Both the position numbers and the translations under genes were made by a program. Positions 1 to 64,000 of a stretch of DNA of 64,000 bases are shown in pieces (the stretch's first letter is position 1; every line of letters begins with the position of its first letter). The notes under the pieces were generated by a model. The model made no database searches, was not told the origin of the DNA, and worked only from the letters and a program-made list of their open reading frames with translations. Source of the stretch: Methylobacterium sp. W2 (GTDB lineage Bacteria > Pseudomonadota > Alphaproteobacteria > Rhizobiales > Beijerinckiaceae); contig NZ_VMOA01000015.1 in assembly GCF_020662345.1 (NCBI RefSeq), positions 1 through 64,000 of the forward strand, given 5' to 3'.

Positions 1-402
1 CGCCGGGCTCGGGTTCATCATGACGTGGACGATCCCCGCCACCACCATCCCGGCCATGAGCGGCAGCATCTGCCGCAGGGCGGGCGTCGCGACGCCGCTC
101 ACCGCCGCGGCCTGTTGCAGCACGGCCTGCCCCAGATGCTGCGAGCCGAAGAGCTGGCGCATCATGGCGTCCATCTGCGGCTTGGCCTGCGCGGTGGTGG
201 ATGCGCTCGGATCCATGAAGCTGAACATCTGGGTGAAGCCGGTGGGATCGGCGGCGGCGTTGCGCTGAAGGCCGAGGGTCAGGGCCGGCATCAGGGCTTC
301 CATGGCCCGGCGGGTCTGGTCCGGCGACAGGCCGAATTGCTGGCCGAAACCGTTGGCCCCCATGCCACCCTGCGCCTGCATGAGATCGAACAGGTTGAAC
401 AT
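1..402 (-). CDS. DUF937 family protein (C-terminus cut by window edge)
   Basis: The minus-strand frame opens with ATG at 402 and reads to the first base of the window without a stop, so the gene is partial. The N-terminus begins MFNLFDLMQAQGG and continues with a helical segment rich in Gln, Ala and Met (LSPDQTRRAMEALMPALTLG), which fits the DUF937/YidB-like family. That family has no firmly established role. The gene lies 114 bp upstream, on the same strand, of nothing else visible, and the MATE gene at 517-1971 points toward it. The family call rests on the LSxxQ...ALxPALxxGL pattern. The remainder of the protein is outside the window. Confidence 0.7.
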   Translation of the reverse strand, partial: MFNLFDLMQAQGGMGANGFGQQFGLSPDQTRRAMEALMPALTLGLQRNAAADPTGFTQMFSFMDPSASTTAQAKPQMDAMMRQLFGSQHLGQAVLQQAAAVSGVATPALRQMLPLMAGMVVAGIVHVMMNPSPA

Positions 403-516
403 GGCGGCGGCCTCATGATCCCATCGCGGTCAGGCTTGCGTCCGCCTGCTGTCGAGAGCCGAACTCTGTCGCATCCCAGCCGTACTTACCAGCCCGGGAT
501 CATGCCCGTTCCGGCA

Positions 517-1971
517 CTAAACCAGTGCGTTCGGCCTCTCCGGGGCCGGAATCTCGCCTCCGGAGGCATCCGCATCGGCCTCGGCGGGGAGTTTCGGCGC
601 GAAACCGGACCGTTCCTCCAGCTGCGCCACCGTCCGGAAGGCGAGGGCGATCCCGATCGCCCCGAAGGCGACGGAGCCGAAGCCCACCCCGGCGATGATG
701 CCCTTGGGGCCGTACAGATAGGCTCCGAGGAGGGCCGGGGGCACGGTTCCGATCGTCGCCCGGCCCCAGTTGAGGAAGGTCGAGAGGAAGGGAAAGCCAA
801 GATTGTTGAACGAGGCGTTCGCCAGGAACAGCAGGCCAGTGAAGAACCACACGCCCCCGCTCACGAGGCAGAAGAAGACGAAGAGCTCGGCGGCGGTGCC
901 GGTGAGTTCGAACAGGCTCGTCAGCGGTCCGCGAAAGACGATCAGGGCGGCCCAGATCACCAGGACATAGGCCGCCGTCACCAGCGCCCCGTCCCGCAGC
1001 ACGCCGCGCATCCGGTCGAACCGCCCGGCCCCCCAGTTCTGGCCGAGGATGGGACCGATGGAGCCGGACATGGCAAAGAGCCCGCCGAAGGCCACCGGGG
1101 ACAGCCGGTCGATCACCACGTTGCCGGCCACCGCCACGGCGCCGAATTTGGCGAGCGCATGGGCGATGAAGGCGCTCGCCACGGAGGGGGCGAGGTTAGT
1201 GAGCACGGCCGGCAGGGCGATCCTGAACACGATGGGCGCGTCCGCGATCACGTCCGCCCATGTGGGGACGGCCAGCATCCGGTGCTGACGCACGCCCCAT
1301 AGGCCGACGAGGGCGAAGGTCGCCCGCGCCACGCAGGTGGTGATCGCCGCCCCGTCGATCCCCAAACCCGCCGTGAAGATGAGGAGGGGGTCGAGACCGG
1401 CGGTGACGATGGCGCCGCCGAGCGTCACGTACATGGCCTGACGCGCCGCTCCGATGGCGCGCAGCAGGCCGGAGAACATCATGCCCGGCCCCATCAGGAG
1501 GTTCGAGGGCAGGGCGATCCAGAGGAAGCGCTCGGCCACGGGAAGCGTCTCGGCGTCGGCGCCGATCCACGACAGGATGAACGGCAGGACCGGCAGCATC
1601 GCGAGGACGAGGATGCCCGAGACGACGATGCCGTGGATCGAGGCGGAGGTGGCGAGCCGCCGGGCGCCGGCCTCGTCGCCGGCGCCGATCGCCCGCGAGA
1701 CCAGGGCGCCGGCGGCGATCATCAGGCCGATATTGATGGCGATGGCGAAGAACTGGACGATGGTGGCAAAGCCCACCGCCGCCGTAAGGGTCGGGTCACC
1801 GAGCTTGGAGACATAGATCAGCGAGAGCAGGTCGACCACGAAGATCGCCATCAGGCCGATGGAGCCCGTGCCGGTCATCACCACGACGTGGCGCAGGATC
1901 GATCCGGTCACGAACCGTCCGGCCTCCTGTCGGACGACGGGATTCCCCGACGTCTTGCGGGTGTCAGGCAT
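517..1971 (-). CDS. MATE family multidrug/toxin efflux transporter
   Basis: This is a polytopic inner-membrane protein of 484 residues with about 12 hydrophobic segments. MATE exporters expel cationic drugs and metabolites using Na+ or H+ gradients. The N-terminal half has the family pattern with GSIGLMAIFVVDLLSLIYVS in the first membrane pair and an LLMGPGMMFSGLLRAIG segment near the middle. An in-frame start exists at 2040, but the ATG at 1971 gives the usual family length. It overlaps the stop of the upstream antiporter by 8 bp (ATGCCTGA), which indicates translational coupling. The substrate cannot be told from sequence. Confidence 0.9.
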   Translation of the reverse strand: MPDTRKTSGNPVVRQEAGRFVTGSILRHVVVMTGTGSIGLMAIFVVDLLSLIYVSKLGDPTLTAAVGFATIVQFFAIAINIGLMIAAGALVSRAIGAGDEAGARRLATSASIHGIVVSGILVLAMLPVLPFILSWIGADAETLPVAERFLWIALPSNLLMGPGMMFSGLLRAIGAARQAMYVTLGGAIVTAGLDPLLIFTAGLGIDGAAITTCVARATFALVGLWGVRQHRMLAVPTWADVIADAPIVFRIALPAVLTNLAPSVASAFIAHALAKFGAVAVAGNVVIDRLSPVAFGGLFAMSGSIGPILGQNWGAGRFDRMRGVLRDGALVTAAYVLVIWAALIVFRGPLTSLFELTGTAAELFVFFCLVSGGVWFFTGLLFLANASFNNLGFPFLSTFLNWGRATIGTVPPALLGAYLYGPKGIIAGVGFGSVAFGAIGIALAFRTVAQLEERSGFAPKLPAEADADASGGEIPAPERPNALV

Positions 1972-3856
1972 CCGACGGGGTGTCCTGGGGTTGCAGCGTG
2001 CGGGTCGCCGCCTCGCGCCGCTCCATGCCGATGATGTCACGCGTTTCGGTGCTCAGCGCCCGCGAGGGGCGCTTGGGCACCGTGAGCGGCTCGGGCTTGA
2101 TCTCAGGGCTACCGCCCATGTAGCGCGATTCCTCCGGCAGGGCGCCCGCCTGCTGAAGGACGAGGCGGGCGATGTCGCGTTTGCGCACGTCCTGGGCGGT
2201 GGCGGCGGCTGCGTCAGCCGGGATGCCGAGCCCTTCCAAAGTGGCGCGGCCGAAGGCGATGGCCGATTCCACCGTCTCGCGCAGCTGGTAATCCACGTCC
2301 CGGTTCATCAGTTCCACCGAGTGCATCCGGTCGTAGGCGCGGACATAGGTGCGCACTGCCGTGAACTCCTCATGGACGATGTCGACGATCTTCAGGGCGG
2401 CCTGCGGGTCGTCGACGCAGATGCAGAGGAGCTCCGCCCGGCCCACCCCGGCGGCGCGCAGCACGTCGAGGCGGGTGCCGTCGCCGTAATAGATGCGGAA
2501 GCCGAAGCGCGAGGCACTGCGGATCTGCTCCACGTCCTTGTCGATCACCGTGACGCTGATCCCCTCGGCGAGGAGCACCTGGGTCAGGATCTGCCCGAAG
2601 CGGCCGAAGCCGACGACGAGGACGCGGGCCTCGGTGCTCTCGATCTGGTCGGGGGCATGCTCGGCCGCCTCCGGCCGGTGACGGGACAGGTAGCCGTCGA
2701 GGGCCTTGGCGGCGACGGGGCCGACCAGCATCGTGAGGGCGGCGAGCGCCACCGCAAAGCGCGTGGAGGGCTGGTCGATCAGCCCGAGTTCGGCCCCCGC
2801 CGGCAGCAGCACGAAGGCGAACTCGCCGGCCGGCGCGAGGATCGCCGCCCCGCGCACCGCATCGAGCCAGGGCGAGCCGAACAGGCGGAACAGGCCGGCC
2901 ACAAGAGCGACCTTGATGAGGATGGCCGCCGCCGTCGCCCCGAGCAGGGCGGGCCACGCGCTTCTGAGCAGGCCGCCGTCGATGGACATGCCCACGCTCA
3001 TGAAGAACAGGCCGAGGAGCATGCCGCGGAACGGCTCGATGTCGGCTTCGAGCTGGTGCCGGAAGTTCGATTCGGCGAGCAGGACGCCGGCGAGGAAGGC
3101 GCCCATGGGCATCGACAGGCCGACATGCTCCATCAGCATCGCGGTGCCGAGCACCACGAGGAGGGCCGCCGCCGTCATCACCTCGCGCGCGCCGCTGGCC
3201 GCGAGCAGGCTGAAGAACGGGTTGAGGCCGTAGCGGCCCACCAGCACCACGGCGAGGAGGGCCGCACCCACGGTTCCGGTGGATGTCAGCGCCGGCCCGA
3301 GCCACGCATCGTTGCCGCTGCTGCCGGTGGAGGCGAGGAGCGGCATCAGGGCGAGGATCGCCACCACGGAGATGTCCTGGAACAGCAGCACCGCGAAGGC
3401 GCGGCCGCCATAGGGCGTGCCGAGGTCTCCGCGTTCCTCGAGGAGCTGCAGCGCCACCGCCGTGGCCGACAGGGCGAGGGCGACGCCGATGACGAGGCTC
3501 GCGGCCGGGGTGAGCCCGAACAGGGCACCGGCGCCGGCCAGCACAATCGTGCACAGGAGCAGCTGCGCCGCACCGAGCCCGAAAATGTCGCGCCGCATCG
3601 AGATCAGCCGGGAAATCTCGAGTTCGAGGCCGACGATGAAGAGAAGGAGGACGACGCCGAGCTCCGCGACGCTCGCGGCGGTCTCCGGCTCGGCGATGAG
3701 CGAGAAACCGAAGGGGCCGATGATGACCCCGGCGACGAGGTATCCCAGCACCGCGCTCTGCCCGATGAGGCGGAAGATCGGCACGCCGATCACCGCCGCC
3801 GACAGAAAGGTCAGCACCGGCGGCAGGAAGCTCACATGGGTGGAGGCGCTCGCCAT
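1964..3856 (-). CDS. CPA2-type monovalent cation:proton antiporter with RCK domain (KefB-like)
   Basis: This is a 630-residue inner-membrane protein. Residues about 10-390 form the Na+/H+ exchanger domain with a dozen membrane segments, including LLFIVGLELE and SATAVALQLLEERG. A Rossmann RCK/TrkA-N domain follows, starting with RVLVVGFGRFG near residue 416. This arrangement is that of KefB/KefC-type potassium:proton antiporters, in which the RCK domain senses nucleotide or glutathione ligands. No KefF/KefG ancillary subunit is adjacent. The gene is followed by, and overlaps, the MATE exporter gene, so the two are likely co-transcribed for ion and toxicant stress. Ion specificity is inferred from family only. 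Confidence 0.9.
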   Translation of the reverse strand: MASASTHVSFLPPVLTFLSAAVIGVPIFRLIGQSAVLGYLVAGVIIGPFGFSLIAEPETAASVAELGVVLLLFIVGLELEISRLISMRRDIFGLGAAQLLLCTIVLAGAGALFGLTPAASLVIGVALALSATAVALQLLEERGDLGTPYGGRAFAVLLFQDISVVAILALMPLLASTGSSGNDAWLGPALTSTGTVGAALLAVVLVGRYGLNPFFSLLAASGAREVMTAAALLVVLGTAMLMEHVGLSMPMGAFLAGVLLAESNFRHQLEADIEPFRGMLLGLFFMSVGMSIDGGLLRSAWPALLGATAAAILIKVALVAGLFRLFGSPWLDAVRGAAILAPAGEFAFVLLPAGAELGLIDQPSTRFAVALAALTMLVGPVAAKALDGYLSRHRPEAAEHAPDQIESTEARVLVVGFGRFGQILTQVLLAEGISVTVIDKDVEQIRSASRFGFRIYYGDGTRLDVLRAAGVGRAELLCICVDDPQAALKIVDIVHEEFTAVRTYVRAYDRMHSVELMNRDVDYQLRETVESAIAFGRATLEGLGIPADAAAATAQDVRKRDIARLVLQQAGALPEESRYMGGSPEIKPEPLTVPKRPSRALSTETRDIIGMERREAATRTLQPQDTPSDA

Positions 3857-4011
3857 GTCGATCCGGTCTGTGAGGAGTGGGGTCGCCCGCGGCCGATGCC
3901 ACAGGCGCGTCGCCGTGCTCTTCTCTTAGACCAGGGGCACCGCCCCCGCCACGCCTGCATGGCGTGGACGGGCGGTGTCGGAACCATCACCGGTGCGGAG
4001 CGGCACGCGGT

Positions 4012-4302
4012 TCAGGCGAAGCGGCGCGTCACCTGACGGACGGCGCGATGGGCCAGGATGATCTTCGTGGCGTCCGACGGCGTATGCGCGTCGTAGGCGT
4101 CGAGGACGTCCCAGCGGGTTAGGCCGATATCGTTCAATTCCCGCTCGGAGAGAGAGCCGAGCTCCACGAGGCCGCGCTCGTCGGCATCGTTGCGCGAGAA
4201 CACGGAGGCGGCCTTGGTGAGAAGGCTGCCGACGAAGCGGGTGGCCCGGCCGACCTGCTCGGCGGCTGCGTCGCCCGGGGTCCAGTTGAGAGTGCTGTTC
4301 AT
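4012..4302 (-). CDS. DUF1127 small basic protein
   Basis: This is a 96-residue protein whose core GSLSERELNDIGLTRWDV matches the DUF1127 (YjiS-like) motif. DUF1127 proteins in Rhizobiales are short and often arginine-rich, and some influence RNA turnover or phosphate-related gene expression. A second DUF1127 gene lies 256 bp upstream on the same strand. A TTG codon at 4317 would add five residues; the ATG at 4302 was chosen although its AGGA is only 2 nt away, so the start is uncertain. A perfect 19-bp palindrome (4448-4466) lies in the upstream gap. The role of the protein here is unknown. Confidence 0.8.
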   Translation of the reverse strand: MNSTLNWTPGDAAAEQVGRATRFVGSLLTKAASVFSRNDADERGLVELGSLSERELNDIGLTRWDVLDAYDAHTPSDATKIILAHRAVRQVTRRFA

Positions 4303-4447
4303 GATCCTAGTATCCAAGTTCTCGGCGCACGTTCACGATGAGGACGGTGATGCACGGCGAGGAAGGTGATGGGGGTGATGTGCGCCCCTTTCGCCGTGAA
4401 TGACGTGCGATCGAACACTTAGCCTCAATAGACTTGCGGTGCCTGCA

Positions 4448-4466
4448 GGTCTGGTAGAACCAGACC
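4448..4466. promoter_or_regulatory. Perfect 8-3-8 palindrome, GntR/FadR-type operator candidate
   Basis: The sequence GGTCTGGT-AGA-ACCAGACC is a perfect inverted repeat of 8 bp with a 3-nt centre. Its core TGGTAGAACCA fits the TNGTNNNACNA pattern known for FadR-subfamily GntR regulators. It sits in the 255-bp gap between two same-strand DUF1127 genes, about 146 bp upstream of the downstream start. That it is a working operator is inference; no GntR/FadR-family gene other than the MocR-type regulator is visible nearby. Confidence 0.45.
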
Positions 4467-4557
4467 ACGGATAAACCTCAATCACCGACCGAATGACCAG
4501 TTTGGCGGCATGGCGAATTCGAAGTCATGCTCAATAATGCACGTTTCGCCATCTTGA

Positions 4558-4854
4558 TCAGATCTTAACGATTCGGGGGCGGCGTGCCTCCCATCTCTCG
4601 TCCCGGCGGCCGATCAGGAACTGGGAGGCATCGGCCTCGCCGGTGCCTGCATCCGTCACGTCCTGCCGGATCAGGCCGATATCCTTCAACTCGCGGTCCG
4701 ACATCACCGAGAGCTTGCGCAGGACGCGCCGGTTCATGGCCTGGCGCGACAGGCCGGCGGCGGCGTTCGCCAGGAGCTGGCGCGCGAGCTGCGCGAGCCG
4801 CCCGGGGAGAGCGCCGGCATAGGTGGTGGATTGCGGCTTCAGGAGCGTGGTCAT
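4558..4854 (-). CDS. DUF1127 small basic protein (second copy)
   Basis: This 98-residue protein carries KLSVMSDRELKDIGLIRQDV, the DUF1127 signature, after an arginine-rich helical stretch with RLAQLARQLLANAAAGLSRQ. It is paralogous to the neighbour at 4012-4302. It is divergent from the MocR-type regulator that starts at 4974, with 119 bp between the two starts, so that regulator may control it; this is inferred from position alone. The C-terminal tail after the motif is longer than in minimal DUF1127 proteins of about 50 residues. Confidence 0.8.
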   Translation of the reverse strand: MTTLLKPQSTTYAGALPGRLAQLARQLLANAAAGLSRQAMNRRVLRKLSVMSDRELKDIGLIRQDVTDAGTGEADASQFLIGRRDERWEARRPRIVKI

Positions 4855-4973
4855 CGGTCGTCCTCGTCTCGTCCGTCGTGAACTTTCGACGGTGATGCGC
4901 TCGAGGCCCCTGGCGGAGACAGGGACAGTCCAGTACGCTTTGCCAGAATTGTCCGGACGGTGGAGCAGTACAG

Positions 4974-6371
4974 ATGGCGGGATCGGCGCGGACGACGCTC
5001 ACCCTGGTGGACACGGTCTCGTCCGCGATCACGGAGCGGATCGCCGGGCGCCAGCTCATGCCCGGCGCGCGGCTGCCCTCGGTGCGGGCTTTTGCCGAAT
5101 CCATGGGCGTGTCGAAATCCACCGTGGTGGAGGCTTATGAGCGCTTGGGCGCGGAAGGCGCCATCGTTGCGCGCCGGGGCTCTGGCTTCTACGTGGCGGG
5201 CAAGACCCGCCCGCTCTGCCTCAAGGAGATCGGGCCGCAGCTCGACCGGGCCGTGGACCCGCTCTGGATCACCCGGCAATCGATGCAATCCGGGCCGGAC
5301 CTGCTGAAGCCGGGTTCCGGCTGGCTGCCGTCGTCATGGATGCCCGAGGAGGCGATCCGGCGCGCCCTGCGCCACATCGCCCGCGACCCCGATTCGAACC
5401 TGATCTGCTACGACAAGCCCCTCGGCTTTCCGCCGCTGCGCAGCCAGATCGCCCGGCGTCTCGCCGACAAGGGTGTCGAGGCGGAGGCCGACCAGATCGT
5501 CCTGACGGATTCGGCGACTCAGGCGGTCGACCTGCTGTGCCGGTTCCTCCTCGACCCCGGCGACGCCGTGCTGGTCGATGACCCCTGCTACTTCAATTAC
5601 CATGCGCTGCTGCGGGCGAACCGGGCGAAGGTGGTGGGCGTGTCCTTCACACCCACCGGGCCGAACGTCGCTGAACTCGAACGGCTGATCGTCGAGCACC
5701 GGCCGCGATTCTACCTGACCAATTCCGCGCTCCATAACCCCACCGGCGCCACCCTGGCCCCGGCCGTGGCCCACCACGTCCTCAAGCTCGCCGAGGCGCA
5801 CGACATGCTGATCGTCGAGGACGACATCTTCGGCGACCTCGAAGCCGACCCGGCCCCGCGTCTGGCGGGGTTCGACGGGCTCGACAGGGTGATCGCGGTG
5901 GGCAGCTTCTCCAAGACCCTCTCGGCCTCGATCCGCTGCGGCTACATCGCCCTGCGCCCCGACTGGGTGGAGGGGCTGATCGACCTGAAGCTCGCCCTGA
6001 GCCTCGGCAACGGACATCTCTCCGCGGCGCTGATGCATCGCCTCATCACCGACGGAGCCTATCGCCGCCACCTCGCCGAGATCCGCGAGAAGCTCGCCCG
6101 CGCCATGGGCGAGACGGCGCGGCGCCTCGAACGCTGCGGCCTCACGCTATGGACCGAGCCGCGCGGGGGCCTGTTCCTGTGGGCACGCCTGCCGGACGGG
6201 CTCGATTCCGCCGATGTCGCGCGCCGCGCCCTCGCCAGGGACGTGGTGCTGGCCCCCGGCGCCGCCTTCAGCGCCGGGACGGGCAGCCGCGAGTTCCTGC
6301 GTTTCAACGTGGCCCATTGCGCCGATCCGAGGACGTTTTCGGTGTTGGAGGACGCCATGGGGGCGGTTTGA
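4974..6371 (+). CDS. MocR-type GntR/aminotransferase-fold transcriptional regulator
   Basis: The 465-residue protein has a GntR winged-helix domain at residues about 10-75 (PGARLPSVRAFAESMGVSKS) fused to a fold-type I PLP-dependent aminotransferase domain from about 105 to the end. The Schiff-base lysine is K314 in GSFSKTLSASIRCGYI, and HNPTGAT and DDIFGDL are the expected PLP-pocket motifs. MocR proteins normally sense an amine or amino acid, or PLP itself, rather than acting as free enzymes. Two CAGTAC hexamers (4931-4936 and 4966-4971) lie in its own 5' region and are possible binding sites. The divergent DUF1127 gene is a plausible target. Effector unknown. Confidence 0.88.
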   Translation: MAGSARTTLTLVDTVSSAITERIAGRQLMPGARLPSVRAFAESMGVSKSTVVEAYERLGAEGAIVARRGSGFYVAGKTRPLCLKEIGPQLDRAVDPLWITRQSMQSGPDLLKPGSGWLPSSWMPEEAIRRALRHIARDPDSNLICYDKPLGFPPLRSQIARRLADKGVEAEADQIVLTDSATQAVDLLCRFLLDPGDAVLVDDPCYFNYHALLRANRAKVVGVSFTPTGPNVAELERLIVEHRPRFYLTNSALHNPTGATLAPAVAHHVLKLAEAHDMLIVEDDIFGDLEADPAPRLAGFDGLDRVIAVGSFSKTLSASIRCGYIALRPDWVEGLIDLKLALSLGNGHLSAALMHRLITDGAYRRHLAEIREKLARAMGETARRLERCGLTLWTEPRGGLFLWARLPDGLDSADVARRALARDVVLAPGAAFSAGTGSREFLRFNVAHCADPRTFSVLEDAMGAV

Positions 6372-6463
6372 TCAGGGTCCGGCTGGCCCTGCCCGGAACC
6401 CACCGCCCGGGCCGAGGCTTTGAAGAGATACGGCAAAGCTCAAAAAACAGGTCGGGAGGACCC

Positions 6464-7690
6464 ATGTCGAAGCCGGAGTTGAAGCAGCCGCGTCCGCCCG
6501 AACTGTTCTCGCCCTGGCGCAGCGAGGTGCGCGCCCGGCTTCAGCAGGAGGCCCGCGACTTCGCCCGTGACGTGGTGCTGCCGCTGGCCGACGAGCTCGA
6601 CCGGCAGAAGGCCGAGATGCCGCGCTCGCTCATCGACGCCATGGCGAAGAAGGGCTGGTTCGGCATCACCATCCCGGCCGAGCATGGCGGTCTCGGCCTC
6701 GGCGTGTTCGAATATTGCCTGGTCTCGGAGGAATTGGCCCGCGCTTGGCTCTCCGTCGGCAGCATTCTGGCGCGGGGCCAGGGGCTCGGCACCCAGACCC
6801 TCGACGAGGAGCGCCGCCGCGCTCTCCTGCGCAAATCCGCCCGCGGCGAGTGGATCGGCGGCATCGCCTTGTCCGAGCCCACCGCCGGGTCCGACCTCGC
6901 CGGCGTCCAGACCCGCGCGGTGCGCGACGGGGACGATTGGGTGCTCACCGGCACCAAGCGCTGGGCCGGGTTCGCACTCGCCGCCGACTTCATCGAGGTC
7001 CTGGCCCGTACCCGCGAGCCGGAGCCGGGCGAGCCGCGCTCGGCCGGGCTGGAACCCTTCCTCGTGGTCAAGAAGCCCGGCACCTTCCCCGAGGGCATGA
7101 CGGGCCATGTCATCGACAAGATCGGCTATCACGGCTTCCTCACCTTCGAGCTCGAACTCGACGGTGTGCGCGTGCCCGAGGGCGACCGCCTTACCGGCCT
7201 CTACGGCGACGGCGGCGCGGATGCGGATTCCGGTGGCTTCGCCTCGGTGCAGCGCGGTCTCAACATCGCCCGCGTCCACACCGCCGCCCGCGCCGTCGGC
7301 GTCGCCCGTGCGGCGGTGGAGGATTGCCAGCTCTACCTGCAGGAGCGCGAGCAGTTCGGCCACCCGATCGGCGAGTTCCAGGCCCTGCGCTTCGCGCTGG
7401 CCGACATGTCGGCGGAGGTCGATCAGGCCCGCGCCTACTGGCAACAGGTGGCCCACCTTCTCGACGAGGGCGAGGCGGCCGAGAGCGAATCGGCCAAGGT
7501 GAAACTGCTCGCCACCGAGATGGCGGTGCGCGTCACCAACCGGGCGATGCAGCTCCACGGCGGCAACGGCTACACCACCGAACGCCGGGTGGAACGGTAT
7601 TGGCGCGACGCGCGGCTCACCACGATCTTCGAGGGAACGAGCGAGATCCAGCGGCGGATCATCAGCGACCGGATGCTGGGGCGCAGGTAA
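6464..7690 (+). CDS. Acyl-CoA dehydrogenase family protein
   Basis: This is a 408-residue FAD enzyme that would introduce a trans-2 double bond into an acyl-CoA. The family blocks are in order: ALSEPTAGSDLAG (FAD/substrate loop), the beta-domain WVLTGTKRWAGFA, REQFGHPIGEFQALRF, and QLHGGNGYTTERRVERYWRD. The likely catalytic base is E390 in TTIFEGTSEIQ. The ATG at 6464 follows GGGAGG at the right spacing; the frame is open further upstream but that part overlaps the MocR gene. The start lies 92 bp after the MocR gene, so the two may be co-transcribed. Chain length and substrate cannot be decided from sequence. Confidence 0.9.
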   Translation: MSKPELKQPRPPELFSPWRSEVRARLQQEARDFARDVVLPLADELDRQKAEMPRSLIDAMAKKGWFGITIPAEHGGLGLGVFEYCLVSEELARAWLSVGSILARGQGLGTQTLDEERRRALLRKSARGEWIGGIALSEPTAGSDLAGVQTRAVRDGDDWVLTGTKRWAGFALAADFIEVLARTREPEPGEPRSAGLEPFLVVKKPGTFPEGMTGHVIDKIGYHGFLTFELELDGVRVPEGDRLTGLYGDGGADADSGGFASVQRGLNIARVHTAARAVGVARAAVEDCQLYLQEREQFGHPIGEFQALRFALADMSAEVDQARAYWQQVAHLLDEGEAAESESAKVKLLATEMAVRVTNRAMQLHGGNGYTTERRVERYWRDARLTTIFEGTSEIQRRIISDRMLGRR

Positions 7691-7814
7691 GTGACGCAAG
7701 GGAGGGACAGTCCCGATCCTTTGCCGGTGTGCTCCGTCCGCCCTGACACCATGGTGCATTTTGCGCTATAGGTGGTTGACAGGGGCGGCCTCGCCTCGCC
7801 ACATCCCGGCTATC

Positions 7815-8810
7815 ATGAGCGATCCTCTCTCGAAGACCTTTCCCGACGGTTCGGCCAAGCCGCCTCTGGAGATCCTGCTCTGCGCGCCACGCGGCTTCTG
7901 CGCCGGTGTGGTCCGTGCCATCGACGTGGTGGAGCGTGCGCTGGCGATCTACGGACCTCCGGTCTACGTGCGTCACGAGATCGTCCACAACAAATACGTG
8001 GTCGAGAGCCTGAAGCGTAAGGGCGCGGTGTTCGTGCGTGAGCTCGACGAGGTTCCGGACGGCAACGCCCCGGTGATCTTCTCGGCCCACGGCGTCGCCA
8101 AGACGGTGCCGGCCAATGCCGACAATCGCGGCCTCGTCACCATCGACGCCACCTGCCCGCTGGTGACCAAGGTCCATCGCGAGGCCGAGATCCACCACAA
8201 GCGCGGCCGCCACGTGCTGCTGGTCGGCCATTCCGGTCACCCGGAAGTGGTCGGCACCATGGGCCAGCTGCCCAAGGGCTCGATCACCCTGGTGGAGGAT
8301 CTGGAGCAGATTGCCGCCCTGGAACCCGACAACCGCGACAACCTCGCCTGGGTGACGCAGACGACCCTGTCGGTGGACGACACCCGCCACATCGTCGCCG
8401 CCCTGAAGCAGAAGTTCCCGACCATCACCGGGCCGCACAAGGACGACATCTGCTACGCCACCACCAACCGCCAGGAAGCGGTGAAGCAGGTGGCCCCGCT
8501 GGTGGATGCCGTGATCGTCGTCGGCTCCTCGAACTCCTCGAACTCGCAGCGCCTGCGCGAGGTCGCCGAGCGCGTCGGCTGCCCGATCACCCGCCTCGTG
8601 CTCCGCGCCGAGGAGATCGACTGGCCGGCCTTCGAGGGCATCCGCAAGCTCGGCCTCACCGCCGGCGCCTCGGCCCCCGAGGTGCTGGTGGAGGAGATCA
8701 TCGACGCCTTCGCCGCCCGCTACGACGTCACCGTCGACACGGTCTCCACGGTGGTGGAGGACATGTCCTTCCCGCTGCCGCGCGAACTGCGCAGCGAAGC
8801 CGCCGAGTAG
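7815..8810 (+). CDS. ispH: 4-hydroxy-3-methylbut-2-enyl diphosphate reductase
   Basis: IspH (LytB) performs the last step of the MEP pathway, reducing HMBPP to IPP and DMAPP through a [4Fe-4S] cluster. The three cluster cysteines are visible in [16 protein letters not shown] and ICYATTNRQ, along with SAHGV and SGHPEV, which line the active site. The protein has 331 residues from the ATG at 7815; an earlier in-frame ATG at 7761 adds an unconserved leader. A GC-rich hairpin follows the stop. The gene is followed by thrB, a pairing common in Rhizobiales. Confidence 0.97.
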
Positions 8811-8835
8811 GCCACGTCGCTCGTTTTTGTCGCTG

Positions 8836-8855
8836 GGGGCGCCGAAGGGCGCCCC
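8836..8855 (+). terminator. Hairpin after ispH
   Basis: The arms GGGGCGCC and GGCGCCCC form a perfect 8-bp stem with a GAAG loop, followed by TTCTC. It lies between the ispH stop and the thrB start and could terminate or attenuate transcription. The T-run is short, so some read-through is likely. Confidence 0.55.
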
Positions 8856-8889
8856 TTCTCATGTCTGCCCTCCAACGTCAGCGAAGCCC

Positions 8890-9855
8890 GTGGCCGTCTA
8901 TACCGAGGTCTCCGACGAGGCGCTGACCGCCTTCCTCGCCCAATACGAGATCGGCACGCTGCTCTCCTACAAGGGCATCGCCGAGGGCGTCGAGAACACC
9001 AACTTCTTCCTGCACACCACCGCCGGCTCCTACATCCTCACCCTCTACGAGAAGCGGGTGGATGCCGGCGATCTGCCGTTCTTCCTCAACCTGATGCAGC
9101 ACCTCGCCGCCCGCGGCCTCGCCTGCCCGCAGCCCATCGCGAAGCGCGACGGCGTGGCGCTCGGCGAACTCTGCGGCCGGCCGGCGGTGATCGTGAGCTT
9201 CCTGGAGGGCGTCTCGGTCAAGCGCCCCACCGCCGACCATTGCCGGGCCCTGGGCGTCGCTCTCGCCGGGCTGCACCGGGCCGGCAGCGATTTCGGTATG
9301 ACCCGCGCCAACAACCTCTCCGTCGACTCCTGGGAGCCGCTGTTCCTGGCGGCCGGCCCCGCCGCCGACACCGTCTCCGAGAGCCTGACGGAGCGCGTGC
9401 GTGCCGACCTCGCGGTGCTCCAGGCCGGCTGGCCGCGCGGCCTGCCCTCCGGCGTGATCCATGCCGACCTCTTCACCGACAACGTGTTCTTCATCGGCGA
9501 CGACCTGTCGGGCCTGATCGACTTCTATTTCGCCTGCACCGACGCCTTCGCCTACGACCTCGCCATCTGCCTCAACGCCTGGTGTTTCGAGCCCGACGGC
9601 ACGTTCTTCCCCGACAAGGGCGAGGCGATGATCGCCGGCTATCAATCCGTGCGGCGCCTGCAGGACGACGAGGTCGCGGCACTGCCGATCCTGTGCCGGG
9701 GCGCGGCCCTCCGCTTCATGCTGACCCGCCTCGTCGACTGGCTCAACGTGCCCGCCGGCGCCCTGGTCCAGCCGAAGGACCCGCTCGAATACGATCGTCG
9801 GCTGGTGTTCCACCGGGCGGCGACGCAGGCGCGCGATTACGGCTGGCGCGAATAG
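8890..9855 (+). CDS. thrB: Homoserine kinase (APH-fold, ThrB type II)
   Basis: This enzyme phosphorylates homoserine in threonine biosynthesis. It belongs to the aminoglycoside-phosphotransferase-fold homoserine kinases of Alphaproteobacteria and Pseudomonas rather than the GHMP type. Visible motifs are GVENTNFFLHT near the N-terminus, VIHADLFTDNVFF (Brenner motif with catalytic Asp and Asn) and GLIDFYFACTDAFAYDLA (metal-binding Asp). The 321-residue product starts at GTG 8890, giving the family N-terminus MAVYTEVS; the in-frame ATG at 8827 would begin inside the ispH hairpin region. It is followed by a strong bidirectional terminator. Confidence 0.93.
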   Translation: MAVYTEVSDEALTAFLAQYEIGTLLSYKGIAEGVENTNFFLHTTAGSYILTLYEKRVDAGDLPFFLNLMQHLAARGLACPQPIAKRDGVALGELCGRPAVIVSFLEGVSVKRPTADHCRALGVALAGLHRAGSDFGMTRANNLSVDSWEPLFLAAGPAADTVSESLTERVRADLAVLQAGWPRGLPSGVIHADLFTDNVFFIGDDLSGLIDFYFACTDAFAYDLAICLNAWCFEPDGTFFPDKGEAMIAGYQSVRRLQDDEVAALPILCRGAALRFMLTRLVDWLNVPAGALVQPKDPLEYDRRLVFHRAATQARDYGWRE

Positions 9856-9869
9856 CGTCCGCGCAGAGA

Positions 9870-9908
9870 CCGGGGCATGAAAAAGCCCCGGCCGTTTCCA
9901 GCCGGGGC
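9870..9908. terminator. Bidirectional terminator between thrB and the aldehyde dehydrogenase gene
   Basis: Three complementary GC arms alternate here. For the plus strand, CCGGGGC (9870) pairs with GCCCCGG (9885-9891). For the minus strand, GCCCCGGC and GCCGGGGC (9885-9892 and 9901-9908) form an 8-bp stem followed by TTTTT, a standard rho-independent terminator for the aldehyde dehydrogenase gene. The two genes converge here. Confidence 0.8.
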
Positions 9909-9931
9909 AAGGTGGTCTCGTTCCGAAGGGC

Positions 9932-11452
<1,521 letters not shown>

Positions 11453-11544
11453 GTGCGTATCCTCCATGTTGTTCTTGTAAGCGCCAGCAGAGGCCGGACG
11501 CGGTGCCAAATCAAGATAGACTTTTGGCCAAACCGGCTCGGATC

Positions 11545-11574
11545 GACGGCATCGAGCGGGACGGCATCGAGCGG
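11545..11574. repeat. Two tandem 15-bp units upstream of the aldehyde dehydrogenase gene
   Basis: GACGGCATCGAGCGG occurs twice head to tail (11545-11559 and 11560-11574). It lies in the 468-bp gap (11453-11920) between the aldehyde dehydrogenase start and the hydrolase stop. Apart from this and the dispersed repeat at 11766-11878 I see no gene or clear promoter in the gap. Confidence 0.7.
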
Positions 11575-11765
11575 GTCGGCGCGTGGTCCCGCTTCTGTGG
11601 CGGGGAGCCACGCGCCCGGGCAGTCTAGCGCCTCTGCGGCGGTCTGGCGATGCCGCGGGCCGGCGATTTGGAAGACCTCGCAAAACTCCCGATCACCGTC
11701 GGTTCTCCCTCGGAGTACGGTGCCGCGGCGAGAGTTTAGCCAAGATCGATCATCCTATTAGATCA

Positions 11766-11878
11766 CCTCATTCTGAGGTGCCCTTTGCTTGAGCAAAGGG
11801 CCTCGAAGGAGCCATCCAGAAATCGCGCGTCGACTGGAGGCCTCCTTCGAGGCCGCTACGCGGCACCTCAGGATGAGG
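11766..11878. repeat. Dispersed cloverleaf-like intergenic repeat, copy A
   Basis: The outer arms CCTCATTCTGAGGTGCC and GGCACCTCAGGATGAGG enclose inner arms GGCCTCGAAGGAG and CTCCTTCGAGGCC. Between the arms are two side hairpins, CCCTTTGCT-TG-AGCAAAGGG on the left and GCCGC-TAC-GCGGC on the right. The same architecture recurs at 38301-38411 and 43073-43186, with a half copy at 46124-46141. It begins 42 bp 3' of the minus-strand hydrolase gene. Confidence 0.85.
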
Positions 11879-11920
11879 TTAACCTTTGGAAAAAACCCTC
11901 AAAATGGCTCGGCTGGACAC

Positions 11921-13393
11921 TCACCGTCCCGGCGGCAGCCGGGTGAAGCGTCGGGCGGTGATCCGCCGGGCAACCGAGCGGTCGATCCTCGGGCCGGCCC
12001 GCTCGATGCCGTCGCGGTGAATCATGACGCCGGTCGGGCGCCCGTCCGGCTCGATGTCGAACGCCACGCGGATCGCCCCGTCCCGCGCTACGAAGTCCTG
12101 CCCTACGAAGTCCTGCCCCACGAAGGCCCTGTCGCTCTCGGGGGTGAGACTGATGCGGGGCTCGCCCGATCCCTGTCCGAGGCCCTGGGCGATCAGGCGG
12201 TCGCCGTCGCGGGTGATGCCGAGGACCGAGCGCGGGCCGGTCCGGTAGAAACCGACATAGCGGTCGAGGACCGCCCGGCCGACGCTGATCTCGGTCCGCG
12301 CCGGCTCGCCGAGATAGAGCGCCGCCAGTTGGCGCGAGAGGGCCTGGGCCGGCACGATCTCGGTATTGCCGAGCACCACGATGGTGAGCCCGAGATCGGG
12401 GTAGGAATCCTTGATCGCGCTGAAGCCGCTGATGAACCCGCCATGCGACCACAGCCGGCGTCCGTAGGCCGTGCCGATGTACCAGCCGAGGCCGTAACCG
12501 TGGCCGTAATCCGTCACCATCGCCCGGCGCGACTCGTCCGACAGGACGCGGCCGGAGAACAGCGCCCTGTCCCAGGCGACGAGGTCGTCGAGGGTGGAGG
12601 CGAGCATGCCGGCGCCCGACGGTGCGCTGGCGGCTAGCGGCAGGGCCTGGCGCCACTCGCCCGCTTCGCGGCGGTAGCCGGTGGCGCGCCGGGGGAGGAT
12701 CGCGCCCGGATCGGCGTCACGGGTCGAGGACAACCCGGCCGGCGCCAGGACCGCGTCGGTGAGGTAGCGCGCGAAACTCTGGCCGGTGACCCGCTCGATC
12801 AGGCCCGCCAGGAGGATGTAGCCGGTATTGCTGTATTCGTGGCCGGTCCCGGGCGGGAACAGCAGATCCTCGCGGTAGAGCAGGGCCACCGTCTCCATCG
12901 GCGCGCGCTCGAGCCGGCCGAGTTGCGTCGCGTAGCCCGGCAGGGCGGTAACGTTGGGCAGGCCGGAACTGTGGTTGAGGAGCATCCGGATCGTCATCGC
13001 AGCCCAGGCCGGCGGCAGTTCGGGCAGGTAGCGGATGGCGGGATCGTCGAGGGAGAGGGAACCGGCCTCGGCCAGTTTCAGGATCGCCGCCGCGGTGAAC
13101 TGCTTCGTGATCGAACCGATGCGAAACAGGGTGTCCGGCGTGTTGGGGACGGCCCATTCCCGGTTGGCCAGGCCATAGGCGCGGCGGAACACGGGGATGC
13201 CGTCCCGTGCCACGATCACCGCGCCGGAGAAGACGCCGCCTTCCGCGTGGGAATCCATCAAAGCGGCGGCCTTGCGCGCGAACGCCTCCGCCTCGCCGCC
13301 GATGGCTGCGCCGGGCGGCCCCTCCTGCGCGGCGGCGGGGGCGGCGAGCAGCAGCGACAGGGCGCAAGCGCAGGCGAGAACGCGGAGAAACAT
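11921..13393 (-). CDS. Exported serine hydrolase of the class C beta-lactamase/DD-peptidase fold
   Basis: The 490-residue protein has a signal peptide (MFLRVLACACALSLLLAAPAAAQ shortened to about 22 residues) and so acts in the periplasm. The active-site motifs are S94-I-T-K97 (nucleophile and base), Y187-S-N in GHEYSNTGY, and HGGF replacing KTG. HGG is typical of esterase or peptidase-like members rather than true AmpC enzymes. A C-terminal domain after about residue 380 is predicted to be beta-rich. It contains an exact in-frame 15-bp tandem duplication (12089-12118) giving VGQDFVGQDF. The upstream frame to 13915 lacks a plausible leader, so the ATG at 13393 is used. Substrate unknown. Confidence 0.9.
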   Translation of the reverse strand: MFLRVLACACALSLLLAAPAAAQEGPPGAAIGGEAEAFARKAAALMDSHAEGGVFSGAVIVARDGIPVFRRAYGLANREWAVPNTPDTLFRIGSITKQFTAAAILKLAEAGSLSLDDPAIRYLPELPPAWAAMTIRMLLNHSSGLPNVTALPGYATQLGRLERAPMETVALLYREDLLFPPGTGHEYSNTGYILLAGLIERVTGQSFARYLTDAVLAPAGLSSTRDADPGAILPRRATGYRREAGEWRQALPLAASAPSGAGMLASTLDDLVAWDRALFSGRVLSDESRRAMVTDYGHGYGLGWYIGTAYGRRLWSHGGFISGFSAIKDSYPDLGLTIVVLGNTEIVPAQALSRQLAALYLGEPARTEISVGRAVLDRYVGFYRTGPRSVLGITRDGDRLIAQGLGQGSGEPRISLTPESDRAFVGQDFVGQDFVARDGAIRVAFDIEPDGRPTGVMIHRDGIERAGPRIDRSVARRITARRFTRLPPGR

Positions 13394-13667
13394 GAGACGC
13401 GATGATCCGTCGGCGACGATCCGGTCAAGGTCGCGGGGCCAAGGTCGCGAAGAAATGTGGCGTGGTTGCGCGGGCGGGCCATCCCCTGTCCGCATCAGCG
13501 GCCTACCCGCGAAACCGTGATCGGCATCGGCGCCGAGATCACCGTTTTGCCCCGAAGCTCCGCAACATGGCCCGTCTTCGTGCCCCGTACGACGCAAGCC
13601 GTCGGGGCCGGACCTGATCCGCCGATCGCGGTTCAACCGACACGATGCAACAGGAAGAGAGATATCC

Positions 13668-14255
13668 ATGAGCCGCACCACTCGCGTCATGCTGGCCGCA
13701 TCCCTCGGTCTCGGGGCCACCGCCCTGGTCCCGCAGGTCGGCTTTGCCCAGGCGCCGCAGAAGGCGCCGGCACCCGCCAAGGCCGCCCCCGCCGCTCCCG
13801 CTCCGGCTCCCGAGGCCGAGGAGCAGAAGGAGGTCGCCCTGACCCAGGCGCTGATCGACGGCCTCGTGGCCGCGCAGCCCGAACTGGCGAAGCTCCCCGG
13901 CGGGAACGCGGACAAGCCCGATCCGAAGGTCCAGGCCCAGGCCGTGGCGATCGCGAAGAAGAACGGTTTTGCCAGCGTCGATGACCTGCAGGACGCAGCC
14001 GACAGCGTCGAGGCAGTACTGGACGGCGTGGACCCTGAGACGAAGACCTATGTCGGCGTCGTGCCGCTGCTGAAGAAGCAGGCCGCCGCCATCGAGGCCG
14101 ACACGAAGATGAAGCCCAAGGACAAGGCCGCCGCGCTGAAGGACATCAACGAGGCGATCGCCGCCGGCGAGCCGACCAAGCCGTCCGACGGCAACATCGC
14201 CCTCGTCACCAAGAACATCGACAAGCTCGGTCAGATGGCCGGCGGCGGGCAGTAG
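13668..14255 (+). CDS. Exported Ala/Pro-rich protein of unknown function
   Basis: The 195-residue product begins MSRTTRVMLAASLGLGATAL followed by VPQVGFAQA, a signal peptide with an AQA cleavage site. An Ala/Pro/Lys-rich linker spans residues about 30-52. The rest is a helical acidic/basic domain with the pattern LTQALIDGLVAAQPELAKL and a C-terminal LVTKNIDKLGQMAG. I do not recognise the family. An AGAG-type RBS (GGAAGAGAG) lies just before the ATG. It stands alone, with a 274-bp gap upstream toward the divergent hydrolase gene. A periplasmic helical protein is the most that can be said. Confidence 0.75.
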   Translation: MSRTTRVMLAASLGLGATALVPQVGFAQAPQKAPAPAKAAPAAPAPAPEAEEQKEVALTQALIDGLVAAQPELAKLPGGNADKPDPKVQAQAVAIAKKNGFASVDDLQDAADSVEAVLDGVDPETKTYVGVVPLLKKQAAAIEADTKMKPKDKAAALKDINEAIAAGEPTKPSDGNIALVTKNIDKLGQMAGGGQ

Positions 14256-14390
14256 CTCCCCGCCGAGCCGAACCCGGTCTCCAGGAATGCCGGCTCGCGA
14301 GGGGCCGGCGCAACCGGAGGTCGGGCCGCTGACTTTCCATCACGACGTCGCCGGCGCAGGAGCCGGCGACCGCAGCGAGGCTCAGGACCA

Positions 14391-15683
14391 GTGACTGCAC
14401 CTTTGAGGCCGGTTCCGCCGAGCGGCCGGCCGGTATCGGAACGGGCTCTTCCGGAGGGCGGTCCGACTTGGAGCGGCCCGGGCTTCGGCGAATTCGTCGG
14501 CATCGTCGCCCTGATGATGGCGGTGACCGCCATCTCCATCGACAATCTGCTGCCGGCCTTTCCCGCGATCCAGGCGCGGTTCTCCGTCGCCGATCCCAAC
14601 GCGCTACAGCTTCTCGTCTACGTGTATATGATCGGCTTCGGTTTCGCCCAGATCGTCTACGGGCCGGTCTCGGACGCCCTCGGGCGCCGGCGGGTGCTGC
14701 TCGGGAGCCTCGCGGTCTACGGCGCAGGTACCGGACTCGCCATGGTCGCGCCGTCCTTCGAATGGCTGCTGGCCGCCCGCGTCATCCAGGGGATCGGGGC
14801 GGCGGGCGGGCGCGTGCTGTCTACCGCCATCGTCCGCGACCGCTATTCGGGGCGCGAGATGGCCAGCGTCATGTCGCTGATCATGATGGTGTTTCTCATC
14901 GTGCCGATGATCGCGCCCGCCATCGGCGGGGCGATGCTGCTGCTTGGCTCCTGGCACTACGTCTTCGTCTCGATGCTGGCCCTGGCCGGCATCCTCGCCC
15001 TCTGGTTCTCCTGGCGCATGCCGGAGACGCTGCACCCGGAATTCCGGCGTCCGCTCTCCCTGCGGTCGATCGGCCAGGCGGTCTCCCTGACCTTCCGCAC
15101 CCGCGTGGCGGTCGGCTACGCCACTGCCCTCGGGCTGCTGACCGGCTGCATCATGGGCTATGTCGGCTCGGCGCAGCAGCTCTTCGATACCGGGCTCTAC
15201 CGGCTCGGCGCCCTGTTTCCCCTCGCCTTCGCCCTGGTGGCCGGTGCCATGGGAGCCGCCACCCTCGTCAATGCCCGCCTGGTGCGGCGGCTGGGGATGC
15301 GGCCTCTCTCGCATGTGGGCCTCACCCTGTTCGTGGCGGTGGCGCTGGCCCAGGTCGGGATCGGCCTCGCCTATGCCGGGCATCCGCCCTTGTGGCTGTT
15401 CCTGACGGTGCTTGCCGGCAACCAGTTCATGATTAGCTTCGCCATGCCGAACTTCAACGCGCTGGCCCTGCAGCCCCTCGGCGAGATCGCCGGCACGGCC
15501 TCGTCCTTCATCGGATTCTACACCACCATCCTTGGCGCCTTCTGCGGCTTCGTCATCGGCCACGCCTTCGACGGCACGGTGCTGCCCCTCGGCCTCGGCT
15601 ATGCGGGGCTCGGGGGATCGGCGCTTCTCGTGGTCGCCTGGACCGAGCGCGGGCGGTTGTTCCGGGGTGGGGTGTCGGGGTGA
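14391..15683 (+). CDS. MFS multidrug exporter, Bcr/CflA type
   Basis: This is a 430-residue inner-membrane protein with 12 predicted membrane helices. The family signature is GFAQIVYGPVSDALGRRRVL between helices 2 and 3 (MFS motif A), with QGIGAAGGRVLSTAIVRDRY in helix 4-5 (motif C-like, DHA1). Such proteins export chloramphenicol, bicyclomycin or sulfonamides, and sometimes peptides. The start is GTG at 14391 with AGGA upstream; the first 30 residues are polar and Pro-rich, so a later start is possible. Substrate not predictable. Confidence 0.9.
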   Translation: MTAPLRPVPPSGRPVSERALPEGGPTWSGPGFGEFVGIVALMMAVTAISIDNLLPAFPAIQARFSVADPNALQLLVYVYMIGFGFAQIVYGPVSDALGRRRVLLGSLAVYGAGTGLAMVAPSFEWLLAARVIQGIGAAGGRVLSTAIVRDRYSGREMASVMSLIMMVFLIVPMIAPAIGGAMLLLGSWHYVFVSMLALAGILALWFSWRMPETLHPEFRRPLSLRSIGQAVSLTFRTRVAVGYATALGLLTGCIMGYVGSAQQLFDTGLYRLGALFPLAFALVAGAMGAATLVNARLVRRLGMRPLSHVGLTLFVAVALAQVGIGLAYAGHPPLWLFLTVLAGNQFMISFAMPNFNALALQPLGEIAGTASSFIGFYTTILGAFCGFVIGHAFDGTVLPLGLGYAGLGGSALLVVAWTERGRLFRGGVSG

Positions 15684-15778
15684 GGATCGATGGATGCGCC
15701 ACGGACCAGAAGTTGAAATCCACGTACGCCCCGCCTATCCTCGCCTGAAAAGCAGGCGACTCCAAAAGAGCTCGATCG

Positions 15779-15904
15779 ATGAGCGCCTCCTACGCGATCG
15801 CTTTCATCGTCACGCCGCTGCTCGCCGTCGGCCTCGGTTGGCTCGCCGTGCTGCTTCATGAACGCTCGCTGGCAAAGGCGGAGCATCGCTCCTTGGGCGA
15901 GTGA
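15779..15904 (+). CDS. Small single-span membrane protein (41 residues)
   Basis: The ORF begins MSASYAIAFIVTPLLAVGLG and continues WLAVLLHERSLAKAEHRSLGE. One hydrophobic helix of about 23 residues is followed by a charged tail, a form common in small regulatory or complex-associated membrane proteins. Family unknown. The RBS is weak (AAAGAG). A hairpin (TCGCCTG/CAGGCGA, 15741-15759) precedes it. The first of two 39-bp direct repeats starts 12 bp after its stop. Coding status is inferred from the coherent transmembrane composition only. Confidence 0.5.
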   Translation: MSASYAIAFIVTPLLAVGLGWLAVLLHERSLAKAEHRSLGE

Positions 15905-15915
15905 ACTGGGTCTCC

Positions 15916-15954
15916 ACCCTTTAACGCCGTCTTCAGCCCGTCTCGCGGGGTGTC
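15916..15954. repeat. Direct repeat, left copy, flanking the parDE cassette
   Basis: This 39-bp segment matches 16687-16725 at 34 of 39 positions, with an exact 17-bp core TAACGCCGTCTTCAGCC and an exact GTCTCGCG. The copies are 771 bp apart, in the same orientation, on either side of the parDE genes. Confidence 0.85.
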
Positions 15955-16080
15955 GAGGTGAGCGGCATAACGGTGACCGGTGGGCAAAATGCCCTTCGCC
16001 GGACATTGGACAACTGGTATCGGTGATCGAGCGATGACCGGTGGTAGACCATGGCCTCTCGTAGACAGGGAGCGGCGGCG

Positions 16081-16344
16081 ATGCCGATAAGTGCCGACCT
16101 TGGCCCCAAGATTGAGGGCTACGTTTCAACACTCGTGGAGAACGGGCGCTTCTCCTCCCGTAGCGACGTGTTGCGCGAGGGCGTACGCCTCCTGGAGGAG
16201 CGGGAGAATCAATTGTCGGCGCTCGATGCCGCCATCGACCGCGGGCTTGCCGATGTCGATGCAGGCCGACACAGCCCCGCTAACGAAGTCGCCACGCGTC
16301 TCGCGACACGGTACGGCAGCCGGTCGACCGTCACCAAGGCATGA
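16081..16344 (+). CDS. parD: ParD-type ribbon-helix-helix antitoxin
   Basis: This 87-residue protein begins MPISADLGPKIEGYVSTLVE, followed by GRFSSRSDVLREGVRLLEER. This is the ParD/CopG N-terminal DNA-binding arrangement (beta strand, then two helices with SSRSDVLREG). The C-terminal half would wrap the ParE toxin. The ATG at 16081 follows AGGGAG; an in-frame ATG at 16051 is less likely. The stop overlaps the parE start by 4 bp (ATGA), as expected for coupled antitoxin-toxin synthesis. The pair normally autorepresses its own promoter. Confidence 0.9.
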   Translation: MPISADLGPKIEGYVSTLVENGRFSSRSDVLREGVRLLEERENQLSALDAAIDRGLADVDAGRHSPANEVATRLATRYGSRSTVTKA

Positions 16345-16640
16345 TCGTCGTCTTCGCGGACTCCGCCGAAGCGGATCTCGAACGGATCGGCGATTACATT
16401 TCCGGCGATAATCCGGCTCGCGCTGCCACATTCGTTCAGGACTTGATCGCCTGCTGCGAGCGTCTGGCCGATGCGCCTTTCGGGTTCCCCCTTGTCCGCC
16501 GATACGAGCGCATGGGGATCCGCGTCCGAACGCATGGAAACTATCTCATCTTCTATCGCGTCAGCGCTGCAACGATCGACATCGTCCACATCCTGCATGG
16601 TGCCCAAGATTACGGACCGATCGTGTTCTCCTCCCCATAG
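16341..16640 (+). CDS. parE: ParE/RelE-superfamily toxin
   Basis: The 99-residue protein starts MIVVFADSAEADLERIGDYI and has the family core FVQDLIACCERLADAPFGFP, then YERMGIRVRTHGNYLIFYRV and IDIVHILHGAQDY. The order of helices, the Y-R-V strand and the final HILHG strand are those of ParE toxins, which poison DNA gyrase. The sequence looks intact. It is coupled to the preceding antitoxin by an ATGA overlap. The whole cassette sits between two 39-bp direct repeats, which suggests arrival as a unit. Confidence 0.9.
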   Translation: MIVVFADSAEADLERIGDYISGDNPARAATFVQDLIACCERLADAPFGFPLVRRYERMGIRVRTHGNYLIFYRVSAATIDIVHILHGAQDYGPIVFSSP

Positions 16641-16686
16641 CCATGTCCGATTCACCCGTTTCCCCAGCCGAATGAGCCCGGTCCAA

Positions 16687-16725
16687 ACCCCTTAACGCCG
16701 TCTTCAGCCGGTCTCGCGCAATGTC
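16687..16725. repeat. Direct repeat, right copy, flanking the parDE cassette
   Basis: This is the partner of 15916-15954, beginning 46 bp after the parE stop and ending 9 bp before the DoxX start codon. It therefore overlaps the likely translation-initiation or promoter region of that gene. Confidence 0.85.
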
Positions 16726-16734
16726 CCGATCTCG

Positions 16735-17274
16735 ATGGGTCAGGGACGGAGTTCGCGCGTGTTCGGTCGGAGCCAGGACGGAATCCTCCTCGCGTCGCGC
16801 CTGTTGCTGGCGGCGGCGCTGCTGCCGACGGGCATCGCGCGTGCGCTCAACGTCTCGGGCTTCGCGCTGGCGCTGGCCGGGGCCGGAATGCCGTCTCCCA
16901 ATGCCGTGGCCACCGCGGCCGTGGTGGTTCAGGTCTTCGGGCCGCTGGCGTTGATCCTCGGTGTCCTGCCCCGCATCACCGGCTTTGCTTTGGCGGGGTT
17001 CGCGGTGGCGATGGCGGTGCTGCTGCACGGGTTCTGGGCCTATTCCGGCGCGGCGGCCATGACCGAGCGGACCCTGTTCCTGGCCGATCTCGGCCTGGCC
17101 GGCGGTTTCCTCATCTATGCCCTCACCGGTCCGGGAGCCTGGAGCTGGCAGGGCTGGCGCCGCTCGTCCCGCGAGGCGTCTGCTCCCGCCCGGCCGCAAT
17201 CCGCCAACGCCAATGCGAAATCAGCGAAGGGACCGAAGCGCAGTCCCGCCCGGCCGTCGAGCCGCGCGGCGTGA
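16735..17274 (+). CDS. DoxX family membrane protein
   Basis: The 179-residue protein has four hydrophobic helices (LLASRLLLAAALLPTGIARA, the AVVVQVFGPLALILGVLPRI region, GFALAGFAVAMAVLLHGFWAY and LFLADLGLAGGFLIYAL), the DoxX arrangement. DoxX-like proteins associate with quinone or thiosulfate redox and detoxification in the membrane; the role here is not known. The C-terminal 45 residues are an unusual basic, Ala/Ser/Pro-rich tail. The right direct repeat sits immediately upstream of the ATG. The gene converges on the MFS gene, with stops 10 bp apart. Confidence 0.8.
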   Translation: MGQGRSSRVFGRSQDGILLASRLLLAAALLPTGIARALNVSGFALALAGAGMPSPNAVATAAVVVQVFGPLALILGVLPRITGFALAGFAVAMAVLLHGFWAYSGAAAMTERTLFLADLGLAGGFLIYALTGPGAWSWQGWRRSSREASAPARPQSANANAKSAKGPKRSPARPSSRAA

Positions 17275-17284
17275 GCCCCGCGGC

Positions 17285-18685
17285 CTACGCGCCCTTCGAC
17301 GCGAGGCGCTGACCCGAGACCTCCGCGCCCGCATCCGGCTTCAGCCGCAGGAAGGCGAAGAGCGAGGCGGACGAGATCAGCGCGACGGTGAGGAAGGCGG
17401 GCCAGAAATCGCCGGCCTCGATCGCCGTTCGGCCATGCTGCGCCGCGGCGGTCTCTAGGGCCAGGGCGCCGATGGAGACGCCGAGGCTCAGCGACAATTG
17501 TTGCGCGACGCTGGCGAGGCTGGTGGCCGAACTCATCTCCCGCGCGTCGAGATCGGCATAGGCGATGGCGTTGACGCAGGTGAATTGCAGCGAGCGGACG
17601 CAGCCGCCGACGAGCAGGATGCCGATGATGAGCCAATGCGGCGTCTGCGCCGTGAACAGGCCGTTCACCGCGAGGAAACCCGAGGCAACGACGGCGTTGA
17701 ACAGCATCACCCGGCGGAACCCATAGGCGCGCAGGATGCGCGGGCCGATGATCTTGATGAGGAGTGCGCCCGCCGCCGCGGCGAAGGTGAGAAGTCCCGA
17801 TTGCAGCGGATCGAGGCCGAAGCCGATCTGCAGCATCAGCGGCAGCAGGAACGGGATCGCCCCGGTGCCGATGCGGAACAGGCTGCCGCCGGTCACCGCC
17901 GCGCGGAAGGTCGGGTATCGCAGCAGGTCGAGCCGGATCACCGGATGCGGCACCCGGCGCGAATGCGCGAGGTAGAGCGCGAGCAGGACCGCGCCGCCGC
18001 CGAGGCAGCCCCAGGAGACGTAATCCGGTAGAAGATGACGTCCGAGAGAGGCGAGGCCGAGCATCAGCGTGGCGAGACCGGCCCCCGAGAGCACGAACCC
18101 GAGGATGTCGAGGGGCGGCCGGGACGGCTCGCGGACGTTCTCGAAATAGAGCGTCGAGAGCGCGATCCCGGCGAGGCCGATCGGGATGTTGATGAAGAAG
18201 ATCCAGCGCCAGTCGAGATAGGTCGTGATCAACCCGCCCAGCGGCGGCCCCATGATCGGACCGATCAGGGCCGGGATCGTCAGGTAGGCAAGAGCGCTCA
18301 CGAGTTCGCTCTTCGGCACCGCCCGCAGGATGACGAGGCGTCCCACCGGAACCATCATCGCCCCGCCCATGCCCTGGAACGCGCGTGCCGCGACGAAGGA
18401 GCCGAGCGAATCGGAGGCGGCGCAGGCCAGCGACCCCGCCATGAACACGACGAGGGCGGCGCGGAAGATCGTGCGCGCGCCGTAGCGATCCGCCATCCAG
18501 CCGCTGATCGGGATGAAGATCGCGAGACTGACCAGATACGAGGTCAGCGCCAGTTTCAGGGCGATCGGATCCTCGCCGAGGCTGCGGGCGATGGCCGGCA
18601 GCGCGGTGGCGATCACCGTGGAATCCGTGTTCTCCATGAACAGGGCGGTGGCGACGACGAGGGGGACGATCTGTGATGGGCGCAT
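17285..18685 (-). CDS. MFS transporter, DHA2 (EmrB/QacA-like)
   Basis: This 466-residue protein has about 14 membrane segments. It starts MRPSQIVPLVVATALFMENT with the DHA2 motif (TDSTVIATALPAIARSLGED), then SGWMADRYGARTIFRAALVV (motif A) and GPPLGGLITTYLDWRWIFFI (motif C). Members are drug:H+ antiporters. No membrane-fusion partner (EmrA) is adjacent, so it may act alone. The ATG at 18685 was chosen because the in-frame extension to 18814 is basic and lacks family similarity. A 299-bp gap follows, divergent from the lipoprotein gene, in which I see no further gene. Confidence 0.9.
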   Translation of the reverse strand: MRPSQIVPLVVATALFMENTDSTVIATALPAIARSLGEDPIALKLALTSYLVSLAIFIPISGWMADRYGARTIFRAALVVFMAGSLACAASDSLGSFVAARAFQGMGGAMMVPVGRLVILRAVPKSELVSALAYLTIPALIGPIMGPPLGGLITTYLDWRWIFFINIPIGLAGIALSTLYFENVREPSRPPLDILGFVLSGAGLATLMLGLASLGRHLLPDYVSWGCLGGGAVLLALYLAHSRRVPHPVIRLDLLRYPTFRAAVTGGSLFRIGTGAIPFLLPLMLQIGFGLDPLQSGLLTFAAAAGALLIKIIGPRILRAYGFRRVMLFNAVVASGFLAVNGLFTAQTPHWLIIGILLVGGCVRSLQFTCVNAIAYADLDAREMSSATSLASVAQQLSLSLGVSIGALALETAAAQHGRTAIEAGDFWPAFLTVALISSASLFAFLRLKPDAGAEVSGQRLASKGA

Positions 18686-18984
18686 GGGGATCGTGTAGTA
18701 GCGCGGCCGAAGCCGCCCGGTTCCGTCACGCTCTCGAATGGGGTCTCGGCCCAATCCTGAAGCGAATGCGCACACAAATGATAGCCGCTGTGGATGACGC
18801 GTGCGGTGTCGCACGTGTTCGACAACCGTGACCCCTGAGCCACAGGTGCGGGCTTCAAGTCATCCGGTCGGCGGGGCCGGCTTTCGGGGGCGCCGATACC
18901 GCCTTAAGCTCAGCAACAATTCGGCTGTCTCGCATCGCTTCGGCTGAGCGAGCCACCGCCGCCATTCTGCGTGAAAGTTATTGA

Positions 18985-21493
<2,509 letters not shown>

Positions 21494-21503
21494 GCCCGGC
21501 CCG

Positions 21504-21926
21504 ATGACCGATCTGCGCCACCTCGTGCTCTGGCCCGTCCTGGCGCAGATCGGGCTCACCTTCGGCCTCTATGTCTGGCTCTCCGCGGCGCGCCTTCTGG
21601 CGGTGCGTCGCGGCGAGGTGGAGTTCGGCTGTTTCGAGTTCGGCCGCGATGAGCCGGCACCGATCGCCCGCATCACCCGCAATCTCGCCAACCAGTTCGA
21701 ACTGCCCGTCATCGTCTTCGCCTGCGTCGCCCTGCTCGCGGCCCTCGACCGGGTGACATGGGTCGATATCGGCGCCGCCTGGCTCTTCTTCGTTGGCCGG
21801 GTGATCCATACCGCCGTCCAGACGCTTACCGACGACGTGCCCCTCAGGGGCCGGGTCTTCGTCATCAATTTCCTCGGCTGCGCGATCCTCGTCGCGCATC
21901 TCGGCCTCGTCGCCCTCGGGCGCTGA
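21504..21926 (+). CDS. MAPEG family membrane protein (first of a tandem pair)
   Basis: The 140-residue protein has four hydrophobic segments and the MAPEG pattern RITRNLANQFELPVIVFACV and GRVIHTAVQTL. MAPEG proteins are small membrane enzymes with glutathione or eicosanoid-type substrates in eukaryotes; the role in bacteria is mostly unknown. The start is 10 bp after the guaB stop, which suggests read-through from guaB. A second MAPEG gene follows after 22 bp, so this is a tandem duplication that has diverged. Key RxxxNxxExxP-type residues are present (RNLANQFELP). Confidence 0.85.
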   Translation: MTDLRHLVLWPVLAQIGLTFGLYVWLSAARLLAVRRGEVEFGCFEFGRDEPAPIARITRNLANQFELPVIVFACVALLAALDRVTWVDIGAAWLFFVGRVIHTAVQTLTDDVPLRGRVFVINFLGCAILVAHLGLVALGR

Positions 21927-21948
21927 CGCCGCTGCATCAGGACTTGTC

Positions 21949-22380
21949 ATGACCGTCCAGGCTATCCTCGCCCCCGTCTTCGCGCAGGTGCTGCTGACCT
22001 TCGTGCTGATGTTCTGGCTGGGGAGGGTGCGCTTTGCCGAGATCAAGGCGGGTTCGGTGACGGCCGGCGACGTCTCCATGGGCGAGCGCAGCTGGCCGCC
22101 CCGCGCGCAGCGATCGGCCAATGCGTTCTCGAACCAGTTCGAGTTGCCGATGCTGTTCTTCGCCCTGGTGCCGCTGGCGCTCTATACGAAGAAGGCCGAT
22201 CTGCTCTTCGTCGTCCTCGCCTGGATCTTCGTGGCGTCGCGCGCCGTCCATGCGGGCGTCTACGTCACCTCGAACCACGTCCCCTCCCGCTTCCGCGCCT
22301 ACGCGCTCGGGGCGCTGGTGCTCCTGGCGATGTGGATCGTCTTCGCGGTGCGCATCTTTCTCGCACCCATCGGGGTCTGA
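21949..22380 (+). CDS. MAPEG family membrane protein (second of a tandem pair)
   Basis: This 143-residue paralogue of the preceding gene has four membrane segments and conserved RSANAFSNQFELPMLFFALV and VASRAVHAGVYVTSNHVPSR. The shared NQFELP-hydrophobic motif shows common origin. The spacing of 22 bp indicates an operon with the first copy and possibly guaB. A GC-rich hairpin (22414-22441) follows within 35 bp and could terminate this unit. Confidence 0.85.
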   Translation: MTVQAILAPVFAQVLLTFVLMFWLGRVRFAEIKAGSVTAGDVSMGERSWPPRAQRSANAFSNQFELPMLFFALVPLALYTKKADLLFVVLAWIFVASRAVHAGVYVTSNHVPSRFRAYALGALVLLAMWIVFAVRIFLAPIGV

Positions 22381-22413
22381 GGTTCGGGAAATTGAATACA
22401 CGCCTGGAAAACC

Positions 22414-22441
22414 GCCTCCCTCGTCCGATAAGGAGGGAGGC
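22414..22441 (+). terminator. Hairpin between the MAPEG pair and the PanE-like gene
   Basis: GCCTCCCT (22414-22421) and AGGGAGGC (22434-22441) form a perfect 8-bp stem with a 12-nt loop. There is no T-run after it, so it may be an attenuator or mRNA-stability element rather than a full terminator. Its 3' arm ends 23 bp before the next ATG. Confidence 0.4.
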
Positions 22442-22464
22442 TCAACGAGATTGAGGATCGTCCC

Positions 22465-23403
22465 ATGCGCGTGCTCGTCGTCGGTGCCGGTGCCACCGGT
22501 GGATATTTCGGAGCGCGTCTCGTGGAGGCCGGGCGGGACGTCACCTTCCTCGTACGGCCGGCGCGGGCGGAGAAGCTCGCCGCCTCGGGTTTGCGCGTCA
22601 AGAGCCCGGCCGGCGACATCCATATCGCGGAGCCCGCGACGCTCACCGCCTCCGATCTCGCGGCAGGAAAGGGCGGCGGCTTCGATCTCGTTCTGCTCAG
22701 CTGCAAGGCCTACGACCTCGACGCCGCCATCGCCGATGTGGCCCCGGCCGTGGGTCCCGCGACGCTGGTGCTGCCCGTGCTCAACGGCCTGCGCCATCTC
22801 GATGTTCTCGACGCCGCTTTCGGGCCGGAGCGGGTTCTCGGCGGCTCCTGCGCCATCGCGGCGACGGTTACGTCCGGCGGCGAGATCCGCATGATGAGCC
22901 CCTTACATACCCTCACCTTCGGCGAGCGGGCAGGGGGGCGCTCGGAGCGGGTGGAGCGGATCGAGGCGTTGATGCAGGGCGTCACGTTCCAGGCGCGCCT
23001 CAGCGAGGCGATGGTGCTGGAAATGTGGGAGAAGTGGTCGTTCCTGGCCACGCTCGCCGGGGCGAGCTGCCTGATGCGCGCCACCATTGGCGATATCGTC
23101 GCCGCACCGGGCGGCCTCGGCTTCATCGAGGCGCTGATGGAGGAGTGCCGCCGGATCGCCGAGGATGCCGGCTACGCACCGCGGGAGAAGGTGATGCAGA
23201 ACACGCGCGCGAGCCTCACGGCGGAAGGCTCGGGCTTCACCGCCTCGATGCTGCGCGACATCGAGAACAAGGCGCGGATCGAGGCCGATCATATCATCGG
23301 CGACCTCATCGCCCGTAGCCGCGACGGGGCGCACCCGATGCTCGACCGGGTCTACACCCATCTCAAGGCCTACGAGAACCGCCGGGCGCGCGAGGCCGCC
23401 TGA
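22465..23403 (+). CDS. 2-dehydropantoate 2-reductase (PanE/ApbA family)
   Basis: The 312-residue protein opens with the Rossmann motif MRVLVVGAGATGGYFGARLV. It carries SCKAYDL, LPVLNGLRH and the catalytic-Lys helix LEMWEKWSFLATLAGASCL, then IENKARIEADHIIGDLI with the conserved Glu of the C-terminal domain. The family reduces ketopantoate to pantoate with NADPH for CoA synthesis. Rhizobiales often carry several paralogues, so this one may act on another 2-oxo acid. The start codon is ATG at 22465. No other pantothenate gene is adjacent. Confidence 0.85.
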   Translation: MRVLVVGAGATGGYFGARLVEAGRDVTFLVRPARAEKLAASGLRVKSPAGDIHIAEPATLTASDLAAGKGGGFDLVLLSCKAYDLDAAIADVAPAVGPATLVLPVLNGLRHLDVLDAAFGPERVLGGSCAIAATVTSGGEIRMMSPLHTLTFGERAGGRSERVERIEALMQGVTFQARLSEAMVLEMWEKWSFLATLAGASCLMRATIGDIVAAPGGLGFIEALMEECRRIAEDAGYAPREKVMQNTRASLTAEGSGFTASMLRDIENKARIEADHIIGDLIARSRDGAHPMLDRVYTHLKAYENRRAREAA

Positions 23404-23428
23404 GCGGCGGCCCCGGACAGGCGGACGC

Positions 23429-23599
23429 TCAGTAGCGCGGAGCCGGGGGCGGAGGCGGCGGGTTGCCGTATTCGAGCTGGGTCTTGGCATCGTAGGGGCG
23501 CTGCGGCGGCGGCGTCAGGTCGACGGCAGGCGCGGTGGAGCAGGCGGCGACGCTGAGCAGGACGAGGCCCGCGAGAGTGAGATGAACGATGGGGGACAT
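23429..23599 (-). CDS. Small Pro-rich lipoprotein (56 residues)
   Basis: The minus-strand ORF begins MSPIVHLTLAGLVLLSVAAC with a clear lipobox (SVAAC), followed by a short mature part containing PPPQRPYDAKTQLEYGN and a PPPPPP tract. The mature lipoprotein would be about 37 residues, similar to the small Pro-rich lipoproteins seen widely in Rhizobiales. It lies between the PanE-like gene and rsmB, opposite in strand to both. Function unknown. The coherent signal peptide supports it as a real gene. Confidence 0.65.
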   Translation of the reverse strand: MSPIVHLTLAGLVLLSVAACSTAPAVDLTPPPQRPYDAKTQLEYGNPPPPPPAPRY

Positions 23600-23785
23600 G
23601 ACGATTGCGAGGCTCCGGACGTTGACGCAGCGGGCTCGGGCGCAGCAAGGGCACGAGACGGGTCTGGCACCCTGCCTGTCTGACGGCCGATCCCGCCGGA
23701 AGCTCGTCCTTAATGTGTCGGCCCCCCGCTCAAAGCGTGACCGTATCGCGGCGACGGCCGTGACCGGTCACGCTTCCCTAACCCT

Positions 23786-23790
23786 GAGGA
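23786..23790 (+). promoter_or_regulatory. Shine-Dalgarno GAGGA that selects a CTG start for rsmB
   Basis: GAGGA lies 7 nt before CTG at 23798. No ATG, GTG or TTG occurs in this frame between the upstream stop (TGA 23738-23740) and the ATG at 23987, which lies inside the conserved N-terminal domain. Confidence 0.6.
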
Positions 23791-23797
23791 TTTCGTC

Positions 23798-25099
23798 CTG
23801 ACCCCTCCCGCTCGCCTCTCTGCCGCCATCGAAGTACTCGCCGACATCGCCGGCCGACGCCGTCCGGCCGCGGACGCCCTCAAGGATTGGGGCCTCGCCC
23901 ACCGCTTCGCCGGCTCCGGCGACCGCGCCGCCATCGCCAGCCTCGTCTACGACGCCCTGCGCCGCCGGGCGTCTTCCGCCTGGATCATGGGGGACGAGAC
24001 CCCGCGTGCCACCCTCATCGGCATGCTGCGGCTGCAGCACGGACTCGCGGCGCCTACCATCGCCGAGCTGTTCTCCGGTGAGCGTTTCGCGCCCGATCCC
24101 CTCACCGATGCCGAGCGCACGGCCATCGCCGAGGGCTCGCTCGCGGACGCACCGCCCCACGTGGCCGGCGACGTGCCGGACTGGATCCTGCCTTCGCTCA
24201 GCCACCTGTTCGGCGAGACCCTTCTGGAGGAACTGCGCGCCTTGGCCCGCCGCGCGCCCCTCGACATCCGCATCAACACCCTCAAGCGCGACCGCGAGAC
24301 CGCCCTGGCCGGGCTCGCGCATCTGGCGGCCCAGCCGACGCCGCATGCGCCGCACGGATTGCGCATTCCGCTCGGCGAGGATGGGCGCGGCCCCGCCTTG
24401 CATGTGGAACCGGAATTCCTCGACGGCTGGTACGAGATCCAGGACGAGGGCTCGCAGATCGCAGGCGCCCTGAGCGGCGCGCGTGCCGGCGAGACCGTGG
24501 TCGATCTCTGTGCCGGCGGCGGTGGCAAGACCCTCGCCCTCGCGGCGATGATGCAGAACAGCGGACGGCTCATCGCCACCGACGACGATCCGCGCCGGCT
24601 CGCGCCGATCCACGAGCGGCTGCGCCGCTCCGGTGCCGAGGCCGAGATCCGCACCCCGCGCGGCGGACGCGCGCGGGCCGATGTGCTCGGCGACCTCGAC
24701 GGCACCGTGGACCGGGTGGTGGTCGACGCGCCCTGCACCGGCACCGGGACGTGGCGGCGCAATCCCGATGCCAAGTGGCGCTTGCGCCCCGGCTCCCTCA
24801 GCGCCCGCGTCACGGACCAGGCCGAGGTGCTCGACCGGGCCTCGCGCCTGGTGCGGCCGGGCGGGCGGATCACCTACATCACCTGCTCCCTGCTGCGGGA
24901 GGAGAACGACGCCGCCATCGACGGCATCCTCGCACGGGCGAATGGCGGGCTCACGGTCCTGCCGGCCGAGAGGATCGCCGCCGACCATGCGCCGGGCCTC
25001 GCGGAGGTGGTGCGGTTCACCGAGCACGGCCTGCAGATGAGCCCGGCCCTCACCGGAACGGACGGCTTCTACCTCGCCACCCTGGAACGGCGCGGCTGA
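23798..25099 (+). CDS. rsmB: RsmB/NOP-type 16S rRNA cytosine-C5 methyltransferase, CTG start
   Basis: The 433-residue protein would methylate C967 of 16S rRNA with SAM. An N-terminal NusB-like helical domain (LTPPARLSAAIEVLADI; DRAAIASLVYDALRRR) precedes the methyltransferase domain, where VVDLCAGGGGKTLALAAMM is the SAM-binding motif, DAPCTGTGTWRRNPD is motif IV and ITYITCSLLREEN contains the catalytic TC pair of motif VI. The first ATG (23987) would delete about 63 residues of the conserved domain. The CTG at 23798 with GAGGA upstream is the best start. The stop overlaps the next ATG (TGATG). Assigning the exact methylated base is by family. Confidence 0.88.
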   Translation: MTPPARLSAAIEVLADIAGRRRPAADALKDWGLAHRFAGSGDRAAIASLVYDALRRRASSAWIMGDETPRATLIGMLRLQHGLAAPTIAELFSGERFAPDPLTDAERTAIAEGSLADAPPHVAGDVPDWILPSLSHLFGETLLEELRALARRAPLDIRINTLKRDRETALAGLAHLAAQPTPHAPHGLRIPLGEDGRGPALHVEPEFLDGWYEIQDEGSQIAGALSGARAGETVVDLCAGGGGKTLALAAMMQNSGRLIATDDDPRRLAPIHERLRRSGAEAEIRTPRGGRARADVLGDLDGTVDRVVVDAPCTGTGTWRRNPDAKWRLRPGSLSARVTDQAEVLDRASRLVRPGGRITYITCSLLREENDAAIDGILARANGGLTVLPAERIAADHAPGLAEVVRFTEHGLQMSPALTGTDGFYLATLERRG

Positions 25100-26058
25100 T
25101 GCGCCTCGACCGCCGGACATTGGTCGCCGCAGCCGCGGCGATGCTGTCCGGCGGTGCGCAGGCCCGCGCCGAGACGGTTCCGGCTCCGGGCACGAATCTC
25201 GACGTGATCGACCTGTGGCCCGGCCTGCCCCCCGGCGGTGGCGGTCCCATCGCGGCGGATGGGCGGTTCGACGAGAGCCGCGACGGGGTGATCAGCAACG
25301 TCGCCCGGCCCTGCCTCCTCGTCATGCGCGCCCCGAAGCCCAACGGGGCGGCCCTGGTGGTCGCGGCGGGCGGGGGCTATCGCCGCATCGATATCGGCAA
25401 CGAGGGCATCCCGGTGGCGCGCTGGCTCGCCACCGTGGGCATCACCGCCTTCGTGCTGGTCTACCGCCTGCCCGGCGAGGGCTGGGCGGCCGGTGCCGAC
25501 GCGCCGCTCCAGGACGTGCAGCGGGCGCTCCGCCTCGTGCGGGCGGGGGCGGTGACCTACGGCATCGACCCCGAGCGGGTCGGCGTGCTCGGTTTTTCCG
25601 CCGGCGGGCACCTGATGGGGGAGGCGGCCATGCGCGCCTCGGCGGAGACCTATGCCGGGCTCGATGCCAGCGACGCGTTCTCGGCGCGGCCCGAACTCGC
25701 GGGGCTGATCTATCCCGTCATCACCCTGCTTCCGCCCTTCGACCGGACCTCCACAAGGCGCATCCTCGCGGGCGACCCGCCCGACCCGGTGAAGGCCTCG
25801 GCCTATTCGGTGCAGACGCTTGTGCGCGAGAAGGCGCCACCGACCTTCCTCGCCCAGGCCGCCGACGACCCCATCGCCGTGGTGGACAACAGCCTGCTGA
25901 TGTATTCCGCCCTGCGCGGCGCCCTGGTGCCCACCGAATTGCACCTGTTCGAGCGCGGCGGCCACGGTTTCGGCCTCGGCGTGCCCGGCTCTCCGGCGGC
26001 GGCCTGGTCGGGCCTGTTCCTGACCTGGATGCGGCGGCGCGGCTTCCTCCGCCCGTGA
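25099..26058 (+). CDS. Exported alpha/beta hydrolase (esterase, BD-FAE/acetyl-xylan-esterase-like)
   Basis: The 319-residue protein has an N-terminal RR-containing signal (MRLDRRTLVAAAAAMLSGGA) that resembles a Tat leader, with an ARA cleavage site. The fold motifs are LVVAAGGGYRRIDIGNEG (oxyanion-hole HGGG equivalent), VGVLGFSAGGHLMGE with the nucleophile Ser, DDPIAVVDN with the acid, and GGHGFGLG with the catalytic His. Such proteins hydrolyse acyl esters of sugars or small molecules. The start overlaps the rsmB stop (TGATG), so it is translationally coupled to a quite unrelated gene. Substrate unknown. Confidence 0.85.
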   Translation: MRLDRRTLVAAAAAMLSGGAQARAETVPAPGTNLDVIDLWPGLPPGGGGPIAADGRFDESRDGVISNVARPCLLVMRAPKPNGAALVVAAGGGYRRIDIGNEGIPVARWLATVGITAFVLVYRLPGEGWAAGADAPLQDVQRALRLVRAGAVTYGIDPERVGVLGFSAGGHLMGEAAMRASAETYAGLDASDAFSARPELAGLIYPVITLLPPFDRTSTRRILAGDPPDPVKASAYSVQTLVREKAPPTFLAQAADDPIAVVDNSLLMYSALRGALVPTELHLFERGGHGFGLGVPGSPAAAWSGLFLTWMRRRGFLRP

Positions 26059-26155
26059 GCGAACGGGCGATGGGCGCGCCCGATGCATGTGGGCGGCGCG
26101 CGCCCTGCGGAACCTGCGCGTTGCACGGCGGCAGGGGCTCGTCTAACTCCGATCC

Positions 26156-27712
26156 ATGAATACCGACCACGACAAGATCCTCATCGTCGATTTCGGCTCC
26201 CAGGTGACCCAGCTCATCGCGCGGCGGGTGCGCGAGGAGGGGGTCTATTGCGAGATCGTCCCCTTCACCAAGGCGGCGGAGGCCTTCGCCGAGTCGAAGC
26301 CCAAGGGCGTGATCCTGTCCGGCGGCCCAGAATCAGTGACGAGCGACGCCTCGCCCCGCACGCCCCAGGTGGTGTTCGATTCGGGCGTGCCGGTCTTTGG
26401 CATCTGCTACGGCCAGCAGACCATGGCGGCTCAGCTCGGCGGCGAGGTCGAGGGCGGGCACCATGCCGAATTCGGCCGCGCCGAGATCGAAATCATTTCG
26501 GATTGTCCCCTGTTCAAGGGCGTCTGGCATGTGGGCGAGCATTATCCGGTCTGGATGAGCCACGGCGACCGGGTGACCAAGCTCCCCGACGGGTTCACCA
26601 CCGTCGCCCTGTCGAAGAACGCGCCCTTCGCGGCGGTGGCCGACGAGTCGCGCAATTACTACGCGGTCCAGTTCCACCCGGAGGTGGCGCACACCCCGCA
26701 CGGCGCCCTGCTGATCCGCAACTTCGTGCGCGACATCGCCGGCTGCACCGGCGACTGGACCATGGGCGCCTATCGCGAGGAGGCCATCGCCAAGATCCGC
26801 GCCCAGGTCGGCAAGGAGCGGGTGATCTGCGGCCTGTCGGGCGGCGTCGATTCCTCGGTGGCGGCGGTGCTGATCCACGAGGCGATCGGCGACCAGCTGA
26901 CCTGCGTCTTCGTCGATCACGGCCTGCTGCGCATGGGCGAGGCCGACGAGGTCGTGCGGCTGTTCCGCGACCATTACAACATCCCGCTCGTCCACGTTCA
27001 GGCGCAGGAGCTGTTCCTCGGCGAACTCGAAGGCGTCAGCGACCCGGAGATCAAGCGCAAGACCATCGGCCGCCTGTTCATCGACGTGTTCGACGAGGAG
27101 GCGAAGAAGATCGGCGGCGCGGCCTTCCTGGCCCAGGGCACGCTCTACCCGGACGTGATCGAGAGCGTCTCCTTCACCGGCGGCCCCTCGGTGACGATCA
27201 AAAGCCACCACAATGTCGGCGGCCTGCCCGAGCGCATGAACATGCAGCTCGTGGAGCCCCTGCGCGAATTGTTCAAGGACGAGGTCCGGGTACTCGGCAA
27301 GGAGCTCGGTCTGCCGGAAGCCTTCGTCGGCCGCCACCCGTTCCCCGGCCCAGGCCTCGCCATCCGCTGCCCGGGCACCATCACCGCCGAGAAGCTCGAA
27401 GCTTTGCGCAAGGCCGATGCGATCTATCTCGACGAGATCCGCAAGGCCGGGCTCTACGACACGATCTGGCAGGCCTTCGCGGTGATCTTGCCGGTGAAGA
27501 CCGTGGGCGTGATGGGCGACGGCCGCACCTATGACCATGTCTGCGCGCTCCGCGCCGTGACCTCGGTCGACGGCATGACGGCGGATTTCTACCCCTTCGA
27601 CATGGCCTTCCTCGGCCGCGTCGCCACCCGCATCATCAACGAGGTCAAGGGCATCAATCGGGTGACCTACGACATCACGTCGAAGCCGCCCGGGACGATC
27701 GAGTGGGAGTGA
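26156..27712 (+). CDS. guaA: GMP synthase (glutamine-hydrolysing)
   Basis: GuaA aminates XMP to GMP using ATP and glutamine. The 518-residue enzyme has the class I amidotransferase with nucleophile C84 in [10 protein letters not shown] and the His/Glu in [13 protein letters not shown]. It is followed by the ATP-pyrophosphatase P-loop [12 protein letters not shown], and by the dimerisation domain with [14 protein letters not shown] and the C-terminal GTIEWE. Its last 14 bp (27699-27712) recur at 28541-28554, and the match extends one base past the stop. The 3' end of guaA is a known insertion site for integrative islands. It follows guaB in the pathway and in map order. Confidence 0.98.
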
Positions 27713-27713
27713 G
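27699..27713 (+). repeat. att-like direct repeat at guaA 3' end (left copy)
   Basis: TCGAGTGGGAGTGAG spans the last codons and stop of guaA and one base beyond. An identical 15-mer lies at 28541-28555, 842 bp downstream in the same orientation. The interval holds no intact gene, only decayed toxin-antitoxin sequence. Confidence 0.7.
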
Positions 27714-27866
27714 TCACGCACGGCAGTGGCTTGAATTCTGGGCGCCATATCGGCGGGAACGCCAGACGTGGCGTGCGATGCAAGCCCGCTTTGCGCCTCA
27801 GGCCGGTTCATGAACGCGAGCAGCTGGCATGCGCGTTTTCAATCTGCTCAAGAGCCTGAATGTTGG

Positions 27867-28200
27867 TCATCTCGCTGTTCCGCGACGCGGATTGATGACT
27901 TCAATGTCGGGGAAATCCTTTTGATGATCGGTCACGACGGTGCAACCGTGAGCCTCGGCCACGGCGGCGATGATCGTGTCGAGCGCGGTGCGCGGTCGTC
28001 CCTGTTCTTTGCCGGACGCCATGAGCCGAGCCTAGATCAGACCGGCTTTCACGTCGGCGGGCAGCACGTGGCCAGTGAACAGTGCCTGAGGGCCCTCTGG
28101 ACCGGCGAACCAAGCTTCAAGCCGATCGCGGCATTTGCTGGTCGGCGTCTCTAGAAGTCCTCGACGGGTTTCGGCGACGGTCAGCAAGGCGATATTCCAT
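27867..28200 (-). pseudogene. VapC-type PIN toxin remnant with in-frame amber codon
   Basis: The frame reads NIALLTVAETRRGLL, then a RLEAWFAGPEGPQALFTGHV stretch, then LPADVKAGLI, TAG (28034-28032), ARLMASGKEQGRPRTALDTI, then IAAVAEAHGCTVVTDHQKDF up to TGA at 27867-27869. This is a VapC with GRPRTALDTIIAA and VTDHQKDF, the C-terminal PIN motifs. The N-terminal strand with the first catalytic Asp (DTN) is missing. The TAG sits where relatives carry Trp before ARLMA, consistent with a TGG to TAG change. The gene cannot make a working toxin. Confidence 0.75.
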
Positions 28201-28207
28201 CCTCCTT

Positions 28208-28340
28208 CGGCGGCTCGCCGCCGATGGTTTGAGTGATTGCCGCACGGAGCCGCTGGCCTTTGGGCCGGCCTCCGCAAGGTGACGGGCTAAAGACCGTATA
28301 AGGTCGCGGTCCGCATCTCTGGCCGGCACTTCAAAGCGCG
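28208..28340 (-). pseudogene. Probable antitoxin remnant upstream of the broken vapC
   Basis: One frame reads VPARDADRDLIRSLARHLAE then AGPKASGSVRQSLK. After a shift, the next frame reads IGGEPPKEDGI, where intact antitoxins I recall from related vapBC pairs continue with a similar GEPPKxGGI motif. The reading frame is therefore broken and the C-terminus is lost at the junction with the vapC remnant. Identification is from memory of that family and is tentative. Confidence 0.4.
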
Positions 28341-28540
28341 CCAGACCGCGCTCACTCGCACGCGACCGCTAGTTTTGAACGGCGCGTTTCTGTGAGCGGC
28401 CCATATCGGCCTCTCGGATATTTCCAGTGATACATCCGCTTTGGAAGGCCTGACCGGACTGCCCGGCACGTCCTTACGATGAAGGCATATCCAGCTCATC
28501 ACCCGCCTCGTCTTGCAAGCGAACCGATGACAAATCCACG

Positions 28541-28555
28541 TCGAGTGGGAGTGAG
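28541..28555 (+). repeat. att-like direct repeat (right copy)
   Basis: This is an exact copy of the guaA 3'-end 15-mer TCGAGTGGGAGTGAG. It closes the 842-bp interval that contains the decayed vapBC, and lies 52 bp before the stop of the intact minus-strand vapC. Confidence 0.7.
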
Positions 28556-28606
28556 GGGCAGGCGGCGGTGATATCGTGGGTAGCGTAGCGCGCGATGGAG
28601 CTTTTC

Positions 28607-29032
28607 TCACCCCATCAATTGCGTCGATACGCCGAGCGGCGGACCGGCTCCAGCAAGCTGCCAGTCGAGCGTGTGCACTGTGGCGCCATGCGCGAATGCG
28701 GTCGCCAGATGCAGCGCATCACCGGCGCGAAGCCCGAGTGCAGGCTGATCCACGAACGTCGCCGCCGTCCGGAAATGCCCGACCGACACCGGGAGTACGG
28801 CGAAGCTTTCGGCCACCAGCCTGTTAAAGAGGGCAAGTGCCGCAGCGCGCTGTTCGAGGCTGATCTGCCCGGTCCTCAACTTCATCGCCAGAGCAGAGGA
28901 CGTCTCCGTGATGGTCCAGTCACTGATCACGAGCAGCGCCGGATTCTGCTTCGCCAACCAAGCCTGAACGTGCGGCGTCATCGCTTCGTTGGACAGCGCC
29001 GCGACGATCACGGACGTGTCGAGATACAGCAT
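28607..29032 (-). CDS. vapC: VapC-family PIN-domain ribonuclease toxin
   Basis: The 141-residue PIN protein starts [20 protein letters not shown], with the first metal-binding Asp in LDTS. A central [11 protein letters not shown] holds the Glu, and [19 protein letters not shown] plus HTLDWQLA hold the distal acidic residues. VapC toxins cleave tRNA or rRNA. The start overlaps the antitoxin stop by one base (TGATG). The reading frame is intact, unlike the neighbouring remnant at 27867-28200. It lies 52 bp outside the right guaA-type repeat. Confidence 0.9.
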
Positions 29033-29274
29033 CAGTAACGATCGCCATCCCGCATGGACCGTACCAGAGCGGCGGCGGCCTCGAGCTGCGGCGGCATGGT
29101 CGCCGTCAGGGCCTGGAGCAGGGCGGCATCGACCCTTTTGCGCTGCCTGGCCACGGAGGTGAGCCTAGCTACGGACTTGCCGCGCCGGGTGATGTCGATG
29201 GACTCGCCCGCCTCCACCCGGTCGACGAGCGCGCTCAGATGTGCCTTGGCATTTGCCAGACTCACGGCATCCAT
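29032..29274 (-). CDS. Phd/YefM-family antitoxin partner of VapC
   Basis: The 80-residue protein begins [20 protein letters not shown], then [20 protein letters not shown]. This is the Phd/YefM N-terminal DNA-binding pattern (AKAHLSxLVDxVEAGE...ITRRGKxVARL). The C-terminal tail rich in Ala, Leu and Met would neutralise VapC. The ATG at 29274 was preferred to the longer frame reaching 29379 because the family starts at this Met. It precedes and overlaps vapC, the normal antitoxin-first order. Confidence 0.88.
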
Positions 29275-29396
29275 ATCACGCTCCTGACCATATAGATGGT
29301 CATATAGCCGATCGGGTTTGGGACTTCCAGCGAATGATCCTCCTGGTGTTTTGGTGAAGAGCGGTGCTCGACGGCCCAATCACCGATCACCGATCA

Positions 29397-30380
29397 TCAG
29401 AGAGCTTCGATCCCCGCCGTCCCGCCGGCGGCATAGCGGGCGCCCGCCACCGCCGCCGGTGCAAAAAGGGTGTCGAGCTCCGCGATCTCCGCCGTCGATA
29501 AAGCCAGGTCCATGGCCGCCGCGTTCTCGGCGAGCCGTGTCGCTCGGCGTGCGCCGGGGATCGGCACCACGTTGGGCGCCTTGGTCACGAGCCAGGCGAG
29601 AGCGACCTGTGCCGCGGAGACGCCGCGCGCGGCGGCAAAGTGGCCGAGCGCTTCGGCAAGGCGCCGGTTCTGCGCCAGGGCTTCCCCCTGGAAACGCGGA
29701 TTGCCCTTGCGGAAATCGCCCGCGCTGAGGGCGTTCGGATCGATGGCGCCGGTGAGGAAACCGCGCCCCAGGGGCGAATAGGCCACGAAGGTTACGCCGA
29801 GTTCGGCGCAGGTCTCCAGCATTCCCTCCTCCGGCGTGCGGCTCCACAGCGAGTACTCGCTCTGGACGGCGGCGATGGGATGGATGGCATGGGCGGCCCG
29901 CAACGTCGCCGGGGACACTTCCGAGAGGCCAAGGGCTCGGACCTTGCCTGTCTCGACGAGCTTCGCCATGGCGCCGATGGTCTCCTCCAGCGGCGTCTCC
30001 GGGTTGCGGCGGTGGCAATAGTAGAGATCGATTGTCTCGACGCGCAGGCGCTTCAGCGAAGCGTCGCAGGCCGTCGCGATGTAAGCGGGCGTGTTGTCGA
30101 TCCGGCGCGACCCGGCCGCATCGCGCACGATGCCGAACTTGGTGGCGAGCGCCACCCGTTCGCGGCAATGTTCGAGGAAGCGGCCGAGCAGATTCTCGTT
30201 ATGGCCGAGCCCGTAGGTGTCGGCGGTGTCGAGGAAGTCGTAGCTGAGATCAAGGGCAGCGTTCAGCGTCGCCAGGGACTCGGCCTCATCCGCCGGGCCG
30301 TAGAACTCGGACATGCCCATGCAGCCGAGACCCGGGGCGGAGAGGGTGAGGCCGGTGCTGCCGAGGGGACGCTTCTGCAT
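29397..30380 (-). CDS. Aldo/keto reductase
   Basis: The 327-residue TIM-barrel enzyme reduces carbonyls with NADPH. It begins MQKRPLGSTGLTLSAPGLGC and has the catalytic tetrad in the family positions: DTADTYGLGHNE (Asp and Tyr), ALATKFGI (Lys), and DLYYCHRRNPETPLEE (His). It ends with the cofactor region PIPGARRATRLAENAAAMDL. The form is that of AKR13-type proteins such as YajO/IolS-like. It is divergent from a LysR gene starting 98 bp away, which probably controls it. Substrate unknown. Confidence 0.92.
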   Translation of the reverse strand: MQKRPLGSTGLTLSAPGLGCMGMSEFYGPADEAESLATLNAALDLSYDFLDTADTYGLGHNENLLGRFLEHCRERVALATKFGIVRDAAGSRRIDNTPAYIATACDASLKRLRVETIDLYYCHRRNPETPLEETIGAMAKLVETGKVRALGLSEVSPATLRAAHAIHPIAAVQSEYSLWSRTPEEGMLETCAELGVTFVAYSPLGRGFLTGAIDPNALSAGDFRKGNPRFQGEALAQNRRLAEALGHFAAARGVSAAQVALAWLVTKAPNVVPIPGARRATRLAENAAAMDLALSTAEIAELDTLFAPAAVAGARYAAGGTAGIEAL

Positions 30381-30478
30381 GGGACATTTCCTGTTCGCGG
30401 TCGAAGCGAAGCCTGACAGGGCCGGGTTCATCCGATAAGCCGGACAATCCCGCATGAGCTGCTGAGCGAGTTTCACCA

Positions 30479-31381
30479 ATGCAGCGCGCCGATCTGTCGG
30501 ATCTCGCCGCCTTCGCGTCCGTGGCGAGCCATCGCAGCTTTCGCAAAGCTGCCACGGAGCTCGGCGTCTCGCCCTCGGCCTTGAGCCACGCCCTGCGCGG
30601 CCTCGAAGCGCGGATGGGCGTGCGGCTGCTCCATCGCACCACGCGCAGCGTCGCCGTGACGGAAGCGGGCGCGATTCTCCTGGCGCGGCTGGGTCCGGCT
30701 CTCGCCGAGATCGGCAACGCAGTGGATGCCGCGCGTCTGCTGAGCGCCGAGGTCACCGGCAGCCTCAGGATCAATGCCCCTCACGCGGCCTGCCGGCTCA
30801 TTCTCATGCCGCTGGTGACGCGCCTCCTCGCGCGTCATCCGAATCTCGCCGTCGAGATCATCGGCGACAATGCGATGACCGACGTGGTGGCGGACGGGTT
30901 CGATGCGGGGATCCGCATGGGGGAGCGCGTGGCGAAGGACATGATCGCCCTGCCCATCGGCGGACCCCAGCGTTTCGCCGTCATCGGTTCGCCCGCCTAT
31001 CTCGACCGGCGCGGAACACCGGGTCGACCGCAGGATCTCGCCGGCCATGCCTGCATTCGCCAGCGCTTCCCCGACGGCCGCCTGTTCAAATGGGAGTTCG
31101 AGCGGGACGGGGTGGCCTGCGATGTCGAGGTGGAGGGACCGCTGACCTTCGGCGACCAGGAACTCATGGTCGAGGCGGCGGTTCGGGGCATCGGCCTCGC
31201 CTTCGTCTTCGAGGGCTATGCGGCAGACGTCCTGGCGCAGGGCAGGGTGAAGCGGCTGATGGAAGAATGGTGCCCGGCCTTTCCGGGATTCCATCTCTAT
31301 TATCCCGGGCGCCGTCACGTGCCCTCCACCCTGCGCGCCCTCATCGCGCTGATGCAGGAGAGGTCCTCAGGCGAAGCGTGA
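30479..31381 (+). CDS. LysR-family transcriptional regulator
   Basis: The 300-residue protein has an N-terminal winged helix (DLAAFASVASHRSFRKAATE, then LGVSPSALSHALRGLEARMG) and a periplasmic-binding-like effector domain from about residue 90. It is divergently arranged with the aldo/keto reductase gene, the classic LysR layout, so it likely autoregulates and controls that gene. Its 3' end overlaps the convergent cupin gene by 15 bp, which is unusual but small. Effector unknown. Confidence 0.93.
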   Translation: MQRADLSDLAAFASVASHRSFRKAATELGVSPSALSHALRGLEARMGVRLLHRTTRSVAVTEAGAILLARLGPALAEIGNAVDAARLLSAEVTGSLRINAPHAACRLILMPLVTRLLARHPNLAVEIIGDNAMTDVVADGFDAGIRMGERVAKDMIALPIGGPQRFAVIGSPAYLDRRGTPGRPQDLAGHACIRQRFPDGRLFKWEFERDGVACDVEVEGPLTFGDQELMVEAAVRGIGLAFVFEGYAADVLAQGRVKRLMEEWCPAFPGFHLYYPGRRHVPSTLRALIALMQERSSGEA

Positions 31382-31699
31382 ATGAGAGGGTGGGGCGAGG
31401 TTCACCTCCACCAGAACCGTCTCGCTGACGAACTCGGCCGCGTGCCAGACGTCCGGCGGGAAGTGGAACACGCTGCCCGGCCCGAAACCCTTCGTGCCCT
31501 GTTCCGTCTCCAGGGTGCCCGAGCCTTCAAGCACCTGGACGAACTGCTCGTGCGCATGGCTGTGGCGCGGAGCCTTGGTCCCGGCCGGGATGGTGATGCG
31601 CACGAGGCTCGCGCCTTCGCCGTCGAGATGGCGCTTGGCGACGCCGTTCGGCGCGGTGGTCTCGGCCTGATCCGCCCAGGCGACGCAATGCTCGGTCAT
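31367..31699 (-). CDS. Small cupin-domain protein
   Basis: This is a 110-residue single-domain cupin. Motif 1 is PRHSHAHEQFVQVLEGSGTL (metal-binding His and Glu pattern HSHxHE...G) and motif 2 is FGPGSVFHFPPDVWHAAEFV. The ATG at 31699 has GGAAG 8 nt upstream; an in-frame ATG at 31714 is also possible. The metal site appears complete, so a dioxygenase, isomerase or sensor role is possible. Its stop overlaps the end of the convergent LysR gene. Substrate unknown. Confidence 0.85.
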   Translation of the reverse strand: MTEHCVAWADQAETTAPNGVAKRHLDGEGASLVRITIPAGTKAPRHSHAHEQFVQVLEGSGTLETEQGTKGFGPGSVFHFPPDVWHAAEFVSETVLVEVNLAPPSHSRFA

Positions 31700-31763
31700 G
31701 CGAGGGTCTTCCATGCCGGTGTGAAAGGTTGTCCGTTTCGCACGGAGGTAGGCGCGTCCCGTT

Positions 31764-32933
31764 TCACGGCCAGACCTTGATCGCCAAGGGCCTGCGGACG
31801 AGGTCGCGGTCCGAGGTCACGGTGCAGCCCTCCCGGCGGAGCGTCACGTAGGTGAGGAAGACGGTGTCGCCTGCATCGTCGAAATTGCGGCCGGTCGCCT
31901 GCGGGTCGAGGATCGACGGATAGGCGATGAGATCGCCCTTGGCCGTGCAGGGATCGTCGTAGAGCGTGGCGCCGGCGAGCAGCAGGCGCGGCTGGTCCCA
32001 GGTCAGGAGATCCCGCGACGTCGTCCAGTAGAAGCCCGATTCCGGGACGGTGCCGCCGGCCCCGGCCATGAACACGGCGATCCAGGCCCCCGTGCCGCGA
32101 TGGCGTATGACGGCGCCGACGGGCAGGCCGAACGGCTCCAGCGGCTTGCACGGCTCGGAGAGCAACGTCGGCCTGATGTAGGGATCGGGGAAGGCGGCGG
32201 TGAAGCCGAGCCCGGTCCAGGCGCGCCAGCGTGCCGGATCGGACGGCGTGTCGGTGCGGAACAGGCAGGCCCCGGCGGATTGCTCGCTGCCCCCCGTGGA
32301 CCATCCGGTGGTGGCGATGAACACGTAGCGCCAGCGCCCGTCGCCGACGATGTTCGACGGGTTGAAGAACCCCCGCTGCCGGCCCTGGCCGACTTCCTGT
32401 CGGAACGGCGCCCCGGCCACCACCACGGGGGGCTTGGCGCGGGAAAAGCTGCGCCCGCCATCGCCAGAGGAGGCGGCGACGATCGTGTTGTACCAGCACT
32501 CGATATAGACCTTCGAGCGGCAGCGACCCTCGTGCTCGTTGGCCTGGTACTCGTGGTGGAGGAGGGCCGAGATCGCCTTGCCGTCCTCGGTCCATGTGGC
32601 GGTGATCCAGGAGCGGTCGTCATAGGCCGCCGGATCGGCCTTCTCGCCGGATTCGAGTACAACGGCGCAGTCGAGCTTCAGCTGGTCGAGGCTCGGTCCG
32701 CGCAAGGCCCGGTTGCGATAGTGCATCCCGAACAGGGCGATGCTGCCCGATGCGTCGCGGAAGGCGCGCGCGGAAGCGTCCGGCACGTCCGCGCCATCGC
32801 AGGCATCGCGGCCGGCCTTGAAGATCGTCGTCGGTGCCCCGACGAGGATGAGTGCGGAAAACGGCGGTTCGGACCGCGCCGCGGCACCGCACGGGAGCAG
32901 GACGAGGAGGAGGAGGGCGAGGAGCCGCGTCAT
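31764..32933 (-). CDS. Exported protein with an Asp-box, beta-propeller-like
   Basis: The 389-residue protein has a signal peptide (MTRLLALLLLVLLPCGAAA). The mature part contains an Asp-box-like SSGDGGRSFS and repeated W/Y-rich strands such as GFYWTTSRDLLTWDQPRLLL and RWRYVFIATTGW. The overall look is of a sialidase-type or glycosidase beta-propeller, but no catalytic set is recognised. Several Cys (CDG, LDC, CRSK, CWY, CLFR, CKP, CTAK) suggest disulfides in the periplasm. Family not recognised; hypothetical exported protein is the safe name. Confidence 0.7.
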   Translation of the reverse strand: MTRLLALLLLVLLPCGAAARSEPPFSALILVGAPTTIFKAGRDACDGADVPDASARAFRDASGSIALFGMHYRNRALRGPSLDQLKLDCAVVLESGEKADPAAYDDRSWITATWTEDGKAISALLHHEYQANEHEGRCRSKVYIECWYNTIVAASSGDGGRSFSRAKPPVVVAGAPFRQEVGQGRQRGFFNPSNIVGDGRWRYVFIATTGWSTGGSEQSAGACLFRTDTPSDPARWRAWTGLGFTAAFPDPYIRPTLLSEPCKPLEPFGLPVGAVIRHRGTGAWIAVFMAGAGGTVPESGFYWTTSRDLLTWDQPRLLLAGATLYDDPCTAKGDLIAYPSILDPQATGRNFDDAGDTVFLTYVTLRREGCTVTSDRDLVRRPLAIKVWP

Positions 32934-33041
32934 CGGGTGAGCCTGGACATCGGGCCGAGTTTGGGTTTTGAACCATTACAGTCTGCTTCACCCGGCCTAA
33001 CGCGGATCGAACGATCCACAGGCGCGATTCGAAGGCGTCCC

Positions 33042-33647
33042 ATGCTCATCCTCATCCTCGGCCTCGTGCTGTTCCTCGGCACGCATGCCTTCTCCATGTT
33101 GAGGGCCAAACGCGCGGGCGTCATCAACGAGGTGGGGGAGAGCCGGTTCAAGCTCGGCTATACCTTCCTGTCGGTCCTCGGCATCGTGCTCATCGCCTAC
33201 GGGTTCGGCCAGTACCGTGCCGACGGCTACATCCAGGTGTGGAACCCGCCGGTCTTCATGCGCCATCTCGCGCTGCTGCTGACGCTGTTCGCCTTCATCG
33301 CCCTGGCCTCCGCCTACCTGCCCGGCCATATCCGGGCGCGGGCCAAGCACCCGATGCTGCTGGCGGTGAAGATCTGGGCGACGGCCCATCTCCTCGCCAA
33401 TGGCGACCTCGGCTCGATCCTGCTGTTCGGCAGCTTCCTCGCCTGGGCCGTCATCGCCCGGATCAGCGCCAAGCGCCGCGCCCGCTCGGCCGGCGCGGTG
33501 GCCGCTCAGCACGGCGCCGTCGCGGCTCCGGCCGGCTGGCGCAACGACGCCATCGCGGTGGCGGTCGGCTTCGTGGTCTGGTTCGTCTTCGCCAAGTACC
33601 TGCATCAATGGGTGATCGGCGTCTCGGCCTGGCCGGGGCAGGCCTGA
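33042..33647 (+). CDS. NnrU family membrane protein
   Basis: The 201-residue protein begins MLILILGLVLFLGTHAFSML and has about six hydrophobic segments, with GQYRADGYIQVWNPPVFMRH, HPMLLAVKIWATAHLLANGD and GSILLFGSFLAWAVI, all NnrU features. NnrU was named from a nitrite/NO-reduction locus; most members are outside denitrification clusters and of unclear role. No nitrogen-oxide genes are nearby. The ATG at 33042 was chosen because the upstream frame is antisense to the exported protein gene. Confidence 0.88.
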   Translation: MLILILGLVLFLGTHAFSMLRAKRAGVINEVGESRFKLGYTFLSVLGIVLIAYGFGQYRADGYIQVWNPPVFMRHLALLLTLFAFIALASAYLPGHIRARAKHPMLLAVKIWATAHLLANGDLGSILLFGSFLAWAVIARISAKRRARSAGAVAAQHGAVAAPAGWRNDAIAVAVGFVVWFVFAKYLHQWVIGVSAWPGQA

Positions 33648-33764
33648 GACCGGCGACCGGCTGCTCTCCAAGCTATCCAGTCGCCAAGCCGGCCTGGCTG
33701 TGCTAGGCGCCGGGCTTGGTTTTCCTCAAGGCCGTCGATCGTATCGCGGTCGGCGTGAGACGAC

Positions 33765-34478
33765 ATGGCCGAGAACAACGAGTTTATCCGCGAGGTCAAC
33801 GAAGACTATCGCCGCGATCAGGTCGCACAGATCTGGAAGCGCTACAGCGGTCTCATCGTCGCCGTGGCGATTCTCGTCGTGGCCGGCGTCGGCGGCTATC
33901 GCTATTGGCAGCACGACCAGCGGGTCCGCGCCGAAGCCGCGTCCGAGAAGTTCGAGGCCGCCAACCGCCTCGCCAAGGACGGCAAGGGCGCGGAGGCCGA
34001 CAAGGCCTTCGAGGCGCTGGAAGCCGACGCTCCGGGCGGCTACCGGATGCTGGCCCGCTTCCGCTCCGCCACAGAGACCGCCAAGCGCGATGCGTCCGCC
34101 GGCGCGGCGGAGTACGATGCGCTCGCCGCCGACACCAAGCTCGGCGACGGCCTGCGCGACCTCGCCCGTCTGCGCGCGGCGCTGATCCGCCTCGATCAGC
34201 CGAACCCCGATCCGGCCCTCGCCAGCCTCCAGGGGCTCGCCGCGCCGGCCGGCGCGTTCCGCCACACCGCCCGCGAAATGCTCGGCCTCGTCGCGCTGAA
34301 GCGCGGCGAGTACGATGCCGCCGGGCGCTGGTTCGACCAGATCATTTCCGATCCTCAGACGCCGGCCAATCTCCGCCAGCGCATCGAGGTCTATGCCGCC
34401 CTCGTGGCCGGCGGCCCGGTCACCGTGACCGCGGCGCCTGCGCCCGAGCCGGCCGCACCCCCGCCCGTGACGCGCTGA
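33765..34478 (+). CDS. YfgM-like tetratricopeptide membrane protein
   Basis: The 237-residue protein has a cytoplasmic N-terminus (MAENNEFIREVNEDYRRDQV), one membrane helix at about residues 28-48 and a periplasmic helical repeat domain. YfgM in E. coli is a Sec-associated chaperone partner of PpiD. The position 63 bp before der is the conserved yfgM-(bamB)-der context, but no bamB gene is present between them. The C-terminal tail is Pro/Ala-rich. The arrangement implies co-transcription with der. Confidence 0.85.
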   Translation: MAENNEFIREVNEDYRRDQVAQIWKRYSGLIVAVAILVVAGVGGYRYWQHDQRVRAEAASEKFEAANRLAKDGKGAEADKAFEALEADAPGGYRMLARFRSATETAKRDASAGAAEYDALAADTKLGDGLRDLARLRAALIRLDQPNPDPALASLQGLAAPAGAFRHTAREMLGLVALKRGEYDAAGRWFDQIISDPQTPANLRQRIEVYAALVAGGPVTVTAAPAPEPAAPPPVTR

Positions 34479-34541
34479 GCCGGTTCCGGCACGCCGCCTG
34501 CACGACGAATTTTTCTGTACGACGACTGAATCGAGACCACC

Positions 34542-35900
34542 ATGGACATGCCGACCGTCGCTATCGTCGGACGGCCGAATGTCGGCAAGTCGACCCTCTT
34601 CAACCGGCTGGTGGGCAAAAAGCTCGCCCTCGTGGACGATCGCCCCGGCGTGACCCGCGACCGGCGCGAGGGCGACTGCAACTTCGGCGGATTGGTGTTT
34701 CGCGTCATCGACACCGCGGGCCTCGAACAGGCCGACGCGGATTCGCTGCTCGGGCGCATGCGCGCGCAGACCGAGACCGCGATCCTCGAGGCCGACGTCG
34801 TGCTGTTCGTCATCGACGCCCGTGCCGGCATCCTCCCCGCCGACCAGCCCTTCGCCGAACTCGTGCGCCGCGCCGGCTGCCCGGTGGTGCTCATCGCCAA
34901 CAAGGCCGAGGGCGGCACCGGCCTGTCCGGGGCCTACGAGGCATTTTCCCTCGGGCTCGGCGACCCGATCCCGTTCTCGGCCGAACACGGCGAGGGCATC
35001 GGCGAATTGCATGACGCCCTCATCGAGGCCCTGCCCAAGCTCGACGACGAGGACGAGGAATACGACGACGACCCCGCGAACCGCTCGCTTAAGGTCGCCA
35101 TCGTCGGCCGCCCCAATGCCGGCAAGTCGACCCTGATCAACCGGATGCTCGGCGAGGAGCGCCTGCTCGTCGGCCCCGAGGCCGGCATCACCCGCGATTC
35201 GATCTCCCTCGACTGGGAGTGGCGCGGCCGCCGGATCAAGCTCCACGACACCGCCGGCATGCGCCGCAAGGCGCGCATCGACGACAAGCTCGAAAAGCTC
35301 GCCGTCTCGGACGGCCTGCGCGCCGTGCGCTTCGCCGAGGTGGTGGTGGTGCTCCTCGACGCCACGATCCCGTTCGAGAAGCAGGATCTGACCATCGTCG
35401 ATCTCATCGAGAGCGAGGGCCGCGCCCTGGTCATCGGCCTCAACAAGTGGGACCTCGTGGCCGACCAGCCGGGCCTGCTGAAGAAGCTGCGCGAGGATTG
35501 CACCCGCCTGCTGCCGCAGGTGCGCGGCGTCTCCGTGGTGCCGCTCTCGGGCCTCGCCGGCGACGGCATCGACACGCTGATGAAGGCCGTCACCGAGACC
35601 TTCGAGGTCTGGAACAAGCGCATCTCCACCTCGAAGATCAACGACTGGCTCAACGAGGCGACCCAGCGCAACCCGCCGCCGGCGGTGGCGAGCCGCCGCA
35701 TCAAGATCCGCTACGCCACCCAGGTGAAGAGCCGCCCGCCGCACTTCGCCCTGTTCGGCAACCAGCTCGACGGCCTGCCGAAATCCTACACCCGCTACCT
35801 CGTCAACAACCTGCGCGAAGCCTTCGACCTCCCCGGCGTGCCGATCCGGCTGTCCTTGCGGACCTCGAAGAACCCGTTCGACAAGGAGAACAAGGGCTGA
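34542..35900 (+). CDS. der: GTPase Der (EngA), ribosome assembly
   Basis: The 452-residue protein contains two tandem GTPase domains: [14 protein letters not shown] at about residue 10 with DTAGLEQ, and [18 protein letters not shown] at about 187 with [11 protein letters not shown] and NKWDLV. A C-terminal KH-like domain follows (about 365-452, with [20 protein letters not shown]). It acts in 50S subunit maturation. An acidic linker ([12 protein letters not shown]) joins the G domains. It follows the YfgM-like gene, the usual order without bamB. Confidence 0.98.
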
Positions 35901-35903
35901 GCC

Positions 35904-37028
35904 TCACGACCCGCAGGTCGTTTCACTTAGCCAATCGACTACGTCGTCCAGCCCCTGCCGGTTGGTACGGCCCGTCTCGCGGGCGGCTTCGAACACCGCG
36001 ATCTGGCGGTCGGCGCTGGTGCCCTCGCGGACGATGGTCCGTGCGCGCTCGACCTCTTCGCCGCAGCCGAGCGCGTCGGCATCGGCGTCGATGAGGGCCA
36101 GCATCGCGTCGAGGGCGTCGGCGAAGGGGAAGGCGTCCTCGCTGGCTTCGTCGATGATCTCGGCCTCCGTGCCGCTGCGCTGGGTGCGCCAGAGGTTCTC
36201 CTCAGCCAGGGCCCGCGAGACGCCGTCGAGATCGGCATTGAGGTCGGACCGGCGCACGACGCAGCGCACGAGGCAGCGGAAGAGCGCCGCCACAGTGAGG
36301 GCATCCTCGAGCCGCGTGCAGGAATCCGCCACCCGCAATTCGAGGGTCGGGAACTTGATCGACGGGCGCAGGGACCACCACAGGAAGCTCGCATCCTGGA
36401 TCGAGCCGGCCCTGGTCATGATGCGGACGTAGCGCTCATAGGCGCCGGGGTCGGAGAAGAGCTGCGGCAGGCCGGTGCGTGGCAACTCGCCGAAGGCGCT
36501 GAGGCGGTAGGCGGTGAGGCCCGTGGGCTTGCCCTGCCAGAAGGGGGACGAGGCCGAGAGCGCGAAGAGCAGGGGCTGGAACGGTAGCAGCCGGTTCATC
36601 AGGTCCACCCGCGCTTGCGGGTCGGGTACCTCCACATGCACATGCATGCCGCAGATTAGGCTGCGCCGTCCCGCCATTCCCACATCCCGCAGGATGCCGC
36701 GATAGCGCTCGCCCTTCGTCGGCAATTGCCGCGCCCAGTCGGCCACCGGATGAGTGCCCGCGGCAAAGAGCAGAAGCTCGTGGCCTTTCGCGAGACGGCC
36801 AAGGGCGTCGCGTTGACGTCCCAGGATCTCCCGCGCCTCGCTGAACTCCGTGGAGGGCGGGGTGCAGACCTCCACCTGGCATTGGAGCATCTCGCGCCCG
36901 ATCTCAGGCAGGCGCTCGCTCGCTTCGGTATGGAACGGCTTTACCGATCGCCGCGGCGTCCCTCGCGTTTCGGCATCGGCCAGGAAGTATTCCTCCTCGA
37001 TGCCGAAACGGTAGCTGTGCGCGGTCAT
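35904..37028 (-). CDS. Carboxylate-amine ligase, YbdK/GCS2 type
   Basis: The 374-residue protein starts MTAHSYRFGIEEEYFLADAE with the glutamate-cysteine ligase 2 ATP/metal motif FGIEEEYF. It also has CQVEVCTPPS, CGMHVHVEVPDPQARVDLMN and PTLELRVADSCTRLEDALTV. The family joins a carboxylate to an amine with ATP and has weak glutamate-cysteine ligase activity. In Rhizobiales it is a common stand-alone gene. It is convergent with der, stops only a few bases apart. The true substrate pair is unknown. Confidence 0.9.
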   Translation of the reverse strand: MTAHSYRFGIEEEYFLADAETRGTPRRSVKPFHTEASERLPEIGREMLQCQVEVCTPPSTEFSEAREILGRQRDALGRLAKGHELLLFAAGTHPVADWARQLPTKGERYRGILRDVGMAGRRSLICGMHVHVEVPDPQARVDLMNRLLPFQPLLFALSASSPFWQGKPTGLTAYRLSAFGELPRTGLPQLFSDPGAYERYVRIMTRAGSIQDASFLWWSLRPSIKFPTLELRVADSCTRLEDALTVAALFRCLVRCVVRRSDLNADLDGVSRALAEENLWRTQRSGTEAEIIDEASEDAFPFADALDAMLALIDADADALGCGEEVERARTIVREGTSADRQIAVFEAARETGRTNRQGLDDVVDWLSETTCGS

Positions 37029-37129
37029 TCGCGATCCGATGATCTGAGGGGCGGCTCTGGTCCTGCCAGTCTACAACGTCGTTCGATGCCGAGCGGCTGC
37101 ATTCCGAGCGACGAACGGACGAGAGATGG

Positions 37130-37522
37130 TCAGCGAACGATCCTGACGGACAATCCAAGATGCGCCGGTAATCCAGCCCATGCCCTGTCCGTGGTGACGG
37201 CTGTCGCCGCGAGCCTCCGCGCCAAAGCGAGGCAGGCCCTGTCGCCGAGAGACAAACCAAGGGATCGGGTCTCCACGCGCAGTAGGCCCGCTATTTTCGC
37301 CTGTTCAACGTCGAAAGCCTCTACGGGCAGGCGAAGGAGTCGGATGGCCTCGCCGATTCGCTCTTCCGACCCACCGACCTCCGCCAGCTTGGCGACAACC
37401 TCGGAGAGATTGACGGCGCCGATGACGGCGAAGGGCAGCGTCTCCGCGACCGCCTCGCAGCCGGGTTCGGCATTGAGCAGGCAGAGAAGGGCTGAGGCAT
37501 CGAAAACGATGCGCTCACTCAC
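37130..37522 (-). CDS. VapC-family PIN-domain toxin
   Basis: The 130-residue protein begins MSERIVFDASALLCLLNAEP with the first PIN Asp (FDAS). It has NLSEVVAKLAEVGG with the conserved Glu, LSLGDRACLALARRL with the second acid and AVTTDRAWAGL with the third. The catalytic set therefore looks complete. It overlaps the preceding AbrB-type antitoxin gene by 8 bp. It is one of four toxin-antitoxin loci in the window. The RNA target is unknown. Confidence 0.88.
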   Translation of the reverse strand: MSERIVFDASALLCLLNAEPGCEAVAETLPFAVIGAVNLSEVVAKLAEVGGSEERIGEAIRLLRLPVEAFDVEQAKIAGLLRVETRSLGLSLGDRACLALARRLAATAVTTDRAWAGLPAHLGLSVRIVR

Positions 37523-37763
37523 GCTCCGCAGCGCCCTTGCGATCGGCGATCAAGGCGTCCGAGAGAACGACATCCTTGGGCGCGAATGTGCGCACGATGT
37601 CCTGCGCTGCACGGATGGCCGCCGAAGCCGACCGGATGCGCAATCCGTCTTCGGCGAGTTCGACCATCACCGTGTCTCCCACTGCGATGCCGAGCTTCTC
37701 CCGGAACGATGCCGGAATGACGAGCTTCCCACCATCGACGATCTTGACCGCGCGGGATGCCAT
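37515..37763 (-). CDS. AbrB/MazE-type (SpoVT-AbrB) antitoxin
   Basis: The 82-residue protein begins MASRAVKIVDGGKLVIPASF, then REKLGIAVGDTVMVELAEDG. This is the swapped-hairpin AbrB DNA-binding domain seen in VapB antitoxins. The C-terminal half (AAQDIVRTFAPKDVVLSDAL) would bind the VapC partner. A strong purine-rich RBS (GGAGGGAAGA) precedes the ATG at 37763. The coding end overlaps the toxin start by 8 bp. Confidence 0.88.
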   Translation of the reverse strand: MASRAVKIVDGGKLVIPASFREKLGIAVGDTVMVELAEDGLRIRSASAAIRAAQDIVRTFAPKDVVLSDALIADRKGAAERE

Positions 37764-37847
37764 TCTTCCCTCCGTCTTCCGAGACGCCGATAGCATAGTG
37801 GCTTTCCACCCACGCGCCATCGGGCTTGGTCACCGAACGGTCAGCGA

Positions 37848-38258
37848 TCAGGTGGTCCGCAACGCCCCGCCCACCAGCCAGGCCGGGTCGAACCAGCGGT
37901 CGGCGTCGCCGTCATAGGGCAGGCGGGTGATGTCCCAGTTCTGAATGTACTTGGCGTAGACGTTCCAGACCGTGATGCCGCCGCCGACGAAGATGCGCCG
38001 GCCGGGATAGCGCGCGAGCACCTCTTCCGGGTCCTCGTGGCTGCGGATCACGTCGATGGTGCGGTCCTTGAAGGCGAAGTCCGGTACCGAAGCCACGGTC
38101 TTCGGCCCTGCGATGAGCACGTGGCCCATGGTCAACGCGAAGAAGCGCGTCACGTCCTCGACGAAGAGCGGATCGGTATTGCCCTCCCATGGCAGGTGCC
38201 CGTTGAGGCCCAACTGGCCGCGCAGGCCGATGGCGCAGATGCAGCGAACGTCGATCAT
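37848..38258 (-). CDS. dmrA: Dihydromethanopterin reductase-like DHFR homologue
   Basis: The 136-residue protein (about 15 kDa) has DHFR landmarks GLNGHLPWEG, LIAGPKTVASVP and RRIFVGGGITVWN but is shorter than typical DHFR of about 160 residues. In Methylobacterium a 15-kDa DHFR homologue, DmrA, reduces dihydromethanopterin in the final step of tetrahydromethanopterin synthesis, which formaldehyde oxidation needs. Size and motifs fit that protein; a folate-type DHFR is the alternative. It is separated from SDR by the dispersed repeat copy B. Assignment rests on motif memory. Confidence 0.72.
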   Translation of the reverse strand: MIDVRCICAIGLRGQLGLNGHLPWEGNTDPLFVEDVTRFFALTMGHVLIAGPKTVASVPDFAFKDRTIDVIRSHEDPEEVLARYPGRRIFVGGGITVWNVYAKYIQNWDITRLPYDGDADRWFDPAWLVGGALRTT

Positions 38259-38300
38259 GATCGGGTGCTCTCAGAAACTCGACACGATTCCACCCCGCTA

Positions 38301-38411
38301 CCTCATCCTGAGGTGCCGGAGCAAAGCGCAGGCCTCGAAGGAGGGCTCCAAAACTCACAGAGCGATCTGGAGCCCTCCTTCGAAGCCGCTTCGCGGCATC
38401 TCAGGATGAGG
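38301..38411. repeat. Dispersed cloverleaf-like intergenic repeat, copy B
   Basis: Outer arms CCTCATCCTGAGGTGCC and GGCATCTCAGGATGAGG; inner arms GGCCTCGAAGGAG and CTCCTTCGAAGCC. A right-side hairpin GCCGC-TTC-GCGGC is conserved and a left-side one is imperfect. It lies between dmrA and the SDR gene, 27 bp from the SDR stop. Confidence 0.85.
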
Positions 38412-38438
38412 TGGCCGGGTGGGACTAAGTAAACCAGT

Positions 38439-39179
38439 CTATGCCGCCATCTGCGGCGTCAGCACACGGTCGCGGGGGAAATCGTAGATCTTGCCCGATT
38501 GATCCCAACCCGGGCTCGCGAGCCGCACGAAATGCGGGGCGAGGTCATCCGGGGTCTTCAACGTCGTCTCGTCCTCGCCCGGCATCGCCGCCTTGCGCAT
38601 GGAGGTGCGCAGGGGGCCGGGGTTGAGGAGCATGGCGCGGATCGGCGTGGTCTCGGTCTCCGCCGCATAGGTGCGCACAAGGGCGTCGAGGGCTGCCTTC
38701 GAGACGGAGTACGGACCCCAATAGGCCTTGCATTTCTGCGAGGCGCCGGAGGTGACGAAGATGGCACGGCCCGCATCCGACATCCGCAGCAGCGGATCGA
38801 CGGAGCGGAGCAGGCGCCAGTTGGCGGTGACGTTGATGTCCATCACCTGCGCCCAGGTCTTGGGCGTCACGTGCCCGAGGGGCGTGAGGTTGCCGAGGAT
38901 GCCGGCATTGCCCACGACCACGTCGAGCTTCGCCCAGCGCTCGTGGATGCTCAGGCCCAGCCGGTCGATGGCGTCGAAATCGGTGAGGTCGAGGGGGACG
39001 AGGGTCGCGCTCGATCCGGCCTGCCGGATCGCGTCGTCCAGCTCTTCCAGGGCCCCCTGCGTCCTGGCGACGGCCACGATGTGCGCGCCGGCCTCCGCAA
39101 GGGCCAGGGCCGCCGCCCGGCCGATGCCGCGCGAACAGCCGGTGACGAGGGCGATGCGGCCGTCGAGAGGCTTCGTCAT
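38439..39179 (-). CDS. Short-chain dehydrogenase/reductase
   Basis: The 246-residue NAD(P)-dependent enzyme starts MTKPLDGRIALVTGCSRGIG with the cofactor motif TGxxxGIG. It has NAG in VVGNAGILGN, a Ser in FVTSGASQ and the catalytic YxxxK as YSVSKAALDALVRTYAAET. It begins 7 bp after the purF stop, so it is the last gene of the purF operon in this direction. This purF-SDR neighbour arrangement is seen in Rhizobiales. Substrate unknown. Confidence 0.9.
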   Translation of the reverse strand: MTKPLDGRIALVTGCSRGIGRAAALALAEAGAHIVAVARTQGALEELDDAIRQAGSSATLVPLDLTDFDAIDRLGLSIHERWAKLDVVVGNAGILGNLTPLGHVTPKTWAQVMDINVTANWRLLRSVDPLLRMSDAGRAIFVTSGASQKCKAYWGPYSVSKAALDALVRTYAAETETTPIRAMLLNPGPLRTSMRKAAMPGEDETTLKTPDDLAPHFVRLASPGWDQSGKIYDFPRDRVLTPQMAA

Positions 39180-39186
39180 GGTCGCG

Positions 39187-40677
39187 TCAATCCGCTTCGG
39201 CGAGCATTGCGAGACGCTTCGGCCCGGCAATCGCAAGGTCAGTCAGGCCGGTGGGGTAGTCGCCGGTGAAGCAATGGTCGGTATATTGCGGGCAGGATTC
39301 GTTGCGGCTCTCCTCGCCCATGGCCTTGTACAGGCCCTCGATGGAGAGGAAGGCGAGGGAATCCGCGCCGATATAGCGGCGCATGCCCTCGAGATCGTGA
39401 GTGGCGGCCAGAAGTTTCTCGCGCTCGGGCGTGTCGATCCCGTAAAAATCCGGATAGGTGATCGGCGGCGAGGCGATGCGGAAATGCACCTCCTTGGCGC
39501 CGGCCTCGCGCATCATCCGCACGATCTTCACCGAGGTGGTGCCGCGCACGAGGCTGTCGTCCACGAGGACGATGCGCTTGCCTTCCACCACGGCGCGGTT
39601 GGCCGAATGCTTCATCCGCACACCGAGCTCGCGCACGGACTGCGTCGGCTGGATGAAGGTGCGCCCGACATAATGGTTGCGGATGATGCCCATCTCGAAG
39701 GGCAGGCCGGTCTCCTGGGCAAAGCCGAGGGCTGCCGGCACGCCGGAATCCGGCACGGGGATCACCACATCGGCGGCGGTGGCGGATTCGCGGGCGAGTT
39801 CGTGGCCGATATTCTTGCGGACGGAATAGACGCTTTTGCCGTTCACCACGGAATCCGGCCGGGCGAAGTAGATGTATTCGAAGATGCAGGGGCGCATGGG
39901 CTGCGCCGGTGCGAAGCGGATCGACTCGATGCCCTCCTCCGAGATGACGACAATCTCGCCATTCTCCACGTCGCGGATGAACTTCGCGCCGATGATGTCG
40001 AGGGCACAGGTCTCGGAGGCGAGGATGTAGCGGCCGTCGAGTTCGCCGATGACCAGGGGGCGGATGCCGAGGGGGTCGCGGGCACCGATGAGCTTCTTGT
40101 TGGTAAGCGCCACGATGGCATAGGCGCCCTGGACCTGCCGCAGGGCCTCGGTGAAGCGCTCGACGATGAGCGGCGCCCGGCTGCGGGCGGCGAGGTGCAG
40201 GATCACTTCTGTATCGGAGGTCGACTGGGTGATCGCGCCGTCGCGGACGAGGTCGCGGCGGATGGAAAGGGCGTTGGTGAGGTTGCCGTTATGGGCCACC
40301 GCGAGACCGCCGCTAGCGAGTTCTGCAAAGAGCGGCTGGACGTTGCGGAGGATCGTGCCGCCGGTCGTCGAGTAGCGCACGTGGCCGATGGCGGCCGAGC
40401 CTTCGAGATGCTCAATGGTGGAGCGATCGGAGAACGAATCGCCGACGAGGCCGGGCCGGCGCTCGGAATGGAAGATGTGCCCGTCGAAGGACACGATGCC
40501 CGCCGCTTCCTGGCCCCGGTGCTGGAGGGCGTGGAGCCCGAGGGCCACGATGGCCGAGGCGTCGGGATGGCCGAAGATGCCGAAGACGCCGCACTCTTCG
40601 CGCAGGGTGTCCCCGTCCCGGTCCAGCCCATCCACCACGTCGACCGAATGGCGGGCGCTCGCGCTGCGTGCTGACAT
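39187..40677 (-). CDS. purF: Amidophosphoribosyltransferase
   Basis: PurF makes phosphoribosylamine from PRPP and glutamine, the first step of purine synthesis. The 496-residue enzyme has the N-terminal nucleophile region EECGVFGIFGHPDASAIVAL (Cys after propeptide processing), LQHRGQEAAGI, GHVRYSTTG and HNGNLTNA, and the PRPP loop VLVDDSLVRGTTSVKIVRM. The 27-residue leader before the Cys is a propeptide-like extension. It precedes the SDR gene by 7 bp and follows cvpA, a conserved pair. It links with guaB and guaA to purine supply. Confidence 0.97.
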   Translation of the reverse strand: MSARSASARHSVDVVDGLDRDGDTLREECGVFGIFGHPDASAIVALGLHALQHRGQEAAGIVSFDGHIFHSERRPGLVGDSFSDRSTIEHLEGSAAIGHVRYSTTGGTILRNVQPLFAELASGGLAVAHNGNLTNALSIRRDLVRDGAITQSTSDTEVILHLAARSRAPLIVERFTEALRQVQGAYAIVALTNKKLIGARDPLGIRPLVIGELDGRYILASETCALDIIGAKFIRDVENGEIVVISEEGIESIRFAPAQPMRPCIFEYIYFARPDSVVNGKSVYSVRKNIGHELARESATAADVVIPVPDSGVPAALGFAQETGLPFEMGIIRNHYVGRTFIQPTQSVRELGVRMKHSANRAVVEGKRIVLVDDSLVRGTTSVKIVRMMREAGAKEVHFRIASPPITYPDFYGIDTPEREKLLAATHDLEGMRRYIGADSLAFLSIEGLYKAMGEESRNESCPQYTDHCFTGDYPTGLTDLAIAGPKRLAMLAEAD

Positions 40678-40857
40678 CTGGTTCTGCGATCCTAAGGTGG
40701 CCCGCCGCTGCCGAGTTCGGCACCGTCCACGGACCGGCTTGCATCCTGCGACCGTTTTATGACGACGGCAGCTTCCTACAAGAAGCCGTCATTTAGTCGG
40801 CCTTGGTCCCGCAACCAAGCGGCATGCCACGCAGATCAGACGCGCTGCGTGAGAAGG

Positions 40858-41454
40858 TCAGCGCCGTGCCGGGGCCTCGGTCCGGCGCTGGGCGGGTGCC
40901 GCATCGCCGTCGGCCGCCGGCTCGGCGGGATCCGCCGCCTCGCCCTTGGACTTCTTGAACTGCTTGATGAACCCCTCCGGGTTCTCCGGGAGCTGCGCCA
41001 CCAGCGCGTCCCCCGACTTCTCAAGCATCGGCCGGCTACGGGCCTGGGCCGCCCAATCGGGCATCTTGCCCTGGACCAGCCAAGCCAGGAACACCCAGCC
41101 GATCACGCAGATGAGAAAACCGCGTCCCGCGCCAAAGACGAAGCCGAGGGACCGGTCGATCGCGCCGATGCGCGAATCGAGGATCATGTCTGAAACCTTC
41201 ACCGTGATGATCGAGACCACGATGAGCGTCGCGAGGAAGATCGTCGCGATGGAGGCGACGAGCGCCACGGTGGCGTTCGAGACGTGCTGGCTCACGGTGG
41301 GCAGCAACAGGGGATAGAGCTTCCAGGCGACCGCAGCGGCGGCGACCCAGGCGACGATGGCCAGCACCTCGCGTGTCGCCCCGCGGACGGCCGCCAACAG
41401 GGCCGAGATGACGACGATGCCAAGAACGGCCAGATCGAGAACGGAAAACGGCAT
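40858..41454 (-). CDS. cvpA: CvpA family membrane protein
   Basis: The 198-residue protein starts MPFSVLDLAVLGIVVISALL and has four membrane helices, with GATREVLAIVAWVAAAAVAW and GFVFGAGRGFLICVIGWVFL. The C-terminal 50 residues are charged and Ala/Pro-rich. CvpA is needed for colicin V production in E. coli and for envelope tolerance in other bacteria. It sits 180 bp upstream of purF on the same strand, the widespread cvpA-purF association; the spacer contains no recognised gene. Confidence 0.9.
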   Translation of the reverse strand: MPFSVLDLAVLGIVVISALLAAVRGATREVLAIVAWVAAAAVAWKLYPLLLPTVSQHVSNATVALVASIATIFLATLIVVSIITVKVSDMILDSRIGAIDRSLGFVFGAGRGFLICVIGWVFLAWLVQGKMPDWAAQARSRPMLEKSGDALVAQLPENPEGFIKQFKKSKGEAADPAEPAADGDAAPAQRRTEAPARR

Positions 41455-41582
41455 TTAAGGCTATGATCGCACGGGGCAGAGGGGCTGACGATCGCCGGCT
41501 CGTGCGGCTCCCCCTCGCCGCCGCGCCTGTATATCGTGCGGAATCTCGGCCGTCACCCTCCGGTGCGGACAAGCGTCCGGCC

Positions 41583-43019
41583 TCACTCGTCGTCCTCGTA
41601 TTCGTACCGCGCCGGGTTGCGCTCGGGCCGGCCGCGCTTGGGCGCGCCGCTGGCGATGCCGGCCACCAGATCGGCGATGTGGCGCAGGGCCTCCGTGGGC
41701 AGGGAGCTGTCACCGATCTCGTTGCGGCCTTGCGGCGTGACGGCCTTGGCGAAGCCGAGCTTCAACGCTTCCTTCAGCCGCGACGGCGCCTGCGCCACCG
41801 GGCGGATGGCGCCGGAGAGACCGATCTCGCCGAAATAGACGGTCTCGCCCGGCAGGGCCGCGCCCGACAGCGACGAGACCAGGGCGGCCGCCACCGCGAG
41901 GTCGGCTGCCGGTTCCGTGATGCGCAGGCCGCCGGCGACGTTGAGATAGACGTCGTGGGTGCCGAGCCGGATGCCGCCATGGGCCTCCAGCACCGCGAGC
42001 ACCATGGACAGGCGGTTGGGGTCCCAGCCCACCACGGCCCGGCGCGGCGTGCCGAGGGAGGAGGGCGCCACCAGGGCCTGGATCTCCACCAGCAGAGGCC
42101 GCGTGCCCTCCATGCCGGCGAACACCGCCGTGCCCGGCGCCGCGTGGTCGCGCCCCGCGAGGAAGAGCGCCGACGGGTTCGGAACCTCCGCAAGGCCGCG
42201 ATCGGTCATCTCGAACACGCCGATCTCGTCGGTGGGGCCGAAGCGGTTCTTGACCGCGCGCAGGATGCGGAAATGGTGGCCTTGGTCGCCCTCGAACGAG
42301 GCCACGGCATCGACCATGTGCTCCACCACGCGGGGGCCGGCGATCTGCCCGTCCTTGGTCACGTGGCCGACGAGGATCACCGCCGTGCCGGTGGTCTTGG
42401 CGAAGCGGATCAGCGACTGGGCCGAGGATCGGACCTGGGTCACCGTGCCGGGGGCCGATTCCACCGTCTCCGTCCACATGGTCTGGATCGAGTCGATGAT
42501 GGCCAGCGCCGGCGGGCGGCCCTGGCTCAGGGTCTCGACGATGTCCTCGACATTGGTCTCGGCCGCGAGATCCACCGCCGCGCTCGACAGGCCGAGGCGC
42601 TCGGCCCGCAGGCGCACCTGCGCCACCGCCTCTTCGCCGGAAATGTAGACCACGCGCTCGCCGGTGCGCGCCATGGCGGCGGTGGCCTGCATCAGCAGGG
42701 TCGACTTGCCGATGCCGGGATCGCCGCCGAGCAGGATCACCGAACCGCGTACGAAGCCGCCGCCGGTCACCCGGTCGAGCTCGCCGATGCCGGAGGGAAT
42801 GCGCGGCGCCTCGCGGGCCTCGCCGGTGAGCCCTTCGAGGGGAAAGATGCGCCCATGCGACCGGCTCGGACGGGTCTTGACCGGACCGGCCTGCGGGCCG
42901 CTCGCGCCCGTCTCCTCGACGATCGTGTTCCAGCCGTTGCAGGCCTCGCAGCGCCCGCGCCAGCGATTGTAGACGGCGCCGCAGGATTGGCAGACGAAGG
43001 TCTGGTGGATCTTGGCCAT
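41583..43019 (-). CDS. radA: DNA repair/recombination ATPase RadA (Sms)
   Basis: The 478-residue protein processes recombination intermediates. It shows the four-Cys zinc finger CQSCGAVYNRWRGRCEACNG at residues about 9-28, the Walker A GGDPGIGKSTLLMQ, the RadA-specific VKNRFGPTDEIGVF and a C-terminal Lon-like domain (LYLNVAGG-type: DVYLNVAGGLRITEPAADLA). The ATG at 43019 is used because the 15-residue longer frame lacks conservation. It follows alr at 190 bp, separated by dispersed repeat copy C. Confidence 0.97.
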   Translation of the reverse strand: MAKIHQTFVCQSCGAVYNRWRGRCEACNGWNTIVEETGASGPQAGPVKTRPSRSHGRIFPLEGLTGEAREAPRIPSGIGELDRVTGGGFVRGSVILLGGDPGIGKSTLLMQATAAMARTGERVVYISGEEAVAQVRLRAERLGLSSAAVDLAAETNVEDIVETLSQGRPPALAIIDSIQTMWTETVESAPGTVTQVRSSAQSLIRFAKTTGTAVILVGHVTKDGQIAGPRVVEHMVDAVASFEGDQGHHFRILRAVKNRFGPTDEIGVFEMTDRGLAEVPNPSALFLAGRDHAAPGTAVFAGMEGTRPLLVEIQALVAPSSLGTPRRAVVGWDPNRLSMVLAVLEAHGGIRLGTHDVYLNVAGGLRITEPAADLAVAAALVSSLSGAALPGETVYFGEIGLSGAIRPVAQAPSRLKEALKLGFAKAVTPQGRNEIGDSSLPTEALRHIADLVAGIASGAPKRGRPERNPARYEYEDDE

Positions 43020-43072
43020 GATCGCCTTTTGAGGAAGCACGGACGGCAGTTTGCCGGAATCCACCCTCTCGC

Positions 43073-43186
43073 CCTCATCCTGAGGTGCCCGCGACAGCGG
43101 GCCTCGAAGGAGGCGTCCAGGGCCGGCGGCGCTATCTGGAGCCCTCCTTCGAGGCCTACGCTTCGCTTCGGCACCTCAGGATGAGG
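43073..43186. repeat. Dispersed cloverleaf-like intergenic repeat, copy C
   Basis: Outer arms CCTCATCCTGAGGTGCC and GGCACCTCAGGATGAGG; inner arms GGCCTCGAAGGAG and CTCCTTCGAGGCC. The left hairpin is GCCCGC-GACA-GCGGGC. It lies between radA and alr, 22 bp from the alr stop. Confidence 0.88.
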
Positions 43187-43208
43187 GGATGGATTTGGAA
43201 TCGCCGGA

Positions 43209-44318
43209 TCAATCTATCGATCTTACATAGCGGCGAACATAACGGGAACCAAGGCCGGTCAGGATTTCATAGCCGATGGTGCCGGCGGCGCGCCCCACAC
43301 TGTCCACGTCGAGGGACTCGCCGATCAGGATCGCCGGTTCGCCGCGCCGGGCGGCGGGCGCGTCGGTGACGTCGAGGATGATGAGGTCCATGGAGATCAG
43401 GCCGACGATGGGGCAGGGCACCCCGCCGACGAGGGCATGGCCGCGCCCGCTCGCCGAGCGCGGGTAGCCGTCGGCATAACCAAGCGACAGGGTGGCGAGC
43501 CGTCGCGGGGCGGGGGCGGTCCAGCGGGCATTGTAGCCCGCGCCGTCGCCGGCCGCGACGTCGCGGACCTGTGCGATCGACGCTTCGAGGCGGATGACAG
43601 GCCGCATCGGATTCGGCCGCCACGGGGTCGGGTTGCCGCCGAAGATGGCGTAGCCCGGACGGAGCAGGTCGTTGGCGACGCCATCGCCGAGATAGCAGCC
43701 GGAGGAGTTGGCGAGCGAGCCCGGAATGCCGGGATAGGCCCGCCGGACGTCTGCGAACACGTCGCACTGGCGCCGGTTGATCGCCTCGTCCGGAAGTTCG
43801 GCGCTGACGAGATGGCTCATCAGCAGGTCGATCCCTGCGGCTGCGATGATCGGGTCGCCGGCGAGCGCCAGGGCTTCGGGGACGGTCAGGCCGAGGCGGT
43901 TCATGCCGGTATCGACGTGAAGGGCGGCCGGAAGCGAGCACCCCATCTCGGCTCCCAGAGCCGCCCATTCGCCCAATTCCTCGCGCGATCCGAGGACCGG
44001 GCGTAGGCCGTGCGCCACGAGAGCCGGACCGCTGCCGGGAGCGAGGCCGTTGAGGACGTAGATCACTGCCTCGGGCAGGACGGACCGCGCGGTCACGCCT
44101 TCGCTCGCATGGGCGACGAAGAACGTTCGGCAGCCGGCCCGCCACAGGACCGGCGCGACCTCGGTGAGGCCGCAGCCATAGGCATCGGCCTTGACCACGG
44201 CGGCGCAGGGGATGTGGGGCGCCTGCGCGCCCAGCCGTCGCCAGTTCTCGGCGATGGCCGAGAGATCGATGGTGAGACGTGCGCCGTGGATGGCGGCTTC
44301 CGGGTCGGCGATCGCCAT
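43209..44318 (-). CDS. alr: Alanine racemase
   Basis: The enzyme interconverts L- and D-alanine for peptidoglycan. The 369-residue form from ATG 44318 has the PLP lysine K43 in CAAVVKADAYGCG and the second-base Tyr in GAGYNARWTAP. HVDTGMNRLGL, LMSHLVSAE and NSSGCYLGD are also conserved. A longer start at 44375 adds 19 unconserved residues; 44318 gives near-standard length. It lies downstream of dnaB and upstream of radA, the common order in Rhizobiales. Confidence 0.95.
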   Translation of the reverse strand: MAIADPEAAIHGARLTIDLSAIAENWRRLGAQAPHIPCAAVVKADAYGCGLTEVAPVLWRAGCRTFFVAHASEGVTARSVLPEAVIYVLNGLAPGSGPALVAHGLRPVLGSREELGEWAALGAEMGCSLPAALHVDTGMNRLGLTVPEALALAGDPIIAAAGIDLLMSHLVSAELPDEAINRRQCDVFADVRRAYPGIPGSLANSSGCYLGDGVANDLLRPGYAIFGGNPTPWRPNPMRPVIRLEASIAQVRDVAAGDGAGYNARWTAPAPRRLATLSLGYADGYPRSASGRGHALVGGVPCPIVGLISMDLIILDVTDAPAARRGEPAILIGESLDVDSVGRAAGTIGYEILTGLGSRYVRRYVRSID

Positions 44319-44492
44319 TGCGGGATCTCGTTCGAGTGCGGTGATCGGGCACTCTCCGCTGCCTGCAAAACTCATGTGAGGACCACGAGTCTACCGCCTC
44401 CCACGGGGTGGACCAGAGAGACGGCGATCTTTGTAGCGCGCTTCCCCCACCCCTTCGGGGCTACCGGAGTCACATCTTCCCCTTCAAATCGT

Positions 44493-45980
44493 TCACATGC
44501 GCGCGGGCATGCGGTCCTCGCTCGCCAAATCCGAAAAGCGCGTGATGTTGGCGTCGAACTGCAGCTCAACGGTGCCGGTGGGGCCGTGGCGCTGCTTGCC
44601 GAGGATCACCTCGGCCTTGCCGTGAACGCGGTTCATCTCGGCTTCCCAGGCGAAGAACTCCTCGGTGCCTTCGCGCGGCTTCTTGTTGTTGACGTAGTAT
44701 TCCTCGCGGAACACGAACATCACCACGTCGGCGTCCTGCTCGATGGAGCCCGATTCGCGTAGGTCCGAGAGCTGCGGGCGCTTGTCGTCGCGGTTCTCCA
44801 CCTGACGCGAGAGCTGCGACAGGCCGATGATCGGCACCGCGAGTTCCTTGGCGAGCGCCTTCATGCCGGTGGTGATCTCGGTCATCTCCTGCACGCGGTT
44901 GTCGCTCTTCTTGCCGCTGCCCGAGAGGAGCTGCAGGTAGTCGATGATGAGGAGATCGAGGCCCTTCTGACGCTTGAGGCGGCGGGCGCGGGCGGCGAGC
45001 TGTGCGATGGAGATGCCGCCGGTCTGGTCGATGTAGAACGGGATCGTCTGCATGTCGCGGGCCGCGTCGGTGATCTTGTAGAAATCCTCCGGCCGGATGT
45101 CGCCACGGCGGATCTTGTAGGAGGGCACGCCCGATTGCTCGGCGATGATACGGGTAGCCAGCTGCTCGGCCGACATTTCGAGGGAGAAGAACCCGACGAT
45201 GCCGCCGTTCTTGGTCTCGATCCGCCCGTCGGGCTGCTTCTCGCCCCGATAGGCCTTGGCGACGTTGAAGGCGATGTTGGTCACCAGCGAGGTCTTGCCC
45301 ATGGCCGGGCGGCCGGCAAGAATGATCAAGTCGGAGGATTGGAGACCACCCATCTTGGCGTCGAGATCCGACAGGCCGGTGGCGATGCCGGACAGCTTGC
45401 CGTCGCGCTGATAGGCCTTGGCGGCCATATCCACGGCAGCGGTGAGGGCATCGGAGAATTTCTGGAAGCCGCCATCGTACTTGCCCGATTCGGCGAGCTC
45501 GTAGAGCCGGCGCTCGGTGCCCTCGATCTGGTCGCGGGGCGAGGATTCCACCGGCGCCTCGTAGGCGCCGTTGACGAGATCCTCGCCGATGGTGATCAGC
45601 CGGCGGCGGATGGCGAGGTCGTAGATGGTGCGGCCGTAATCGCCGGCGTTGATGACGGTGGTGGCCTCGGCCGCAAGGCGGGCGAGGTATTGCATCACCG
45701 TCTGGCCGCCGAGATCGGCGTCGCCGAGATAGGTCTTGAGCGTGATCGGGGTCGCGAGCTTGCCGACCTTGATCAGCGAGGCGGCGACCTCGAAGATCTT
45801 GCGGTGGACATCCTCCATGAAATGCTCGGGCAGGAGAAAGTCCGAGATCCGGTAATAGGCATCGTTGTTGACGAGGATCGCGCCGAGCAGCGCCTGCTCC
45901 GCATCGATGTTGTGGGGCGCGACGCGAAACTCCTGCGTGACGCTGTGGAGGTTCGCCGTCAGGGCGTTGGGCAGGGCCAT
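44493..45980 (-). CDS. dnaB: Replicative DNA helicase DnaB
   Basis: DnaB is the hexameric 5'-3' helicase of the replication fork. The 495-residue protein has the N-terminal collar domain (PHNIDAEQALLGAILVNNDA) and the RecA-type ATPase with Walker A ILAGRPAMGKTSLVTNIAFN, the Walker B region LLIIDYLQLLSGSG and the DnaB-type QLSRQVENRDDKRPQLSDLR. No intein is visible. It is 305 bp downstream of rplI; that gap holds a half repeat and a terminator. Confidence 0.98.
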   Translation of the reverse strand: MALPNALTANLHSVTQEFRVAPHNIDAEQALLGAILVNNDAYYRISDFLLPEHFMEDVHRKIFEVAASLIKVGKLATPITLKTYLGDADLGGQTVMQYLARLAAEATTVINAGDYGRTIYDLAIRRRLITIGEDLVNGAYEAPVESSPRDQIEGTERRLYELAESGKYDGGFQKFSDALTAAVDMAAKAYQRDGKLSGIATGLSDLDAKMGGLQSSDLIILAGRPAMGKTSLVTNIAFNVAKAYRGEKQPDGRIETKNGGIVGFFSLEMSAEQLATRIIAEQSGVPSYKIRRGDIRPEDFYKITDAARDMQTIPFYIDQTGGISIAQLAARARRLKRQKGLDLLIIDYLQLLSGSGKKSDNRVQEMTEITTGMKALAKELAVPIIGLSQLSRQVENRDDKRPQLSDLRESGSIEQDADVVMFVFREEYYVNNKKPREGTEEFFAWEAEMNRVHGKAEVILGKQRHGPTGTVELQFDANITRFSDLASEDRMPARM

Positions 45981-46123
45981 GGGCTGACTCGAGGCTCCGA
46001 CTTCTTCGACACCGGGCGGCGATTCCTTCGCCGCGCCATTCCACTACCGCACGACCATGGCCCAGGCATGGTTAGCCGAACCTTAGCCGATTCCCGCGAC
46101 CTGCCTTCCGTGCCACCTTCTCA

Positions 46124-46141
46124 CCTCATCCTGAGGTGCCC
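46124..46141. repeat. Half copy of the dispersed repeat, copy D
   Basis: CCTCATCCTGAGGTGCCC matches only the left outer arm of copies A-C, with no right arm found downstream. It lies in the dnaB-rplI gap (45981-46285), which also contains the terminator at 46175-46209 and otherwise shows nothing recognisable. Confidence 0.7.
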
Positions 46142-46174
46142 GAGTGGGATGGAGGGTGCGCTCACGGCGACACG

Positions 46175-46209
46175 AAAAACGCCTGCCACCCCTTTCGGGA
46201 TGACAGGCG
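46175..46209 (-). terminator. Rho-independent terminator after rplI
   Basis: On the minus strand CGCCTGTCATCCC pairs with GGGGTGGCAGGCG around a GAAA loop (13 bp with two G-U pairs), followed by TTTTT. It begins 77 bp after the rplI stop and should end the rpsF-rpsR-DUF2232-rplI transcript before dnaB. Confidence 0.92.
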
Positions 46210-46285
46210 CCATGCTGGAACAAATCGGGAACCAGTCAACCCCTTCCGGCGATGATCCCCGTTCTCCACCGGTCGTGGATGCAGC

Positions 46286-46849
46286 TTACTCGCGGTCGTC
46301 GCCGGCCTCGGCGAGAGCGGCGCCGACTTCGAGGCCGAGGTCGTCGAGGTTGAAGGCCTCACGCTCGGTGGTCGATTCGCCGCGGGCCTGACGCTCGGCC
46401 TCTTCCGGCGAACGGGCGACGTTGACGGTGACGGTCACCTCGACCTCGGGGTGGAGCACCACCGGCACATTGTGCAGGCCCAGCGTCTTGATCGGCTGGT
46501 TGAGGGCGAACTGGTCGCGGCCGACGGTGAAGCCCTCGGCGGTGACGACCTCGGCGAGATCGCGGGTGGAGACCGAACCGTAGAGCACGCCGGTCTCGCC
46601 CGACTGGCGGATCAGCACGAAGCTCTTGCCCTCGAGGGTCTCGGCGACGGACTGCGCCTCGCTCTTCTTCTCGAGGTTGCGGGCCTCGAGCTGGGCGCGC
46701 TGGGTCTCGAAGTGCTTCTTGTTGCCGGCGGTGGCGCGCAGGGCCTTGCCGCGGGCGAGGAGGAAGTTGCGGGCGTAGCCCGGCTTCACGTTCACGGTCT
46801 CGCCCATCTGGCCGAGTTTGGCGACGCGCTCGAGGAGGATGACTTCCAT
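46286..46849 (-). CDS. rplI: 50S ribosomal protein L9
   Basis: The 187-residue protein starts [20 protein letters not shown] and has [19 protein letters not shown], the L9 N-terminal rRNA-binding domain. The long connecting helix and the C-terminal domain follow ([20 protein letters not shown]). It is about 38 residues longer than E. coli L9 (149) because of an acidic C-terminal tail. It lies directly before a strong terminator and is the last gene of the S6-S18 operon. Confidence 0.97.
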
Positions 46850-46919
46850 AATCGTGGTCCTTGTCTGAATGGGGTTGGGTGGGGAGAGAGTCCCGGCCGC
46901 GCGATGCGGGAGACGGGGC

Positions 46920-47966
46920 TCAGGTTCGTCCGGCGTCCTCCTTGGGACGGCGCCGGTTGAAGGCGGTGTCGGCGAGGCCGAACAGGGTCAGGGCGAGCAG
47001 CGCGACGCCCTGGGTGAAGAACAGGATCAGGTAGAGCCCGAACAGGAGGGCCATGCGTCCGGGCCGGCCGCGGCTGCGGTCGTGGAAGGCGGCGAGACCC
47101 TGCATGGCGAAGGCGGCGGTGAGCGCACCGATGAGGGCGATGCCGAGGACGCCCGGATAGCCGGGCACCAGGGCCAGCACGAAGGCCGCTCCCAGGATGC
47201 CGAGGACGGAGCGCGGCATCGCGGTGGAGGGGATGTCGGGCCAGGGCCGGGGCAGGCGGCCGGAGATGCGCACGATCCGCGCCGCGGCCCAGAGATAGAA
47301 GGTGAGCAGCACGGCGAGGCCCTGCGTCGCCAGTCCGGGGGCGATTGTCGCCAGGGCATCCGCCACCGCGTTCTGCTGGTCGGTGCCGGATTCGGCAGGG
47401 GGCGCCGCGTTGGTCTCAGGCTCGGCCGGGGTCTTCTCAGCCGGGGTCTTCTCGGCCGGTGGCTTATCCGCCGGGCTCTCGGCCGGTGTCGTGGCGGGGG
47501 GCGTCGTGCGGGGCTTGCCCTGCATTGTCACCAGCGTGCGGGTCATGCCGCGCAGCTGGGTCTGGAAGGTGTCGAAGCTCGGCGAGGCGATGACCGCAAT
47601 GGCGACGAAGGCGACCCCGGCCGTGCAGGCGGTCCAGGCGAGGAGCCGCCCGGTCGGATACCATTCCATGGTGCCGTCGGCGTTCGGACGTCCGAGGAGT
47701 GCGAGATAGGCGAGCCACCAGGCCGGCAGGGCGAGATAGGCGAGGTAGCCGAGGCCGAGGAAGGGCTGCAGGAAGGCAAGCGCAACGGCGCCCGTGATCG
47801 CGGCGACGAGGGCGGCCTTGTGGCTCCAGCCGAGGCCCACGATGAGGATCGGGAGCGGGGCGAGCAGGTAGAGCACGATGGACAGCAGCGTGCCCTTCAG
47901 CAGGACGCCGAAGAGGAGTGCGGAAACGAGGCCCGCCCCGATGCCGATACCAAGAAACTGTTTCAT
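46920..47966 (-). CDS. DUF2232 membrane protein
   Basis: The 348-residue protein starts [20 protein letters not shown] and has about eight hydrophobic segments. Between segments a long loop holds an imperfect repeat rich in Thr-Pro-Ala-Glu-Lys ([14 protein letters not shown]). DUF2232 proteins lie between rpsR and rplI in many Alphaproteobacteria. Their function is unresolved, though a role in envelope or translation-linked membrane processes has been proposed from position. The ATG at 47966 is used because the frame upstream to 48146 is an unconserved leader. Confidence 0.85.
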
Positions 47967-48193
47967 CGATCCCGCTGTCCCGCTGTCCCGGAAAGAGGGC
48001 AGGGTTAGAGGCGTTTCATCTCGCCCCAACGACGCCCGGCAGCGCCAATGCCGCCGGTGTGTAGACGTCCCTCCCTCGTGGGGAAGGATCGAAGGTGGGG
48101 GGGCGCCGCCAGCCTGCATAAGCCGAGGATCACCCCCCACCTCCAACTCCTCCCCACGAGGGGGAGGAGGGGACCTCGTGGAGAGGTCGAGGC

Positions 48194-48481
48194 TTACTTG
48201 ATCACGTAGGGGAGGAAGCCGAGGAAGCGGGCGCGCTTGATCGCCTGGGCGAGTTCACGCTGCTTCTTAGCCGACACCGCCGTGATGCGCGACGGCACGA
48301 TCTTGCCGCGCTCGGAGACGTAGCGCGACAGGAGCTTGACGTCCTTGTAGTCGATCTTGGGCGCGTTCGCGCCTGAGAACGGGCAGGTCTTGCGACGACG
48401 GAAGAAGGGGCGACGTCCGCCGCCCGCACCACCACCACCACCAGCGGCAGGAGCCGCACCAGGTCCAGCACCGAAACCCAT
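48194..48481 (-). CDS. rpsR: 30S ribosomal protein S18
   Basis: The 95-residue protein has the S18 core [20 protein letters not shown], then [20 protein letters not shown] and [20 protein letters not shown]. The first 20 residues are a Gly/Ala/Pro-rich low-complexity extension absent from E. coli S18 (75 residues). It is 3 bp from the rpsF stop, so the two are coupled. S18 pairs with S6 on 16S rRNA. Confidence 0.97.
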
Positions 48482-48484
48482 GGC

Positions 48485-48952
48485 TTAGTTCTCCCCGCCG
48501 AAGCTGCGCTCGGGACGGTCGCCGCGATCACCGCGGTCGCCACGATCCCGGTCGCCACCGAATCCACCACCACCGAAGCCTTCGTCGTCACGACGACGGC
48601 CGCGCTCACGATCCTTGCGGTCGTCGCGGTCGCGCTTCTGCATCATCGCCGACGGCTCGGATTCGAGCTCTTCGACGCGGACGGTCATGAAGCGCAGGAC
48701 GTCCTCGGAGATCTGCATCTGGCGCTCCATCTCGGCGAGAGCCGCCGGGGGGGCGTCGACGTTGAGGAGCGTGAAATGCGCCTTGCGGTTCTTCTTGATG
48801 CGGTAGGCGAGGGACTTCACGCCCCACATCTCGATCTTCTCGACCTTGCCGCCATTGGCTTCGATGACGCCCTTGTAGGTCTCGACCATGGTCTCGACCT
48901 GCTGGGCCGTCACGTCCTGGCGCGCCAGGAAGACGTGTTCATAAAGAGGCAT
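48485..48952 (-). CDS. rpsF: 30S ribosomal protein S6 with RG-rich tail
   Basis: The 155-residue protein starts [20 protein letters not shown]. It shows the S6 fold with [20 protein letters not shown] and [20 protein letters not shown]. The last 45 residues are an Arg/Asp/Gly-rich tail ([20 protein letters not shown] onward) instead of the acidic tail of E. coli S6. The start is ATG at 48952; the in-frame ATG at 48988 is inside the hairpin region upstream. First gene of the operon. Confidence 0.96.
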
Positions 48953-48954
48953 AA

Positions 48955-48981
48955 CGGGCCCTTCATAGCAAAAGGGGCCCG
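48955..48981 (-). promoter_or_regulatory. Hairpin immediately upstream of the rpsF start
   Basis: CGGGCCC and GGGCCCG (48955-48961 and 48975-48981) form a perfect 7-bp stem whose 3' end on the mRNA is 2 nt before the start codon, covering the ribosome-binding region. S6:S18 autoregulation through leader RNA structure is known in several bacteria, so this may be such a site. The rest of the gap 48982-49317 between rpsF and xoxF shows no gene. Confidence 0.45.
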
Positions 48982-49317
48982 ACGGCACGGATGTGCGGGT
49001 GTCGATCGTCGGGCCGGTTCAACGCGTTTCGCCCGGCGCCAAGCCCTTCGAGCCGTTTGAAGGCCCGAGCGGTTGATCGAAGGCGGAGACACGGGACGAT
49101 GGAGCGAACTCCGCATGCCGGACATGCCGGCACCGTCCGTTCAGCCCCCAGCCGGAGCGAACACGAGGTGCGGCGCATAGACGAGTTCGGACGGGATGGC
49201 AAGGATGACGGCACGAATGATCGCCGCGATCCCGGCGACAAGGAAGCCCGCGAACCGATCCGCTTCCGATGCTAGAGGGGCCTCCAAACCCGCGCACGCC
49301 ACGTTGGAGGATCGCCG

Positions 49318-51096
49318 ATGCGAGGCAGGAACCGAGTCGCCGCCCTCCTGTTCTGTCTGTCCGCATTCGGCCCGGCCTCCGCCGACGAGCCGGTGCTCCA
49401 GACGGTGGATTACGCCAACACGCGCTATTCGAAGCTCGACCAGATCAACGCCGGCAACGTGAAGCAGCTGCAGGTGGCCTGGACGTTCTCGACGGGTATC
49501 CTGCGCGGCCACGAGGGCGCCCCCCTCGTCGTCGGCAGCATAATGTACGTCCACACTCCCTTCCCGAACATCGTCTACGCCCTCGACCTCGACAAGGACG
49601 GCGTGATCGTCTGGAAGTACGAGCCCAAGCAGGACCCGTCGGTCATCCCGGTGATGTGCTGCGACACGGTCAACCGTGGTCTGGCTTATGCCGACGGCGC
49701 CATCATCCTGCACCAGGCCGATACCACCCTGGTTTCCCTCGATGCTAAGTCCGGCCGGGTGAACTGGTCGGTCAAGAACGGCGATCCGGCGGTCGGCGAG
49801 ACCAACACCGCCACCGTAATGCCGGTGAAGGACAAGATCATCGTCGGTATCTCGGGGGCCGAGTACGGAGCCCGCGGCCATATCACCGCCTACGATGCCC
49901 GGACCGGGACACGGCTCTGGCGCGGCTATTCGACGGGGCCGGACGCGGACATGATCGTCGATCCGCAGAAGACCACCTCGCTCGGCCGGCCCATCGGTGA
50001 GAATTCGTCCCTCGCGAGCTGGGAGGGCGACCAGTGGAAGACAGGCGGCGGGGCGACCTGGGGCTGGTACTCCTACGATCCCGAACTCGACCTCATCTAT
50101 TACGGGACTGCCAACCCCTCGACCTGGAATCCGAAGCAACGCCCCGGCGACAACAAGTGGACGACGGCGATCGTTGCCCGCAACCCGGATACCGGCATGA
50201 TGCGCTGGGTCTACCAGATGACCCCGCACGACGAATGGGACTACGACGGCGTCAACGAGATGATCCTCACGGATCAGACGGTTCAGGGGACGGTCCGTCC
50301 GCTTCTCACGCATTTCGACCGTAACGGTTTCGGTTACACCTTGGACCGGAGCACCGGCGAACTGTTGGTGGCGGAAAAATTCGATCCGGCGGTGAACTGG
50401 GCCACCGGGATCGACGTGGACAAAAGCTCGGGCCGTTACGGGCGACCCTTGGTCGATCCGCGCCGTTCGCCCGACAGGACGGGAGAGGACGAGACCACCA
50501 CCGGCATCTGTCCCGGTGCCATCGGCGCCAAGAACGAGCAACCGGCGGCGTATTCGCCGATCACCCGGCTGTTCTACGTGCCGACCAACCATATCTGCAT
50601 GAGCTACGAGCCGTTCCACGTCACCTACACGCCTGGCATCCCCTTCGTGGGCGCCACCGTGACCCTGCAACCGACCGAGGACGGTCCCGAGACGGGGCGG
50701 TTCATCGCCTGGGACGGTGTCGCCGGGAGGGTCGTCTGGTCGAACACCGAGCCGTTCTCGGTCTGGTCCGGCGCCCTCGCCACCGCCGGGGACGTGGTTT
50801 TCTACGGCACGCTCGAAGGTTACCTGAAGGCTGTCGATGCGCGGACGGGCCGCGAACTGTACCGGTTCAAGACCCCGTCGGGCATCATCGGCAACGTGAC
50901 GACCTACCTCCATAGCGGCAGGCAATACGTAGCCGTGCTCTCGGGTGTCGGCGGCTGGGCGGGAATTGGCCTGGCCGCCGGCCTCACGGATCCGGCGGAC
51001 GGGGCCGGCGCGGTGGGCGGCTATGCCGGCCTGTCGCGCTACACCGCGCTCGGAGGGCAACTCACGGTCTTTGCCCTTCCCGAATTGCGGCACTGA
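49318..51096 (+). CDS. xoxF: XoxF-type PQQ- and lanthanide-dependent methanol dehydrogenase
   Basis: The 592-residue periplasmic eight-bladed propeller enzyme oxidises methanol (possibly also formaldehyde) and passes electrons to a cytochrome c. It has a signal peptide, the C114-C115 disulfide in [11 protein letters not shown]182 and N266 as metal ligands, catalytic D308 and the extra D310 in [11 protein letters not shown]. Asp at that second position (Ala in calcium enzymes such as MxaF) marks lanthanide dependence. GGAGG precedes the ATG. The partner cytochrome (xoxG) and xoxJ are not adjacent, as in strains with a stand-alone second XoxF. Confidence 0.9.
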
Positions 51097-51100
51097 AGCC

Positions 51101-51766
51101 TTAGGAGACGCTCGTTACGCCGTCGCGGGCGCGGAGCGCGGCCACGATCTCGTCGAAGCTCTTCTCCGGGATGTGGACGTAGGACACGTCGATCGTATCG
51201 ATCCCGTCCTCCGCCGTCGGCTGCGCGACGAACTGGAGGAGACGGGAGGCATACGAGCCGGACAGGCCGCGCAGGACTTCGATGGTGATCGTGCCGCGCC
51301 TGGCCGTGATGGTGAGGGTGCGGGTCTGCGCGCGCTCGCGATAGCGCGCCTCGAGCGGTTTCATCCCCGCCAGGATCAGCAGGACGATGGCGGTGGTCGC
51401 AATCGCCGCCACGTAGAGGCCCGTTCCCGCAGCCAGGCCGATGGCGGCCACGGCCCACAATCCCGCCGCCGTGGTGAGGCCCTTCACCATCTCCCCGCGC
51501 AGCATGATCGTACCGGCACCGAGAAAGCCGATGCCGGACACCACCTGCGCCGCCATGCGCGACGGGTCGAGCGAGACGTTGGGCGTACCGAGAATGTCCG
51601 AAAAGCCGAAGGCCGAGACGATAACGATCAGGCAGGAGCCGACGCAGACGAGCATGTGCGTCCGCATCCCCGCCGCCCAGGCGAGACGCTCCCGCTCGAA
51701 GCCCACGGCACTGCCAAGCAGCGCCGCGAGCAGGAGGCGGCCCAGGATATCGAGATTGCCGATCAC
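51101..51766 (-). CDS. MgtC/SapB family membrane protein
   Basis: The 221-residue protein has the MgtC N-terminal membrane domain with GRLLLAALLGSAVGFERER, AGMRTHMLVCVGSCLIVIVS, the Gly-rich VVSGIGFLGAGTIMLRGEMV and GLTTAAGLWAVAAIGLAAG. A soluble C-terminal domain of about 80 residues follows. MgtC proteins help survival in low Mg2+ and acid conditions, partly through F1Fo-ATPase. It is convergent with xoxF (stops 4 bp apart), with no functional connection evident. Confidence 0.92.
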   Translation of the reverse strand: MIGNLDILGRLLLAALLGSAVGFERERLAWAAGMRTHMLVCVGSCLIVIVSAFGFSDILGTPNVSLDPSRMAAQVVSGIGFLGAGTIMLRGEMVKGLTTAAGLWAVAAIGLAAGTGLYVAAIATTAIVLLILAGMKPLEARYRERAQTRTLTITARRGTITIEVLRGLSGSYASRLLQFVAQPTAEDGIDTIDVSYVHIPEKSFDEIVAALRARDGVTSVS

Positions 51767-51862
51767 TCGCCGCCCACCCGCTTCGACCTAAGTCGCTCGG
51801 TCCTAGGCAGAGATCACGACCGCGACAATCCTGTCGTCGGGTCTATTTGCCGGTCGTCGGGC

Positions 51863-52126
51863 CTACTTGTCGGGCTTCTCGGAAAGGATCGCGCCGGTCT
51901 TCGGATCGGCGTGGAATTCCATCTTCACGCCGTTTTTCATGCCTTCGCCCTCCCAATGGCCGTCATCCGCCTCGAACTCGGTGATGTCGGTATAGCCTGC
52001 CTCCATCAGCTTCTGCTTGACCTGCTCGGCCGGCATCCAGTCCGCGCCGGGCTTGTCGGCAAGCGCGATGCCGGAGGATCCTGCGGTGAGGAGCAGGGCG
52101 AGAAGCGCGGGTTTCAGGGTCTTCAT
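51863..52126 (-). CDS. Exported PepSY-domain protein
   Basis: The 87-residue protein has a signal peptide MKTLKPALLALLLTAGSSGI followed by ADKPGADWMPAEQVKQKLME. The single PepSY domain has GYTDITEFEADDGHWEGEGM and KMEFHADPKTGAIL. PepSY domains inhibit peptidases or sense the envelope. It is soluble and periplasmic. No adjacent two-component or protease gene is visible in the window. Confidence 0.85.
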   Translation of the reverse strand: MKTLKPALLALLLTAGSSGIALADKPGADWMPAEQVKQKLMEAGYTDITEFEADDGHWEGEGMKNGVKMEFHADPKTGAILSEKPDK

Positions 52127-52209
52127 GGGTTCCTCCGAGGTTTCTTGTGCTGGCTTTTTTGCCGTCTACGGGCAAACATCGCCTCGGGTTTTCCGGTTCC
52201 GGAGAAGAC

Positions 52210-52584
52210 TCACCTCAGCGAGGCGGCGATCGCTTGCTGGATACCGAGGATGTCGGCGCCGCGCTTGAGCGTCTTCCTGATCGGCTCGGGCCGGCCTGAG
52301 ACCCAGATCGCCAGTTCCGAATCGAAGTCGAAACTGCCCGCCGTCTCCACCGAGAAACAGGTGATCGCTCGGTAGGGCACAGTCATGTAGGCGACCTTGC
52401 GCCCGGTCATGCCCTGCTTGTCCACCAGGATCAGCCGCCGGTCGGTGAAGACGATGAGATCGCGGATCACCCGGAAGGCGACCTGCACCGCTTCGCCCTG
52501 GGTGAGAACACCGCCGAGCGCTTCATGCACCTCCTGCGGAGAAAGGTCGCTGCCATGGCCGAACAGGCCGTCGAGAATTCCCAT
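52210..52584 (-). CDS. Bacterial PH-domain protein
   Basis: The 124-residue protein reads [20 protein letters not shown], then [20 protein letters not shown] with [20 protein letters not shown] and a final helix. It matches the single-domain PH/YdcF-type (formerly DUF1696) proteins with the FTDRRLILV strand. They form oligomeric rings in other bacteria; the role is unknown. It is in the same strand as the PepSY gene, 83 bp away, and divergent from pdxJ. Confidence 0.8.
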
Positions 52585-52696
52585 TGCGCGGCCTATCCCG
52601 AAAATGTCGCCTTACCCCTATTTAGGGACGAGCCGGCCCGGCACATCCTCTGCCGGTCGTTCTTTTTCGTGGGACTCGCCTGCCGTCCGGAGCCGC

Positions 52697-53467
52697 ATGA
52701 TGTCCGCCACACCCCCCGTTCCCCTGCGCCTCGGGGTGAATATCGACCACGTCGCCACCGTGCGTAATGCCCGCGGCGGACTCCATCCCGATCCCGTCGC
52801 CGCCGCCCTGCTCGCCGTGGAGGCCGGGGCGGACGGCATCACGGCGCATCTGCGCGAGGACCGCCGGCACATCCGCGATGCCGATATCGAGGCGCTGATG
52901 GCGCGGCTCTCCGTGCCGCTCAATTTCGAGATGGCGGCCACCGACGAGATGGTGGGGATCGCCACCCGCCTGCGGCCGCACGCCTCCTGCCTCGTGCCGG
53001 AGAAGCGCGAGGAGCGCACCACCGAGGGTGGCCTCGACATCGTCGGGCAGGCGGCGCATCTCGCCCCCCGGATCGCGGCCTTGTCCGCCGCCGGTATTCG
53101 CGTTTCGCTCTTCGTCGAGCCCGACGAGGCGGTGATGGACGCGGCTCTCCGTCTCAAAGCACCCGTGGTCGAACTGCATACCGGGAGCTATTGCGAGGCC
53201 GTCGCGGAGGGCAATGGCGTGCGGGTGGCGCATGAACTCGCCCGCATCGCGCGGGCCGCCGATTACGGCTCGCGGATCGGCCTCGAAGTCCATGCCGGCC
53301 ACGGTCTCGCCCTCGACAGCGTCGGGCCGGTGGCGGCCCTGCCGCAGCTCGCCGAGCTCAATATCGGCCATTCTCTCATTGGCGAGGCCATCTTCCACGG
53401 GCTCGGCCAGGCGATCCGCGACATGCGTGCCGCCATGGACCGGGCCCGGACGGGGATTGCGGTATGA
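52697..53467 (+). CDS. pdxJ: Pyridoxine 5'-phosphate synthase
   Basis: PdxJ condenses 1-deoxyxylulose 5-phosphate and 3-amino-1-phosphohydroxyacetone to pyridoxine phosphate. The 256-residue enzyme shows [49 protein letters not shown] and [11 protein letters not shown], all PdxJ signatures. The ATG at 52697 was chosen (a second ATG follows). Its stop overlaps the acpS start (ATGA), so the pair is translationally coupled. Its product PLP would serve the MocR-type regulator and Alr encoded in this window. Confidence 0.97.
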
Positions 53468-53931
53468 TCGTCGGCATCGGCTCCGATCTCTGCGACATCC
53501 GCCGGATCGAACGGTCCCTGGAGCGTTACGGCGAGCGCTTCACCCACCGGATCTATACCGATGGCGAGCGCGCGAAATCGGAGGGTCGCGCCGCCCGCGC
53601 GCCCTCCTATGCCAGGCGGTTCGCCGCCAAGGAGGCCTGCGCCAAGGCCCTTGGCACCGGTATGAGCCACGGCGTGTTCTGGCGCGACATGGAGGTGGTG
53701 AGTCTGCCGGGCGGGGCACCGACCCTGCGTCTCACCGGGGGCGCCGCGGAGCGCCTGCGGGCGATGATTCCCGCCGGGCATGCTGCGAAGATCCACGTGA
53801 CGCTCACCGACGATCCGCCCATGGCGCAAGCATTCGTGATCATCGAAGCCGTGCCCTCCTCCTTGCCCCTCCCGACCGCGCATGCTGAGCCGGCGACCGC
53901 TCGCGTTGCGGCCCCCGACCGCATGGTCTAG
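53464..53931 (+). CDS. acpS: Holo-[acyl-carrier-protein] synthase
   Basis: AcpS transfers the 4'-phosphopantetheine of CoA to ACP. The 155-residue protein starts [20 protein letters not shown] (metal-binding Asp in GSDLCDI) and has [20 protein letters not shown] (Glu of the family) and [19 protein letters not shown]. The C-terminal 25 residues ([16 protein letters not shown]) extend beyond the usual end. The start overlaps pdxJ by 4 bp. pdxJ-acpS-lepB-rnc-era is a conserved order. Confidence 0.96.
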
Positions 53932-53992
53932 ACCGCCGGTCATCACCGACAGTCGATCGGGTTCGCGCGTCGAGCCGGAGATTGCAGACAGA

Positions 53993-54793
53993 ATGGAACG
54001 AGCGCGCGTGGATCACCAGACGAAGCGAGACCTGAGGGCGGCCGATACTGGCGCCTGGGCGAGCATCAAGGAGACGGTCAAGGTCGGCGTCCAGGCGCTG
54101 CTGATCGCCCTCGTGGTGCGCACGCTGCTCTTCCAGCCCTTCAACATCCCGTCCGGATCGCTGGTGCCGACGCTGCTGGTGGGCGACTATCTGTTCGTGT
54201 CCAAGTATTCCTACGGATATTCGAAGTACTCTCTGCCCCTGAGCGAGTACCTGCCGTTCAAGGCCGATGGCCGGATCTGGGCGGCGGAGCCGAAGCGCGG
54301 CGACATCGCGGTGTTCAAGCTGCCGAAGGACAATGCCACCGACTACATCAAGCGCGTCATCGGCCTGCCCGGTGACAAGATCCAGATGAAGGCCGGCATC
54401 CTCTACATCAACGACGTGGCGGTGAAGCGCGAGCGCATCGCGCCTTACGAGACCACCGGTCCGTACGGCGAGGAGACGAAGGTCGAGCAATACACCGAGA
54501 CCCTGCCCAACGGCGTGGTGCATCAGGTGATCGAGCGCGAGGGCGACAACGGCTACTGGGACAATACCGAACCCTATCTTGTGCCGCCCGGCCGTTACTT
54601 CATGATGGGCGACAACCGCGACAATTCCACGGATTCGCGCGATCTCGCCAATGTCGGCTTCGTCCCGTTCGAGAATTTCGTCGGCCGCGCCGAAATGATC
54701 TTCTTCTCCATCGACGAAGGCACGCCCGCCTGGCAGATTTGGCAATGGCCGACGAAGGTGCGGTGGGGCCGCATCTTCAGCAGCATCCATTAG
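53993..54793 (+). CDS. lepB: Signal peptidase I
   Basis: LepB removes signal peptides at the inner membrane. The 266-residue protein has one N-terminal membrane helix at about residues 30-46 (KVGVQALLIALVVRTLLF). The catalytic S56 is in FNIPSGSLVPTLLVGD (Leu replaces the more usual Met after SGS) and the general base K120 in DYIKRVIGLPGDK. The box MMGDNRDNSTDSRDLANVGF closes the domain. The ATG at 53993 is used; a GTG at 54008 is another candidate. Upstream of rnc by 11 bp. Confidence 0.97.
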   Translation: MERARVDHQTKRDLRAADTGAWASIKETVKVGVQALLIALVVRTLLFQPFNIPSGSLVPTLLVGDYLFVSKYSYGYSKYSLPLSEYLPFKADGRIWAAEPKRGDIAVFKLPKDNATDYIKRVIGLPGDKIQMKAGILYINDVAVKRERIAPYETTGPYGEETKVEQYTETLPNGVVHQVIEREGDNGYWDNTEPYLVPPGRYFMMGDNRDNSTDSRDLANVGFVPFENFVGRAEMIFFSIDEGTPAWQIWQWPTKVRWGRIFSSIH

Positions 54794-54804
54794 GACGATC
54801 GATC

Positions 54805-55617
54805 GTGGGTGAGGAGGCGCGTCCTTCCAGCCGGGCGCGTCGCGCACCGCGACCGAAGCCCGGCCTGAACGTGCTCGAGGAGCGGATCGGCCATGTCTTC
54901 GCCGACCGGGCCCTCCTGTCCCTGGCCCTGACCCATGTCAGCAAGGCCGGCGGCGGCGGACGGGTGGGAAGCTACCAGCGCCTCGAATTCCTCGGCGACC
55001 GCGTGCTCGGCCTCGCCATCGCCGATCTGCTCTACGAAGCGTTCCCCCAGGCCGATGAGGGCGACCTGTCGCGGCGTCTCGCCGGGCTCGTGCGCCGGGA
55101 GACCTGCGCCTCGGTGGCGACGGCCTGGGATGTGGGACCGCATCTCGCCTTGGGCCCGGGCGAAGTCCAGAGCGGCGGCCGCCGCAACCAGACGATCCTG
55201 GCCGATGCCTGCGAATCGATCCTCGGCGCGGTCTTCCTCGATGCCGGATACGAGGCGGCGAAGGCCATCGTCCTGACCGCTTTCGCGCCCGGCACCGACA
55301 CGGCGGCGCCGCGCGGACGCGACGCGAAATCCGCTCTTCAGGAGTGGGCGATGGGCCGCGCCCTGCCGATCCCGGTCTACGACGTGGTGGAGCGGTCCGG
55401 CCCGGACCATGCCCCCGTCTTCCGGATCGCCGCGCGTGTGGAGGGCCTGGAGCCCGGATACGGCACCGGTCCTTCGAAACGCCTCGCCGAGCAGGAGGCC
55501 GCCCGCCTCGTCCTCGACCGCGAGGTTCACGGTGTGAGTCAGCAGGCTGGCACGACCCCCCTCAATGGAATGGAGACGTCGGCGGACGTCGGTGAAGAAA
55601 GCGACTCCGATGCCTGA
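54805..55617 (+). CDS. rnc: Ribonuclease III
   Basis: The 270-residue double-strand-specific RNase processes rRNA. The signature QRLEFLGDRVLGLAIADLLY carries E61 and D65 (metal ligands), with ADACESILGAVFLDAGYEAA as the second metal motif. A dsRNA-binding domain follows at about residues 170-250 (DAKSALQEWAMG, GPSKRLAEQEAARLVL). The start is GTG at 54805, preceded by AGGA. The C-terminal 20 residues overlap and continue into the era start region (8-bp ATGCCTGA overlap). Confidence 0.96.
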   Translation: MGEEARPSSRARRAPRPKPGLNVLEERIGHVFADRALLSLALTHVSKAGGGGRVGSYQRLEFLGDRVLGLAIADLLYEAFPQADEGDLSRRLAGLVRRETCASVATAWDVGPHLALGPGEVQSGGRRNQTILADACESILGAVFLDAGYEAAKAIVLTAFAPGTDTAAPRGRDAKSALQEWAMGRALPIPVYDVVERSGPDHAPVFRIAARVEGLEPGYGTGPSKRLAEQEAARLVLDREVHGVSQQAGTTPLNGMETSADVGEESDSDA

Positions 55618-56596
55618 CGACCACAACGATTTCGACGACGAGGACAATCTGCCCCCTCAGGCCGCGCTGCCCGAGATCAAGCCGCTGCCGGTCATTCCGG
55701 CGGATTCGAGTGCCGGGTTCGTCGCCCTGATCGGCGTGCCCAATGCCGGCAAGTCGACTCTGCTCAACAGTCTCGTGGGGACCAAGGTCTCCATCGTCTC
55801 GCGCAAGGTCCAGACCACGCGGGCGCTGGTGCGCGGCATCGTCATGGAGGGCAGCGCCCAGATCATCCTGGTGGACACGCCCGGCATCTTCGCGCCCAAG
55901 CGCCGCCTCGACCGGGCGATGGTGCATTCCGCCTGGAGCGGCGCTGCCGATGCCGACGCGATCTGCCTGCTGGTCGATGCGCGTAAGGGTGTGACCGAGG
56001 AGGTCGAGGCGATCCTCGCCCGCCTGCCCGAGGTGCGCCGCCCCAAGGCCCTGATCCTCAACAAGATCGACCTGATCCCGCGTGACCGTCTGCTGGCCCT
56101 CGCCGCCTCGCTCAACGAGCGCATCGCCTTCGCCCATACCTTCATGATCTCCGCCCTCAACGGCGACGGCATCGATACGCTGCGGAAGACCCTGGCCGGG
56201 ATGATGCAGCCCGGCCCCTGGCTCTACCCGGAGGACCAGGTCTCCGACGCGCCCCTGCGCATGCTCGCCGCGGAGATCACCCGCGAAAAGCTCTACGACC
56301 GGCTCCACGAGGAACTGCCCTACCGCTCCACCGTAGAGACCGACCAGTGGGTGGCCAAGACCGATGGTTCGGTCCGGATCGAGCAGACGATCTTCGTGGA
56401 GCGCGAGAGCCAGCGTTCCATCGTTCTCGGCAAGGGCGGACAGACCATCAAGGCGATCGGGCAGGCGGCGCGGCGCGAGATCGCCGAGGCGGCCGATCAA
56501 CCCGTCCACCTGTTCCTGCACGTCAAGGTGCGCGAAAACTGGGCCGACGACCCGGCGCGCTATCGCGAAATGGGACTCGAATTTCCACGCGGATGA
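55610..56596 (+). CDS. era: GTPase Era
   Basis: Era binds 16S rRNA 3' end and aids 30S maturation. The 328-residue protein has G1 [21 protein letters not shown]3 VDTPGIFAPKRRLDRAMVHS and G4 NKIDLI. The C-terminal KH domain carries GKGGQTIKAIGQAARREIAE. Residues 1-33 are an acidic, Pro-rich extension (DDHNDFDDEDNLPPQ) upstream of the GTPase domain. It overlaps the rnc end by 8 bp and closes the lepB-rnc-era set. Confidence 0.98.
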   Translation: MPDDHNDFDDEDNLPPQAALPEIKPLPVIPADSSAGFVALIGVPNAGKSTLLNSLVGTKVSIVSRKVQTTRALVRGIVMEGSAQIILVDTPGIFAPKRRLDRAMVHSAWSGAADADAICLLVDARKGVTEEVEAILARLPEVRRPKALILNKIDLIPRDRLLALAASLNERIAFAHTFMISALNGDGIDTLRKTLAGMMQPGPWLYPEDQVSDAPLRMLAAEITREKLYDRLHEELPYRSTVETDQWVAKTDGSVRIEQTIFVERESQRSIVLGKGGQTIKAIGQAARREIAEAADQPVHLFLHVKVRENWADDPARYREMGLEFPRG

Positions 56597-56955
56597 CGGC
56601 AGGCCCGATGTGGCACGGCATGATTCGAGGTAACCGATGCGCATCTCGTGCTGCGCTGCCGCATAAATCACAGTATCGTCTTGCGGAAGGGCGTGGTTCT
56701 CGAAGCGTGGGTGCAAGTGAACGGCTTGCTTTGAACGATTCCGTACAGAAGAGCTTGGCAATGACTTGACAGGCTGTTGCCAACCGATTCGCTCGATTTT
56801 GCGAATTTAGCGGATGCGGCGAAGATAACCTTTCCAACGAGGCCATCGCCGGCTACCAATCGCGAAGCCGCATTCGGTTCCGAGTCGCGGAACCCTCTAT
56901 CTTCCTCTCAACGCCCGACTCTCGAGGCGCGCGTGCTGTCGCGCCGGATCCGTCA
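56597..56955. other. Intergenic stretch with no supported gene
   Basis: This 359-bp gap between era and the RsmC-like gene is lower in GC than its surroundings and has a TTGACA (56766-56771). No matching -10 box, ORF with family similarity, tRNA or hairpin of note was seen. An RNA or promoter here cannot be excluded. Confidence 0.6.
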
Positions 56956-57879
56956 ATGATGCCTTCTCCCTCCGTCCCGGATGCCGTCTATGGTTCACCT
57001 CCCGCCGAACTCGCCGACGTGTCCGCAGGGGCGGCTCAACTCTCGCCGCTGATCCCCGGATCGGTCCGGCTCGAGGACATTGCCGAAGGCAGCCTCGAGA
57101 GCGTGACCATGCTGGCCCCGGCGGGGACGATCGAGCGGCGCTACGCCCTGTCTCTCTCTCTGCGCGCCCTGCGTCCGGGCGGTCGCCTGCGCGCGCTCGC
57201 GCCGAAGGACAAGGGCGGCGCCCGCCTCGGTCGCGAGTTGAAGGAATTCGGCTGCGAGCCGGCCGAGACGGCCAAGCGGCATCACAGGATCTGCGACGTC
57301 GCCCGGCCCGCCGCGATCATCGACCTCGACGAGGTGATCCAGGAAGGCGCCCCCCGCCACATCGACAACCTCGCTCTGTGCACGCAGCCCGGCGTCTTCT
57401 CCTGGGACCGGCTCGATCCGGGCACGGCGCTGCTCCTGGCCAACCTGCCGGCCCTGTCCGGCCGGGGCGCCGATTTCGGCTGCGGGATCGGGGTTCTCGC
57501 CCGTGCCGTCCTCGCCTCGCAGGGCGTCACCGCGCTGACCCTGATCGACATCGACCGACGCGCCGTGGAGATGGCCCGCCGCAACGTGGGCGATCCCCGC
57601 GCCGACATCCGCTGGGCCGATATCCGCTCCACCGATGTCACCCTGGAGCGTCTCGACTTCGTGGTGATGAACCCGCCCTTCCACGACGGCGGGACCGAGG
57701 ATCGTTTTCTCGGCGAGGTCTTCATCCGCCGCGCCGCCGAGACGTTGAGGCCCGGCGGCACGCTCTGGCTCACTGCCAACACGCACCTGCCCTACGAGGC
57801 GCCCCTGAAAGCCGCCTTCAAGGCCGTTACGCTGAAGGCCTCGGCCGGCGGCTACAAGATCTACGAAGCCCGCAAATGA
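56956..57879 (+). CDS. RsmC-like class I methyltransferase
   Basis: The 307-residue protein has a divergent N-terminal half and a C-terminal SAM domain with GADFGCGIGVLARAVLASQG (motif I), TLIDIDRRAVEMARRNVGDP and FVVMNPPFHDGG (NPPFH, motif IV). RsmC-type enzymes methylate N2 of G1207 in 16S rRNA. The N-terminal half is a decayed copy of the domain, as usual in RsmC/RlmG. It precedes the RsuA-like synthase by 10 bp, so both would modify rRNA. Target base not proven. Confidence 0.87.
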   Translation: MMPSPSVPDAVYGSPPAELADVSAGAAQLSPLIPGSVRLEDIAEGSLESVTMLAPAGTIERRYALSLSLRALRPGGRLRALAPKDKGGARLGRELKEFGCEPAETAKRHHRICDVARPAAIIDLDEVIQEGAPRHIDNLALCTQPGVFSWDRLDPGTALLLANLPALSGRGADFGCGIGVLARAVLASQGVTALTLIDIDRRAVEMARRNVGDPRADIRWADIRSTDVTLERLDFVVMNPPFHDGGTEDRFLGEVFIRRAAETLRPGGTLWLTANTHLPYEAPLKAAFKAVTLKASAGGYKIYEARK

Positions 57880-57889
57880 GCGCGGCTCT

Positions 57890-58639
57890 GTGAGCAAGAG
57901 TCCGAGCCTCAGGCTCGATCGCCTGCTGGCGAATCTCGGTTACGGTTCGCGCCGGGAGATCGGCCTTCTCGCCAAGGCCGATCTCATCGTGCTCGACGGG
58001 GCGCCGCTGCGCGACGCCAACCAGCGCATCGCCGTGACGCCCGACCTGTCCGGGCGCATGGTCGTCGATGGCGATCCCCTCGATCCGCCGCCCGGCCTCG
58101 CTTTGATGATGCATAAGCCGCTGGGCGTGACCTGCTCCCACAAGGAGGTCGGTCCCCTGGTCTACGGCCTGCTGCCGGAGCGCTGGCGCCGGCGAGATCC
58201 GGCCCTGTCCACCATCGGCCGTCTCGACAAGGAGACCTCCGGCCTCCTGCTGCTCACCGATGACGGGGCTCTCCTGCACAAGGTGATCGCCCCGAAATCG
58301 AACGTGGCCAAGCGCTACCGCGTGGCGCTCGACCGTCCGCTTAAGGGCGACGAGGTCATGGTGCTGGGCAGCGGCTCGATGCTGCTCGACGGAGAGGACA
58401 AGCCACTCCTTCCGGTGGAGATGGAGGTCGAGGACGAGACCCACGTGGTCGTGACCCTGCATGAGGGACGCTACCATCAGGTCCGCCGCATGTTCGCGGC
58501 CCTCGGCAATCACGTCACCGCCCTGCATCGCGACCGGATCGGCGGCCTGACCCTGCCGGACGACCTCGAAGCCGGCGCGTATCGCATCCTCACCGAGGAC
58601 GACATTCGTGCCGTCCTGGGCGCGCCCTCGCTAGCCTGA
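57890..58639 (+). CDS. RsuA-family pseudouridine synthase
   Basis: The 249-residue protein has an S4 domain (LRLDRLLANLGYGSRREIGL) and the catalytic region STIGRLDKETSGLLLLTDDG with the nucleophile Asp. EGRYHQVRRMFAALGNHVTA is the substrate-binding RsuA/RluE/F signature. RsuA makes Psi516 of 16S rRNA; the RluE/F group acts on 23S. The start is GTG at 57890. It is 10 bp after the methyltransferase gene, a probable rRNA-modification operon. Confidence 0.9.
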   Translation: MSKSPSLRLDRLLANLGYGSRREIGLLAKADLIVLDGAPLRDANQRIAVTPDLSGRMVVDGDPLDPPPGLALMMHKPLGVTCSHKEVGPLVYGLLPERWRRRDPALSTIGRLDKETSGLLLLTDDGALLHKVIAPKSNVAKRYRVALDRPLKGDEVMVLGSGSMLLDGEDKPLLPVEMEVEDETHVVVTLHEGRYHQVRRMFAALGNHVTALHRDRIGGLTLPDDLEAGAYRILTEDDIRAVLGAPSLA

Positions 58640-58735
58640 TCGATTGACCAGCGCCGCGAGCGCGACTGAACTCCCATCGTCTTGCCTCGGCGGATATCCT
58701 CTGCTAAGGCCCCGCCCATTCCACACGCGGAGCCG

Positions 58736-58755
58736 GCCTCATGCCTGAATGAGGC
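58736..58755 (+). promoter_or_regulatory. Hairpin in the rpsB leader
   Basis: GCCTCAT and ATGAGGC pair over a GCCTGA loop (7-bp stem), 74 bp upstream of the rpsB start. rpsB leaders in several bacteria carry S2-responsive structures. Whether this is one is unknown. The leader spans 58640-58829. Confidence 0.35.
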
Positions 58756-58829
58756 GTTTCCGGTGATCGTTCCTTTCGAGGGGCGTTCGCTTCCTCCGCG
58801 GCGGCATCAACCGGAAGAGAAACAAGATC

Positions 58830-59894
58830 ATGGCCGTTGATTTCACGATGCGTCAGCTCCTCGAAGCGGGCGCCCATTTCGGACACCAGTCCCACCGCTG
58901 GAACCCGAAGATGCAGACCTACATCTTCGGTACCCGCAACAACATCCACATCATCGATCTGGCCCAGACCGTGCCGGCCCTTCACCAGGCCCTGCAGGCC
59001 GTGAGCGACACCGTCGCCAAGGGCGGCCGCGTGCTGTTCGTCGGCACCAAGCGTCAGGCCGCCGACACGATCGCTGAGGCCGCCAAGCGCTCGGCCCAGT
59101 ACTACGTCAACTCCCGCTGGCTCGGCGGCATGCTGACCAACTGGAAGACCATCTCGGGCTCGATCGCCCGTCTGCGCAAGGTCGACGAGACCCTCGAAGG
59201 TGGTGGCCAGGGCCTCACCAAGAAGGAGCGCCTGATGCTGTCCCGTGAAAAGGACAAGCTCGAGAAGGCGCTGGGCGGCATCAAGGACATGGGCGGCGTG
59301 CCCGACCTGCTGTTCGTGATCGACACCAACAAGGAGCAGCTCGCGATCAAGGAGGCCCAGCGCCTCGGGATCCCGGTGGCGGCCATCGTCGACACCAACT
59401 GCAACCCTGACGGCATCACCTACGTCGTCCCGGCCAACGACGATGCCGGCCGCGCGATCTCGCTCTATTGCGACCTCATCGCCCGCGCCGCCATCGACGG
59501 TATCTCGCGTGGCCAGGGCTCCAGCGGCGTCGATCTCGGCGCCTCCGAGGCCCCCGTCGCCGAAGAGCTCCCCCAGGAAGAGGCCGCCCTCTCGGTGGAG
59601 TCCGGTGCTCTCGATCCGGCCGACGTGGCCGCCCTCGTCGAGTCCACCGAGCATTTCGAACTGCTCTCCGCTCCCCGCGGCGCTCCGGACGACCTGTCCA
59701 AGCTCCACGGCGCCGGTCCGCAGATCGTGCAGAAGCTCAACGATGCCGGCGTGTACCATTACTGGCAGATCGCCGCGATGACCGACGCGGAAGTCGCCAA
59801 GGTCGATGCCGACCTGAAGCTCAACGGCCGCATCAGCCGCGACGGCTGGGTCGATCAGGCCCGTGGCTTCGCCGAGGCAGCTGCCGCCGCCTGA
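58830..59894 (+). CDS. rpsB: 30S ribosomal protein S2 with long C-terminal extension
   Basis: The 354-residue protein has the S2 core ([20 protein letters not shown], then [20 protein letters not shown] and [20 protein letters not shown]) in residues 1-235. An Ala/Glu-rich linker follows. The last 60 residues ([20 protein letters not shown]) have a helix-hairpin-helix-like pattern similar to terminal domains of some ribosomal and DNA-binding proteins. E. coli S2 has 241 residues. Rhizobiales S2 proteins often carry such tails. First gene of rpsB-tsf-pyrH-frr. Confidence 0.97.
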
Positions 59895-59901
59895 TCGCAC
59901 A

Positions 59902-59977
59902 GGCATCCCGGCAACGGGATGCCGCCGCAGACGTCGAACCCATCCACGAAGCCCGGCGCTCCCCCTAGCGTCGGGCT
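59902..59977 (+). terminator. Two tandem hairpins between rpsB and tsf
   Basis: GGCATCCCG/CGGGATGCC (59902-59910 and 59915-59923, GCAA loop) is a perfect 9-bp stem. AGCCCGGCG/CGTCGGGCT (59950-59958 and 59969-59977) is a 9-bp stem with one G-U pair followed by CCTTTATC. The pair may partly terminate rpsB transcripts and set tsf levels. Confidence 0.6.
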
Positions 59978-60016
59978 CCTTTATCATTTGAGACAGACCC
60001 GAAGAAAGGACTCGCC

Positions 60017-60940
60017 ATGGCCAACATCACCGCCGCATTGGTGAAAGAGCTCCGCGAAAAGACCGGCGCGGGCATGATGGACTGCAAGGGCGCACTCAAC
60101 GAGACGGACGGCGACATCGAAGCCGCGGTCGACTGGCTGCGCAAGAAGGGCCTCGCCAAGGCCGCCAAGAAGGCCGGGCGCGTCGCCGCCGAGGGCCTCG
60201 TGGCCGTCGAATCGTCGGGCCATCACGCCGCCATCGTCGAGGTGAATTCCGAGACCGACTTCGTCGCCCGCAACGACAGCTTCCAGGGCTTCGCCCGCGA
60301 GGCCGCCAAGCTTGCCCTCGACACCGACGGCTCGCTGGAAGGCCTTGAGGCCGCGCACTTCCCCGGCGGCTCCACGACGATCAAGGAGACGCTGTCGAGC
60401 CTCATCGCCACCATCGGCGAGAACATGACCCTGCGCCGCGTCGCCAAGCTCGACGTGACCAAGGGCGTGATCGCGTCCTACGTCCATGCCCAGGTCGCCG
60501 ACGGCCTCGGCAAGATCGGCGTGCTGGTGGCTCTCGAATCGGAGGGCGACGTGGACGTCCTCTCCACCCTCGGCCGTCAGATCGCCATGCACGTCGCGGC
60601 CACCAACCCGGTGGCCCTGGACGCGGCCGGCGTCGATCAGGCCGTGCTCGAGCGCGAGAGCAACATCCTGCGCGAGAAGAACGCCGGCAAGCCGGACCAC
60701 GTCCTCGCCAAGATCGTCGAGAGCGGCCTGAAGAGCTACTACAAGGAGGTCACCCTCCTGGAGCAGCCCTTCGTCCATGACGGCTCGAAGACGATCACGC
60801 AGGTGCTGAAGGAAGCCGAGGGCAAGGCCGGCGCGCCGGTTAAGCTCACCGCCTTCGTGCGCTACGCCCTCGGCGAGGGCATCGAGAAGGAAGAGGCGCC
60901 CGACTTCGCCACAGAAGTCGCGGCTGCCGCGCGCGGCTGA
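60017..60940 (+). CDS. tsf: Elongation factor Ts
   Basis: EF-Ts recycles EF-Tu by nucleotide exchange. The 307-residue protein starts [20 protein letters not shown] with the TDF motif [20 protein letters not shown]. It also has [20 protein letters not shown]. The start is ATG with GAAAGGA upstream. It is terminated by a strong hairpin at 60976-61009, so the downstream pyrH likely has its own promoter or read-through. Confidence 0.98.
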
Positions 60941-60975
60941 CGCCGTCTTCCAGCTGGATCGATACTCATCTCGTG

Positions 60976-61009
60976 GAACGGGCGGTGGCAGCGATGCCGC
61001 CGCCCGTTC
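60976..61009 (+). terminator. Hairpin terminator after tsf
   Basis: GAACGGGCGGTGGCA and TGCCGCCGCCCGTTC form a 15-bp stem with one G-U pair and a GCGA loop, followed by TGCGTTTCC. It lies 36 bp after the tsf stop. Confidence 0.8.
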
Positions 61010-61183
61010 TGCGTTTCCCGGACGACAATCGTGCCTCGTCTCTCCACAGGACCGGAATGCACCCGACAGGATGACAGCTAAGACCGTCCTGCCCCTCGAC
61101 CTTCGCGACCGCCTTGCGATAGACAGCGGGCGCTTCCGATTGAATCGTTCGGCCTTGCGCCGGTGCTCGAGGGGACTGGCGCC

Positions 61184-61906
61184 ATGCCGCAGACCAAACC
61201 GTTTCGCCGCGTGCTCGTGAAGCTGTCGGGCGAGGCTCTGGCCGCCCCCGACGGGTACTGGCTGCATCCCCCGCTCCTGGCGGCCCTGGCGGACGATATC
61301 GCCAAGACCCTGGAGGCCGGCTTCCAGGTCGCCCTGGTGGTCGGGGGCGGCAACATGATCCGGGGCGCGCGCATCTCGTCGGCGGGCTGGATCGACCGCG
61401 CCACCGGCGATTCGCTGGGCATGATCGCCACCGTGATGAACTCCCTCGCCCTGGAGACGGCGCTCAATGCCGCCGGCGTGCCCGCCCGCACCATGTCCGC
61501 CGTGTCGATGCCGACGATCTGCGAGACTTATGCGCGCCAGCCGGCCCTGCACCATCTCGACAAGGGCCAGGTGGTCGTCCTCGCCGGCGGCACCGGCAAC
61601 CCGTATTTCACCACCGACACCGCCGCCGTCCTGCGCGCGGCCGAACTGCGCTGCGGAGCCGTGCTCAAGGCGACGCAGGTGGACGGGGTCTATTCAGCCG
61701 ATCCGAAGAAGGACCCGTCGGCGGTGCGCTACGATCGCCTGACCCATGACGATGCCATCGCCCGCGATCTGAAGATTATGGATACCGCCGCCTTCGCCCT
61801 GGCCCGCGAGAGCCGCATCTCCATCGTGGTTGGCTCGGTCCACGCTCCGAGTTCGGTGACCGCGATCCTCACCGGGAACGCCCCTTCGACGCATGTCGTG
61901 CCCTGA
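61184..61906 (+). CDS. pyrH: UMP kinase
   Basis: PyrH phosphorylates UMP to UDP. The 240-residue protein starts MPQTKPFRRVLVKLSGEALA and has VVGGGNMIRGARISSAGWID, ATGDSLGMIATVMNSLALET and FTTDTAAVLRAAELRCGAVL, all PyrH features. An in-frame GTG at 61163 would add seven residues. It is followed by the BLUF gene and then by frr, a break in the usual pyrH-frr neighbourhood. Confidence 0.97.
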   Translation: MPQTKPFRRVLVKLSGEALAAPDGYWLHPPLLAALADDIAKTLEAGFQVALVVGGGNMIRGARISSAGWIDRATGDSLGMIATVMNSLALETALNAAGVPARTMSAVSMPTICETYARQPALHHLDKGQVVVLAGGTGNPYFTTDTAAVLRAAELRCGAVLKATQVDGVYSADPKKDPSAVRYDRLTHDDAIARDLKIMDTAAFALARESRISIVVGSVHAPSSVTAILTGNAPSTHVVP

Positions 61907-62067
61907 CGGCACCTCATCTCAAGTATCGGCCTGGCTGTGCCGAGTTGATGCGCGGCGGTCTTTCAGTCGATCGCTTGCATTCGCCATCAGGGTTTCTTGA
62001 GGATTTTAGTTCGTCCTGTGAAAGGGAACGCCTGCCGCTCGCCCGAAGCGGCTACCGAGCATAGTCG

Positions 62068-62553
62068 ATGCCCCTGTCGCAGATCGTTTTCTATAGCCGG
62101 AATCTCGTGAAGCTGACGGGCGGTTCGATGCGCGACATGGTCAGGGACATCCTAGCCTCCTGCAGTCGCTACGATCGTGCGTCGGGCATGACCGGAGCCC
62201 TCGTGTTCAACGAGGATTTCTTCCTCCAGGCCATGGAGGGCGAGTCATCGACGATCTCGGAGCAGCTCTGGAATCTGGCAGCGGACAGCCGTCACAGCGG
62301 GATGGTCCTCGTCTCGGCCGCCCCGGTGCAGCAGCGTTCGTTGGGGGGATGGACGGTGGGCTATGCCGGCCGTTCGGAGGTCCTCAACGCCCTCTATCTC
62401 CAATACGGTCCCACTGCGAAGTTCGACCCCACGGAGATGTCGGCGGCGGCCATCATCGCCCTGCTCCGGGCGTTCACGGAGCTCGATGCGAGCCATTTCG
62501 TCCAGCGCTCCGGCCAGCCGGGGATCGTGGCGATCAAGCCGGTCGCGCGATAG
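62068..62553 (+). CDS. BLUF-domain photoreceptor-like protein with altered flavin pocket
   Basis: The 161-residue protein begins [20 protein letters not shown]. It has the BLUF pattern with Y9, then [37 protein letters not shown] with Q54, and GGWTVGYAG with W95. Canonical BLUF domains bind FAD and sense blue light through Tyr-Gln hydrogen-bond change. Here the flavin-contacting Asn is replaced (D36) and the Met near Trp is V97. The last 60 residues form a helical tail with no output domain. Its position between pyrH and frr is unusual. Confidence 0.85.
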
Positions 62554-62704
62554 TCCGATCCCGAACCCGGCTCGCACCGGCGATTTGATCCGCCGCGGCT
62601 GCGAACGCCATTTGCGACCTGTCGGATTTTGGTTCATTGAGGCCGCACGCACGGGCCCCGGCGGCCCCACGCCCTTTCTCCCCAATTTCGTCGGGACACA
62701 CAGT

Positions 62705-63268
62705 ATGGCGACCCCAGAGTTCGACCTGAACGATATCAAGCGCCGGATGCAGGGCGCCGTGAGCGCCTTGTCGAAGGATCTCGGCTCCCTGCGCACAGGA
62801 CGCGCCACCCCGAGCATTCTCGATCCGATCAACGTCGATGCCTACGGGTCGTCGATGCCGATGGCCCAGGTCGCCACGGTGAGCGTGCCCGAGCCGCGCC
62901 TCCTGTCGATCTCGGTCTGGGACCGGAGCATGGTCGCCGCCGTGGAAAAGGCCATCCGTGAATCCGATCTCGGGCTGAACCCTCAGACCGAAGGCCAGAC
63001 CATCCGCCTGCGCGTGCCGGAGATGAACGAGCAGCGCCGCAAGGAAATGGTCAAGGTCGCCCATAAATACACCGAGGAGGCCCGCGTCGCGGTCCGCCAC
63101 GTCCGCCGCGATGCGCTCGACCATCTCAAGAAGCTCGAGAAGGACAGCGCCATCAGCGAAGACGACGAGAAGCGTCAGGCCACCGAGGTGCAGAAGGTGA
63201 CCGACCAGCACATCGCCGAGATCGATGGCGTTCTCGCCACGAAGGAAAAGGAAATCATGCAGGTCTAA
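62705..63268 (+). CDS. frr: Ribosome recycling factor
   Basis: RRF splits post-termination ribosomes with EF-G. The 187-residue protein starts [20 protein letters not shown] and has [20 protein letters not shown], then [20 protein letters not shown] and [20 protein letters not shown], the RRF signatures. The start is ATG at 62705; an in-frame reading of 114 codons upstream overlaps the BLUF end and is not coding. It precedes uppS by 13 bp, a standard pairing. Confidence 0.98.
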
Positions 63269-63281
63269 GTTTCGGACGGGT

Positions 63282-64000
63282 ATGGAATCGACGGAATCAC
63301 GGACGGGGAGAAGCGCGTTGGGTCGCTCAGAGGGCGCGCGTCAGATCGAGGTATCTGCGGCCGGGGATAGGGATGCGGCCGCCGCCACGGTCGGCCTCGC
63401 CTCGCGCGATGCCGCGCCGTCGGGGTCCGGCTCGTCTCCCGCTACCCGTCCGGCGACGCCCGCCCATGTGGCCATCATCATGGATGGCAACGGCCGCTGG
63501 GCCGCGCGCCGCGGTCTGCCGCGGGTCGAGGGGCATCGCCGCGGCGTCGAGGCCGTCCGCCGCGCGGTCCGCTCCGCCATCGACCTCGGCGTCTCCTATC
63601 TGACGATCTACAGCTTCTCTTCCGAGAACTGGCGCCGGCCGCCGGCCGAGATCGCCGATCTCATGGGCCTGCTGAAGCTGTTCGTGCGGCGCGACCTCGC
63701 CGAGCTTCACGGCAACAACGTGCGCGTCAAGATCATCGGCGCCCGCGAGGGCTTGAGCGCCGATATCGCCGCATTACTCGATGAGGCCGAGGCGCGGACC
63801 CGCGGCAATACCGGTCTCACCCTGATCATCGCCTTCAATTACGGCGGGCGCCAGGAAATCCTGCGGGCGGTGCGGACCCTGGCCCAGGCCGTGGCCGACG
63901 GGCGGATGAGCCCCGCCGAAATCGGCCTCGAAGCCATCGCCCAGGCCCTCGATACCACCGGCATTCCTGATCCCGACCTCGTCATCCGCACCTCCGGTGA
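63282..64000 (+). CDS. uppS: Undecaprenyl diphosphate synthase (C-terminus beyond window)
   Basis: The enzyme makes the C55 lipid carrier for cell-wall synthesis. The partial frame reads [20 protein letters not shown], the catalytic Asp/Gly/Asn/Arg/Trp motif, then [40 protein letters not shown] and [20 protein letters not shown]. It ends at the window edge in DLVIRTSGE. The ATG at 63282 adds a 65-residue low-complexity N-terminal segment; a TTG at 63318 with GGGGAG at 7 nt is an alternative start. It follows frr. Confidence 0.95.

Follow-up and report, generated by a model that had tools for sequence, protein, structure and literature searches.

The REPIN (PMC3116915) consists of two inverted REPs and a spacer, is non-autonomous and intergenic, and may take a long-hairpin or clover fold. 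The BIMEs of Escherichia coli (y-z1 and y-z2; PMC8266576) combine unlike REPs in inverse orientation, and have a GTAG tag and a TnpA-REP enzyme. In the CGTC-tagged REP superfamily, which is found mainly in alphaproteobacteria, head-to-head dimers predominate and heterodimers are common, and the elements lie between convergent or same-direction genes with no transposase association; stems are 8-9 bp, loops are 4-5 bp, and the stem starts with a paired AT (PMC3733652). Br-REP1 and Br-REP2 of Bradyrhizobium are alphaproteobacterial palindromic intergenic repeats at 3′-UTRs, and a Br-REP1 site shows three stem-loops (PMC5082802). Here and below, statements on published work refer to the available portions of the papers cited.

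Methylobacterium sp. W2 carries a repeat family of this kind, three copies of which lie in the 64,000-nt stretch of DNA that was analysed (contig NZ_VMOA01000015.1, positions 1 to 64,000 of the forward strand; the window). The layout, the non-autonomous and intergenic character and the long-hairpin or clover folds are shared with REPINs, but the genome is without a detected RAYT gene and the family has two outer-flank subfamilies and tip modules. Unlike REPs in inverse orientation are common to the family and the E. coli BIMEs, whereas the family has neither the GTAG tag nor the TnpA-REP enzyme. With the CGTC-tagged REPs it shares an outer CCTC, a listed variant of the CGTC tag whose letters are present in 519-526 of 533 halves, as well as the predominant head-to-head dimers, the common heterodimers, an alphaproteobacterial host, the location between convergent or same-direction genes and the lack of an associated transposase. 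However, its tips are mostly self-folding modules of 7-19 nt, the AT pair is lost, and the inner arm ends in GGAG. As the CCTC tag is shared but the stem and loop format differs, the Methylobacterium family is a relative, and not a member, of the CGTC-tagged superfamily. RIME1 of Rhizobium, a ~100-bp intergenic palindromic mosaic element, is likened to it by description only. RIME1 is cited in PMC2573895. The printed consensus of Br-REP1 and Br-REP2 (PMC5082802) differs from that of the CCTCATCCTGAGG family.

For REPs, heterodimers and location at gene 3′ ends have been described before. New parts, of which no description was found in the literature searched, are the tips of the DNA mini-hairpin type and the apparent in-place inversion (see below). 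The available main text of PMC3733652 does not name Methylobacterium, and neither the word 'inversion' nor mini-hairpin loops were found in that text. The available text of a Methylobacterium genome paper (PMC2680597) refers to MITEs and palindromes found at genomic islands without naming the present repeat, and Methylobacterium is not mentioned in the available portions of PMC12306157 and PMC6006769. In the open-access papers searched, the core and arm motifs led to no paper on a bacterial repeat among those listed, as judged by title, and no report tying REPs to mini-hairpin or GNA loops was found. The family is probably a RAYT-less family of head-to-head REP dimers of the REPIN/BIME kind, with a folded DNA form, that is copied by an enzyme other than a Y1/RAYT transposase.

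Copies in the window

Each core is arranged in the order outer arm, tip, inner arm, ~30-nt spacer, inner arm, tip and outer arm. Read from its end inward, each half is one unit, CCTCATCCTGAGGTGCC-tip-GGCCTCGAAGGAG, and the two halves face each other. The coordinates, outer arms, inner arms and side hairpins given for three copies in the initial annotation were all confirmed. These copies were designated A, B and C, and a fourth piece in the window is a single outer arm. The features are as follows.

11766-11878, minus strand (from the outer flanks): copy A core, subfamily 1
11766-11782 and 11862-11878: copy A, outer arms
11783-11798 (16 nt) and 11855-11861 (GCTACGC, which is GCGTAGC on the other strand): copy A, tips
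11799-11811 and 11842-11854: copy A, inner arms around the spacer
11879-11910, minus strand: copy A, degenerate subfamily-1 left extension (minus-strand sequence GAGCCATTTTGAGGG..TTCCAAAGGTTAA; limits by inspection)
38301-38411, unstranded: copy B core, subfamily 2
38301-38317 and 38395-38411: copy B, outer arms
38318-38330 (13 nt) and 38388-38394 (7 nt): copy B, tips
38331-38343 and 38375-38387: copy B, inner arms around the spacer
38286-38300, unstranded: copy B, left extension of the outer arm (GATTCCACCCCGCTA; limits by inspection)
38412-38424, unstranded: copy B, right extension of the outer arm (TGGCCGGGTGGGA; limits by inspection)
43073-43186, unstranded: copy C core, subfamily 2
43073-43089 and 43170-43186: copy C, outer arms
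43090-43099 (CGCGACAGCG) and 43157-43169: copy C, tips
43100-43112 and 43144-43156: copy C, inner arms around the spacer
46124-46140, plus strand: remnant, one outer arm alone

In single-sequence RNA folding, side hairpins form on both sides of copy A, but in copies B and C the tip regions partly cross-pair. As had been noted, a minus-strand gene stops close to each copy, 42, 27 and 22 bp from A, B and C, respectively (gene 3′ ends at 11921, 38439 and 43209); the left extension of copy A runs in the direction of the adjacent gene's 3′ end. The genes adjoining the window copies are ordinary, predicting an aldehyde dehydrogenase, a beta-lactamase-family protein, a DHFR-like protein, a short-chain dehydrogenase, an alanine racemase and a KaiC/ChlI-domain ATPase that we take to be RadA-like. 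No Rfam family matches the window at gathering scores.

At ~11680, beside copy A, is a piece of another inverted repeat (GCAAAACTCCCGATCACCG..), which has a fuller copy at ~L176:5277-5363 and is mostly missing at the orthologous place in the related genome G008.

Family size, subfamilies and distribution

The 17-bp outer arm, allowing up to 2 mismatches, occurs 58 + 55 times in the 5.39-Mb genome and its reversed control does not occur, so the repetition is not due to chance. A covariance model built from 22 copies gave 118 strand-matches, corresponding to 60 places, and this genome-wide search bore out the proposed dispersed, foldable REP-like family. Head-to-head dimers predominate, with 60 places against 4 halves elsewhere in the stretches scanned, at least one of which is a subfamily-1 element with an internal deletion. 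Genes predicted with a simple caller contain one of the 60 copies and overlap another 2 by 11 bp at a gene end; the rest are intergenic.

The copies were split by flank score into two subfamilies of 30 copies each, which share one core. In subfamily 1 the core is part of a ~220-bp unit with inverted ends (AGCCTGTTTGAG.. and ..GATCAAACAGGCT), while the arms of subfamily 2 tend to lengthen symmetrically (TCCnACCC.. / ..GGGTGGGA). The inverted ends of the subfamily-1 consensus (AGCCTGTTTGA..TCAAACAGGCT) would be consistent with a MITE of a DDE insertion sequence, as would a 3-bp duplication in some copies of the repeat; matching triplets were seen by eye in three (TCA at C37:33025, TGA at C22:54043 and TCG at C125:83704). 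However, no matching duplication was seen in the other copies looked at, the end motif occurs 13 + 13 times compared with 8 + 7 for a control, and subfamily 2 is without such inverted ends. A MITE appears to be an unlikely source of the family.

Besides the Methylobacterium sp. W2 genome, the covariance model has matches in 20 of 24 congeners, and in none of 16 genomes that belong to other families of the order. A wider draw gave matches in 32 of 297 genomes of the order (20 of 122 genera), at lower scores beyond the genus. Up to 92 candidates per genome were scored in the congeners and the 16 genomes of other families, up to 150 in the W2 genome and in a set of 19 genomes, and up to 12 in the wider draw, and copy numbers in relatives are lower bounds. 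Among the matches listed in a pattern scan are Methylobacterium, Methylorubrum, a Beijerinckiaceae MAG, Kaistia and a Rhodospirillales MAG. The 19 genomes, which were chosen from pattern-scan loci, all match the covariance model, as their choice predicts. In several copies of other families the ends are still ATCC..GGAT, which suggests a common stock across the order.

Three further arrangements were observed. The half-units of the Rhodospirillales MAG (L134) are near the Methylobacterium type, and either transfer or a binning error is possible. Two subfamily-1 elements are in tandem at L176:3246-3556 (G000 contig C49), in a local cluster of five in ~10 kb. Another dispersed repeat of ~102 bp, at L176:15574-15675, has many matches in G003 and G004 and is absent at the G003 orthologous place.

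Covariation of arms and tips

Changes that preserve base pairing had been taken to indicate a folded RNA or DNA form. They were counted in a pool of 269 cores, from which identical copies and copies failing the arm pattern were left out, with 533 of 538 halves parsed and both halves parsed in 264 elements; the shuffle controls ignore relatedness. In a set of 22 copies, pairing in the three named stems is 96.2%, compared with 96.0% after shuffling. In the 264 elements, pairing is 92.7% for the outer stem (92.3% expected), which has 16 compensated cells (shuffle mean 9.3, maximum 18), and 94.0% for the inner stem (93.7% expected), which has 9 (shuffle mean 3.0, maximum 11). There is no clear covariation beyond conservation in the long shared arms, though the inner stem exceeds the shuffle mean. 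A covarying fold made of the long outer and inner stems is not borne out by these pair counts and was rejected.

Pooled over tip types, the outermost two tip pairs are 69.8% paired, compared with 34.5% after shuffling, and both sides have changed in 354 cases (at most 156 in shuffles); this pooled pairing mirrors the discrete tip types. Within types, both-side changes number 15 in 19-nt tips (shuffle maximum 10), 7 in 16-nt tips (maximum 5), 4 in 10-nt tips (maximum 2) and 2 in the inner pairs of 13-nt tips (maximum 1), with none in 7-nt tips. At the two base pairs under the tip, compensated cells number 36 and 16 (shuffle maxima 8 and 5). Whole tip modules are also swapped between orthologues, e.g. 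at C40:23851 and C49:98842 relative to G008. The paired changes are real in the tips and tip bases, largely as the exchange of whole hairpin modules, but the long shared arms take no clear part in them.

Tips that change as whole modules at these two sites would also be expected if tip pairing were a by-product of mutation, with quasi-palindrome template switching copying one arm to the other and no selection needed. This process would leave unexplained both the GNA and GNNA loops found in different stems and the unlike tips within one element (see below), and it is rather unlikely to be the source of the pairing.

Tip motifs and predicted folds

The motif C-GNA-G or C-GNNA-G is present in 421 of 533 halves, compared with ~91 when the letters are shuffled. 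Tips of 7 nt are GCGNAGC in 117 of 131 cases, where N is T in 41, A in 31, C in 24 and G in 21, and 13-nt tips are GNA-GCGNAGC-GNA in 104 of 156. The triloop is GNA in 137 of 154 cases and the tetraloop is GNNA in 99 of 157, GNRA being 20 of these, and TTCG was found once. DNA mini-hairpins that have a GNA or GNNA loop and two or more G-C pairs are extraordinarily stable, and GCGAAGC melts at 78 °C (PMC4686876). Tip lengths are mostly 7, 10, 13, 16 and 19 nt, a 3-nt step, and few tip types exist.

Other families are represented by 20 copies with different stems, drawn from 16 genomes; in these, GNA accounts for 15 of 25 triloops and GNNA for 6 of 13 tetraloops, a weaker echo of the Methylobacterium tips. 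Of the distinct triloop stems, 17 of 31 carry a GNA loop, and the GNA signal is in part due to shared descent.

GNA is read on the top strand in one half of the element and on the bottom strand in the other. As GNA tips are on opposite strands and orientation is not clearly tied to transcription (see below), a single transcript would carry one tip in the GNA form. The opposite-strand tips would point to DNA as the working form, though RNA can also form the tip hairpins, which counts against it. A more specific possibility, which can be put forward only tentatively, is that the working form is single-stranded DNA with C-GNA-G or C-GNNA-G mini-hairpins as recognition knobs on opposite strands, that the knobs are required to be unlike, and that a recombinase or a replication-linked process uses them to copy the element and to flip it.

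The two tips of one element belong to the same class in only 8 of 264 elements, whereas 2000 shuffles gave a mean of 63 and never fewer than 39. In all 19 elements of other families for which both tips could be parsed, inspection shows two different tip stems. Pairs of unlike tips are already known for REPs, as most REP families prefer heterodimers, for which protection from enzymes such as SbcCD has been suggested (PMC3733652). Energy folding with DNA parameters favours one long hairpin over two halves (mean -40.4 vs -17.8 kcal/mol), and the two inverted REPs are predicted to be able to form one hairpin. In the predicted folds of 59 natural copies the tips are mainly self-folded in 18 and mainly paired across in 41, and the predicted long hairpin and cross-paired tips in 41 of 59 copies would weigh against separately folded halves. 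When the tips are made alike in silico they pair across in 59 of 59 copies (mean -55.7 vs -40.4 kcal/mol).

Position relative to genes

A gene 3′ end faces the element at 55 of 60 copies, within 60 bp in 36 of these, and the relation to gene 3′ ends holds beyond the window copies. Gaps with an element are convergent in 24 cases, same-direction in 28 and divergent in 5, while the gaps of at least 30 bp without an element number 18, 137 and 42, respectively. Convergent gaps are enriched (24 of 57 with an element vs 18 of 197 others, Fisher p=6e-8), and p=0.03 for divergent gaps. A bias of REPs toward gene 3′ ends has been reported previously (PMC3733652).

This location would suit an RNA element at mRNA 3′ ends that blocks 3′-5′ decay or tunes read-through, with selection on the RNA fold. 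Related Bradyrhizobium REPs are seen in 3′-UTR RNAs (PMC5082802), and RNA roles for REPs generally are argued for in PMC3733652. However, a T-run, the signature of an intrinsic terminator, follows only 1 of 120 core ends, and the termination role suggested in the initial annotation is not upheld. Nor is orientation relative to transcription clearly fixed: among 30 same-direction copies, the shorter tip is the one nearer the upstream gene in 20 (p=0.10), comprising 13 of 19 in subfamily 2 (p=0.17) and 7 of 11 in subfamily 1 (p=0.55), so there may be an orientation bias, and orientation differs between species at several sites. Of 157 tetraloops, only 20 are GNRA and 1 is UUCG, the loops favoured in RNA, and the long stems that would dominate the RNA fold are without clear covariation. 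On this evidence an RNA element is unlikely.

Site history and inversion

Site B is occupied in the Methylobacterium sp. W2 genome, G003, G004 and G008, and is short and without the element in 6 congeners. Site C is occupied in W2, G003, G008 and G009, contains a remnant in G004, and is short and without the element in 5. The element-free spacers at the two sites are 20-72 bp, and at the remaining loci the flank was not found or the gap is unrelated. Absences were taken from the spacers at sites B and C only, and 14 relative rows without a detected core were not counted as such. At C104:107042, alignment places the element at the orthologous site in G003 too. In G010 (L237), site C is occupied by another palindromic element with a similar layout (CGTCATTCCGGGGC.. 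and ..CCGGAATGACG), which by eye resembles Br-REP2 (PMC5082802).

For the comparison of orthologues, 43 G008 and 17 G003 stretches were picked by model match; in the orientation test, two core rows per site were dropped as duplicate or too long, and two ambiguous pairs were left out. Orientation is kept in 30 and inverted in 8 of the 38 orientable pairs with G003, G004 and G008. Inverted pairs make up 8 of 20 in subfamily 2 and 0 of 18 in subfamily 1 (Fisher p=0.003). Copy B, for example, is inverted in G003 and G004 and has the same orientation in G008. In 6 of the 8 inverted pairs, from four sites (B, C69:12480, C38:106860 and C38:112510), the inverted orthologue ranks first when all 60 own copies are compared. 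Because it is still the closest, a flip is likelier than a new insertion, and inversion in place appears to have occurred at a minimum of four sites, all of subfamily 2. At C30:79733 and for copy C in G008, the inverted orthologue is not the closest own copy, and replacement instead of a flip is possible.

When only first-ranking pairs are counted, 6 of 16 are inverted in subfamily 2 and 0 of 5 in subfamily 1, which is not significant (p=0.26). In subfamily 1 the orthologue does not rank first in 13 of 18 orientable pairs, a pattern in line with replacement or with conversion among copies. Short arms around a spacer can flip by recombination or template switching, and the inversion data alone imply no enzyme.

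Search for a mobilising enzyme

A profile for the Y1/RAYT family (PF01797) that matches 5 of 14 control genomes has no match in the Methylobacterium sp. W2 genome. In the genus, 39 of 41 genomes (W2 included) are without a match and 2 have one; the copy-rich genomes G003, G008 and G020 are among those without. A REP-associated tyrosine transposase had been raised as a candidate, and a classical REPIN moved by such an enzyme would account for the head-to-head two-REP plan, the intergenic location and the clover fold proposed for REPINs (PMC3116915). With no gene here and in only 2 of 41 genomes of the genus, it is close to refuted for present mobility and a very improbable explanation overall, while a lost or strongly diverged HUH enzyme is possible. 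The description of the family as a RAYT-mobilised REPIN was dropped. No copying enzyme was found, and there is no consistent target duplication across copies.

Proposed explanation and significance

In the preferred explanation, a RAYT-less family of REP dimers, each unit would form a hairpin made up, from the outside inward, of CCTC, a stem, a self-folding tip and a return stem, and the pair would be a non-autonomous dispersed repeat of the REPIN/BIME kind, found mainly in gaps beside gene 3′ ends. The selected form would be folded single-stranded or cruciform DNA, because the C-GNA-G and C-GNNA-G tips are on opposite strands of an element without a clear transcription orientation. Copying would occur in trans, through an enzyme of another kind than the Y1/RAYT transposases. 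Inversion may arise from the long outer arms, by recombination between them or by template switching. Gaps at gene 3′ ends may be favoured because insertion there would do the least harm.

Paired changes in such repeats may reflect module exchange and not selection on RNA, and should be read with caution. REP dimers are common in bacteria, and the strand-specific hairpin tips, of a motif known to be extremely stable in DNA, the unlike tips in each element and the apparent in-place inversions between close species would provide concrete handles on how those without RAYT are copied.
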